From the NCBI GenBank assembly GCA_019455085.1, contig JACFNA010000004.1, positions 1-45,232 on the forward strand: a stretch of DNA of 45,232 nt, given 5' to 3'. The position numbers were made by a program, and so were the translations under genes. Below the pieces are notes generated by a model that was not told where the DNA came from, did not search any database, and saw nothing but the letters and a program-made list of their open reading frames with translations. This stretch comes from Chitinophagaceae bacterium. GTDB lineage: Bacteria; Bacteroidota; Bacteroidia; Chitinophagales; Chitinophagaceae. This document shows, piece after piece, positions 1 to 45,232 of the stretch. The stretch's first letter is position 1. Every line of letters begins with the position of its first letter.

Positions 1-1439
1 TACCCGGGCTTTTGTCGCACGACTATGATTATCAGGACTCTATTTATGCTCAGGTACGCCAATGGGCTTATAAAGCGGTTGAAAATCTGGAGAAGCCTGA
101 TAATACAGATTATGGCTCAAAGATCAGCGATAATGATTTCATCTATGGCGGGGATGTGGCAAAGTGGAAAAAATTTGCCTATGCAGTGATTGTACGTAAC
201 CTGTCGTCGTTGACAAATAAAACAGATTTCGTTTCAAAATATGCACAGGAGTTGTTGGATGCTGCACAGAAGTCATTCCAGTCCACGGCAGACGATGCAA
301 TATTAGACATACCAGGTGGATCAGAAAGTGCTCCTTACTCATCTTATAATAACTTTTGGGGAACCTATAGGGGTAACCTATCCTATGTTTACTGGCAGCA
401 TGAGTTCGCAGTACAAATGTTTACCGGAACTTTGGTGAAGTATAATGAGACAACAGGTGAAAGAACACGTACTAATGCCAATCCATATTATCCGTATGAG
501 TTGGAAGACAAGCAAATCATTACAGACACTTTGCACGATGCAGTGGGACACTTTGATCCCAGAGTGGTAGCAAAACTGGCTACCACCAGCAATCCAAACT
601 ATAATAATCTTGACGATTTGGATTCAATAAAAGCCTACCAGTACTTTGGGGGTACATTTACAGGAAAAGTTGGATCAGTTGGAACTGCACCTTCTTTTTA
701 TGGACGTACAGTTTCATCTACCACTGCCGGAGCTGTCAACGACGGTATCGGAAGGTGGTTGTATAGAGACAATGCACCCTATGTGCTGACAACCTACTCT
801 GAAATTCAATTTTGTGTAGCTGAAGCATTGTGGAAGAAGGGTGACAAGAGCGGTGCTTTTGATGCATTTAAGAAAGGGGTACAGGCGGATATGGACTTTA
901 CAGTTAAATTCCTGACCCCCGGAAAAGAAGGAAGTCCTACCGGAGGGGATAAGATTACCAAAGGCGCATTTACCACTCTGGCAAATGAATACATAGCCGG
1001 GCCTTATGTAAATGGCCTTTCTATGAGCGACTTTTCTCTGTCACATATCATGATGCAAAAATGGGTAGCGCTTTATCCATGGGGCGCGCCGGAAGCATGG
1101 GTAGATATGAGGAAATACCATTATGATATTAAGTACACGGGGGATTATCCTGCATCAAATAACGGGTGGACAGATGTAGCGCTTGATCAGAAGTGGGATT
1201 CTGATCCCACAAAGGTTTATAAGGGACTTTACATGGCTCCGGCTCAGGTGGAAGGGCGGAAGGGTTCATATAACCTTAACAACCAGGGGTCACCCGAGTA
1301 TCGCCTGAGGCCAAGATACAATTCGGAATACATGTGGAATGTACCGTCGCTCGACGCATTGAGGCCGATTGCAGGAACAGCTCCTAATTATCATACGTCT
1401 ATTCCATGGTTTGCATACCCTAACGAAATGCCTAAATAA
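1..1439 (+). CDS. SusD/RagB-family outer-membrane lipoprotein, 5'-truncated
   Basis: This is the C-terminal part of a SusD-like nutrient-binding lipoprotein that works with a SusC TonB-dependent transporter at the outer membrane. The reading frame is open to the window edge (in-frame codons from base 3), so the signal peptide and N-terminus lie outside; the TTG at 12 is not a true start. About 478 residues are visible. The helical TPR-like region (YSEIQFCVAEALWKKGD) and the late segment IMMQKWVALYPWGAPEAWVDMRKY are typical of the SusD-like subgroup often called SusD_2. The next gene, a small lipoprotein, starts 11 nt after the stop, so the two are probably co-transcribed. The substrate cannot be read from the sequence. 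A SusC partner is expected upstream but is not visible. Confidence 0.88.
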   Translation, partial: PGLLSHDYDYQDSIYAQVRQWAYKAVENLEKPDNTDYGSKISDNDFIYGGDVAKWKKFAYAVIVRNLSSLTNKTDFVSKYAQELLDAAQKSFQSTADDAILDIPGGSESAPYSSYNNFWGTYRGNLSYVYWQHEFAVQMFTGTLVKYNETTGERTRTNANPYYPYELEDKQIITDTLHDAVGHFDPRVVAKLATTSNPNYNNLDDLDSIKAYQYFGGTFTGKVGSVGTAPSFYGRTVSSTTAGAVNDGIGRWLYRDNAPYVLTTYSEIQFCVAEALWKKGDKSGAFDAFKKGVQADMDFTVKFLTPGKEGSPTGGDKITKGAFTTLANEYIAGPYVNGLSMSDFSLSHIMMQKWVALYPWGAPEAWVDMRKYHYDIKYTGDYPASNNGWTDVALDQKWDSDPTKVYKGLYMAPAQVEGRKGSYNLNNQGSPEYRLRPRYNSEYMWNVPSLDALRPIAGTAPNYHTSIPWFAYPNEMPK

Positions 1440-1450
1440 TAAAGCCTAAA

Positions 1451-2317
1451 ATGAAACAAAATATGAAACAGTTTAAAAATATAGTACTCTTCATTTTTTT
1501 GGCAGCCTTCGCATTCTCATGTGAAAAGCATGCTGTAGAGTACAAGACAACCGATGCGGCCGGGCTTGCCGAATACCAATTACATTATTTTGTGCCATTG
1601 GCAGCCAGCACTGCTAATAATATTTACAGAGTGGAAGTCAACGGGGTTGTAGTGGCCAACAAGTCGGCCCCGCTTACTACCTACAATGCGATTCCGAGCG
1701 GTGGCGTAGGAAGGTTTTATACCGTGACTCCCGGAACGATTAATATCAAACTCTATCAGGGAACCGGTGAAACTCTGGTTTATGACAAGAGTTGCACAGT
1801 AAAACCAGGCAAACAGAACATCTTTGTGTACGACTTTAATCAGGATCCTATCGTATTTGATAATGGATACCCGTATGTACCGGAAGTTACAGAGAATACG
1901 GGTACTACAGGGTGGGTGAAGTTTTATAATTTCCTTTTTGAAGCCGCAGGTGCACCTGTTACATTCAAATTGCAATATCAATACCAGTACACAGTAGATA
2001 ATTCAACTGGTCAGAAGAGCGACTGGATTAATCTTGGGGATCCGGTTGGCTTTGGTGAGACAACCGGTTGGGTTGGCCTGCCGGTAAATAAAACCGTATT
2101 CAACTCTTCGGGAAGTGCCAGAATAGATTATCGGGCTAATGTAATTAACAATGATGGCAGCGATGGGGGCTTACTGCAGGTGAAGAACTCTTCCGGAAAT
2201 ATGGTTAACTATTCTGACTGGTGGACGTTGTCCATCGGAAGGAGGTTCCATCAGGTATTATCAGGTTACAGGATGCAAAGTCCATACTGTGCAGTAAGGC
2301 AATTTACAGCGCTCTAA
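1451..2317 (+). CDS. Probable surface lipoprotein of the upstream SusD locus
   Basis: A 288-residue protein with a lipoprotein signal: hydrophobic stretch IVLFIFLAAFAFSC, with the lipobox Cys at about residue 24. The mature part is beta-rich and resembles DUF4397-type proteins (a repeated pattern like VEVNGVVVANK ... VKPGKQNIFVYDF), but I cannot name the family with certainty. The C-terminus (WWTLSIGRRFHQVLSGYRM...) looks complete. An alternative ATG lies 12 nt downstream at 1463. It follows the SusD-like gene by 11 nt and is the last gene before a strong terminator, so it probably serves the same nutrient-uptake locus as an accessory surface protein. That role is inferred from position only. 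Confidence 0.7.
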   Translation: MKQNMKQFKNIVLFIFLAAFAFSCEKHAVEYKTTDAAGLAEYQLHYFVPLAASTANNIYRVEVNGVVVANKSAPLTTYNAIPSGGVGRFYTVTPGTINIKLYQGTGETLVYDKSCTVKPGKQNIFVYDFNQDPIVFDNGYPYVPEVTENTGTTGWVKFYNFLFEAAGAPVTFKLQYQYQYTVDNSTGQKSDWINLGDPVGFGETTGWVGLPVNKTVFNSSGSARIDYRANVINNDGSDGGLLQVKNSSGNMVNYSDWWTLSIGRRFHQVLSGYRMQSPYCAVRQFTAL

Positions 2318-2359
2318 AAAAGAAGAAAGACAAATAAGAGGAATGTTTAGTTTGAAAGG

Positions 2360-2387
2360 GGTAGCCATTTTGTGGCTACCTTTTTTT
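2360..2387 (+). terminator. Rho-independent terminator of the first SusD locus
   Basis: Perfect 8-bp stem GGTAGCCA (2360-2367) / TGGCTACC (2373-2380), loop TTTTG, followed by seven T. It ends the SusD-lipoprotein transcript. A possible GTG start at 2372 for the next ORF lies inside this hairpin, which argues against that start. Confidence 0.9.
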
Positions 2388-2448
2388 GTGCAGGCAGGAA
2401 AAGGGATCTGAAACAGCAACTCAATTTTTTTTTAACGAATCATAAAAT

Positions 2449-2456
2449 TACCTTTG
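2449..2456 (+). promoter_or_regulatory. -7 promoter element (TAccTTTG) of the antiporter gene
   Basis: Exact match to the Bacteroidota -7 consensus TAnnTTTG, 24 nt before the ATG at 2480 and just downstream of the previous terminator. No convincing -33 TTG is seen at the usual spacing. Confidence 0.6.
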
Positions 2457-2479
2457 AAACTCTTCCTTTTACGAATTTT

Positions 2480-4768
2480 ATGGAACAACTGCCTGGTTTG
2501 ATTCGAGATTTGGCGCTAATACTCATGGCGGCGGCTGTTGTTACAATTATTTTTAGGAAAATTAAACAGCCGATTGTACTAGGGTATATAATTGCAGGGT
2601 TTCTGGTAGGCCCACATTTATCACTTACGCCAACTGTTGTAGATACGGAGAATGTGGAGACCCTTGCACATATTGGTGTTATATTTCTGCTTTTCAGTCT
2701 GGGGCTTGAGTTCAGTTTTAAAAAGTTGGTTCGAGTAGGAGGGGCGGCTTCTATCACAGCGCTTGTTGAAATACTGTTTATCACAGTGGCAGGATATTAT
2801 GTAGGCCGGTGGATGGGTTGGTCATTTATGGATAGCCTTTTTCTTGGGGGAATGCTGGCAAGTTCATCTACTACTATCATTATTAAAGCACTTGATGAAT
2901 TGGGGATGAAAACGCTTCAGTTTGCCAGGATTGTCTTTGGGGTGTTGGTGGTCGAGGATATTGTAGTTATACTTTTGATGGTACTCTTGTCGACAGTAGC
3001 GGTTACCCGTCAGTTTGCCGGGGTTGAAATGTTGTTCACATTAGGTAAGCTGCTCTTTTTTCTTGCGATTTGGTTCCTGACAGGAATCTTTCTGATTCCT
3101 TCTTTTTTAAAACGTGCAAAGAGTTTGTTGGATGATGAAACATTACTTGTTCTTTCGGTAGGCCTTTGTCTTGGCATGGTTGTCTTTGCGGTATCGGTTG
3201 GCTTCTCTGCTGAGTTGGGTGCATTTATAATGGGATCAATTCTGGCTGAAACCACTAAGGCTGAGAAGATAGAAAAACTATTTAATCCGGTTCGGGACCT
3301 TTTTGCAAGCATTTTCTTTGTCTCAGTAGGGATGTTGATAGACCCCCAGACAATAATAGATTATAAGTGGCCGGTATTGATTGTCACACTATTGACACTC
3401 TTCGGCAAATTAATTAGCACTACCCTTGGGGCACTACTATCAGGCCAACCACTTAAGCAGTCAATACAAGTGGGGATGAGTATGGCTCAAATTGGAGAGT
3501 TTGCCTTCATAGTAGCCACACTAGGATTAAGCCTTGGGGTTATTAGCCCGTTTTTGTTTCCTGTAGCAGTAGGCGCTTCTGCGATTACTACCTTTACAAC
3601 CCCTTACTTGATCAGGTTTTCAGAACCTGTGTATAACTATATAGACAGAAAACTTCCACACTATATAAAAAGCAGACTGGAGCATTACTCCTCCAGCACT
3701 CAGAATATTCAGGCGGAAAGTAAGTGGAAGATTGTATTATTTTCGTACATAAGAATCCTGTTGATAAATGGGATTTTATTGACGGCAATAGTGCTTCTGT
3801 CCGTTCAAGTAATTATTCCTTTTTTACAAGAAACCATTGAAAATGCGATACTCGCTAAGGTGGTTTCATTGATAGTTATCCTCGCTCTTTCTTCGCCCTT
3901 TCTTTGGGCACTCATAGCCAAGAAGCCTGACAATACTGCGTACAGGGAATTGTGGCTTCATCGCAGATATAGCAGGGGCCCGCTTCTTATGATTGAGATA
4001 GGTCGGTTACTACTGGGGATAATGTTTGTTGCCTTCTGGCTTGACAGATTATTTACTACTTCGGTGGGAATGTTGATAGCTTTCCCGCTAACAATCTTTC
4101 TATTAATACTTTTTTCGAAACGTATACAGAGATTCTATCAACGGATAGAGTTCCGCTTTCTAACCAATTTGAACGAAAGAGAAAAGGCAGACCTTAAAGA
4201 AGCGGCAAAAAAACCCCGACTTTTTGTGGTTGAAAACTCGCTGGCCACCTGGGATGCCCACCTTGCAGACATGGAGGTTAGCCCTCATGCGGTATATATT
4301 GGACAGCACCTGCAGGAACTCGCATGGCGCGAAAAGTATGGAATCAATATAGCCTATATAAGAAGAGGGAATAAAACGATTTATGCTCCCAAGAGAAACG
4401 ACAGGCTCCTTCCTTATGACCATGTAGGGATTATAGCGACTGATGAGCAGATGGAAAATTTCCAGAAAATATTTAACGAAGTGGAGATGACTGAAATGGA
4501 GGACGCTGAAATTAATGATGTGGTGCTGAGTAAGATGGTTGTGAACGAAAAGAATCGACTGAAAGGACAGAGTATCCGCGGCTCCCAAATCAGGGAAAAG
4601 ACTAATGGACTTATTGTGGGCATAGAGCGTGCCCAACAACGAATCCTGAACCCCAAGTCTGACTTAACTTTTGAATGGGGGGATATAATATGGATTGTGG
4701 GCGAAAGAGAAAAACTTCAGAAATTTAATCAATTGAGCCATACGGCTGCCGGCGAAGAAAAGAAGTAA
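2480..4768 (+). CDS. Cation:proton antiporter, CPA2 (KefB/KefC-like) family
   Basis: An inner-membrane monovalent cation/proton antiporter of 762 residues. The first ~385 residues form the Na+/H+ exchanger domain, with many transmembrane helices (from LIRDLALILMAAAVVTIIF onward) and the family-type segment FLLFSLGLEFSFKKL. A second hydrophobic block follows (~410-550). The cytosolic tail looks like two TrkA_C/RCK_C modules (second one: KGQSIRGSQIREKTNGLIVGIER ... DIIWIVGEREKL). I do not see a TrkA_N/RCK_N NAD-binding GxGxxG domain, unlike classical KefC. The start at 2480 was chosen because an upstream GTG (2372) falls inside the preceding terminator and a -7 box lies at 2449-2456. The gene stands alone. 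Ion specificity (K+ or Na+) is not determined. Confidence 0.88.
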   Translation: MEQLPGLIRDLALILMAAAVVTIIFRKIKQPIVLGYIIAGFLVGPHLSLTPTVVDTENVETLAHIGVIFLLFSLGLEFSFKKLVRVGGAASITALVEILFITVAGYYVGRWMGWSFMDSLFLGGMLASSSTTIIIKALDELGMKTLQFARIVFGVLVVEDIVVILLMVLLSTVAVTRQFAGVEMLFTLGKLLFFLAIWFLTGIFLIPSFLKRAKSLLDDETLLVLSVGLCLGMVVFAVSVGFSAELGAFIMGSILAETTKAEKIEKLFNPVRDLFASIFFVSVGMLIDPQTIIDYKWPVLIVTLLTLFGKLISTTLGALLSGQPLKQSIQVGMSMAQIGEFAFIVATLGLSLGVISPFLFPVAVGASAITTFTTPYLIRFSEPVYNYIDRKLPHYIKSRLEHYSSSTQNIQAESKWKIVLFSYIRILLINGILLTAIVLLSVQVIIPFLQETIENAILAKVVSLIVILALSSPFLWALIAKKPDNTAYRELWLHRRYSRGPLLMIEIGRLLLGIMFVAFWLDRLFTTSVGMLIAFPLTIFLLILFSKRIQRFYQRIEFRFLTNLNEREKADLKEAAKKPRLFVVENSLATWDAHLADMEVSPHAVYIGQHLQELAWREKYGINIAYIRRGNKTIYAPKRNDRLLPYDHVGIIATDEQMENFQKIFNEVEMTEMEDAEINDVVLSKMVVNEKNRLKGQSIRGSQIREKTNGLIVGIERAQQRILNPKSDLTFEWGDIIWIVGEREKLQKFNQLSHTAAGEEKK

Positions 4769-4815
4769 TAGCCTGTTACAGGTGGTTATTACCGGCTTTT
4801 TCAATGAAAAAATCC

Positions 4816-4840
4816 CCCCTTCACCCTAAGGGGCAGATTT
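4816..4840. terminator. Possible terminator hairpin after the antiporter gene
   Basis: CCCCTT (4816-4821) / AAGGGG (4828-4833) with loop CACCCT. The + strand tail (CAGATTTTCC) is weak. On the - strand the hairpin is followed by a T-run (the A6 at 4807-4812), but no - strand gene is nearby. Confidence 0.3.
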
Positions 4841-4869
4841 TCCTGAATAAAAAAGAGCAGTTTTAAAAT

Positions 4870-4890
4870 AATGTGTGTAATTTACACATT
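4870..4890. promoter_or_regulatory. 21-bp palindromic operator upstream of the amylase gene
   Basis: Left half AATGTGTGTA, centre A, right half TTTACACATT; 8 of 10 positions are symmetric. The same palindrome, with an identical right half, recurs at 8959-8979 before susC. It sits 16 nt before the ATG at 4906, exactly where the -7 element of this gene should be (the imperfect TAATTTAC at 4878-4885). Binding there should block transcription. The Nudix-type regulator encoded next to it is the likely ligand; this is inference. Confidence 0.65.
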
Positions 4891-4905
4891 CTAAACTGCG
4901 CGATT

Positions 4906-7900
4906 ATGATTAAAAGGATACTTACGCTCTTCTTTCTTTTTCTTACTTCTACAGGGTTTGCACAATTGCTCACGTGGAGCCCTGATTTTCCTACGGAATC
5001 TACTGCCGGACTGGTGATTACTGCAGACGCCTCAAAGGGAAATAAAGGGCTGCAGGGTTACAACCCCAATGATGTATATGTCCATATTGGAGTGATTACA
5101 ACCGCGAGCAGTTCGGGTAGCGATTGGAAGTATGTGAAGACCACATGGCCCGGCACCGATCCGGCAGCGAAGGCAACTTCTCTTGGTGGAGACAAGTGGT
5201 CGTTTACAATCACGCCGGATTTGCGTACTTATTTCGGGATTACCAACCCTTCGGAAAAGATTAAGAAGATAGCAATCCTCTTTCGCAGTGGTGATGGAAA
5301 CCGCAAACTGGCTAATGAAGATCAGTCTGATATGTATGTGCCGGTATATACAACGGATCTGTCTGTACGTTTTTCGGCTCCGCCTTTTCAGCCGACATAT
5401 ATTACCAAACCGGAAACAATCATCAAATCTGAGGGAGATAATATCCAGCTTACCGCAATATCCAACAAGCCGGCTACAATTAAAATATACCTGAATGGTA
5501 CAGAAATCCAGTCAGCATCCGGGGTTACTACCCTGACTGCTAATCCCGTGCTCGATGCCGGAACGCAGACGGTAAAGGCCGAGGCAACGGATGGTAGCAT
5601 AACGACCAGTCAGACCTTCACATTTTTTGTAGCAGGCACTGTCAACGTCGCCCCTTTACCGGCAGGGGTAAGGGATGGTATTAATATCATTAACTCCAAC
5701 ACGGTAACCCTTGTGCTTTACGCACCCGGGAAAACCAGAGTAGGCGTGATCGGCGACCTGCCCGGAAGCGGATGGGCCGAAAAGCCGGAATATCAGATGA
5801 ACAAAACTCCTGATGGAAACTATTGGTGGATTACCATAACCGGACTTTTATCGAATAGTGAATATGGATTTCAATATCTGGTAGATGGTGTGCTCAGAAT
5901 TGCGGATCCTTACGCAGAGAAAATACAAGATCCGTATAATGACCAGTATATACCCTGGAATACTTATCCCGGATTGAAGCCTTATCCCACAGGGTCAACG
6001 ACAGAAGTTGTAAGCTTGTTTAAAATTAACAATAACCCTTACACGTGGACTACTACGGGATATACCAGGCCCGACAAGAGAAACCTGATAGTGTATGAAT
6101 TGCTTGTTCGCGATTTTGTGGCTAATCATGACTGGAAAACACTGAAGGACTCCATAAACTATTTTAAAAGACTGGGTATTAATGCAATAGAGTTAATGCC
6201 GGTTAACGAATTTGAGGGTAACCTCAGTTGGGGATATAACCCCGACTTCTATTTTGCTCCCGACAAATATTATGGCCCCGCCAACGATATGAAGGCGTTC
6301 ATTGACTTGTGTCATGCAAACGGGATTGCTGTCATTATGGATATTGCGCTGAATCATAGTTTTGGCATGTCACCACTGGTAAGGCTGTATTGGGATGCGG
6401 TTAATAATCGTCCCGCAACGAATAACCCCTGGTATAATCCGGTAGCAAAACACGCGTTTAATGTGGGATACGACTTCAATCATGAAAGTCCGCAGACTAA
6501 GTATTTTGTAAGCCGCGTATTAAGCTACTGGCTGACGGAGTACAAGATAGATGGTTTCAGGTTTGATCTCAGCAAAGGGTTTACCCAAAAGCAGACCTGT
6601 GATAATAATGGTAATAACTGTGATGTGGCCGCATGGGGCGCCTATGACCAGAGCCGTATCGATATTCTGAAAGCCTATTATGATACATTGCAAAAATATT
6701 CGCCCGGCTCGTACAGCATCCTTGAACATTTTGCCGATAATTCAGAAGAAACAGTACTGAGTAATTATGGAATGTTGCTGTGGGGCAATATGAACTATAA
6801 CTATTCACAAGCTTCAATGGGCTGGAATACTGATTGGGACTTTAGTTATGGTATTGCTTCTCAGAGAGGCTGGAGCAACCCTCATCTGGTAACCTATATG
6901 GAAAGCCATGACGAAGAAAGGGTGATGTATAAGGACTTGCAGTTTGGCAACAGTTATGGAGGCACTCCATCCTATAATATCAAAGACCTGAATACAGCGT
7001 TGCAGCGCCAAAAGCTTACGGCAGCCTTTATGCTGACTATTCCGGGCCCTAAACTTATATGGCAGTTTGGAGAGCTTGGGTATGATTCTTCAATTAATTT
7101 TTGCCCGGATGGGACCATTAATTCCTCATGCAGGACAGATGCCAAACCCATCAAATGGAGTTATTATAAGGTGCCTGAAAGGAGGGCGCTCTTTGATGTG
7201 TACTCCAAACTGAATGCATTGAGAAAGGATCCCGGGTTTACATCTGCTTTTACGGCTAATGCAATTGATAAAGACTTTTCGGGTGCATTCAAGTGGCTGA
7301 AACTTTCTACACAGCCGGGAAAGGTGGTGGTGATGGGTAATTTCGATGTGACCCCTAAGACCCAGAGTGTCTCTTTCCCCACAAGTGGTACATGGTATAA
7401 CTATATGGACGGATCGCCTTTCACTGCAACCGGAGGACCACAGTCTTTTACATTGCAGGCAGGCGAGTTCAGAATCTTTACAAACGCACAGGTAGCCGTT
7501 CCGGTTACGCTGATCAGTTTTAAAGCCAAAGCACAGGAAGAAGGTAACAATCTGGTGTGGGATGTGGGACAGGAGCGAAATGTGGCTAGCTATGATGTAG
7601 AGCGCAGTACAGATGGTGAGTCTTTTTATCCTATTGGGAAGGTAGAGGCAAATGGAAGTTTGCAATACAGTTTTCTGGACAGGCAGGCATCCGCAGCTGT
7701 TAACTATTACCGGATAAAGATGGTGGACAGGGATGGAAGCTTTGAGTACAGCGCAATAGTAGCAGTACACCGGAATACAGAAGGCCAGAGGTTACAGATA
7801 ATTTCTAACCCATTCAGTGGAGCGCTGAAGTATAGGGTAGAAAGTGAAGAGGCCGGGACAGGTTTGGTTGTTGTTTCAGACTTGCAGGGCAGGGAGCTTA

Positions 7901-8040
7901 TACGGAATAAGATTTCACTCAGCAGGGGAATAAACAATTTGACCCTTCAGGAGTCTGCACGCCTTTCCGGCGGGATGTATTTAATGAAACTGGTGACCGG
8001 AAACCAATCGATTAGTGTGAAGGTTATTAAGCAACACTAA
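4906..8040 (+). CDS. Secreted GH13 alpha-amylase family enzyme with T9SS sorting domain
   Basis: A 1044-residue alpha-glucan hydrolase exported to the cell surface. Order of parts: signal peptide (MIKRILTLFFLFLTSTGFAQ); N-terminal beta domains; an E-set/CBM48-like domain (~245-370); the GH13 barrel (~385-790); a C-terminal beta domain; an Ig/FN3-like stalk (~865-955); and a T9SS type A sorting domain (last ~80 residues, SNPFSGALKYRV ... GGMYLMKLVTG). GH13 motifs are intact: DIALNH (479-484), nucleophile D554 in GFRFDLSKG, acid/base E607 in ILEHF, and D669 in ESHDEER. The start at 4906 gives a clean signal peptide; the GTG at 4873 lies inside the operator palindrome. It begins the starch locus and is followed 14 nt later by its probable regulator. 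The exact activity (amylase, pullulanase or neopullulanase) is not resolved. Confidence 0.9.
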   Translation: MIKRILTLFFLFLTSTGFAQLLTWSPDFPTESTAGLVITADASKGNKGLQGYNPNDVYVHIGVITTASSSGSDWKYVKTTWPGTDPAAKATSLGGDKWSFTITPDLRTYFGITNPSEKIKKIAILFRSGDGNRKLANEDQSDMYVPVYTTDLSVRFSAPPFQPTYITKPETIIKSEGDNIQLTAISNKPATIKIYLNGTEIQSASGVTTLTANPVLDAGTQTVKAEATDGSITTSQTFTFFVAGTVNVAPLPAGVRDGINIINSNTVTLVLYAPGKTRVGVIGDLPGSGWAEKPEYQMNKTPDGNYWWITITGLLSNSEYGFQYLVDGVLRIADPYAEKIQDPYNDQYIPWNTYPGLKPYPTGSTTEVVSLFKINNNPYTWTTTGYTRPDKRNLIVYELLVRDFVANHDWKTLKDSINYFKRLGINAIELMPVNEFEGNLSWGYNPDFYFAPDKYYGPANDMKAFIDLCHANGIAVIMDIALNHSFGMSPLVRLYWDAVNNRPATNNPWYNPVAKHAFNVGYDFNHESPQTKYFVSRVLSYWLTEYKIDGFRFDLSKGFTQKQTCDNNGNNCDVAAWGAYDQSRIDILKAYYDTLQKYSPGSYSILEHFADNSEETVLSNYGMLLWGNMNYNYSQASMGWNTDWDFSYGIASQRGWSNPHLVTYMESHDEERVMYKDLQFGNSYGGTPSYNIKDLNTALQRQKLTAAFMLTIPGPKLIWQFGELGYDSSINFCPDGTINSSCRTDAKPIKWSYYKVPERRALFDVYSKLNALRKDPGFTSAFTANAIDKDFSGAFKWLKLSTQPGKVVVMGNFDVTPKTQSVSFPTSGTWYNYMDGSPFTATGGPQSFTLQAGEFRIFTNAQVAVPVTLISFKAKAQEEGNNLVWDVGQERNVASYDVERSTDGESFYPIGKVEANGSLQYSFLDRQASAAVNYYRIKMVDRDGSFEYSAIVAVHRNTEGQRLQIISNPFSGALKYRVESEEAGTGLVVVSDLQGRELIRNKISLSRGINNLTLQESARLSGGMYLMKLVTGNQSISVKVIKQH

Positions 8041-8054
8041 AGCGGTAATTACCA

Positions 8055-8798
8055 ATGACCCAAAAAATGAAGATGGCAGCGACAGTGGAAAAAACGCTCA
8101 AGGGCCTGCAAACAGAAGTGCAGAGCACGAACAAGATGGCCATTTCTGTGGACTGTGTGATTTTCGGATTTGATGAGAATACTCTTAAAGTATTGCTGAT
8201 AAGATCAGATTTGAAAAAATATAAGGGTAAGTGGACATTGTTGGGAGATCTCGTAAAGCCTGATGAAGATCTGGACGCCGCCGCATACCGCGTCTTAAAA
8301 CAACGTACAGGTATGAAGGACGTGTATTTGGAGCAGGTAAAAACGTTTGGCGAAGTAGGCCGCCATCCGGCGGGCAGGGTAGTAACGGTTGCGTATTGCT
8401 CATTGATAAACATTCAAAACCATCAGTTGCAGATACTTGACAATGAAATACACTGGCACAGCGTAGATAGCCTTAAAGATAAAGAGCTGGGGTTTGACCA
8501 TGAGCGGATTTTTGATACCTGTTACCGCTGGCTACAGAAGCGGGTGCAGGAGCACCCGTTAGGCTTTAACCTGTTGCCAAAGAAGTTTTCACTCAGGGAG
8601 TTGCAGAATTTGTATGAAGCTATCCTGAGCAAGAAACTCGACAGGAGAAACTTTAGAAAGAAATTTTTTAGCATGGATTTTCTGGTAGATACGGGTGAAG
8701 AAGAAAGAGATGTACCTCACAGGCCGGGCAAGTTGTATAAGTTTGATTTTGAAAAATATGAAAAGAAGAAGAAGGTGTGGGGGGGTATCGATTTTTAA
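8055..8798 (+). CDS. Nudix-domain transcriptional regulator (NrtR/AraR-type)
   Basis: A 247-residue two-domain regulator. Residues ~30-150 form a Nudix fold (AISVDCVIFGFDENTLKVLL ... KWTLLGDLVKPDEDLDAAA). Residues ~170-240 form the winged-helix DNA-binding domain typical of NrtR-family factors (LLPKKFSLRELQNLYEAIL ... LDRRNFRKKF ... GKLYKFD). The Nudix box GX5EX7REUXEEXGU is broken: the first Glu is Asp and the REUXEE stretch reads RVLKQR, so the metal-binding glutamates are gone and the domain is probably a ligand sensor, not an enzyme. In this family the Nudix domain binds a nucleotide- or sugar-derived effector (Bacteroides AraR is a known sugar-responsive member). The gene lies between the GH13 gene and susC, both carrying the same 21-bp palindrome, so it probably controls this locus in place of a SusR-type regulator. 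Confidence 0.85.
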   Translation: MTQKMKMAATVEKTLKGLQTEVQSTNKMAISVDCVIFGFDENTLKVLLIRSDLKKYKGKWTLLGDLVKPDEDLDAAAYRVLKQRTGMKDVYLEQVKTFGEVGRHPAGRVVTVAYCSLINIQNHQLQILDNEIHWHSVDSLKDKELGFDHERIFDTCYRWLQKRVQEHPLGFNLLPKKFSLRELQNLYEAILSKKLDRRNFRKKFFSMDFLVDTGEEERDVPHRPGKLYKFDFEKYEKKKKVWGGIDF

Positions 8799-9101
8799 GA
8801 ACAGGGGTATAGTTGTGGATATTGACGATTTATTTCTGAAAAAGCATGCAGCTAAAGAGGAAATTAATTGTCTTTTAAATAGGTGTAGCTAAAAATTCCG
8901 GATTTTATTGAGTAAAAAAATCTTTGATTGAAAATCAAAAAAGAAAAAAATATCCTAAATTGTGTAAAGTTTACACATTTAAAGCGCGGGAGCACTGCAG
9001 GAATTTACGAGCGGGGTATTGAAATGGAAAGCAGGGCGAAAGACACTATAAGTGAACACAAGACAAGGCAATTCAACAAATAAAAATAAATAATCGGTTT
9101 T
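8799..9101. other. Intergenic leader upstream of susC
   Basis: About 300 nt without a gene. It holds a short hairpin (TTTGATT 8923-8929 / AATCAAA 8933-8939), an A-rich tract, the palindromic operator at 8959-8979 and a ~120-nt leader before the susC ATG. I find no exact TAnnTTTG element here. Confidence 0.6.
8959..8979. promoter_or_regulatory. 21-bp palindromic operator upstream of susC
   Basis: Left half ATTGTGTAAA, centre G, right half TTTACACATT; 9 of 10 positions are symmetric. It is the better of two copies (the other at 4870-4890). It lies 122 nt before the susC-like ATG, fitting control of the susCDEF transcript from a promoter with a long leader. Confidence 0.65.
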
Positions 9102-12098
9102 ATGAGAAAGGGTAGAATACGTAAGCGTTACAGATTATTGTTTGTAACGCTGTCAATGTTGTTTACGATTACAGCATTTGGACAGAATAAGGTAACCGGT
9201 CATGTTACTGATGCTACAACAGGCCAGCCTGTGCAGAGTGTAACCGTTACCGTATCGGGCGCTGCTACAGCTACACAGACGGCAGCGGATGGTAGCTACA
9301 GCATTAATGTAGCGCCAGACGGCATACTGGTTTTCACTTCTGTGAGTTACGTCACTGAGACAGTTCCGGTAGGTGGACAAAGTGTAGTAGATGTGCAGAT
9401 GCATCCCCTGGTAGAAAAGTTAGCCGATGTGGTAGTGAGCATCGGGTATGGTACTGCACGAAAGAAAGACCTCACCGGATCAGTAACCCAGGTCTCCTCA
9501 AGCGATTTCCAGAGTGGGCAGATTACTACACCCGAGCAGTTAATATCCGGAAAGGTTGCGGGTGTCCAGATTACCAGCAACGGAGGGGCTCCCGGAGCCG
9601 GTAGCACTATCAGAATCAGAGGAGGTGCCTCTCTGAATGCATCCAACGATCCGTTGATAGTGATAGATGGCGTGCCATTAAGCGGAAGTGGCATTGCAGG
9701 ATCACCGAATGCGCTGGGTATGATAAACCCTGATGACATAGAGTCGTTCACCGTATTGAAAGATGCTTCTGCAACTGCAATCTATGGTAGCCGTGCATCA
9801 AACGGAGTGATAATAATTACTACCAAAACCGGAAGGCCGGGCGGAAAACCCAGATTTAATTTTAATTCCACATTTTCAGTTTCTGAAATTGCAGGGAGGG
9901 TGGATGTGTACACTCCCGATGAGTACAGAAATCTTGTAAGGAAATATGGCACCCAGGCGCAGATTGACCTGTTGGGTACTGCCAATACAGACTGGCAAAA
10001 GGCTATTTATCAGACAGCATTGACAACTGACAATAACTTTAGTGTATCGGGCGGGCTTAAGAATCTGCCTTATAGGGTTTCGGTAGGGTACCTCAGTCAG
10101 GAAGGTATATTGAAAACAAGCAAACTGGACAGATATAGCGCATTGGTTAACCTGTCGCCCAGGCTGTTAGATAATCATCTGAAAATTGACTTCAGTCTGA
10201 AAGGTACAATTTCAAAGTCGAGATTTGCCAATACGGGGGCCATCGGCGCTGCGGTGTATTTTGACCCCACAAAACCAATTTACTCTGATAACAACAACTA
10301 TAACGGTTACTGGGAATGGTTAGATCCTGATCCCAGCTCCGCTACCGGCTTAAAAGAACTGGCTCCCAGGAATCCGGTTGGGCTTTTGCAGGACTATCAC
10401 AATAACAGTAACGTGAAGAGAAGTGTAGGAAACGCGCTGATAGATTATAAGGTACATTTTCTTCCCGATCTCCATGCTTTCCTGAATGTGGGGTATGACT
10501 ATGCCTGGGGCGAGGGAACAGTGAAAGTGGATCCTAATGCCGCTCAGTCGTACAAGCGGTCGCCCGACAAACAACATGGTGGGGTTGACAATAAGTATCA
10601 ACAGGAGCGTCAGGATAAATTGCTGGAAGCTTACCTGAACTATACAAAAGACATATCGGGAATAGATACACGTATTGAACTTGTAGGAGGTTACGCCTAT
10701 CAGGATTTCCTTACAATTAATCATAGTTTCCCCGATCTGACATCAGATGGGTTTGTAATGAGCACTCCTACATTTACAATCGACTCACCCCGATATACCC
10801 TGATGTCTTATTATGGAAGGGGTAATTTTAATATTAAAGACCGTTACCTGCTTACGGGAACTATACGTACTGACGGATCATCAAGATTTGCAAAAGACCA
10901 GCGCTGGGGTATATTCCCCTCCGGTGCGTTTGCATGGAACCTGAAGAACGAAAACTTCCTGGATAATTCGAAGGTTGTTAGTGCGATGAAGTTAAGGGTA
11001 GGATATGGACTTACCGGTCAGCAGAGTGGTATTGGGCTTTATGACTATACCTCGTTCTATGGTTATAGCAGCAACGAGTCGCAGTATCAGTTGGGCAACA
11101 CCTTCTATCACATGTATGCACCGGGAGGCTTCTATCCACAGCGGACATGGGAAAAGACAGCTACTACAAACCTGGGACTTGATTTTGGATTTTTCGATAA
11201 CAGGATTTCAGGTTCTATTGATGCCTATTATAAGAAGACAACCGATTTGCTGAATATGATTAACCAGCCTGCGGGTAGCAACTTCTCTAACGAGATTATT
11301 GCTAATGTGGGGTCTATGGAGAATAGGGGAATCGAAGTATCGCTTAATCTGCAACCGGTGAAGAATGCCAATGTAGTTTGGGATCTGGCATTGAACGGTA
11401 CCTATAACAAAAACGAAATTACAAACCTAACGGCAGTACCCTCACCAGACTTTCCGGGTAACCCTTATGGAGGCATCGGAGGGGGTACAGGTAACACCAT
11501 CCTGATAAATTCAGTAGGAAGGCCAAGAGGCTCATTCTATGTTTACCGTGCGGTTTACGGAACTGACGGGCTTCCGATTGACGGTTTATTTGCAGACCTG
11601 AACAGGGATGGAAGCATTAATCAGCAGGATCTTTATCAATATCAGTCAGTGGACCCGCAATATCTTTTTGGGGCAAGTACTAATGTGAACATTCGTAAGA
11701 ATCTGAATTTTGGATTCGTGATGAGGGCAAGCGTGGGTAATTATGTGTATAACAACAATATTACAGGTAGCACAAACCTGAAAAATATTCTGAATCCGTT
11801 GGGATATCTGACTAATACTATTGGCTACTATCTGGTGTCAGGGAATGGTGACAGGTATTTCCTTTCGGATTTCTATGTACAGAACGCCTCCTTTATAAAA
11901 ATGGATAATATATATGTAAATTATGCTTTCAGAAATGTGTTCAGAACTAAATCGACACTGACGCTGAATGCCAATCTGCAAAATGTATTTACGATTACCA
12001 ACTACATAGGTTTAGACCCTGAAGTGCAGGGTGGCATTGACAATACATTGTATCCACGTCCGAGAACGATGAGTCTTGGTTTAAATCTTAATTTCTAA
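9102..12098 (+). CDS. SusC/RagA-family TonB-dependent outer-membrane transporter
   Basis: A 998-residue TonB-dependent oligosaccharide transporter. A signal peptide (~1-28, ending TAFGQ) is followed by a carboxypeptidase-regulatory-like beta domain (~30-110, VTGHVTDATTGQPVQSVTV), a TonB-box region (VVVSIGYGTARKKDLTGSV), the plug (~120-240, with VAGVQITSNGGAPGAGSTIRI and PLIVIDGVPL) and a beta-barrel ending in an aromatic residue (MSLGLNLNF). Length is normal for SusC. It is the first gene of susC-susD-susE-susE/F, with 21 nt to susD. Neighbouring GH13 and starch-binding-type lipoproteins suggest malto-oligosaccharides as substrate; that is inference from context. Expression is probably controlled through the palindrome at 8959-8979. 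Confidence 0.95.
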   Translation: MRKGRIRKRYRLLFVTLSMLFTITAFGQNKVTGHVTDATTGQPVQSVTVTVSGAATATQTAADGSYSINVAPDGILVFTSVSYVTETVPVGGQSVVDVQMHPLVEKLADVVVSIGYGTARKKDLTGSVTQVSSSDFQSGQITTPEQLISGKVAGVQITSNGGAPGAGSTIRIRGGASLNASNDPLIVIDGVPLSGSGIAGSPNALGMINPDDIESFTVLKDASATAIYGSRASNGVIIITTKTGRPGGKPRFNFNSTFSVSEIAGRVDVYTPDEYRNLVRKYGTQAQIDLLGTANTDWQKAIYQTALTTDNNFSVSGGLKNLPYRVSVGYLSQEGILKTSKLDRYSALVNLSPRLLDNHLKIDFSLKGTISKSRFANTGAIGAAVYFDPTKPIYSDNNNYNGYWEWLDPDPSSATGLKELAPRNPVGLLQDYHNNSNVKRSVGNALIDYKVHFLPDLHAFLNVGYDYAWGEGTVKVDPNAAQSYKRSPDKQHGGVDNKYQQERQDKLLEAYLNYTKDISGIDTRIELVGGYAYQDFLTINHSFPDLTSDGFVMSTPTFTIDSPRYTLMSYYGRGNFNIKDRYLLTGTIRTDGSSRFAKDQRWGIFPSGAFAWNLKNENFLDNSKVVSAMKLRVGYGLTGQQSGIGLYDYTSFYGYSSNESQYQLGNTFYHMYAPGGFYPQRTWEKTATTNLGLDFGFFDNRISGSIDAYYKKTTDLLNMINQPAGSNFSNEIIANVGSMENRGIEVSLNLQPVKNANVVWDLALNGTYNKNEITNLTAVPSPDFPGNPYGGIGGGTGNTILINSVGRPRGSFYVYRAVYGTDGLPIDGLFADLNRDGSINQQDLYQYQSVDPQYLFGASTNVNIRKNLNFGFVMRASVGNYVYNNNITGSTNLKNILNPLGYLTNTIGYYLVSGNGDRYFLSDFYVQNASFIKMDNIYVNYAFRNVFRTKSTLTLNANLQNVFTITNYIGLDPEVQGGIDNTLYPRPRTMSLGLNLNF

Positions 12099-12119
12099 AG
12101 AATTCTAAAACAGAGAATA

Positions 12120-13700
12120 ATGAAACATATAATAGCATATTTTTTAGGTGCGATATTTTTCGTTTCGCTATTGGCGGGTTGTACCAAGGACCTGGACAGG
12201 ATACCCACAAACGACAAGACGGCCGACGAAGTATATAGTACACCTGACGGGTATAAAGCTGCATTTGCAAAAGTATATGGAGCCTTTGCTATGACAGGAA
12301 ACTATGGAGAAGGAAGCGGTGATATCCAGGGTATCGATCCCGGTACTTCTGATTTCTTCCGTTTGTATTGGAATGCTCAGGAACTTAGTACAGACGAAGC
12401 AGTAGTAGCCTGGGGTGATGCGGGTATTCAGGACTTCCACAATATGAACTGGACTTCTACTAACCCGTTCCTTACCGGCTTATATTACAGGTCGCTCTAT
12501 CAGATCACACTTGCTAATGACTTTATCAGGCAGTCGGCAGATGACAAGGTGAGTGCAAGGGGTATTAAAGGTGGTGATGCAGACGCGATAAAAGCGTACG
12601 CTGTAGAAGCCAGATTTATCCGTGCCTACCAATACTGGGTATTGATGGATTTGTTTGGGAACCCTCCCTTTGTTACCGAAAATGACAAGGTGGGTGATAT
12701 ACCCGAGCAGATTTCCAGGGCCGATCTCTTCACTTATGTAGAATCAGAGTTAAAAGATATTGAGGGCAAGCTCCCTGCGCCAAAGTCAAACGAATATGGA
12801 CGGGCAGATAAAGCTGCAGCATGGGCTCTTCTTGCAAGGATGTACCTGAATGCAAAAGTGTACACCGGACAGGATCACTATACAGATGCAATTACCTATG
12901 CAAAAAAGGTGATTGATGCGGGTTACTCACTCGAATCGAATTACAGATGGCTGATGCTTGCGGATAATAATCTGAACACAAACGAGTTTATACTGACGAT
13001 TAACTATGACGGACTTAAGACGAAAAACTATGGAGGCACTACCTATCTGAATCACGCTTCAGTAGGTGGCAGCATGAGTGCCAGCAACTACGGAGTTGGC
13101 GGCGGATGGGCCGGACTCAGGATTACCAAAAACGTCCCTAACCTGTTCCCCGATTATTCGGGAGATGCAGACACCAGGGCGCAATTTTATACTTCAGGAC
13201 AAAACATTGAAATCGATAATCAGTCTGTGTTTACAGATGGGTTTGCCGTTTACAAGTTTCGCAATGTAAAGAGGGATGGTACTCCCGGACAAAGCCTGGA
13301 CTTTGCCGACGTGGATATACCTGTTTTCCGGCTTGCTGAAATGTATCTTATCTATGCAGAGGCCGTGTTGCGCGGAGGGTCCGGAGGCGATAATGCAACA
13401 GCCCTTGGTTACATCAACGCCTTAAGACAAAGAGCTTATGGAAATAATTCAGGGAATATTAACCAGGGCGACCTTACCCTTGATTTCATCCTGGATGAAA
13501 GGGCACGTGAGTTGTATTGGGAAGGATTTAGGCGGACAGATCTGGTTCGTTATGGAAAATTCACTTCCGGTAGTTATCTGTGGCCATGGAAAGGTGGAGT
13601 AAAATCAGGAACCGCGGTGCCTGATTATCGTAACTTATACCCGCTGCCACTTAAGGACTTATCTGTGAATCCCAATTTGGACCAAAATCCCAACTATTAA
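12120..13700 (+). CDS. SusD/RagB-family glycan-binding lipoprotein
   Basis: A 526-residue lipoprotein that caps the SusC barrel and delivers glycan to it. The signal peptide ends in lipobox LLAGC, with the acylated Cys at 21, followed by the classic SusD opening (KDLDRIPTNDKTADEVYSTPDGYKAAF). TPR-like helices follow (AYAVEARFIRAYQYWVLMDLFGNPPFV; ADKAAAWALLARMYLNAKVY). The C-terminal part has the canonical IPVFRLAEMYLIYAEAVLRGG, FILDERARELYWEGFRRTDLVRYGKF and YPLPLKDLSVNPNLDQNPNY, so it is complete and closer to B. thetaiotaomicron SusD than the SusD_2-type protein at the window start. It lies between susC and the SusE-like gene with 20-nt gaps, consistent with one operon. Confidence 0.95.
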   Translation: MKHIIAYFLGAIFFVSLLAGCTKDLDRIPTNDKTADEVYSTPDGYKAAFAKVYGAFAMTGNYGEGSGDIQGIDPGTSDFFRLYWNAQELSTDEAVVAWGDAGIQDFHNMNWTSTNPFLTGLYYRSLYQITLANDFIRQSADDKVSARGIKGGDADAIKAYAVEARFIRAYQYWVLMDLFGNPPFVTENDKVGDIPEQISRADLFTYVESELKDIEGKLPAPKSNEYGRADKAAAWALLARMYLNAKVYTGQDHYTDAITYAKKVIDAGYSLESNYRWLMLADNNLNTNEFILTINYDGLKTKNYGGTTYLNHASVGGSMSASNYGVGGGWAGLRITKNVPNLFPDYSGDADTRAQFYTSGQNIEIDNQSVFTDGFAVYKFRNVKRDGTPGQSLDFADVDIPVFRLAEMYLIYAEAVLRGGSGGDNATALGYINALRQRAYGNNSGNINQGDLTLDFILDERARELYWEGFRRTDLVRYGKFTSGSYLWPWKGGVKSGTAVPDYRNLYPLPLKDLSVNPNLDQNPNY

Positions 13701-13720
13701 TAAATAAAACTAATTAGAGT

Positions 13721-14551
13721 ATGAAAAAGAGTTTAAAAGTATTGCTGAGCCTTGCCGTAGTACTACTGTTGGGTTCTTGTAAGAAGGAGGGATATAAAGT
13801 TGTGTTTGAAGGAGGCACCAGTCCTGTGCTGAGCACCAATACTACTAATATACCCCTGGCGTTTGCCACCCAGTCTGATCCGGCCTTTACATTGCGCTGG
13901 ACAAATCCGGAATATAAGTTTAATACGGGGGCAAACTCCATTGATGTCAATTATAACATTCTGGTAGATAAGAGCAGTAGTTTTAATAGTCCGGATATCA
14001 AAACGTTATCAATAGGAACGGCTGTTGAAAAGATATTTACTCAGAGTGAGTTTAACGATATCCTGCTTAACCAGTTGCAACTATCTACAGGAGTGCAAAC
14101 TACTGTGTATATAAAACTTCAGGCATTTCTGGTGGGGGGCGCAGGGTTATTGACTTCCAACACATTGACTGTAACTGCAACACCTTATGCAATTCCTCCC
14201 AAAATTACACCACCTGCCAGCGGCAATCTTTACATTGTAGGTGATGCTACTCCGGGGGGATGGCCTCCGGTGTCAGTAGATGAGTCAACCCTTAAGTTTA
14301 ATCAGGTGTCTGCTACTATGTTCGAATTGACTTTACAACTCAATGCGAACAAAGAGTACAAGTTTGTGGAAGTAATCGGACAGTGGGATAAACAATGGAG
14401 TGTGAAGGAAGAGCCGGATGCAGGCTCTCCGGGTACTCTTAGCGGAGATTTATATTTTAATGGCGCCAATGGAAGAGCTCCGGCAGAGAGTGGTTTATAC
14501 AAAATAGTTGTCGACTTCCAGAGGGGCAAGTATTCATTTACAAAACAGTAG
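13721..14551 (+). CDS. SusE-like starch-binding surface lipoprotein
   Basis: A 276-residue lipoprotein (lipobox LLLGSC, Cys at 20). Residues ~30-155 form a SusE-type Ig-like domain (FTLRWTNPEYKFNTG ... VNYNILVDKSSSF). The C-terminal ~95 residues form one SusE/SusF-type carbohydrate-binding module (NLYIVGDATPGGWPP ... ANKEYKFVEVIGQWDKQW ... GLYKIVVDFQRGKYSFTKQ). Tryptophans in GGW and WDKQW are candidates for glucan stacking. The protein should hold starch at the cell surface for the amylase and SusCD. It is shorter than the following gene, which has three such modules. Ligand specificity is inferred from family and context. Confidence 0.88.
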   Translation: MKKSLKVLLSLAVVLLLGSCKKEGYKVVFEGGTSPVLSTNTTNIPLAFATQSDPAFTLRWTNPEYKFNTGANSIDVNYNILVDKSSSFNSPDIKTLSIGTAVEKIFTQSEFNDILLNQLQLSTGVQTTVYIKLQAFLVGGAGLLTSNTLTVTATPYAIPPKITPPASGNLYIVGDATPGGWPPVSVDESTLKFNQVSATMFELTLQLNANKEYKFVEVIGQWDKQWSVKEEPDAGSPGTLSGDLYFNGANGRAPAESGLYKIVVDFQRGKYSFTKQ

Positions 14552-14595
14552 CAGATTGCTTAAACAATATATGATTGAAATTTAAAAGAATTAAG

Positions 14596-16407
14596 ATGAA
14601 ATCTATATCAAAATCATTAACAGCCTTGTTCTTCCTGAGCCTTGTGGCTGCCTGTACTAAGGTGGATAAGCTGCCCTTCTATGAGAATGGGAAGGCGGTA
14701 TCGTTAACAAGTTCGGTGACCACCATCTCACCCTCTGCCGCAGATTCTAACGCTGTTGTGTTGAAGTTGAGCTGGAGTAATCCGGAGTATGCCACAGACT
14801 CGGCAAACCAAAAGTTTGTAATGGAGATGGATGCAGATGCAAACTTTTCTGCACCTAAACGATTTGAAGTGCTGGGGGCATTGGAATATTCTTTTACAGG
14901 TAAGACATTGAACGATATGCTGGCCGATTTCGGTTTCACACCCGGACAGCCATTCTCAATCAACATTCGTGTCATTTCTTCCTATGCGAATAATAATGAG
15001 CGCTATACATCCAATGTAGTAAAGGTGAATATGACACCTTATCTGATTCCACTCACACTTACCCCTTCTACAATGGGGCCGCTGGTGCTCAATGTATCCA
15101 ATGCATCAAGCGAGGCAATATCCTTTACCTGGAACAGCAGTGGTTATGGAAGTAACACTATATATTATGCGTTGCAGATTGATAAAGCCGGTGGAGACTT
15201 TTCAAGTCCGCAGATCATTAAGTATGGCACCGGTAATTCCGGAAGCATTACCGTGAACGACCTGAATACTTATGCAATTAATGCAGGTGTGACAGGTGGA
15301 CAGACGAATGATCTTCAGTTCAGAATTGTAAGCTATCTGGACGATGCTTATACAAATCCGCTGGTAAAGTCAGCCGCAATAAGCATTACAACTACTACCT
15401 ACGTTCCTATTCCTGACAATCTGTATATAGTGGGAGATGCTACCCTGGGATGGTGGAACAACCCGGTGCCTGTACCCGCACAACAATTTACTAAAGTAGA
15501 TGCCTATTCGTTTAGTATTAACGTATGGCTGATTGCCGGTGGAAGCTATCTTTTCCTGCCGGTGAATGGAAGCTGGGATCATAAGTATGGCGGCGCTACA
15601 GACGGAACAGAGTCCGGAGGTGCCACTTTGCTAAAGGATGGTGCAGTGCCGGGATCTAACACCCCTGCGCCTGCTACGACGGGTGTATATAAGATTACTG
15701 TAAACTTCCAGACAAATAAGTTTACAGTTACGCAGGTTCAGGTTCCTGATAATCTGTTCATAGTGGGTGATGCCACACCGGGCGGATGGAGCAATCCCGT
15801 GCCGGTTCCTTCTCAACAATTCACAAAGATTGACGCGGCTACCTTTGCTTTGGTGGTACATCTGAATGCCGGCGGAAGTTATCTGCTCCTTCCTGAAAAC
15901 GGAAGTTGGGATCATAAGTTTGGCGGATCAACCGATGGTACCGAAAGTGGAGGTGGGGCACTAAAGGCTGATGGTGCAGTGCCGGGTAGTAATACCCCAG
16001 CTCCTGCAACCTCAGGAATGTATAAGATAGAAGTAAGCTTTGCAACGAATACTTATACGGTTACCCCTTATACAGGGCCAGACCAGTTATTTATTGTGGG
16101 TGATGCCACACCGGGCGGGTGGAGCAACCCGGTACCGATTCCTACGCAGCAATTTACCCAGTTGAGTGGTTCAGAGTTTACTTTGGACCTGCAACTGACA
16201 GCGGGCGGATCTTATTTGTTCCTTCCGATGAATGGAAGCTGGGATCATAAGTTTGGCGGGGCTACTGATGGAACTGAGACAGGTGGAGCCACTCTTCTTG
16301 CTGATGGTGCTGTTCCGGGAAGTAATACTCCGGCGCCTGCAACTACCGGTAACTACCGCATCAATGTGAATTTCCTTACAGGTAAATATAAAGTCACACC
16401 GCTTTAA
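14596..16407 (+). CDS. SusE/SusF-like lipoprotein with three tandem carbohydrate-binding modules
   Basis: A 603-residue surface lipoprotein (LVAAC lipobox, Cys at about 20). Two SusE-type Ig domains (~25-150 and ~155-268) precede three tandem 111-residue modules at residues 273-383, 384-494 and 495-603. Each opens with a variant of LFIVGDATPGGWSNPVP, contains NGSWDHKFGG and DGTESGG, and ends in a variant of PGSNTPAPATTG plus a YKI(T/E)V strand. Module 1 has GDATLGWW in place of GDATPGGW. The modules match the starch-binding module of SusE/SusF; three copies suggest multivalent glucan capture. The ATG at 14596 was chosen over a TTG at 14575 because it gives a compact lipoprotein signal. It is the last gene of the operon, followed by a strong terminator. 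Confidence 0.88.
   Translation: MKSISKSLTALFFLSLVAACTKVDKLPFYENGKAVSLTSSVTTISPSAADSNAVVLKLSWSNPEYATDSANQKFVMEMDADANFSAPKRFEVLGALEYSFTGKTLNDMLADFGFTPGQPFSINIRVISSYANNNERYTSNVVKVNMTPYLIPLTLTPSTMGPLVLNVSNASSEAISFTWNSSGYGSNTIYYALQIDKAGGDFSSPQIIKYGTGNSGSITVNDLNTYAINAGVTGGQTNDLQFRIVSYLDDAYTNPLVKSAAISITTTTYVPIPDNLYIVGDATLGWWNNPVPVPAQQFTKVDAYSFSINVWLIAGGSYLFLPVNGSWDHKYGGATDGTESGGATLLKDGAVPGSNTPAPATTGVYKITVNFQTNKFTVTQVQVPDNLFIVGDATPGGWSNPVPVPSQQFTKIDAATFALVVHLNAGGSYLLLPENGSWDHKFGGSTDGTESGGGALKADGAVPGSNTPAPATSGMYKIEVSFATNTYTVTPYTGPDQLFIVGDATPGGWSNPVPIPTQQFTQLSGSEFTLDLQLTAGGSYLFLPMNGSWDHKFGGATDGTETGGATLLADGAVPGSNTPAPATTGNYRINVNFLTGKYKVTPL
15412..16404 (+). repeat. Three tandem 333-bp coding repeats
   Basis: Units at 15412-15744, 15745-16077 and 16078-16404 with an exact 333-nt period for the first two (the third ends at the stop). 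Each encodes one 111-residue carbohydrate-binding module. Long stretches of nucleotide similarity (for example around GGAAGCTGGGATCATAAG) suggest duplication or ongoing gene conversion. Confidence 0.9.
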
Positions 16408-16424
16408 TACTAACCCAAAATATC

Positions 16425-16462
16425 AAAGAGGTTGCCGGTTTACGAAACGGCAGCCTCTTTTT
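16425..16462 (+). terminator. Rho-independent terminator of the sus operon
   Basis: 13-bp stem AAAGAGGTTGCCG (16425-16437) / CGGCAGCCTCTTT (16448-16460) with one G-U pair, a 10-nt loop and a T-run. It closes the susCDEF transcript. Confidence 0.92.
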
Positions 16463-16518
16463 ATTTAATCCCTGCGGATACATACCAAAAATTGTATTTC
16501 CCTTTATGATTATAGAAA

Positions 16519-16526
16519 TATCTTTG
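16519..16526 (+). promoter_or_regulatory. -7 promoter element (TAtcTTTG) of cysS
   Basis: Exact TAnnTTTG, 22 nt before the cysS ATG. A TTG at 16492-16494 is a possible -33 element, though the 24-nt spacing is slightly long. Confidence 0.65.
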
Positions 16527-16547
16527 ACACTTCAGAACAGATAAGGC

Positions 16548-18035
16548 ATGGCGTTGGAAATTTATAATTCGTATAGCAGAAGAAAGGAAGTTTTTGAGCC
16601 CATTAATCCCCCTTATGTGGGTATGTATGTCTGCGGCCCTACTGTGAGTGGAGAGAGCCATTTGGGTCATGCCAGGCCTTATATCACCTTTGATATCGTG
16701 TATAGATACTTGCTACATCTGGGTTATAAAGTGCGTTATGTACGCAATATTACAGATGCAGGGCATTTTGAGGAAGAAGGGCGGGAAGCAGAAGATAAGA
16801 TTAGTAAGAAAGCGCTATTGGAGAAATTAGAACCAATGGAGCTGGTTCAGAAATATACAAACCTGTTTCACTGGGCCTTCCGGAAATTCAATACGTTGGA
16901 CCCGACCATAGAACCTACTGCCACGGGCCATATTGTGGAGCAGATTGCAATGATTGAGGACCTGATTGCCAAAGGCTATGCTTACGAAGTAAACGGATCG
17001 GTTTATTTTGACGTGGAGAAATATGCAAAGGGGCATGATTATGGCAAGTTGAGTGGCCGGATAATTGAAGACCTGCTGGAGACCACCAGAACCCTGGAGT
17101 CGCAGGACGAAAAAAGAAATAAGGCGGATTTTGCTTTATGGAAAGCCGCGCCTCCCAGGCATATTATGCGTTGGAAAAGCCCGTGGGGAGATGGGTTTCC
17201 CGGTTGGCATATAGAGTGCTCTGCGATGGCCACAAAATATCTTGGAAGCTACTTCGATATTCACGGAGGGGGAATGGACCTGATGTTTCCACATCACGAG
17301 AGCGAAATTGCACAGAGTACTATTTGCAATGCGCACCCACCGGTGAAGTATTGGATGCATAATAACATGATTACCATCAATGGTAAAAAGATGGGTAAGA
17401 GCTATAATAATGTGATTACCCTTACCGAACTTTTCAGCGGTACGCATCCACTATTAGTGAAGGCATTCAGCCCTATGACAATTCGCTTTTTTATTCTCCA
17501 GACGCACTACCGGAGCGGACTCGATTTTAGCAATGATGCGTTACTTGCATCTGAAAAAGGACTTCGCCGTCTGTTCGATGCGTATGAAAATTTAAAAGCA
17601 CTGGCTGTTACAGATAAGATTGAGGCATCTGACAAGGCGTTGGATAACCGTATCAATACACAGTTAGACGAACTACCGAAATATCTCGACGACGACTTTA
17701 ATACTGCGAAAGTGTTGGCAGGATTGTTTGAGATAGTTCCGACAATTAACAGCATTAGAGATAAAGTGATTGCTGCGGATTCTCTTTCTCCAGCGACAAT
17801 CAAACGGATGAAGCGCGATTTCCATGTATTTGTTGAGGAAATACTGGGGCTGAAGAATGAATGGGCAGTAGAAAGTCCTTTCAAAGAAGTGATGAACCTG
17901 CTTGCTTCTATTCGAAAGGACGCACGTTCCAAAAAAGATTTTCACACTTCCGATAAGATTAGAGACGAACTCGCCAGAGTGGGTATTGAAATGAAAGATG
18001 ATAAGGATGGTGGGGTAAGTTGGAATCTGCAGTGA
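16548..18035 (+). CDS. cysS: Cysteine--tRNA ligase
   Basis: A class I aminoacyl-tRNA synthetase (495 residues) that charges tRNA-Cys in the cytoplasm. It shows the HIGH-type motif as HLGH (SHLGHARPY), the KMSKS-type loop as KMGKS (GKKMGKSYNN), and Zn-site residues: Cys29 in MYVCGPTV, the Cys of WHIECSAM and the HHE of FPHHESEIAQ. The C-terminal helical DALR-type region is present (AGLFEIVPTINSIRDKV). Length is normal for bacterial CysRS. It has its own -7 promoter and follows the sus terminator, so it is an independent housekeeping unit. Confidence 0.97.
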   Translation: MALEIYNSYSRRKEVFEPINPPYVGMYVCGPTVSGESHLGHARPYITFDIVYRYLLHLGYKVRYVRNITDAGHFEEEGREAEDKISKKALLEKLEPMELVQKYTNLFHWAFRKFNTLDPTIEPTATGHIVEQIAMIEDLIAKGYAYEVNGSVYFDVEKYAKGHDYGKLSGRIIEDLLETTRTLESQDEKRNKADFALWKAAPPRHIMRWKSPWGDGFPGWHIECSAMATKYLGSYFDIHGGGMDLMFPHHESEIAQSTICNAHPPVKYWMHNNMITINGKKMGKSYNNVITLTELFSGTHPLLVKAFSPMTIRFFILQTHYRSGLDFSNDALLASEKGLRRLFDAYENLKALAVTDKIEASDKALDNRINTQLDELPKYLDDDFNTAKVLAGLFEIVPTINSIRDKVIAADSLSPATIKRMKRDFHVFVEEILGLKNEWAVESPFKEVMNLLASIRKDARSKKDFHTSDKIRDELARVGIEMKDDKDGGVSWNLQ

Positions 18036-18166
18036 GGATGACACCGTCTGTACTGCAGGGTATTTTTCGAAACACTCAGTAATTGCAGGCCCATCATGGG
18101 GAGAAAGCATAATTCGCAATTTTATAGAGCCGGCCGGTTGTGAGAAACCAGATTTAGGAGATACTA

Positions 18167-18778
18167 ATGGACCATCGTAGATATTTACTTAAAGATAAGA
18201 GATTAGCACCTGTAATAAGGCAGCTTCCAGAGGTGACAATTGAAAAACGCAACAAAATATACCTGCGATTGTGTGCCTCTATTCTGTCGCAACAACTAAG
18301 CGTACAAGTAGCCAGCACGCTCTATGCAAGATTCCTGAATTTATATGGAGGAAAGGAGCCACGGCTTGAACAGATTTTGGAAACACCACCTGAAACTTTC
18401 AGATCGATTGGGTTTTCAGAAGCAAAGAGCCGCTATGTGCATAATGTATGCAGTTTTTTCAGCACACATGATTTGAAAGATGCCAGGCTCCACAAAATGG
18501 AGGACAGTGAAATAATTGATTTGCTCACGCAAATAAAAGGTGTGGGAAGGTGGACGGCAGAGATGATTCTGATGTTTTCTCTTGGCAGAGAGGATGTATT
18601 TGCAGTTGATGATCTGGGTATCAGGAATGCGATGGTGAGGATATATGGCCTTCGGGAAACAGACAAAAAGAAACTAACTAATAGAATTATACGTATATCT
18701 GACGAATGGAGTCCTTGTCGCACCTATGCCTGCCGGTATCTATGGATGTCGAAGGATATGAATATCGTAGTGAGCTGA
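18167..18778 (+). CDS. DNA-3-methyladenine glycosylase II (AlkA-type, HhH-GPD)
   Basis: A 203-residue base-excision repair glycosylase that removes alkylated purines. The helix-hairpin-helix is LLTQIKGVGRWTAEMILMF (119-137), followed by the catalytic Asp at D149 in FAVDDLGI, the AlkA-type placement. There are no Fe-S cysteines as in Nth/MutY. The N-terminal segment ASILSQQLSVQVA is the conserved HhH-GPD start. It lacks the extra N-terminal domain of E. coli AlkA, giving the short form common in many bacteria. An AGGAG lies 7 nt upstream of the ATG, unusual for this phylum. It converges with the NYN gene 9 nt away. Confidence 0.88.
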   Translation: MDHRRYLLKDKRLAPVIRQLPEVTIEKRNKIYLRLCASILSQQLSVQVASTLYARFLNLYGGKEPRLEQILETPPETFRSIGFSEAKSRYVHNVCSFFSTHDLKDARLHKMEDSEIIDLLTQIKGVGRWTAEMILMFSLGREDVFAVDDLGIRNAMVRIYGLRETDKKKLTNRIIRISDEWSPCRTYACRYLWMSKDMNIVVS

Positions 18779-18787
18779 CAGATTGTA

Positions 18788-19504
18788 TTATTTCCTCTTG
18801 ATAATCGGGTTGTTGATGCCATTTATGATATTGTCTTTTACGATAAAGGTGGATAGTTTGGCGAAGAACTGTGTAAGTGTTTTGCATCCATAAGCGCGCA
18901 CATCAAAACTGGGATCCAACTTCCTGAGGTTGTTGCCCAGTGTAGAGATATAAGCCTCGTTACTTTCGTTGATGCTCATATCATAGGCTTTATTGATAAG
19001 TTTCTTGTTGATGGGTTTTGCCTTACCTTTCTTTTCGTCTTCCTTTTTGTCTTCAGTTTCTGATTTGGATTCCAGATTTTCCACGTAGGTAAATATCTCG
19101 CATGATTTTACGAAAGCCAGTGGTGTCTTCTGCTCCCCGATACCCATGACGAAGATGCCATCTTCCCTGATTCGCTTGGCGAGCCCGGTGTAATCACTGT
19201 CGCTGCTTACGATACAGAATCCGTCCACCAGATTATCGTGAAGGATATCCATGGCATCAATAATCAGTGCACTGTCGGTAGAGTTTTTTCCGGTAGTGTA
19301 ATTAAATTTTTGAATAGGGCTGAACGCCATTTCGTTGAGCACTGCTTTCCAGTTGTTCATCCGCGGGGTGGTCCAGTCGCCATAAATTCGGCGTATGGTT
19401 ACTTTCCCATATTTTGATGCCTCTTCTAAAACATCTTCCAACATCTTAGCCTGGGCATTATCGCCATCTACGAGCAGGGCTATCTTATTTGTTTTTACAT
19501 CCAT
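18788..19504 (-). CDS. NYN-domain (PIN-like) protein with OST-HTH/LOTUS domain
   Basis: A 238-residue probable RNA-acting protein. The N-terminal NYN (LabA/DUF88) domain, ~5-145, keeps the acidic active-site pattern of PIN-like nucleases: D13 and D15 in LLVDGDN, the Asp of NSTDSALIIDAMD and the Asp pair in SSDSDYTGL. A charged linker (ESKSETEDKKEDEKKGKAK) leads to an OST-HTH/LOTUS winged-helix domain (~170-238, DPSFDVRAYGCKTLTQFFAKL). The ATG at 19504 is preferred over a TTG at 19531 that overlaps the marC stop. It follows marC by 16 nt and is probably co-transcribed. The target is unknown; nuclease activity is inferred from the family only. Confidence 0.85.
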   Translation of the reverse strand: MDVKTNKIALLVDGDNAQAKMLEDVLEEASKYGKVTIRRIYGDWTTPRMNNWKAVLNEMAFSPIQKFNYTTGKNSTDSALIIDAMDILHDNLVDGFCIVSSDSDYTGLAKRIREDGIFVMGIGEQKTPLAFVKSCEIFTYVENLESKSETEDKKEDEKKGKAKPINKKLINKAYDMSINESNEAYISTLGNNLRKLDPSFDVRAYGCKTLTQFFAKLSTFIVKDNIINGINNPIIKRK

Positions 19505-19520
19505 TGTGTAGTGTTTTATG

Positions 19521-20120
19521 TTACTTGCCAATTGAAAACTCTGAAAGGTTACTTCCGAAAATTTTCACTGCAATAGCAAGTAGTATGATTCCAAAAAATT
19601 TGCGGACTACTGAAAGTCCATTAGGTCCCAGTGCTTTTTCGATCCATTTGAGCGACTTCAGCACGATGAAGATGACTAAGAGGTTAATGAGGATACCGAG
19701 AAGAATATTCACATCGTGGAAGTTGGCCTTCAGTGACATAACGGTAGTGAGGGTTCCCGACCCTGCAATCAGCGGAAAGGCTATCGGTACCACGCTCCCA
19801 CTCTTTGCATCCTTTTCCTGCTTGAAAAACTCGACACCCAGGATCATCTCCAGCCCGATAATAAAGATGACGATACTGCCCGCTACTGCAAAGGAATGCA
19901 CATCCAGTCCGAGCAGATCCAGGAACTGTTTTCCCAGGAATAGGAAGAGAATCATCAGCAGCCCTGATGCTATGGTAGCCTGGCCGGTGCGGATATGTCC
20001 CCCCATCTTATCCTTAAGAGAAATAAGTATTGGAATAGACCCGAGTATATCAATCACCGCAAAGAGAGTGAAAGTAGTAGTCAGTACCTCATTACTGGAA
20101 ATATGCTCAATCAGTGGCAT
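19521..20120 (-). CDS. MarC-family integral membrane protein
   Basis: A 199-residue inner-membrane protein with about six hydrophobic helices. Family-type stretches are FTLFAVIDILGSIPILISL near the N-terminus, FAVAGSIVIFIIGLEMILG and VPIAFPLIAGSGTLTTVMSL. The MarC family has no firmly established transport function. The ATG at 20120 was chosen over the TTG at 20141 because the TTG lies inside a -7 promoter box (20139-20146). It appears to form a two-gene unit with the NYN protein. Confidence 0.88.
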   Translation of the reverse strand: MPLIEHISSNEVLTTTFTLFAVIDILGSIPILISLKDKMGGHIRTGQATIASGLLMILFLFLGKQFLDLLGLDVHSFAVAGSIVIFIIGLEMILGVEFFKQEKDAKSGSVVPIAFPLIAGSGTLTTVMSLKANFHDVNILLGILINLLVIFIVLKSLKWIEKALGPNGLSVVRKFFGIILLAIAVKIFGSNLSEFSIGK

Positions 20121-20138
20121 AATGTGATTATTTTTTTG

Positions 20139-20146
20139 CAAAGGTA
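20139..20146 (-). promoter_or_regulatory. -7 promoter element (TAccTTTG) of the marC-NYN unit
   Basis: Exact TAnnTTTG on the - strand, 19 nt before the ATG at 20120. No clear -33 TTG. Confidence 0.6.
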
Positions 20147-20192
20147 ATATTTGCCTGAACGGTTCATTCCTTTACCTCTTTATGCTCAATGT

Positions 20193-20224
20193 AAAAAAAG
20201 AGGCACCTTTTTTTAAAGTGCCTC
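20193..20224 (-). terminator. Rho-independent terminator after ftsH
   Basis: On the - strand: stem GAGGCAC (20224-20218) / GTGCCTC (20206-20200), loop rich in T and A, followed by seven T (the A-run at 20193-20199). It lies 13 nt after the ftsH stop. Confidence 0.9.
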
Positions 20225-20236
20225 AGTATGTGCAGC

Positions 20237-22330
20237 CTAGAGACTTTCTGTGTTTGAGTTTCCGGCTATTTCGTGGCTGCCGGGTAGTGGGTTACCGACT
20301 ACTCCCTCCTTAGGGTTGTCGATAAAATCGAGCGCCTTCTTATCTTCCCACGGGCGTTTTCCGATCAATTCTTCCACGTCGCTCTGGAACAGTACTTCAC
20401 GCTTAAGCAATGCCTGGGCGAGGATGTCCACTTCATTTTTCTTTTCAGTGAGTAACTGAAGTGTTCTTTCGTACGCACGGTCGATGAGTGCCCTTACTTC
20501 TTCGTCGATCAGCTTCCCGGTTTCTTCGCTAAATGGCTTTACGAATGTGTTTTCCTGTTGAGGATCATAATAACTTACGTTACCAATCCTGGCATTCATC
20601 CCATATACGGTAACCATACTGTAAGCCATCTTGGTTACCTGCTGCAGGTCGTTGCTGGCCCCCGTACTGATTTTGTCGAAGAATATTTTTTCCGATGCCC
20701 TGCCTCCGAGTGTCATACACATCTGATCCATCAACTGATCGGTATTATACAGGTATTGCTCTTTAGGGGTATATTGGGCATAGCCCAGTGCTGCTGTTCC
20801 TCTTGGCACAATCGTTACTTTCAGCAACGGATATGCGTGTTCGAGAAACCATCCGCAGATCGCATGTCCCGCTTCGTGATAGGCAATTATTTCTTTTTCT
20901 TCAGGAAGGATAATTTTGTTCTTCTTTTCCAATCCGCCAATTACCCGGTCGATAGCATCCTGAAAATCCTGCATATCTACTCCATCCTTATTCCTTCTTG
21001 CTGCTATCAGTGCTGCCTCGTTGCACACGTTGGCAATATCTGCGCCGGCAAATCCCGGTGTTTGTTCTGCTAACTTATGAATATCCAGGCTTTGGCTGGT
21101 TTTAATGGGTTTCAGATGCACTTTAAAGATGGCTTCACGGCCTACCAGATCAGGCCGATCGATAGATATCTGCCGGTCGAAACGCCCCGGGCGAAGTAAC
21201 GCGCTATCCAATACATCCGGACGGTTGGTTGCGGCGAGAATGATGATGCCAATATCAGTAGCAAATCCATCCATCTCTACCAACAGCTGATTGAGGGTGT
21301 TTTCTCTTTCATCATTGCTCATCATCATATTCTTTCCGCGTGCGCGACCGATAGCGTCGATCTCGTCGATGAATATGATACAGGGCGCTTTCTCTCTGGC
21401 CTGCTTAAACAGGTCGCGTACTCTGCTGGCGCCCACACCCACAAACATCTCTACAAAATCACTTCCGCTGAGGCTGAAGAAGGGTACCTGTGCTTCGCCG
21501 GCTACAGCCTTTGCAAGCAATGTTTTTCCTGTTCCCGGAGGGCCTACTAGCAGCGCACCTTTGGGAATCTTACCTCCGAGGTTTGTGTATTTCTTTGGAT
21601 TTTTCAGGAAGTCCACTATCTCCATTACCTCCACTTTGGCTTCATCCAATCCTGCCACGTCGGAGAAGTTGATATTTACCTTTGTGCCTTTTTCAAATAG
21701 CGTAGCACGGCTTTTTCCTATATTGAATATTCCGCCTGGGCCACCAGCTCCGGCGCCACCACTCATCTTCCGCATCATCAGGATGAAGATTAAAGCAATC
21801 AGCAGGATTGGCAGCATGGTTTGAATAATCTGGGTAAATATTTCGCCTTCGTCGCCCGGAATCTCGCGCACCTGTTTTACTTCGGGGTTGTCTTTGTAAA
21901 AATCATAAAGCTGATTGGCGAATACTTCGTCTTTTACCACAGGGAAGAAAACCTGTGGAGTTCCTGACATTTTTACCGCCATATCAAAGTCCTTACCCAG
22001 TATCTTCTTGTAGTATCCGGCAGAATCCTTTTTCAGCGCGTCCTGAGCGATTTGAACTCTTACCAGCTTGCGATTGCCCACAATCCATATCTGGTCCACA
22101 TCCCCCTGCTTGAGCATTTGGAAGAATTCTGACTTGTCTATTTCTAATCCGCTGTTTGTTTGATGAAACAGTGCATTGTATCCGATTATCAGTGCGAAAA
22201 GAATTCCCCACACCCAGTAAAAATTGAGTTTGGGTTTTTTCTTCAAATCATTATCCTTTCCGTTGCCGGGCGGGGGTGGCACACCTCTTTGTCCTTTGTT
22301 ATATCGTCTTGTAGTATCCTCTTTTGGCAT
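20237..22330 (-). CDS. ftsH: ATP-dependent zinc metalloprotease FtsH
   Basis: A 697-residue membrane-anchored AAA+ protease that degrades misfolded and regulatory membrane and soluble proteins. The first TM segment is ~37-55 ([17 protein letters not shown]), a periplasmic domain follows, and the second TM is ~165-185 ([15 protein letters not shown]). AAA motifs: Walker A GPPGTGKT (263-270), Walker B IIFIDEID, and RPGRFDRQI in the second region of homology. The zinc site is HEAGH (485-489). Length is normal for the phylum. It follows rsfS by ~98 nt with no promoter recognised between them, so an rsfS-ftsH operon is likely; a terminator lies immediately downstream. Confidence 0.98.
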
Positions 22331-22428
22331 TTTGGTTTGGGTGCTGTTTTTTCAGATCCGCTGTCACCCGGGGATCTTCTTGTGATGAATCTTTTTAATG
22401 TAATTTGATTTTACGCTTATATATAGCG

Positions 22429-22854
22429 TTAATTATGTTCTTTTATTTCAGCATCGCTCCACATCTCTTCTAATTTGTAAAACTTTCTGGGCTCCGGGAG
22501 CATGACGTGCACTACAATGTCTATATAATCAATCAGAATCCAGTGTTCTCCCTTATTGCCTGAATGGCTATAGGGGCGTTCCCCACAGTTTTTCTTAACC
22601 ATCTCTTCTACATAGTCTGCAATTGTCTTGAGCTGTATCGGGTTAGTAGCCTGACAGATGATAAAGAAATCTGTTACTGCTTCAGGGATTTTTTTCAGGT
22701 CCAGTGATACCACATTCTCACCTTTTTTTTCCAGAATTGCATTCAGGATTGTTTTGAATAACCTGCTGTTTCTGGTTAACCTTTTTTGGGTTGATTTTTG
22801 TCTGGTTTCTAATAAATTTAAATTGTTCAAATGCTCATTTTTAATTTTCCGCAC
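22429..22854 (-). CDS. rsfS: Ribosome silencing factor RsfS (iojap/DUF143)
   Basis: A ~141-residue protein that binds L14 on the large ribosomal subunit and blocks subunit joining in slow growth. The family core is plain: LFKTILNAILEKKGENVVSL, IPEAVTDFFIICQATNPIQL and GEHWILIDYIDIVVHVMLPE, with the usual ~110-residue fold. The N-terminus is uncertain: no ATG is in frame. An upstream start at 22926 would lie ahead of a -7 promoter box (22875-22882). GTG at 22854 is 21 nt after that box, matching other genes here; TTG at 22830 is the alternative. It is divergent from birA and upstream of ftsH. Confidence 0.88.
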   Translation of the reverse strand: MRKIKNEHLNNLNLLETRQKSTQKRLTRNSRLFKTILNAILEKKGENVVSLDLKKIPEAVTDFFIICQATNPIQLKTIADYVEEMVKKNCGERPYSHSGNKGEHWILIDYIDIVVHVMLPEPRKFYKLEEMWSDAEIKEHN

Positions 22855-22874
22855 AATACTTTTTACACAAGCCG

Positions 22875-22882
22875 CAAAATTA
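22875..22882 (-). promoter_or_regulatory. -7 promoter element (TAatTTTG) of rsfS-ftsH
   Basis: Exact TAnnTTTG on the - strand, 21 nt before the chosen GTG start of rsfS. It decides against the longer reading frame starting at 22926. Confidence 0.55.
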
Positions 22883-22967
22883 GAATTAAATAACCTTTTA
22901 AAGGGCCTGAAGCCCGAAATTTGCAACTATTTACCAAATATAATATTTTCTCTCTCAATCCATTCTT

Positions 22968-23699
22968 ATGGGCGTTTCAGACGATAAAATAGTGATTCTA
23001 GACCGCGTGGACAGCACGAATACTTATGCAATGAATCTGGTGCGCCATGGCGGTGCAGCACACGGTAAAGCTATCTTCGCTGTGGAGCAGACAGCGGGAA
23101 AGGGGAGAAATGAGCGGAAGTGGTTTACCGAACCGGGAGCCAATGTGCAGGTATCAATCATTACACGGATGGACGGTTTTTCGCTGAATGACAGATTTAT
23201 GCTTTCCGTTGCTGCCGCACTTGCTGTAAGTGAAGTGATTGAGAGTTGTGGATGTAAGCCCCTTGTAAAATGGCCCAATGATGTGTTAATAGGTGCCAGG
23301 AAAGCTGTGGGGATATTGATTGAAAATTCAGTGCGTGGAGCAGGATGGGAATGGGCTGTCACAGGTATCGGGCTCAATGTAAACCAGAAGAAGTTTGACT
23401 CAGAAAGAGCCACCTCTCTGGGGCTGGAGACCTCCCGGGAATGGGATGTGATGGAGCTAACAAATGATATACGTATTTCCCTTCTGAATCATCTGGACCG
23501 GTGGGAAAAAGAAGGCCCTGATGGCCTTTTAGAAGCATACAATACACGACTGTTTATGAAGGGCCAATCCGTAAGGCTGAAAAAAGGCAACCGGGTGTTT
23601 GAATCAACTATTATGGGAGTGAACAGGATGGGTAAACTGATTACCGTTGATGCGCTGGAGCACGAATGGGATCTGGATGAAGTAACCATTCAGTACTAA
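22968..23699 (+). CDS. birA: Biotin--[acetyl-CoA-carboxylase] ligase
   Basis: A 243-residue enzyme that activates biotin as biotinyl-AMP and attaches it to biotin-dependent carboxylases. Family motifs: DRVDSTNTYA, the adenylate loop region AGKGRNERKWFTEPGANV (GRGRxGR type), LVKWPNDVLIGARKAVGIL and GIGLNVNQ. A small C-terminal SH3-like domain follows (~200-243, GQSVRLKKGNRVFESTIMGV). There is no N-terminal HTH, so it is a group I BirA without repressor function. It is divergent from rsfS, with an intergenic space of about 110 nt. Confidence 0.95.
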   Translation: MGVSDDKIVILDRVDSTNTYAMNLVRHGGAAHGKAIFAVEQTAGKGRNERKWFTEPGANVQVSIITRMDGFSLNDRFMLSVAAALAVSEVIESCGCKPLVKWPNDVLIGARKAVGILIENSVRGAGWEWAVTGIGLNVNQKKFDSERATSLGLETSREWDVMELTNDIRISLLNHLDRWEKEGPDGLLEAYNTRLFMKGQSVRLKKGNRVFESTIMGVNRMGKLITVDALEHEWDLDEVTIQY

Positions 23700-23729
23700 G
23701 GGCTTTATGCTGCCGGGCGGTGGCGGTTA

Positions 23730-24128
23730 TTAATAGTCCTGCCCCTGCCTTTCTCTGATTAGCTCGATCTTATATTGGAACATTTCTGCCATTCGGTTAG
23801 CCCGCCACCTGGCTTCCTCTGTTACCGGCCCCTCAAAAGACTCTTCAAGCGTTTCAAAAAACAGTTTCAGCCAACGGTCAAAATGAGGTTTCTCTACGGG
23901 TAGTGTGGCATGCGGAGGAAATGGCCCGCCAAAATAAGTGTGTTCATTCAGGAGCAGGGTTTGCCAGAAAGTGTACATCTTTTGCAAATGTTGCGGCCAG
24001 CGGTCCTGAATCCGTTCGTTAAAAATATCTGCCAGCAAATCGTCCTCCCTTACCTTTCCGTAGAAAGTATCCACGAGCCATATTACGTCTTCTAAAGTCG
24101 AAATATCTTTTCTGTCCACCATATTCAT
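23730..24128 (-). CDS. Group III truncated hemoglobin
   Basis: A 132-residue 2-on-2 globin. It aligns by eye with TrHb3 (Campylobacter Ctb type): FYGKVREDDLLADIF, an FW pair in MYTFWQTLLL, and proximal heme His H73 in PPHATLPV, then HFDRWLKLFFETL. Expected to bind heme and O2/NO in the cytoplasm; physiological role not established here. ATG at 24122 is an alternative start two codons in. It is convergent with birA (30 nt) and stands between birA and the cytochrome gene. Confidence 0.9.
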   Translation of the reverse strand: MNMVDRKDISTLEDVIWLVDTFYGKVREDDLLADIFNERIQDRWPQHLQKMYTFWQTLLLNEHTYFGGPFPPHATLPVEKPHFDRWLKLFFETLEESFEGPVTEEARWRANRMAEMFQYKIELIRERQGQDY

Positions 24129-24199
24129 AAAGCTGCGAAAATATCATAATTAAACCACAGCCTGTGAATAGAAGCAGATTTTAAGGAATTACCTGTAAT

Positions 24200-25174
24200 T
24201 CACCCTTTCTTGTTGAATACAAAGTGGTCGACATGATTTTTGACGGGTTGGAGTGAGCTGAGGTATGTATAAATAGCGACCAGGTCTGTGGAGTCCATAC
24301 CGCCATACATTGTCCACGGCATCACCGTCTGAGGTGAATTATTCTGGGTTGCGTCAGGTATGCCTCCGGGTAGTGTATAAGCCTTAAAGCGAGCTACAAA
24401 CTCCTCTGGTGTCCAGGCCCCGATACCGGTTTCTGTGTCCGGTGTGATATTGGCGGAATAGACGGTGAGCGAAGGCATTTGAAAAGCCCTCCCTCCTGTG
24501 AATTCTTTCCCCTTAATGATTTGTCCGTTTCGGGCGGGTGTGTGGCATTCCGCACATCCTGCCGCATTGGTAAGGTATGCACCGTAGGCGAGCGTGTCGC
24601 TTCGGGCCGGTATTGTAGTGGGGTGCGCTTCCTGAGGCATTGTGTTTATGAGGAGATTTACAGGAAAATCAAGGCTTCTGGCCGGTGGGGTGTTATTAAT
24701 TTCGGGCAGTGTTCTCAGGAATGCGATGATTGCATACACATCTTCCTTAGCAAGTTTGCCGTAATAGATATAAGGCATTACCGGAAACAGCGAAGAGCCG
24801 TCTTTGGACACCCCGCTGGTGATTGCCCTGTAGATGTCGCCATCCGTCCAGTCTTTAAGATGAAAGGGAGTCAGATTTTTTGAATAAAAATCGCCCGGAA
24901 AGCCCATATTCCTGCTGAAGTATTCGCCCCCTTTGCCATCGCTTCCGGCTATCGGAGGCCCCGAAAACCTGCTCCAGTCGCGGGTAGAGTGGCAATCCAT
25001 ACAAACTGTGACATGGTATGCAAGGTATTTGCCCCGCTCAACCATTTGGGGGTTGATTTCTACCTTCAGGTTGGGAGCGTTACCTACGTCAGGTAACAAA
25101 AATTTTAGATAAATCACTCCAATAATCAGTGCGGCGAGCATAAGTGCTAAAATGACCCGGACTACCTTTTTCAT
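24200..25174 (-). CDS. Membrane-anchored diheme c-type cytochrome
   Basis: A 324-residue protein with an N-terminal signal anchor (~5-27, VILALMLAALIIGVIYLKFLL) and two CxxCH heme sites: CMDCH (~58-62) and CAECH (~213-217). Candidate axial Met residues are in FPVMPYIYYGKL and TVMPWTMYGGM. The two-domain layout resembles diheme cytochromes fused as an alcohol-dehydrogenase-type electron acceptor or periplasmic redox carrier. No partner dehydrogenase or oxidase is adjacent, so its partner is unknown. An AAGG lies shortly before the ATG. Confidence 0.88.
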   Translation of the reverse strand: MKKVVRVILALMLAALIIGVIYLKFLLPDVGNAPNLKVEINPQMVERGKYLAYHVTVCMDCHSTRDWSRFSGPPIAGSDGKGGEYFSRNMGFPGDFYSKNLTPFHLKDWTDGDIYRAITSGVSKDGSSLFPVMPYIYYGKLAKEDVYAIIAFLRTLPEINNTPPARSLDFPVNLLINTMPQEAHPTTIPARSDTLAYGAYLTNAAGCAECHTPARNGQIIKGKEFTGGRAFQMPSLTVYSANITPDTETGIGAWTPEEFVARFKAYTLPGGIPDATQNNSPQTVMPWTMYGGMDSTDLVAIYTYLSSLQPVKNHVDHFVFNKKG

Positions 25175-25366
25175 TTTCCTTTAATTTTTTGGTTATGAAA
25201 GTGAACGCAGGTGCCACAGGTTCGGTGTTTCTCTGGTCGAAAAGTTAAAGGTAGGCAGGAGATAGTTTTACCTATAGTTAAAATTTGTCATACAACCTCT
25301 CTCACAGAAAAAAAGACTTCTTCGGTTATTTTTGGGTAAGGGCTATTCAGGGGTTTACCAGGCAGG

Positions 25367-25951
25367 TCATATTTTGGCTGCCACCATGCTTCTCAGATAA
25401 GGAATGGTCTCGTTCAAAAACCAGGGATGATCCGCAATCCATTTCTTATTACGTGGAGAAGGATGAATCAGTGGAAAGCATAAGGGCAGATAAGATTTAT
25501 AATTTCTGATAGTTTCTGCCAGTGAGTCCTTTTGGGATGCAGCCAGATAGTAGTCTATAGCGTACTTTCCGATTAACAGCCTGACCGGAGCGGCCTTCAT
25601 TTGACCCAGAATTTGGGGGTGCCAGATATCTGCACAGGACTTATCAGGAGGAAGGTCGCCATGCAACCCTTTACCAGGATAGCAGAAATCGATGGGTATT
25701 ATAGAGAAGAGTTGAGGATTGTAGAATTGCTCATCTGTAACCCCCAACCAGTTTTTTAGAGTGCGCCCACTCATATCATCCCAGGGAATGCCGGTAGTGT
25801 CCACCTTTTTACCCGGAGCCTGTGAGATGATGATGAACTTACAGTCTGCTCCTAACTGGAACACAGCCCGCTTTCCCCGCGCATGATAGTAATTAATAAT
25901 TTGTGCTGAGAGTTCTTTCACCTGGGTTCGTTGTCGTTCAGTTTGACACAA
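25367..25951 (-). CDS. Uracil-DNA glycosylase superfamily protein
   Basis: A UDG-fold protein of up to 194 residues. Motif A is IIISQAPGKKVDTTGIPWDDMSGR and the C-terminal motif is PLIHPSPRN, followed by a conserved WF. CYPGKG and DLPPDKSCADIWHP are typical of the UDG-like family found next to housekeeping genes in many bacteria. The N-terminal CxxC that ligates Fe-S in family 4/5 enzymes is absent. The first in-frame start is TTG at 25951, which would overlap the reconstructed end of the SMR gene; GTG at 25921 is the alternative. It is the last gene of the mnmH-selD operon. DNA-repair activity is inferred from the fold, not proven. Confidence 0.78.
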   Translation of the reverse strand: MCQTERQRTQVKELSAQIINYYHARGKRAVFQLGADCKFIIISQAPGKKVDTTGIPWDDMSGRTLKNWLGVTDEQFYNPQLFSIIPIDFCYPGKGLHGDLPPDKSCADIWHPQILGQMKAAPVRLLIGKYAIDYYLAASQKDSLAETIRNYKSYLPLCFPLIHPSPRNKKWIADHPWFLNETIPYLRSMVAAKI

Positions 25952-25954
25952 GTT

Positions 25955-26263
25955 TTAAGCCAATGATGCTGCAGATAAGTGTGGAAAGAAAAAGAGCCTC
26001 CAGAAGTCAGCCGGTTCATTAAACAGCAGTAGCCCCATGATTACTGTGCCACACGCGCCGATACCCGTCCACACCGCATAAGCAGTACCGATAGGTATTG
26101 TCAGGGAAGCCTTGTAGAGTAATAGCATACTGATAGTAAGACATACAAAGAATCCGATAATCCAGAGCACGAATTCGGTACCAGATGCTTCTTTAGCCTT
26201 TCCCAGGCAGGTGGCAAATCCTATTTCAAAGAAACCCCCGATTATGAGTAGCACCCAGTTCAT
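25955..26263 (-). CDS. SMR-family efflux protein, C-terminus probably frameshifted
   Basis: A four-helix small multidrug resistance/guanidinium-exporter (SugE/Gdx-like) protein. Conserved Glu is E13 (GGFFEIGF), and AYAVWTGIGACGT is SugE-like. As read, the protein is 102 residues and ends FWRLFFFPHLSAASLA, which is not an SMR C-terminus. One extra base in the A5 run at 25989-25993 (T5 on the coding strand) restores FFLSTLICSIIGLKLVSN and a stop at 25938, giving a normal 108-residue protein. So either the genome has a real 1-nt deletion or the sequence has a homopolymer error. The ATG overlaps the selD stop (TAATG), indicating translational coupling. Confidence 0.8.
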   Translation of the reverse strand: MNWVLLIIGGFFEIGFATCLGKAKEASGTEFVLWIIGFFVCLTISMLLLYKASLTIPIGTAYAVWTGIGACGTVIMGLLLFNEPADFWRLFFFPHLSAASLA

Positions 26264-27327
26264 TATTGTACTAAAATAGTTCTTTCTTTCTTTTCGGTAA
26301 AGTATCCAATGGGATGCACAAACTCCTGAAGGCCTGAGCGCTCAAATAGTGAGATGAGTTTTTCCTTACCAGAAGGCGATATGGCTATCATCAGACCTCC
26401 ATTTGTCTGAGGATCAGGAAGCATACCAAAGGCCTCCATGAAATCGACGGACTTTGCTACTTCTATTTTGTCACTCATACTGTTCCAGTTGCGGTAGGTG
26501 GCATCGGGCATTACCCTTTGTTTCATATAGTGCCTGGCTCTTTCGTATATGGGTACCTGTGAGTATTCTAAAACAGCCGACAATCCGCTGCCTTCAGCCA
26601 TTTCCAGAAGATGTCCTGCAAGGCCAAATCCGGTGATATCCGTCATGGCAGAGACTTCGCCGATTCTCCCCACTTCTGCTCCAATGGAGTTGAGAGAGGA
26701 AAGCTCAGAAAGCAAAAAAGTGACATCGTCTTCAGTGATGACTTTTCTTTTTTGAGCAGTGGCGAGGATTCCTATGCCGATTGGCTGGGTGATAAAAATG
26801 AGGTCTCCCGGCCTGGCAGTATTGTTTCGCTTAAGGTGTTCAAGTGCCACCATACCATTCACGGCCAATCCGAAAAAAGGTTCTGCAGATTCTATACTAT
26901 GCCCTCCGGCCATACTTATCTTAGCCTGTGCGCAGACTTCTCTGGCGCCGGCAAGTACTTTACGGGCCTCAGTTGCTGGTATTTTTTCAGGCCACCCCAG
27001 AATGGCTACAGATAAAAGTGGTGTGCCGCCCATTGCATACACATCACTGATGGCATTTGCAGCCGCAATTTTCCCAAAAGAATATGCATCGTCCACTATG
27101 GGCATAAAGAAATCGGTAGTGGAAATAAGCGCCAGGCCATTTTGGAGATCATACACAGCAGCATCATCGTTATCACTATTCCCAACAATCAGTCTTCCAT
27201 CGGGGAAGCTGACTGATTCACTGAGAATATCTTTTAATACTTTAGGAGATATCTTGCATCCGCAACCGGCGCCTTTGGAGTACTCCGTAAGACGGTAGAT
27301 TGTAGCATCATTTGTGGCTGAATTCAT
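26263..27327 (-). CDS. selD: Selenide, water dikinase (selenophosphate synthase)
   Basis: A 354-residue enzyme making selenophosphate from selenide and ATP, the selenium donor for tRNA selenation and selenocysteine. The N-terminal catalytic motif is GAGCGCK, with Cys22 in the position that is Sec or Cys across the family and Lys25; this is the Cys form. ATP/metal motifs: DNDDAAVYDL, STTDFF and MAGGHSIESAEPFFGLAVNG. Its start overlaps the preceding gene by 20 nt and its stop overlaps the smr ATG. The first gene of the operon, mnmH, uses the product; no selA or selB is visible, so tRNA modification is the evident use here. Confidence 0.96.
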   Translation of the reverse strand: MNSATNDATIYRLTEYSKGAGCGCKISPKVLKDILSESVSFPDGRLIVGNSDNDDAAVYDLQNGLALISTTDFFMPIVDDAYSFGKIAAANAISDVYAMGGTPLLSVAILGWPEKIPATEARKVLAGAREVCAQAKISMAGGHSIESAEPFFGLAVNGMVALEHLKRNNTARPGDLIFITQPIGIGILATAQKRKVITEDDVTFLLSELSSLNSIGAEVGRIGEVSAMTDITGFGLAGHLLEMAEGSGLSAVLEYSQVPIYERARHYMKQRVMPDATYRNWNSMSDKIEVAKSVDFMEAFGMLPDPQTNGGLMIAISPSGKEKLISLFERSGLQEFVHPIGYFTEKKERTILVQ

Positions 27328-29365
27328 CTTGCTTATTTCGCAGCAAAATTATGGCAGAATTCTTTTGGAGGTCGCCGCTAAACCGAATTTCATACGTTTT
27401 GCTTTTGTCGCGTACAATAAGCAACCCTGAGTTTGGTGGAATGCTACCCAGGTTTTCAGCATACATTACAAGGTTGAGAGAGTCCCCCATTTCCGGAGTG
27501 ATGTGAAGGGTGTGATTAAAAGCTTCTTCCTTTAATCCAATGCGCGAAAGCAGGACGTCTCCATTGAGCAGGATACTCACGGTGTCGCCATCTACTATTC
27601 CATTGTCGTAGAGAGAAAGCACGATACTATCACTTGCCAGTTGAACGGTTTGGATAGTTTCAATCTTTCTTTTGGAGAGATCCGGGGCAGGTAGTGTGAC
27701 TTTTCCTTCACTGGCTACTGCAGTTGTGCCAGTGCGCCCATTTGAGGCGTTCTTTTCGCCCTCTCCGGACGGGGCTGTTATGCGTTTTGTCGGGGCTGAA
27801 GTTGTTTCCGGGTTTTTAACTGTCCGGGATGTGGTCTTATTGGTTGTGGTCTCAGAGGCTTTAACCTGTTTTTGGGCTGTGTCATGAGAGGCCAATCCTG
27901 TTTGTGTGTTTTCGGGCGATGTGGAGTTTGCTTTTTCTTTGGCGGCTGAGATTGTCTCTACTGTTGAGCTTTTGGGTAGTACCGGACTGCGGCTGGTATT
28001 ATCAGATGCAGGATTGCTGCTTATTAATTTTTTACTGTTGTTGTGCTCTTCCTGGTTTATCCGGGCAGTAGCTCCTTTGTTTTCAGTCTTTGAATCTTCA
28101 ATACTTTTACGTGTATCCTTCATCGATGTATTATCATCCTGCTGACCTGCTTTTGAGGACACAAATGTCGAATCTGATGATTGCCTGGTACCGCTCTTAG
28201 CGGTGGCCCGGGCGGATCCGGTAGTGGGTGGCACTACTTCCAACACATTGTTTTTCCTCGTATCTGCCTGTGATCCTGATGTGGCAGCGAGTGTGTTGTC
28301 CTGACGGCCCGGTGTCTCACCTTGTGTATTTGGAGCCACTGTTGGGGTGTTGGCGGAGGCTTTGGTTATCCCGGCCACAGAATTGCTATTCTTTTTCTGA
28401 TTCGCTTCTTGTATGATTAGCGCATTTTTGGAATTGACTTCACCAGACTGAGATTCACCGGTTCTAATTTCTTTCTTACCAGATTTTGCAATGCCTTCAC
28501 CGGGTGCGGCGGCAGCGTTTGGTTTGTCAGCCTTTGCGGATTCGTTGTTTTGTGCTACTTCTGTTTTGGTGTTGACAACTCCCGCTGTGGCTGCTTTTTC
28601 TGCTGTTTGCGCAGGAGGTGTGCTACCTGTTGCTTTTTTCATCGTTTCAGGAACACGAGACGCGGCGGAATCGATGAGTAATGTGAGTTGATCTGCATCT
28701 ATGCGTTTGATGAGGCGCGATGTATCTTTTTTAGGAACTGTAATCACGACTTCCGGTTCCATTATAGCCATAGTAGGTTCCGGTGACTCTTTTGATTTTT
28801 TTCTGTTTTTGTTTGTGCCGGCGATGTCGTTTGCAGGCTTTGGCTGCAGGAATGATAGTTTGTTTGCGAGGCCGAGCTTTTCAAGCCGGGGGATAATATT
28901 GGTACTATAAACCTGTCGTCTTTTTGTAAGAAATACAGCACCACCTACAGGATAAAAGAACCTGGTTTTGTTGGTAAACCATTTTCCACTCAGCACATCT
29001 GCCGTGTCATTTTGAGTATGTTCCAGTACAAGGGTGGTATATACCCCTTTGTCGGGGGCCTCAGTGTAGTTATCGTCAATAAGTTTTTTGTCGCGAATGG
29101 TAAAAGTCTGGTTTCTCTCTTTGACTGTCACCTCTTTCACTCCGATATTCGCAATACTGTCCACCATGAAGACGGTATAACTATAGCCCGACAAGTCGCC
29201 GCTGAAACGGCTTATCGCCACTTCGAACGGTATATATTTTTGGGTGGAATCATTGAACAGTGTTCCTGTCCAAACGCCGGCAATATCCCAATCCTTCTGG
29301 GCAAAGGAATTGAAAGAGATCAGTGCGAGCAGAATAGTGATAAAGGATTTCAAGCTAAAATTCAT
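27308..29365 (-). CDS. Large secreted protein with Ser/Thr/Lys/Asn-rich linker, function unknown
   Basis: A 685-residue exported protein; I do not recognise a functional family. Signal peptide ~1-22 (ending FNSFAQ). Residues ~25-165 form a beta-rich domain (WDIAGVWTGTLFNDSTQKYIPFEVAI). Residues ~170-545 are low-complexity, rich in S, T, K, N, A, P and Q, almost certainly disordered. Residues ~555-685 form a second beta domain (DSIVLSLYDNGIVDGDTVSILLNG) of a kind I associate with secreted proteins of this phylum. It sits inside the selenium operon: 1 nt after the mnmH stop and overlapping selD by 20 nt. The coupling is tight, but no selenium-related motif is seen. Confidence 0.75.
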   Translation of the reverse strand: MNFSLKSFITILLALISFNSFAQKDWDIAGVWTGTLFNDSTQKYIPFEVAISRFSGDLSGYSYTVFMVDSIANIGVKEVTVKERNQTFTIRDKKLIDDNYTEAPDKGVYTTLVLEHTQNDTADVLSGKWFTNKTRFFYPVGGAVFLTKRRQVYSTNIIPRLEKLGLANKLSFLQPKPANDIAGTNKNRKKSKESPEPTMAIMEPEVVITVPKKDTSRLIKRIDADQLTLLIDSAASRVPETMKKATGSTPPAQTAEKAATAGVVNTKTEVAQNNESAKADKPNAAAAPGEGIAKSGKKEIRTGESQSGEVNSKNALIIQEANQKKNSNSVAGITKASANTPTVAPNTQGETPGRQDNTLAATSGSQADTRKNNVLEVVPPTTGSARATAKSGTRQSSDSTFVSSKAGQQDDNTSMKDTRKSIEDSKTENKGATARINQEEHNNSKKLISSNPASDNTSRSPVLPKSSTVETISAAKEKANSTSPENTQTGLASHDTAQKQVKASETTTNKTTSRTVKNPETTSAPTKRITAPSGEGEKNASNGRTGTTAVASEGKVTLPAPDLSKRKIETIQTVQLASDSIVLSLYDNGIVDGDTVSILLNGDVLLSRIGLKEEAFNHTLHITPEMGDSLNLVMYAENLGSIPPNSGLLIVRDKSKTYEIRFSGDLQKNSAIILLRNKQDEFSHK

Positions 29366-29366
29366 A

Positions 29367-30422
29367 TCAGGTCAACCTTGGAGGGTTTAGGGCCAGACTG
29401 TTTTTAACTGTAACGCTTTCACAGGGTATTTTATGCAGGATCTGCGTGATATTTTCACGGTTGAACAGCGAATGTTGATATAATTTGTCGTAATATCTGA
29501 GCAGAATCGCAAAACATTCCTTCGCCTCGTTATTTTTCAGGTGATTGAGGGCGTTTTGTGTTTCGAGTCCGCCAAGCCTTTTTTTAATTTTCGTTACACA
29601 TGCGGCAAGGTCTTCATTGGAGAATCTCCCGTATCCTTTCGTAATATAATCGAGACGCTGGCTTGCGGGTATTTCAAGGAAATACAGGGGACTCGCTCTC
29701 ATTTGATCCCATATTGAGTTGGGCAAATGTATGATTCCGATATGGCGGCTTTCGTCTTCAAGCCAGATGGGGCCATCTCCGGGCTTTGACGACTGGTTAT
29801 GCAATTCCATGGCCAGCAGGTTTTCGAACATTTCCTGTGATGGCTGATTGTCCATCCCCAATGAGCCGAATGCAGACCCTTTATGGCTGGCAAGCCCTTC
29901 GAGATCGATTATTTTATGCCCTTCTTTCCGGAGTTCATAAAGCAGTTCTGTCTTACCCGATCCGGTATATCCGCCTAACAAAGAGAAATTATATTTCTTC
30001 TCAAACTGTGAGAGCGCCCATCTTCTAAATGCCTTATATCCACCTTTAAGGAGGTAGATTTTATAACCATATAAGCTTAATAGCCATGCGATAGCCTCGC
30101 TTCGCATCCCGCCACGCCAGCAATGAATCATGAAAGTAGGTAAACCCTTATTTCCGTGCGATTGAAAAATTTCTAATGCTTTATCAGGGATATGTTTAAT
30201 GCTTTCAGCGAAGTATCCTATACCTATGTCCACAGCCTGAGGTCTTCCCTGCTGTTTGTAGGCAGTGCCAATAGCGGCCCGTTGTTCATTATCAAAAATG
30301 GGGAGCGTATATGCCCCCGGAATACAGGCATGAGCGTATTCGCCCGGACTTCTCACGTCGAGTATCGGATATGTCCGGCTCTTTTCAATAAAATCTTCTA
30401 TGTCCGTTTTCTCTATTGGCAT
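29367..30422 (-). CDS. mnmH: tRNA 2-selenouridine synthase
   Basis: A 351-residue enzyme (SelU/MnmH/YbbB) that converts 2-thiouridine at the wobble position of certain tRNAs to 2-selenouridine using selenophosphate. The N-terminal rhodanese domain has the catalytic Cys101 in HCWRGGMRS (E. coli Cys97 equivalent). The C-terminal part has a P-loop, GGYTGSGKTELL. Start at ATG 30422; a GTG at 30437 lies in the terminator hairpin of rho. It heads the mnmH - secreted protein - selD - smr - UDG operon. Only 4 nt separate its ATG from the T-run of the rho terminator, so its transcript probably depends on read-through or starts within that hairpin region. Confidence 0.94.
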   Translation of the reverse strand: MPIEKTDIEDFIEKSRTYPILDVRSPGEYAHACIPGAYTLPIFDNEQRAAIGTAYKQQGRPQAVDIGIGYFAESIKHIPDKALEIFQSHGNKGLPTFMIHCWRGGMRSEAIAWLLSLYGYKIYLLKGGYKAFRRWALSQFEKKYNFSLLGGYTGSGKTELLYELRKEGHKIIDLEGLASHKGSAFGSLGMDNQPSQEMFENLLAMELHNQSSKPGDGPIWLEDESRHIGIIHLPNSIWDQMRASPLYFLEIPASQRLDYITKGYGRFSNEDLAACVTKIKKRLGGLETQNALNHLKNNEAKECFAILLRYYDKLYQHSLFNRENITQILHKIPCESVTVKNSLALNPPRLT

Positions 30423-30425
30423 GGC

Positions 30426-30450
30426 AAAAAAAACCACCGCGGAGCAGTGG
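30426..30450 (-). terminator. Rho-independent terminator or attenuator between rho and mnmH
   Basis: On the - strand: CCACTGC (30450-30444), loop TCC, GCGGTGG (30440-30434), then eight T (the A-run 30426-30433). One G-U pair. It lies ~24 nt after the rho stop and ends 4 nt before the mnmH ATG, so it could act as terminator or as an attenuator in the mnmH leader. Confidence 0.85.
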
Positions 30451-30473
30451 CAATTTTGTTTGATATTTCAATC

Positions 30474-32144
30474 TTATCCGTTCATACTTGTGAGGAACTC
30501 TGAGTTATCTTTTGTTCCTTTCATATTTTTCAGGAGCATACTGATGGCTTCTTCCGGGTTCATGTCGGCAATGTGGTTACGAAGTACCCACATTCTCTGG
30601 AGCACATCCTTATCCATCAGCAGGTCGTCGCGGCGTGTAGATGAAGAGATGATATCGATAGCTGGGAAGATGCGGCGGTTGCTGAGTCTGCGATCCAACT
30701 GCAACTCCATGTTACCGGTTCCCTTGAACTCTTCAAAGATTACTTCGTCCATCTTGCTTCCTGTATCTACCAATGCGGTAGCGATAATGGTAAGGCTTCC
30801 ACCGTTTTCAATCTTACGGGCTGCACCGAAAAATTGTTTTGGCTTCTGCATGGCGTTGGCCTCCACACCTCCGGAGAGCACTTTACCGCTGGCAGGAGAG
30901 ACGGTATTGTGCGCGCGCGCAAGGCGTGTGATACTATCCAGCAGAATCACTACATCGTGCCCACTCTCTACCAGTCGCTTGGCTTTCTGCAGTGCCATTG
31001 TGCTTACTTTTACATGCTTTTCCGCAGGTTCGTCAAATGTAGAGGCAATTACTTCAGCCTTCACACTGCGTTCCATATCGGTTACCTCTTCCGGGCGCTC
31101 ATCCACCAACACTATCATCAGGTAACATTCAGGATGATTAGCTGCGATGGCATTGGCAACTTCCTTGAGCAGCATGGTCTTACCCGTCTTGGGTTGTGCT
31201 ACAATCAATCCCCTCTGCCCTTTACCTATGGGAGTAAACAGGTCCATAATACGTGTGCTGTAGTTGGTAGGGCCGGTAAAAAGATTGAGCTTTTCGTAAG
31301 GAAATAAGGGTGTCAGATAGTCAAATGGTACCCGGTCGCGCACTTCTTCCGGCTTCTTGCCGTTGATTGTGTCCACCTTGAGTACGGCAAAATATTTTTC
31401 TCCTTCTTTTGGGGGCCTCACTGTGCCATTTACGGTGTCACCTGTTCTGAGTCCGAAGAGCTTTATCTGGCTTGGAGATACATATACATCGTCGGGAGAC
31501 GACAGGTAGTTATAGTCGCTGCTTCTGAGAAAACCATATCCGTCGGGCATCATTTCCAATACTCCTTCTGCTTCGATGATACCGTCAAATTCCAGATTGA
31601 AATTGGTTTCTTTCTTTTGCTTTTGTTGTGGCATCGCCTGAGTAGCCTCTTCTTCAGCAATTTCTTCGGGGAGTTCCAAATCTACTTCTTCATCGTCTTT
31701 AAGCATTTCCAGAAGGGATGGGGCTATGGTTTTGGGGTCGGCCAGTTCTTCTCCATTCTCTTCAACACCTGCCTTATCAGCCGTTACTTCACCCGAAACA
31801 TTCTCCTGTGGAGTCGGCTTGCTTTTTATAACGGGTTTTCTCCGATCCTGTACTTTTCTGGCGGGTTCTGCGCTTTGCATGGCACCGGTGTCCTCTTTGC
31901 TTTCAGGAGTGGCAGCAGATTCATTTTCTTTATTGCCACCGGCCGGCTTGACGATGCGTTTACGTTTGGGGCGAGCACCTTCGGAAGTCTCTTTTTTCTC
32001 GTTTTCCATTGTGGATTGGTTATTAATTATTTTTTCTATTAGATCTTGTTTTTTCAGGTGCTGAACTTCAGGGATGTTTTGCTGCTCAGCAATATCAAGC
32101 AACTCAGGAACGAGCATGTCGTTCAGTTGGTGTATGTTATACAT
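30474..32144 (-). CDS. rho: Transcription termination factor Rho
   Basis: A 556-residue hexameric RNA-dependent ATPase that ends transcription. Rho_N helical domain 1-42 ([16 protein letters not shown]), then a charged low-complexity insertion ~43-182 (K/R/E/P-rich, then acidic), an RNA-binding cold-shock-type domain ~185-265 ([20 protein letters not shown]), P-loop AQPKTGKT (316-323), and downstream [10 protein letters not shown] and [12 protein letters not shown]. coli Rho is ~419 residues; the extra ~140 are the insertion, known as a disordered region in Bacteroidota Rho. Its own mRNA is followed by an intrinsic terminator, which protects against lack of Rho activity. Confidence 0.97.
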
Positions 32145-32390
32145 AAGTCGGACTCAAAAATTATTAGTCAAAAAACCTTGCAGTTTGAAAAAAAACGATA
32201 TGATATTTATTGGAAGTGGATTCTTATAGGAACGTAGCAGTTTTGAAATCTGCGTGGTTTACTGCTGCAATATTACAGCAAATTTAATTAAATGAATTTT
32301 TTTTGAGATAAAATTTTGGGAAACGTACTCCGGTTTTAAACGAAAAAAGGCTGAAATCTATTGTACTCGCCGCCTTTTTACCATGTTGAG

Positions 32391-32398
32391 TATATTTG
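32391..32398 (+). promoter_or_regulatory. -7 promoter element (TAtaTTTG) of asnS
   Basis: Exact TAnnTTTG, 20 nt before the asnS ATG. A TTG at 32361 is 27 nt away, too far for a standard -33. It supports the ATG at 32418 over an upstream TTG at 32361. Confidence 0.65.
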
Positions 32399-32417
32399 CA
32401 CCCTAAAAAAATATCTG

Positions 32418-33857
32418 ATGTTTAACAAAAGGACAGAAGTAGCGAAGGTATTGAACGAAGCGCAGCCGGGAGAAGATATGGTTGTAATGGGATGGGTGCG
32501 TACATTTCGTAATAATCAGTTTATAGCACTTAACGATGGGAGCACCAATACTAACCTTCAGGTAGTAGCCCCGTTGGGCAAATTTGAGGATGCACTTCTG
32601 AAGAGGCTCAATACCGGCGCGGCTATTCGTGCCACAGGAAAAGTGGTGGCGTCACCGGGGAAAGGCCAGAGGGTGGAACTGGTAGCTGATCAGATAGATA
32701 TCCTGGGGGATAGCGATGCCGAAAAGTATCCCCTTCAACCCAAAAAACACAGCCTTGAATTTCTCAGAGAAATCGCACATCTGAGATTTCGTACTAATAC
32801 GTTTGCTTCGGTATTTCGGGTGAGGAGCATTGTGGCTTATGCAATCCACAAGTTTTTTGTGGACAAGGGATTTGTGTACTTACATGCGCCGATTATTACC
32901 GCTTCTGATGCTGAAGGTGCCGGAGAGACATTTCACGTGACCAATTTTGATCTGTCGAATGTCCCAAAAGATGAGCATGGAAAAGTGGACTTTAAGGAAG
33001 ATTTCTTTGGGCGGTCGGCAAACCTTACCGTAAGCGGCCAGTTAGAGGCCGAATTAGCGGCCACGGCATTGGGAAACGTTTATACGTTTGGACCTACTTT
33101 TCGTGCAGAAAATAGTAATACGGCAAGACACCTGGCAGAGTTCTGGATGATAGAGCCCGAAATGGCCTTTTATGATCTCGAAGATAACATGGACCTTGCA
33201 GAAGCTTTTATTAAGTATATCATCAGGTATGCGCTTGAACATTGCCCTGACGACATGGCTTTTCTGGCAAACAGGCTTGCCGAAGAAGAGAAACAAAAGC
33301 CGCAACAGGAAAGAAGTGAGATGGGGTTGGTGGAGAAACTGCAATTTGTAATTGATAATAATTTTGAAAGGATTACATATACAGAGGCGATAGATATTCT
33401 GAAAAATTCTAATCATAATAAGAAAAAGAAATTCCAGTATCCGGTAAATGAATGGGGCATCGACCTGCAGAGCGAACATGAGAGATATCTGGTGGAAAAA
33501 CATTTTAAGAAACCGGTGATCCTGTATAACTATCCGAAGGAGATTAAAGCATTCTATATGCGGCAGAATGAAGATGGCAGGACGGTAGCCGCAATGGATA
33601 TTCTGGCTCCGGGTATCGGAGAAATCGTGGGAGGATCGCAGAGGGAAGAGCGTCTGGATCAATTGCAATCGAGGATGAAGGAGATGGGCATATCAGAGGA
33701 GGAACTGTTTTGGTACCTGGATATTCGCAGATTTGGTACCGTACCGCATGCGGGATTCGGACTCGGATTCGAAAGGATGGTACAGTTTATCACTGGGATG
33801 ACCAACATCAGGGATGTGATTCCATTCCCGCGTTATCCAAAGAATGTAGAATTTTAA
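32418..33857 (+). CDS. asnS: Asparagine--tRNA ligase
   Basis: A class IIb aminoacyl-tRNA synthetase (479 residues). N-terminal OB-fold anticodon-binding domain (~15-110, [23 protein letters not shown]). Catalytic core with motif 1 region [19 protein letters not shown], motif 2 [20 protein letters not shown] and motif 3 [15 protein letters not shown]. The pattern is AsnRS, not AspRS ([17 protein letters not shown]). Full length. The HD-domain gene follows after 9 nt, so both are likely on one transcript from the promoter at 32391-32398. It is divergent from rho, with ~270 nt between the starts. Confidence 0.97.
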
Positions 33858-33866
33858 TTAGCTGTT

Positions 33867-34466
33867 ATGTCAATGATCATAGGCCGTCAGGAATTTGGCC
33901 GCCCGGAAGATGCAGGCAATGTGCTCACAACTGAAGAGGCATTCGCACTACTGAACGAGTGGGTATTGAATCCCAAATTACAGTTACACATGAAGCAGGT
34001 GGGGCACCTGATGAAGGAGTGGGCAAAGGAGCGCGAAAAACTGAGTGATGCAGATCAGCACCGCTGGTATATAGCGGGCCTGCTACATGATGCAGACTGG
34101 GACCAGTGGCCCGAAGCACATTGTAAGAGGATCATTGAAGAGTTGGAACGCAGGCATATTGACCCCGAGGTGATTCATGCTATTGCTTCACATGGCCCGG
34201 TTCATTTTGAAGTGGAGCCTGTCACCAGGATGGATAAGATGTTGTATGCATTTGATGAACTGTCAGGGCTTATCCACGCCTACTCGCTGATGCGCCCTAC
34301 GGGATACGATGGGATGGAACTAAAGGGTGTGAAGAAGCGGCTGAAAGAAAAATATTTCGCAGCAAATGTATCCAGAGAAGAAATTCAGGATGCAGCAGAC
34401 AGGGCAGCTGTACCGCTTGAAGAGTTAATACAATTTATTATTTCGCACCAGAAGGATGCAATATAA
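33867..34466 (+). CDS. HD-domain hydrolase-like protein
   Basis: A 199-residue protein with an HD-type metal-binding pattern: first His in LHMKQVGHLM, the His-Asp pair in AGLLHDADWD, and a later His in HAIASHG. The HD superfamily contains phosphohydrolases acting on nucleotides or lipids; the substrate is unknown. The C-terminal helical part (GMELKGVKKRLKEKYFAANV) has no clear assignment. It follows asnS by 9 nt and ends in a shared terminator. The start ATG at 33867 has a second ATG two codons later. Confidence 0.8.
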   Translation: MSMIIGRQEFGRPEDAGNVLTTEEAFALLNEWVLNPKLQLHMKQVGHLMKEWAKEREKLSDADQHRWYIAGLLHDADWDQWPEAHCKRIIEELERRHIDPEVIHAIASHGPVHFEVEPVTRMDKMLYAFDELSGLIHAYSLMRPTGYDGMELKGVKKRLKEKYFAANVSREEIQDAADRAAVPLEELIQFIISHQKDAI

Positions 34467-34506
34467 AAAAACGCAGACATGCCCTGTCAGTAGCATGTCT
34501 GCGTTT
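34465..34506. terminator. Bidirectional terminator between HD-domain gene and DHS-like gene
   Basis: 14-bp perfect stem AAACGCAGACATGC (34469-34482) / GCATGTCTGCGTTT (34493-34506), loop of 10 nt, with an A-run on the left (T-run for the - strand gene). It serves the convergent genes ending at 34466 and 34516. Confidence 0.93.
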
Positions 34507-34515
34507 ATCATAAGA

Positions 34516-35490
34516 TTACCATCCTAATACCCACGCAAATATCAGGGGTGCTACGATGGTGGCGTCACTCTCTACAATGAATTTTGGAGTGTGAATATCC
34601 AGTTTACCCCAGGTAATTTTTTCGTTAGGAACCGCACCTGAGTAGGAACCGTACGAGGTAGTACTGTCTGATATCTGGCAGAAGTAACTCCAGAATGGAA
34701 CGTCTGTCCATTCCAGATCCTGATACATCATGGGCACCACGCAGATAGGGAAGTCACCGGCGATACCCCCGCCGATCTGAAAAAATCCCACGCCTTTGCC
34801 GCCTGAGTTATGGCGATACCACTCCGTAAGTGCTACCATATACTCGATGCCGCTCTTCATGGTAGAAGCTTTCAGTTCGCCTTTAATGACATAAGAAGCA
34901 AAGATGTTGCCCATAGTACTGTCTTCCCATCCGGGTACGATGATAGGAATATTCTTTTCTGCAGCAGCAAGCATCCAGCTGTTTTTTGGGTCTATCTCAT
35001 AGTACTGCTCCAGCGCTTTGCTCCTCAATAACTGGTACATGTATTCGTGCGGAAGGTAACGTTCGCCTTTCTCGTCTGCTGCTTTCCATATTTTGAATAT
35101 ATGCTGTTGAATTCTGCGGAAAGCCTCTTCTTCAGGGATACAGGTATCCGTGACGCGGTTGTAATGATTTTCCAGAAGCTCCCATTCTTCCTGTGGGCTC
35201 AGGTCGCGATAATGCGGCACCCGCTTGTAATGGCTGTGTGCTACCAGATTCATAATGTCCTCTTCAAGGTTGGCTCCGGTGCAACTGATGATTGCCACTT
35301 TATCCTGCCGGATCATCTCTGCCAGTGAAATACCTAATTCGGCGGTACTCATAGCACCCGCCATAGATATAAGCATCTTGCCACCTTCGGCAAGGTGTGC
35401 TTCGTACCCTTTGGCTGCATCCATCAGTGCGGCTGCATTAAAATGTCTGTAATGATGTTCGATAAACTGTGAAACGGGTCCTTTGTTCAT
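34516..35490 (-). CDS. Deoxyhypusine-synthase-like protein
   Basis: A 324-residue member of the deoxyhypusine synthase (DHS) superfamily. The NAD-binding-type core shows KMLISMAGAMSTAELG, AIISCTGANLEEDIMN, NIPIIVPGWEDSTMGN and GKGVGFFQIGGGIAGDFP. The Lys matching the catalytic Lys of eukaryotic DHS is K291 in EKITWGKL. Bacteria lack eIF5A, so it does not make hypusine on eIF5A; related bacterial proteins are thought to act in polyamine chemistry (spermidine-dependent aminobutyl transfer). No polyamine genes are adjacent, so the reaction is open. ATG at 35490 is preferred over TTG at 35514, which lies in the -7 box. Confidence 0.88.
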   Translation of the reverse strand: MNKGPVSQFIEHHYRHFNAAALMDAAKGYEAHLAEGGKMLISMAGAMSTAELGISLAEMIRQDKVAIISCTGANLEEDIMNLVAHSHYKRVPHYRDLSPQEEWELLENHYNRVTDTCIPEEEAFRRIQQHIFKIWKAADEKGERYLPHEYMYQLLRSKALEQYYEIDPKNSWMLAAAEKNIPIIVPGWEDSTMGNIFASYVIKGELKASTMKSGIEYMVALTEWYRHNSGGKGVGFFQIGGGIAGDFPICVVPMMYQDLEWTDVPFWSYFCQISDSTTSYGSYSGAVPNEKITWGKLDIHTPKFIVESDATIVAPLIFAWVLGW

Positions 35491-35511
35491 TATGCTACTA
35501 ATTATTTTTTG

Positions 35512-35519
35512 CAAAAGTA
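35512..35519 (-). promoter_or_regulatory. -7 promoter element (TActTTTG) of the DHS-like gene
   Basis: Exact TAnnTTTG on the - strand, 22 nt before the ATG at 35490. No clear -33. Confidence 0.6.
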
Positions 35520-35741
35520 AACGATTTTTAAGCGAAGGAATGCGGGCACCGGCGAGGCACTCGCATCAGGGGTGATGATTTCTTCGGCAGGTAAATAGTT
35601 TTTGGCCGGTTGGTTGTCCATCGTATGGAAAGAGAGTTCGGCACCATTTTGGTTATCTTTACGAATAATTTGTACTCAAAGGTTATAGCAATGCAGTTAC
35701 CCGATAGTATTCTATCAAACGGTAATCTCCTAAAATTTTTT

Positions 35742-36458
35742 ATGGTGAAAAAACTTAGAACATTCTCTCTTCTTGTCTTATGCTTATGTATTTCAGGTAT
35801 TAGTCAGGCACAGAAAGAAAAAATAAATACCGACCGACCTGATCAGAGCGATGGGGTTTACACAGTTTCCAAAGGGTCTTTTCAACTGGAGAACGGACTT
35901 ATGATAGCAGACAGGGTATTTGAGAACAACCTGCTGCTTCGATATGGTGTGGGCCGTACTACCGAGCTCAGATTGTTAGTCGACGCAGGTAAAGAACAGG
36001 ATAATAAAGGGGTGAAGCCCATTACTTTTAGTGTGAAACAAAGAATTGTGCAGCAGAGAAATATCCTTCCGGCCATTTCTTTTTCAGGGTATTTATCATA
36101 CGGAAAGCTGGCAAGCAAAGATTTTCAGTCAGATACATGGGGGTCCGAACTGACACTTGCGTTTGAAAATGAAATAACCGACAGGTTTACTTTAGGATAC
36201 AATGTGGGCACCACACACAGGTTCGATAATCTTATACTGACAGCCGGCCTGGGCTATGATGCCACTGAGAAGGTGTCAGCGTATCTGGAATATTTCTCCA
36301 CAATAGCCTCTGCCCTTTCGGAACATAATATTGATGCAGGACTGTTGTATTTGGTGCATCCACAGATGCAATTGGATATTGCGGTAGGGCATTCCTTATT
36401 TGCTTCTGAAGACCGGCTCTTTACCACCTTCGGTATTTCGTATAGGTTTGACAGATAA
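35742..36458 (+). CDS. Outer-membrane beta-barrel protein (phenol-degradation MetA-like fold)
   Basis: A 238-residue exported protein. Signal peptide MVKKLRTFSLLVLCLCISGISQAQ, then a short motif KINTDRPDQSDGVYTVSKG (TDRPD-type start common in the MetA/PF13557-like transporter group), then alternating beta-strands (LLLRYGVGRTTELRLLV; AYLEYFSTIAS; GLLYLVHPQMQLDIAVGHS), ending in FGISYRFDR, with an aromatic near the C-terminus as in outer-membrane barrels. The start at 35742 was chosen for the signal peptide; ATGs further upstream (such as 35691) would place charged sequence before it. The function is unknown. Confidence 0.75.
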   Translation: MVKKLRTFSLLVLCLCISGISQAQKEKINTDRPDQSDGVYTVSKGSFQLENGLMIADRVFENNLLLRYGVGRTTELRLLVDAGKEQDNKGVKPITFSVKQRIVQQRNILPAISFSGYLSYGKLASKDFQSDTWGSELTLAFENEITDRFTLGYNVGTTHRFDNLILTAGLGYDATEKVSAYLEYFSTIASALSEHNIDAGLLYLVHPQMQLDIAVGHSLFASEDRLFTTFGISYRFDR

Positions 36459-36532
36459 TCAGTACGATTTTAAAAAATTGCAATTAACCGGACTGTCCGG
36501 TGGTATTAAGGCCGAAACTGTTGTGTTTTTGC

Positions 36533-36557
36533 ACAACCGCCATAGCGGTTGTTATTT
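36533..36557 (+). terminator. Possible terminator after the outer-membrane protein gene
   Basis: Stem ACAACCGC (36533-36540) / GCGGTTGT (36545-36552), loop CATA, tail TATTT. The T-run is short, so efficiency is uncertain. It sits between convergent genes. Confidence 0.5.
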
Positions 36558-36595
36558 CTGTCGTTTAGTCTGGTCTAACCCATTCGCAAATCTTC

Positions 36596-38578
36596 TTATT
36601 TCTTCAGGAAGGTTATTTTACTGGTTGCCCCATCTATTGTGGTATTCAGATAATACACGCCGGTTGCAAGTTGCGAAATATGAATCTCCGGATAGTTTAG
36701 CCCGCTATTTAGTTTTAAAGGTTGTCTGAGTACCGTAGCTCCGGTTGCGTTAGTAACAGTTGCAATCACCGATTGTGCCTTTTCTGCTCTGACTCTCAGG
36801 TGCAGGACGACTGTAGCAGGATTAGGATAAACTTCCATTACTGCTGAAGGTGCAGTGAAATTTATATTAATAGTATGGCTATACGTAAAGCGCCCATCCT
36901 TATCATTAATTTTAAGGCGGTATAGGTTGCTTCTCTCCTGAGGGAATCTGTCCTCGAATCTGTAGTTATGATTTCCTGCTGTGGATGCTGCGGGTATCTT
37001 ACCTATGGTTACAAAGGAGTTTCCATTGGTGCTGCGTGCTACTTCAAATTCTTTGGTGTGTATTTCGTTTGTAGTTTGCCATTGTAGCACGACGGTGTTT
37101 TGCTGTATGTTTCCTTCGAAGTGTATTAGTGTAACCGGCAGTGCGTTTTCGGCAGTACTCACAAAGAACCCGCTGAATCCTGTTACAGGAAAGGTAAGTG
37201 CCCATGCCTGAATATCATCACGCCATTCAACGGTGGGTGTGATAAATGCGGTGCTTCCCGAACTGTAATTATCAGGATCGGGGGTTCCTGTAAATGTGCC
37301 GTGGTATTGAGTGATTCTAACTTTTCCATTATCTGCCTTATTAGTCGGGAGCAGCGCTAACCCAAGGTCGTTATTGGTAACATAGCTATTGTAGTCATCA
37401 AAGTCTTGCTGTGTAAAATATAGGACGATGGTTGCTGTAGCATTATTAGCGTTGCTAGCCGGTTCGATGTCGTAATGGCGTTGTACATAAGGGATTCCAC
37501 CGGTAGTATTTACAGAAGGGTCTTTGGTCATTTCAGCCGATACTTCTCCGGATAGCTTGTTTGTAGTGCCTGTGGGGATCAGTGTAGCGATGATGTTAAG
37601 TCCGTCAGTTATGTTAGCGACAGTGGTGGATTCTGTGATGGTAGTGCTTCCACCGTGTGAAGTTTCGGGAACTGTATAGTTCACTACAATCGTATCGCTT
37701 GTGAGTGTCAGGTCTGTAACAACAGAGTTGGTGACAGTGGTGTAATAAACTCCCGGTGTAGTGGGTACATAGGCGCCGTCTCCTGTGATGGTGGTTACGG
37801 GGGACCCATTTCTGTACCATGTCCAGGTAGTATTTGCAGGGGTACCACCCGAAGCGGCGGTCAGGGTGCCGGAAGTGTTGTATATAGGTATCTTTGCCTG
37901 ATCCTGGTAATACAGCTCAAAACCAGAGTGAGTTTCAGAAAACGTTTTGGCTGCCTGGACAAAAGGCTCCAGGTCTGCGAAATTGAATCGGTTATTGTTT
38001 AGTGAAAGCATAAAGTTTTCCCGGATTAGTGCCTGTGGAATAGGGCCGCTCAGTCGTGAGTACTGGAGATCGAGGGTTTGTAAACTTCCGATATTAGCAA
38101 TGGATTGAGGGATACTCCCTGTCAGATAAGTGGAGTAGAGATACAAATACTTCAGCTTAGACAGGTTGCCTAACGAAGGCGGGATGGATCCTGTAAGATA
38201 GTTTGCCCCCAGGTTCAGGCTTTCCAGATTGGCCAGGTTACCCACTGTAACGGGGATGGAACCGGAGAGTTGATTGTCGATAAGGTTGAGAAAAACCAAT
38301 CCGGTCAGGTCGCCGAAACTTTCAGGGATTGTGTCTTTAATAAGATTTCCCATCATTTCGATTCCGGTGACTCTTCCTCCGCTCACAGTGACCCCTGTCC
38401 ATGTGGCTACCCGAGACGATGAATTCCAGTTGGTGTGATCACGCCAGTTTGGCCCATCGGTGCTGTTATAGAAATCTACCAGGGCCAGCGAGTCTTGAAC
38501 ATTGACCTGGGCATTTGCGGTGTTGAGGTTGGCCAGAAAGAAAGGGGCTAAGATTGCGAGGAGGTGTTTCAGGCGCAT
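36596..38578 (-). CDS. Leucine-rich-repeat surface protein with T9SS sorting domain
   Basis: A 660-residue secreted protein. Signal peptide MRLKHLLAILAPFFLANLNTANAQ. An N-terminal LRR cap-like segment (DSLALVDFYNSTDGPNWRD) leads to four to five plant-type LRRs (~75-190; LxxLxxLxLxxNxLxGxIPxxLGNL, e.g. LESLNLGANYLTGSIPPSLG). Then an Ig/PKD-like domain (~240-315), a mid domain (~320-470), an FN3-like stalk (~475-570, VTLIHFEGNIQQNTVVLQW) and a T9SS CTD (last ~80, EVYPNPATVVLHLRV ... LATGVYYLNTTIDG). The stalk and CTD have the same design as in the GH13 enzyme. ATG at 38578 gives the signal peptide. Probably adhesive or binding; the partner is unknown. Confidence 0.85.
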   Translation of the reverse strand: MRLKHLLAILAPFFLANLNTANAQVNVQDSLALVDFYNSTDGPNWRDHTNWNSSSRVATWTGVTVSGGRVTGIEMMGNLIKDTIPESFGDLTGLVFLNLIDNQLSGSIPVTVGNLANLESLNLGANYLTGSIPPSLGNLSKLKYLYLYSTYLTGSIPQSIANIGSLQTLDLQYSRLSGPIPQALIRENFMLSLNNNRFNFADLEPFVQAAKTFSETHSGFELYYQDQAKIPIYNTSGTLTAASGGTPANTTWTWYRNGSPVTTITGDGAYVPTTPGVYYTTVTNSVVTDLTLTSDTIVVNYTVPETSHGGSTTITESTTVANITDGLNIIATLIPTGTTNKLSGEVSAEMTKDPSVNTTGGIPYVQRHYDIEPASNANNATATIVLYFTQQDFDDYNSYVTNNDLGLALLPTNKADNGKVRITQYHGTFTGTPDPDNYSSGSTAFITPTVEWRDDIQAWALTFPVTGFSGFFVSTAENALPVTLIHFEGNIQQNTVVLQWQTTNEIHTKEFEVARSTNGNSFVTIGKIPAASTAGNHNYRFEDRFPQERSNLYRLKINDKDGRFTYSHTININFTAPSAVMEVYPNPATVVLHLRVRAEKAQSVIATVTNATGATVLRQPLKLNSGLNYPEIHISQLATGVYYLNTTIDGATSKITFLKK

Positions 38579-38655
38579 ATAGATTGATATTAGGTTGCTT
38601 AAAGGTAATAATTCTGGCATGTACCATCACAGTATTCTTAATTATTACTGTCCGA

Positions 38656-38763
38656 CTAAGTTGGGCTAAATCCCAGTGGGCTTAGGTTTTAAATTTATTG
38701 CGCTGCCCTTTAGAGCAGTACTATAAAGGGCTTATTCAAACAAGGGCTTTAGCCTTATTTGAA
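38656..38763. repeat. Cluster of three short palindromes in an intergenic region
   Basis: The 365-nt gap 38579-38943 has no credible gene. It holds three hairpins in a row: 38656-38685 (CTAAG/CTTAG outer, TGGG/CCCA inner), 38705-38731 (GCCCTTTA/TAAAGGGC, perfect) and 38735-38763 (TTCAAA/TTTGAA outer, AAGG/CCTT inner). The recurring GGGCTTTA-type motif looks like the palindromic intergenic repeats of Bacteroidota genomes; copies elsewhere cannot be checked here. Confidence 0.45.
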
Positions 38764-38887
38764 GAATTTAACCGGACGAGGATGATTATTAATATGGGAT
38801 GTTTTGCGGTACAGTATCCTAAGGTAACAGATTTTCCGGGGGCTGTGTATTGTGGGTTTCAGAGCCGATCCCAATCCGGGTGTTTCG

Positions 38888-38920
38888 AAAAAAAAGCGCC
38901 ACAGTTTTTTTATGACGCTT
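38888..38920 (-). terminator. Rho-independent terminator of the double-PDZ gene
   Basis: On the - strand: AAGCGTCA (38920-38913) / TGGCGCTT (38901-38894) with one G-U pair, A-rich loop, T8 tail (38888-38895). It is 24 nt after the stop. Confidence 0.85.
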
Positions 38921-38943
38921 TATAATGAGTTATAACATGGTGA

Positions 38944-39912
38944 CTATAGTTCCACCTTCTTTAATTTCTTTGGCACTTTGATGGTGACTGTCATTGGTTT
39001 CTTATCGCGGATAAGATTGAGCTTATATTCTTCTCCTTCTTTACCGGTGATTTTTCCTGTCACGTCGTCCACACTCTTGATGGTGTTACCATTGATAGAA
39101 GTGATAAGGTCGCCTACTTTAATGCCGGCCTTGTCGGCATAAGAATCAGGAGTTACCTTGAGCACGGTTACACCATTACTGTTTTCTGTTTCCTGAATTT
39201 GCAAACCTAATGAAGGGCCTGATCGTGGCCTGATCCGGAATCCGTAAATATCTTCTGAACGCGGGAAATAGGGTAATCTCCTGAATAGATAACCTTTAAA
39301 TGAACTATCCGGCATTTTAAAATTGAACTGGTCAAATGGCCCGAAACGGCTTATAACAGAATCTACGTCAATAATTGTCATACGGTTGTTTTGCTCGCCC
39401 AAGACGGCTGAAAGTGTCTGTTTTTTGCCGTTGCGGAGGATTTCTATGTTAACCTTCTGATCCGGTTTCAGGGATCTCACCGCTTTAGAAAGGGCTTCAG
39501 GGCCATCGATGGCAGTTTCGTGAAGCTTTGTAATAATATCTCCCTTTTGCAACCCGGCTTTCTCTGCGGGGCTTCCGGAACTCACTTCAGTAATCTCTGC
39601 TCCCTTATCATTTTTCTGTGTGGCTACCCCAAGGAAAGTAATCCCATCCAGCTTATATCCCTGGACAGTTCGGGGGCCCCTCCGGCGTGAACGATTACGC
39701 GTAACAGTTATTGACTGGATATCGCCGGGGGAAATTGCTTTTCCCTCTACGATTAGCGGACTCATCTCGCCGGACTTTATGGTTTTTACTTCGCCAGACT
39801 TCAGGCGTATGGTAATTTCTTTTTGGTCTTGCGACTGCTCCTGCGCGTGTACAGGGCTGACAGACAGTGTCCCGAATAGAAATGCAGGAATCAGAAATAG
39901 TATTCTTTTCAT
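38944..39912 (-). CDS. Secreted protein with two PDZ domains, no protease domain
   Basis: A 322-residue exported protein. Signal peptide ~1-23 (ending VHAQ). A short N-terminal segment mentions a KSGEVKTIKSGEM pattern. PDZ1 ~88-175 (YKLDGITFLGVATQKN ... VSSGSPAEKAGLQKGDIITKLHETAI) and PDZ2 ~232-315 (GPSLGLQIQETENSNGVTVL ... SYADKAGIKVGDLITSINGNTI). There is no HtrA serine protease domain, so it is likely a periplasmic adaptor or scaffold. It has its own -7 box and terminator, so it is monocistronic. Ligands unknown. Confidence 0.85.
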   Translation of the reverse strand: MKRILFLIPAFLFGTLSVSPVHAQEQSQDQKEITIRLKSGEVKTIKSGEMSPLIVEGKAISPGDIQSITVTRNRSRRRGPRTVQGYKLDGITFLGVATQKNDKGAEITEVSSGSPAEKAGLQKGDIITKLHETAIDGPEALSKAVRSLKPDQKVNIEILRNGKKQTLSAVLGEQNNRMTIIDVDSVISRFGPFDQFNFKMPDSSFKGYLFRRLPYFPRSEDIYGFRIRPRSGPSLGLQIQETENSNGVTVLKVTPDSYADKAGIKVGDLITSINGNTIKSVDDVTGKITGKEGEEYKLNLIRDKKPMTVTIKVPKKLKKVEL

Positions 39913-39947
39913 GCTGAAGAGTTTAATGTACGAAAAATAACGTAGAA

Positions 39948-39955
39948 CAAATATA
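39948..39955 (-). promoter_or_regulatory. -7 promoter element (TAtaTTTG) of the double-PDZ gene
   Basis: Exact TAnnTTTG on the - strand, 36 nt before the ATG at 39912. A one-mismatch box (TATTTTTC, 39932-39939) lies at the more usual 20-nt distance. Confidence 0.5.
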
Positions 39956-40037
39956 AACGCAATTTATTTATCTACGAATATTTTCGGAAAAAACAAACCG
40001 GATATTAACGTTCTTTTACAGCGATTTAACAAGGCCG

Positions 40038-42674
40038 TTACAGTAGCGCCCGCACCTCCTCTATTAATTTTTCGAACCGGCTCACATCCTGCCCCCCGGC
40101 AGTTGCCAGCGCTGCATTGCCGCCACCACCGCCTTTAATGGCAGGTGCAATAATAGATTTGATGATTTTTCCGGCATCCAGGCCATTATCCTTTTGAATG
40201 TTGTCGCTTATTACCACAGCCACTGCGGCTTTTCCATTGTGAGCGGATGCCACAACTGCCAGGTGGTGAGTGAGTTCTTTTTTGAGGTGTCCTGCGATTT
40301 CACGAATCAGATTCATATCTGCATCCTGAACTACCTTGCCTATAAAGCCCGTGCCATTAACTTGTTCGGATTCCTTTATGAGCCTTTCTGCTATGGATTT
40401 TGCTTTTAGTGCAGCTTCTTTTTCCAGCGCTTTTTTCAGGCTGCTGTTTTCCTCCAGAAGGTGGTCGAGTGCTTTTTCGGGGTCTTTAGGATTTTTCATT
40501 TTGGCCTTCAGTGACTGATACGCGCCCAGCTGGCTTTCAATATATTTTTCAGCTGCAGGCCCACTCAGTGCCTCTACCCTTCTGACACCGGCACCTACCG
40601 CTGTTTCAAGAATGATTTTAAAAAATCCTATATCTCCCGTACGGGTTACGTGTGTGCCTCCGCAGAGTTCAACGGAGTATTGTTCGTTCATCGTAACTAC
40701 CCGAACGGTATCGCCATACTTTTCACCAAAAAGTGCCATGGCACCCCGCTTCAAAGCTTCTTCTTTAGGAAGATATTCGATTGTCACCGGATCGTTATCC
40801 CGGATGTGGGCGTTTACGATTGCTTCTACCTGTTGTAATTCTTCAGCAGCCACTTTGGTAAAATGTGAAAAGTCGAACCTCAGGTATTCGCTGTTGACGA
40901 GGCTCCCTTTCTGTGCTACGTGATTGCCCAGCACCTTTCGCAGCGCCGCATGCATCAGATGAGTGGCACTGTGGTGGCTCATGGTCTGTTTTCTTTTTTG
41001 CGAGTCCACCTGTGCGGTAAGAGTTTGCTCCACGTCTGAGGGTAACTGATAGGTAAAGTGAAGTATAAGGTCGTTTTCCTTTTTGGTATCAAACACTTCT
41101 ATTTTTTCTTTTCCCGATATCAGTAATCCGGTATCGCCTACCTGCCCGCCACTCTCTGCATAAAAGGGAGTCTGATCCAGCACAATCTGGAAGGACTCTT
41201 TCTGCTGGATGTTGACCTTGCGATACTTTAGTATTTTGCTTTCTGTTTCCAGTGTTTCATATCCTTTGAATTCGGTTGAAGCGCCTTCGCGTACTGTAAT
41301 CCAGTCGCCGGTCCTGATCTGGGTAGCTGCCCGGCTTCTATTTTTTTGTTGCGCCATCTCTGCTTCGAACCCCTTCATATCTACAGCGGCATTGTTTTCA
41401 GATGCGATTAGTTGGGTGAGGTCTATCGGGAAGCCATAGGTATCGAACAATTCAAAAGCTACGGCCCCTTCGATGGTCTTCTGGTTTTCGGCGAGGATAG
41501 TCTCCAACCGCTTAAGCCCGGAACCCAGAGTCTTCAGAAAGCTGTTTTCTTCTTCATGGATTACCGTTTCGATAAACTTTAGTTGCTGCTTTGGCTCAGG
41601 AAATACATCCTCAAATTGCGTAGCAATGAGCGGCACCAGCTTATACAACATCGGTTCCTTTACATTCAGGTAGGTAAAGTAATAGCGTACGGCACGGCGT
41701 AGAATTCTGCGGATTACGTAGCCGGCACCCGTGTTGGAAGGTAGTTGTCCGTCTGCAATCGGAAACACGATAGCGCGGATATGGTCTGCAATTACTCTAA
41801 AAGCAATATCCTTTCGCGTATCCTTCCCCTCATATTTTTCTCCAGATAACTTCTCAGTTTCCCGAATAGTATTTGTGAAGATATCCGTATCATAATTACT
41901 CTTTTTATTTTGCAATACACGCACCAGCCTTTCGAATCCCATGCCCGTATCTACGTGCTTTGCCGCAAGAGGTTCCAGTGAGTTATCGCTTTTGCGGTTA
42001 AACTGGATGAAGACGACATTCCATATTTCAATCACTTCGGGATGATCCTTATTAACCAGATCCCTTCCGGCAGTTGTGCGCTTTTCAGCCGCACTTCTGG
42101 CATCGAAGTGTATTTCAGTGCAGGGCCCACAGGGGCCGGTATCTCCCATCTCCCAAAAGTTGTCCTTCTTGTTACCATATAATATATGATCTTCCGGAAC
42201 CCATTCTTTCCACAGGTTGAATGATTCTTCGTCAGGCGGAAGCCCTTCTGAATCATCGCCCTCGAATACGGTAACATACAAGTCTTCACCTGCAATACCC
42301 AGCCGGCTGGTCAGCAGTTCCCAACTCCATGCGATAGCTTCTTTTTTAAAATAGGGTGCCGGAGCTGTATTGCCATTGCCAAAACTCCAGTTTCCCAGCA
42401 TTTCAAAAAGAGTATGGTGATAGTGATCCACACCCACCTCTTCCAGATCGTTATGTTTGCCGCTTACCCTGAGGCATTTTTGAGTATCCGCTACCCGTGC
42501 TGAAGGTGGCACTTTGTTTCCGAGAAAATAGTCTTTGAACTGATTCATGCCCGCATTGGTAAACAATAGCGTGGGATCGTTTTTCACTACTACTGGAGCC
42601 GAGGGCACTATAGCGTGTCCTTTCTCTTTGAAAAAATCAAGAAATATCTGCCGGATCTCACTGCTGCTTTTCAT
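40038..42674 (-). CDS. alaS: Alanine--tRNA ligase
   Basis: An 878-residue class II synthetase. Aminoacylation domain ~1-460 (EIRQIFLDFFKEKGHAIVPS, FTNAGMNQFKDYFLG), editing domain with SHHSATHLMHAALR and CGGTHV metal ligands, and C-Ala domain ending GGGGGNAALATAGG. The length is normal for AlaRS. ATG at 42674 was chosen; a TTG at 42740 lies within the -7 box 42738-42745 and would add 22 lysine/serine-rich residues. The leader between the box and the ATG is ~64 nt, longer than for most genes here. Confidence 0.98.
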   Translation of the reverse strand: MKSSSEIRQIFLDFFKEKGHAIVPSAPVVVKNDPTLLFTNAGMNQFKDYFLGNKVPPSARVADTQKCLRVSGKHNDLEEVGVDHYHHTLFEMLGNWSFGNGNTAPAPYFKKEAIAWSWELLTSRLGIAGEDLYVTVFEGDDSEGLPPDEESFNLWKEWVPEDHILYGNKKDNFWEMGDTGPCGPCTEIHFDARSAAEKRTTAGRDLVNKDHPEVIEIWNVVFIQFNRKSDNSLEPLAAKHVDTGMGFERLVRVLQNKKSNYDTDIFTNTIRETEKLSGEKYEGKDTRKDIAFRVIADHIRAIVFPIADGQLPSNTGAGYVIRRILRRAVRYYFTYLNVKEPMLYKLVPLIATQFEDVFPEPKQQLKFIETVIHEEENSFLKTLGSGLKRLETILAENQKTIEGAVAFELFDTYGFPIDLTQLIASENNAAVDMKGFEAEMAQQKNRSRAATQIRTGDWITVREGASTEFKGYETLETESKILKYRKVNIQQKESFQIVLDQTPFYAESGGQVGDTGLLISGKEKIEVFDTKKENDLILHFTYQLPSDVEQTLTAQVDSQKRKQTMSHHSATHLMHAALRKVLGNHVAQKGSLVNSEYLRFDFSHFTKVAAEELQQVEAIVNAHIRDNDPVTIEYLPKEEALKRGAMALFGEKYGDTVRVVTMNEQYSVELCGGTHVTRTGDIGFFKIILETAVGAGVRRVEALSGPAAEKYIESQLGAYQSLKAKMKNPKDPEKALDHLLEENSSLKKALEKEAALKAKSIAERLIKESEQVNGTGFIGKVVQDADMNLIREIAGHLKKELTHHLAVVASAHNGKAAVAVVISDNIQKDNGLDAGKIIKSIIAPAIKGGGGGNAALATAGGQDVSRFEKLIEEVRALL

Positions 42675-42737
42675 AAATGTTTTACTGATTTTAAGGCTCT
42701 TTTTGGAGCTGTGCGGTTTATCTTTGCTATTAGCCGA

Positions 42738-42745
42738 CAAAGGTA
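42738..42745 (-). promoter_or_regulatory. -7 promoter element (TAccTTTG) of alaS
   Basis: Exact TAnnTTTG on the - strand, 64 nt before the alaS ATG. It overlaps the TTG start of the longer reading frame and thereby excludes it. Confidence 0.55.
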
Positions 42746-42857
42746 ATATTTCAGGATGCTTTAAAGAAAAAGCGAAATAGCTTTGTTTGGGCGTAATTAT
42801 TCAGGATACCCATTTTGCGGAGCTGACTGAAACCAGAAAAAGGAAAGCCTTGCTATC

Positions 42858-43373
42858 ATGAAGCAATTGGAATTTGATTTTAATGAATTTTTTCCGGAGC
42901 CCGGAGATGATAAGCCCGCCGAAAAAGAGAAGGTCAGGAAGGTAGCTGATAAACCACAAAATCCGGCAGACAACGTGGAAAAGAAAACGGTGCGATCAGG
43001 ACGAAGGAGCCTGAAGGAGGGGGTGCCCAAAGATGTGGTATTGCCGCCGGACGAAGAACTGTTCAAAAAGTCTTATTATCCCATCGGGCAGGTAGCAAAG
43101 ATGTTTGGGGAGCAGACCTCTCTTATCCGTTTTTGGGAGAACGAGTTTAAGATGCTCAAGCCGCGAAAAAACAGAAAAGGCGATCGCCATTTCAGGCCGG
43201 AGGATGTAAAAATGCTTTATCTGATCAATCATTTACTACGCGAAAGGAAATACACGATTGAAGGTGCAAAGGAGTATTTGAAAAATGAGAAAGCAGCGCT
43301 TCAGAAATTTGAGCTTATAGCCTCTCTTGAAAAATTAAAACTATTTTTGACTCAGTTTAAAGAGAATTTGTAA
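42858..43373 (+). CDS. MerR-family transcriptional regulator
   Basis: A 171-residue protein. After a charged, probably disordered N-terminal tail (~1-68), a MerR-type winged-helix domain spans ~72-140: YYPIGQVAKMFGEQTSLIRFWENEF, with KPRKNRKGDRHFRPEDVKML and LLRERKYTIEGAKEYL. A short C-terminal helix follows, too short for a classical metal-binding domain, so the effector is unknown. The gene is divergent from alaS and is followed 4 nt later by the thioredoxin-fold gene, a likely co-transcribed pair. Confidence 0.88.
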   Translation: MKQLEFDFNEFFPEPGDDKPAEKEKVRKVADKPQNPADNVEKKTVRSGRRSLKEGVPKDVVLPPDEELFKKSYYPIGQVAKMFGEQTSLIRFWENEFKMLKPRKNRKGDRHFRPEDVKMLYLINHLLRERKYTIEGAKEYLKNEKAALQKFELIASLEKLKLFLTQFKENL

Positions 43374-43377
43374 CCGT

Positions 43378-43893
43378 ATGAAACCTTTTGTGTTAACCTT
43401 AATTTCATTATTTATGTTATCAAACACCTACAGCCAGCCTTCTTACCAGGTTGTAACTGATTCAGCAACGGGTGAGAAAATCTATCTGGGATCGATCAGA
43501 AAAAGTGATATTGCCACACCGGCATTTCCCTGGTATGCTGAGAGTCAGCGTATCTACCCTGAAGTAAACCAGGAAGCTGTGGAGGCGCTCAAAACTCATA
43601 AAGACAAGATTTACCTTATAATCTTCGCAGGCACCTGGTGCGAGGATAGTCATTTTGTAATTCCAAAGTTTTTCAAGATTCAGGAGGCGGCAGGATTCCC
43701 CGAAGACAGGATGGCCATATTTGCAATGGATCAGAATAAGGAGATGCCTAATCATCTGCCTCAGGCAATGAATGTACATAATGCACCCACTATTATTGTG
43801 ATGGAAAATGGAAGAGAGAAGGGGCGACTGATTGAATATGGAAAGACGGGTATGTGGGACAAGGAGCTCGCAGACATTATTAACTCCAAATAG
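43378..43893 (+). CDS. Exported thioredoxin-fold protein with monothiol WCxxS site
   Basis: A 171-residue protein with signal peptide ~1-19 (MKPFVLTLISLFMLSNTYSQ). Thioredoxin-like core: FAGTWCEDS, with a single Cys (Cys88) where most members have CxxC, and the cis-Pro motif HNAPTIIVMENG. The missing second Cys points away from dithiol oxidoreductase chemistry; monothiol or structural roles are possible. It begins 4 nt after the MerR-type gene and ends 25 nt from a convergent gene. Confidence 0.82.
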   Translation: MKPFVLTLISLFMLSNTYSQPSYQVVTDSATGEKIYLGSIRKSDIATPAFPWYAESQRIYPEVNQEAVEALKTHKDKIYLIIFAGTWCEDSHFVIPKFFKIQEAAGFPEDRMAIFAMDQNKEMPNHLPQAMNVHNAPTIIVMENGREKGRLIEYGKTGMWDKELADIINSK

Positions 43894-43918
43894 GCTTTCA
43901 TTCAGCAGTCTGAAGTAC

Positions 43919-44728
43919 TCATTCAATATTATAGACAGAGAGTATCCCTTCTTTTAATACATACAGTTTGCGATTACTGATACTCATTAGTGATGCGTTT
44001 TGTAATGCGGGCGGCAGCTCGGTTTCAGTTGCAACAGGGAGTGGAGGCGTGTATTGGTAGAGCATCTTCTTGTCAATACCTGTAATTCTTTTGCCTGAAA
44101 CAAATAGATAGTCCCACCCTTTATATGGCAGCAATGATTTGAAAGCGCCATAGTAATCAAAAATAAAAACCCCCTGGTTGGGATCGTATAAATAGAGCAA
44201 TCCGTCGTTATCGATAATCCGGTCGGGATTGGGCACACTGCTCATCACCTGACGGAGGTCGGTTGAGGATAGCAGGATGTTGCCATTGTTGTCAATTTTC
44301 TTGATTTTAGAATCTCCCGGGTCGAAAATCCATATATAGTTATCGTAACTGGTCGTAGCCGTCTTTACACCAAAAATATTTTTTTCTCTGAGCCTTATGG
44401 TTGCAGTAATCTTCAGGTATTTGTCAAGTAGTACGATTGTGGCAAAGTCCTCATAGAAAAGAATGGTTTTCCATGGGTTTTGTGCTTCCACTGAAGAAAG
44501 CCTGCCAAACTTTTTTACCTCGTTGAATACACCCACAGAATCCCCGTTCGCATCATATTTTTTTAATTGATTTTCGGGAGTGATGATAAATAACTCACCG
44601 GTGTTTCCTGTGGCGAAGTAAGCAACATCATAAGGTAATATGGCTGCCTGTTTCAGGCTTATACCTGTCTGAGCCTGGCAGGTGGAGATGGCTCCCAGTA
44701 GCAGTATCGTGCCCATCAGCCCTCTCAT
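43919..44728 (-). CDS. Secreted beta-propeller-like protein, function unknown
   Basis: A 269-residue protein with a signal peptide ~1-19 (MRGLMGTILLLGAISTCQAQ). The rest is repeated short strands (GELFIITPENQLKKYDANG; YIWIFDPGDSKIKKIDNNGNIL; GLLYLYDPNQGVFIFDYYG; KLYVLKEGILSVYN) that look like blades of an NHL- or WD-like propeller. No catalytic motif recognised. Its ATG overlaps the stop of the phosphoesterase gene (ATGA), indicating translational coupling. Confidence 0.7.
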   Translation of the reverse strand: MRGLMGTILLLGAISTCQAQTGISLKQAAILPYDVAYFATGNTGELFIITPENQLKKYDANGDSVGVFNEVKKFGRLSSVEAQNPWKTILFYEDFATIVLLDKYLKITATIRLREKNIFGVKTATTSYDNYIWIFDPGDSKIKKIDNNGNILLSSTDLRQVMSSVPNPDRIIDNDGLLYLYDPNQGVFIFDYYGAFKSLLPYKGWDYLFVSGKRITGIDKKMLYQYTPPLPVATETELPPALQNASLMSISNRKLYVLKEGILSVYNIE

Positions 44729-45232
44729 GATTTTTCTTCTTTAAAGTAACGAAGTGCCATATCGTGACCGTCGAATACAGCATAGCTGTTATAGTTAATC
44801 CAGTCTCCGGTGTTGATGTATCTGCTATTTTCGCCCACTGCAATATCTAATGGCAGATGCCTGTGGCCGAAAACAAAGTAATCATAGTGTGTTTTCTTCA
44901 GTGTTTCTTTGCAGTGGATGATCAGCCATTCGTTATCTTCTCCCAGAAAGTCTTTGTCTGAAGTGCCGGTGGCTGCGCGGCTCTTACGGCTGAAGTAGTT
45001 GGCCAGCCCCATTCCCCATGAAGGAGGAATGGCTCCAAAGCAGGTCTGGGCTATTTTGTTTCTGAAGACTTTTTTGAGAAACTTGTATCGATGATCGCCG
45101 GGGCCAAGACCGTCACCGTGCCCTATCTGGAACTTTTTTCCCTGCAGATCAATGGAAACAGGCTCATAGTGTACAAGCATTTTCAGTTCTTTTTCAAAAT
45201 ATCCGCGCATCCACATATCGTGATTGCCTACG
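44725..45232 (-). CDS. LpxH-like metallophosphoesterase, 5'-truncated at the window edge
   Basis: The C-terminal part of a calcineurin-like phosphoesterase. The frame is open to the edge, and the first visible residues are VGNHDMWMRGYF (GNHD metal motif). Later metal motifs are IGHGDG and FGHRHLP, the pattern of UDP-2,3-diacylglucosamine pyrophosphatase (LpxH), which makes lipid X in lipid A biosynthesis. The N-terminal metal motif (DxH) is outside the window. The stop overlaps the ATG of the following gene by 4 nt. Confidence 0.85.
   Translation of the reverse strand, partial: VGNHDMWMRGYFEKELKMLVHYEPVSIDLQGKKFQIGHGDGLGPGDHRYKFLKKVFRNKIAQTCFGAIPPSWGMGLANYFSRKSRAATGTSDKDFLGEDNEWLIIHCKETLKKTHYDYFVFGHRHLPLDIAVGENSRYINTGDWINYNSYAVFDGHDMALRYFKEEKS

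Follow-up and report, generated by a model that had tools for sequence, protein, structure and literature searches.

A gene for a putative exported two-domain protein embedded in a tRNA-selenation operon of Chitinophagaceae

Among the closest described counterparts of the locus analysed here is the selenouridine (SeU) trait of Bacteroidota, in which SelD produces selenophosphate and MnmH (YbbB) replaces the sulfur of 2-thiouridine with selenium at position 34 in certain tRNAs. The parts of PMC5322559 that treat the Bacteroidetes attribute SeU to many of them and describe the phylum as being without selenocysteine decoding. At loci that do not hold the exported-protein gene considered in this work (SEC), mnmH and selD overlap or lie at most 30 nt apart in 33 of 38 cases scored (6 of 44 were not scored). 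Reading frames unrelated to SEC also occur between the two genes, encoding 391 aa in antisense (G213), 238 aa (G189) or 129 aa (G020), at L105, L107 and L108, and one genome (G193; L104, L127) has two mnmH genes from different MnmH groups, one in a SEC locus and the other with selD.

Our window is a stretch of 45,232 nt (contig JACFNA010000004.1, assembly GCA_019455085.1) from a draft genome of 441 contigs that is 95.9% complete and whose source we infer to belong to Ginsengibacter, Chitinophagaceae. The preliminary description listed five tightly packed genes with 1-nt gaps or overlaps, and all of the reading frames are present on the minus strand as listed. mnmH (29367–30422, ATG start, with a GTG at 30437 also possible) encodes a tRNA 2-selenouridine synthase, which scores 350 bits against NF008750 (curated cut-off 241) and 328 bits against TIGR03167, over its cut-off, and combines a rhodanese domain (PF00581) carrying HCWRGG with the P-loop GGYTGSGKT. 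After a 1-nt gap comes SEC (27308–29365), encoding 685 aa, which overlaps by 20 nt with selD (26263–27327), a selenophosphate synthase gene identified by NF002098 (427 bits, curated cut-off 299) and TIGR00476 (385 bits); the motif GAGCGCK, read from the sequence, marks it as the Cys form. We take the cysteines of HCWRGG and GAGCGCK to be the catalytic residues. A 1-nt overlap leads to an SMR-family efflux gene (25955–26263; PF00893, 72 bits, over cut-off), and a 3-nt gap to a gene for a UDG-superfamily, UDG-like protein (25367–25951; PF03167, 68 bits, over cut-off). Upstream, on the same strand, lies rho (30474–32144; NF006886, 669 bits), the constant family-wide neighbour of SEC. The SMR gene has five T at 25989–25993 where the DNA alignment has six in G017 and G004, which shifts the last codons and is either a genuine mutation or an error in the draft assembly. 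An SMR gene also follows or adjoins selD in several other genomes (L038, L039, L057, L190, L191), among them G104 and, convergently, G109, both outside the genus.

mnmH and selD had been proposed to form a tRNA-selenation pathway, with no selA or selB in view; a selenocysteine decoding system elsewhere in the genome, as the main use of SelD, would have refuted this. None was found: genome-wide searches returned no match for selA, six for selB and seven for tRNA-Sec, none of the latter two sets over its cut-off, and ARAGORN types all seven tRNA candidates as Ser, Leu or Gly tRNAs. We therefore reject selenocysteine decoding as the use of SelD, which most likely serves MnmH only. MnmH and SelD each exceed their curated cut-offs, SelA, SelB and tRNA-Sec are missing at that level from a genome 95.9% complete, and SeU without selenocysteine decoding is ordinary for the phylum, going by what PMC5322559 says of the Bacteroidetes.

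The protein encoded between them represents an undescribed two-domain, putatively exported family of Chitinophagaceae. It begins with a putative signal peptide (residues 1–23, 29297–29365, minus strand, as are the parts that follow; MNFSLKSFITILLALISFNSFAQ) with no lipobox Cys. The N-domain (residues 24–174, 28844–29296) is modelled by AF2 (pLDDT 93.0, pTM 0.88) as an eight-strand meander barrel of avidin/lipocalin-like form, with an invariant GxWxG; its best structural match by VIA is a designed barrel (Z 12.2, 104 residues aligned, rmsd 2.1), and Foldseek alone gave no match at E ≤ 0.001. A Thr/Ala/Ser/Lys-rich tether of 387 aa (27683–28843) leads to the C-domain (residues 562–685, 27311–27682), which is modelled (pLDDT 88.4, pTM 0.81) as a nine-strand β-sandwich with invariant DNGxxDGDTV and YAENLGxxPPN. 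In an alignment of seventeen orthologues both end domains are conserved, and the tether between them ranges over 28–498 aa, falling to 28 aa in G012 and 30 aa in G022, where it is nearly gone. What had been described as a large disordered secreted protein is thus disordered in its freely varying tether, and the two predicted folded domains had been missed. No cysteine occurs in the SEC of the window, and beyond residue 35 cysteine is likewise absent from 71 of 107 distinct family proteins, which counts against ligation of selenium by cysteine.

Neither domain matches a Pfam family over cut-off, no NCBIfam family matches SEC at E 0.1, and the best E value of the domains against PDB sequences is 0.24. 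A GeBP-like_C hit in Pfam (20.5 bits, below the cut-off of 27) spans 34 residues, belongs to a plant family and was set aside as chance; T9SS cargo was likewise rejected, as no NCBIfam model of a C-terminal sorting domain matched. A search of 5.39 million open papers for the mnmH–SEC–selD order or the SEC protein found none.

The gene order is not peculiar to this genome. SEC has a match in all 19 other genomes of the genus, and mnmH–SEC–selD stands on a single contig in 14 of the 20 (the window's own counted; the reading frames of G008 are broken), with contig ends cutting it into fitting pieces in another five (G003, G005, G014, G015, G018). G010 is the exception, with mnmH adjoining selD and SEC elsewhere. 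In G015 in-frame stops interrupt the SEC copy that follows mnmH, and a different contig carries a second copy. The contig NZ_VYQF01000001.1 of Ginsengibacter hankyongi, a cultivable relative, carries the operon, its locus covering the same SEC match as that of G016. Recurrence in the genus, in the family and in other genera rules out an insertion confined to one genome, one of the two outcomes that had been named as fatal to the original proposal. The coupling recurs as well: of 58 distinct loci drawn from all sampled genera, 55 have mnmH and SEC separated by no more than 50 nt and 9 show a 4-nt overlap, with the caveat that gaps were scored from longest-ORF starts and overlaps may be overstated.

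Across the family, we defined presence of SEC as an N-domain match of at least 100 bits, and on this basis SEC occurs in 36 of 195 genomes, at 42 places; among 298 genomes sampled across the order, every match of at least 90 bits falls in Chitinophagaceae. rho is upstream of SEC in 31 of the 36 genomes. mnmH precedes SEC in 22, with selD behind or, in G115 and G193, the contig ending there. In eleven others SEC follows rho without an intervening selenium gene (G022, G089, G125, G203, G182, G210, G201, G127, G092, G177, G076), and in three (G188, G144, G109) neither rho nor mnmH is beside SEC. In six of the eleven (G022, G125, the 60% complete G182, G092, G177, G076) neither MnmH nor SelD reaches its cut-off in the whole genome, and with G144, whose SEC is not beside rho, the SEC-bearing genomes of this kind number seven; the other five of the eleven carry a SEC-free mnmH–selD pair elsewhere. 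MnmH and SelD each exceed their cut-offs in 104 of the 195 genomes, and 76 of the 104 with MnmH have no SEC at 100 bits or more. SEC is more frequent with MnmH (28 of 104 genomes) than without it (8 of 91; Fisher p 0.0014, kinship ignored; G188, with a sub-cut-off MnmH fragment at a contig end, was scored as without). SEC is tied to the rho locus and not to selenium, and a special tie between SEC and selenium is not supported. SEC is retained where the selenium genes are gone, so that it probably has an envelope job of its own.

We also compared 69 distinct rho-bearing loci, most of them fetched because they hold SEC, so that the ratio of loci with and without SEC in a Rho tree is meaningless and only changes in the presence of selenium genes were used. 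The order mnmH, SEC, selD is kept in 45 of the 69, four of which (L246, L253, L267, L271) carry an extra SEC, or an N-domain alone, between rho and mnmH, giving rho–SEC–mnmH–SEC–selD in L246, L253 and L267. The remainder comprises 2 loci cut after mnmH–SEC, 14 with rho–SEC only, 4 with mnmH–selD, 2 with mnmH alone, 1 reading rho–SEC–mnmH–selD (L276) and 1 unscored (L254), which was omitted from the tree as its mnmH–SEC–selD lies 2.8 kb from rho, past our 2.5-kb rule. On a quick Rho tree of the other 68 loci, the presence of selenium genes at rho requires seven changes, five of these being forced by well supported branches; the selenium genes thus came or went beside SEC several times while SEC stayed. 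A quick MnmH tree places all 35 SEC-locus rows in one 65-row group (SH-aLRT 99) together with 30 SEC-free rows, which requires 6 label changes.

Among 22 paralogue loci (L278 6055–7194; L277 4916–5983; L279–L298), 14 have a more distant SEC paralogue in divergent orientation beside thrS–infC, which gives the family two stable homes beside housekeeping genes. This paralogue is sometimes a tandem pair. A link to the T9SS translocon protein SprA, raised by a paralogue beside ruvA–sprA in L278, was dropped, as the constant neighbour is thrS–infC.

Between rho and the start of mnmH, a hairpin scan found a terminator-like hairpin with a T run behind it (30433–30451, minus strand); its stem stops 10 nt short of the mnmH start. 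The scan total is not above that of shuffles (10 against a mean of 9.6); after rho, terminator-like sites occur in 40 of the 69 loci against 14 of 1380 mononucleotide-shuffled spacers. Among congeners the stem sequence varies while pairing, judged by eye, is kept; it is not evident in G012. The unit after rho is therefore probably separate from rho, or attenuated after it. Judged from the overlaps, mnmH, SEC and selD would be co-transcribed, and since the coupling of the exported-protein gene on both sides is conserved in relatives, shared expression, in line with the operon control that had been suggested for it, is likely. The selenouridine unit, the coupling and the conservation claimed in the preliminary description all stand; its surface factor remains a guess, the envelope location being read from the signal peptide only.

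Taken together, we think it reasonably probable that SEC is an envelope binding protein that has been inherited in the tRNA-selenation operon and is expressed with it, independently of selenium. SEC would be exported to the envelope, where its barrel may bind a ligand or partner and its β-sandwich may anchor the protein to an envelope polymer; the gene lies downstream of rho, and in many lineages mnmH and selD flank it as an inherited operon in which its translation would be coupled to that of mnmH. Ligand binding in the envelope is the most likely job of SEC, and its persistence after the selenium genes leave indicates that this work is independent of selenium. Four observations sit uneasily with this reading: the excess of SEC among MnmH-bearing genomes; the repeated interleaving of SEC and selenium genes, as in L246, L253 and L267, which goes beyond what would be expected of passive hitchhiking; the hairpin between rho and mnmH, which speaks against SEC as a simple rho-operon gene; and a C-domain without a decisive structural match, which makes anchoring a guess.

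A plainer account, possible and distinctly less probable than the one we favour, is that the arrangement reflects chromosomal inheritance alone, the asnS–rho region being stable and shared regulation irrelevant. The paralogue is equally stable beside thrS–infC, and the same asnS–rho side is retained with or without selenium genes; against this, mnmH and SEC overlap or stand a short gap apart at 55 of 58 loci, which suggests shared translation, beyond mere neighbourhood.

We regard as improbable that SEC is a selenium factor, one that carries or scavenges a selenium compound in the periplasm to feed SelD and MnmH. Its conserved position and tight coupling, the enrichment with MnmH (kinship ignored), the repeated interleaving and duplication around mnmH and a barrel of a ligand-binding kind would all suit such a role, but the seven SEC genomes without MnmH or SelD over cut-off, the five with SEC at rho and a SEC-free mnmH–selD pair elsewhere, the 76 MnmH-bearing genomes without SEC at the threshold and the lack of cysteine argue against it. 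Rather less probable still is the version in which the barrel captures, outside the cytoplasm, selenium in an oxidised or organic compound, with translation coupled to SelD and MnmH, and lineages that lost SeU kept SEC for another ligand, such as a related sulfur compound. That control is shared for a reason, an envelope factor being needed whenever selenated tRNA is, fits the tight two-sided coupling and its wide conservation, but is very improbable; where the selenium genes are absent, SEC persists in a different arrangement.

The locus is a real, conserved and ordinary tRNA-selenation operon, and the gene that it carries defines an undescribed two-domain, putatively exported family without Pfam or NCBIfam match and with a clear genomic home. 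It also offers a clean case of operon membership misleading, where association points to selenium and selenium-free genomes contradict it. Were the selenium reading true, SEC would act outside the cytoplasm as a dedicated selenium factor.

Measured against known systems, the locus shares with the SelD/MnmH (YbbB) trait of Bacteroidota an MnmH and a Cys-form SelD without SelA, SelB or tRNA-Sec, and differs in that an exported-protein gene separates mnmH from selD. The C-domain has as its top structural matches the Ca-dependent carbohydrate-binding modules CBM60 (Z 6.3, 87 residues aligned, rmsd 2.9) and CBM36 (Z 6.2), without a Pfam match; all VIA scores are below 8, a range that may reflect a common sandwich, Foldseek gave no match at E ≤ 0.001, and the lack of a match is no evidence that the fold is new. 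With the avidin/streptavidin fold, the N-domain shares a predicted eight-strand barrel, a GxW near the N terminus and VIA Z scores of 10–11 to many avidins, over alignments of about 105 of its 151 residues. It differs from avidin in that SEC has no Pfam avidin or lipocalin match (none to avidin among 17 members at E 0.1) and no PDB sequence match, so that we reject membership of the avidin family and the resemblance is of fold only, and in that its barrel is tethered to a second domain.
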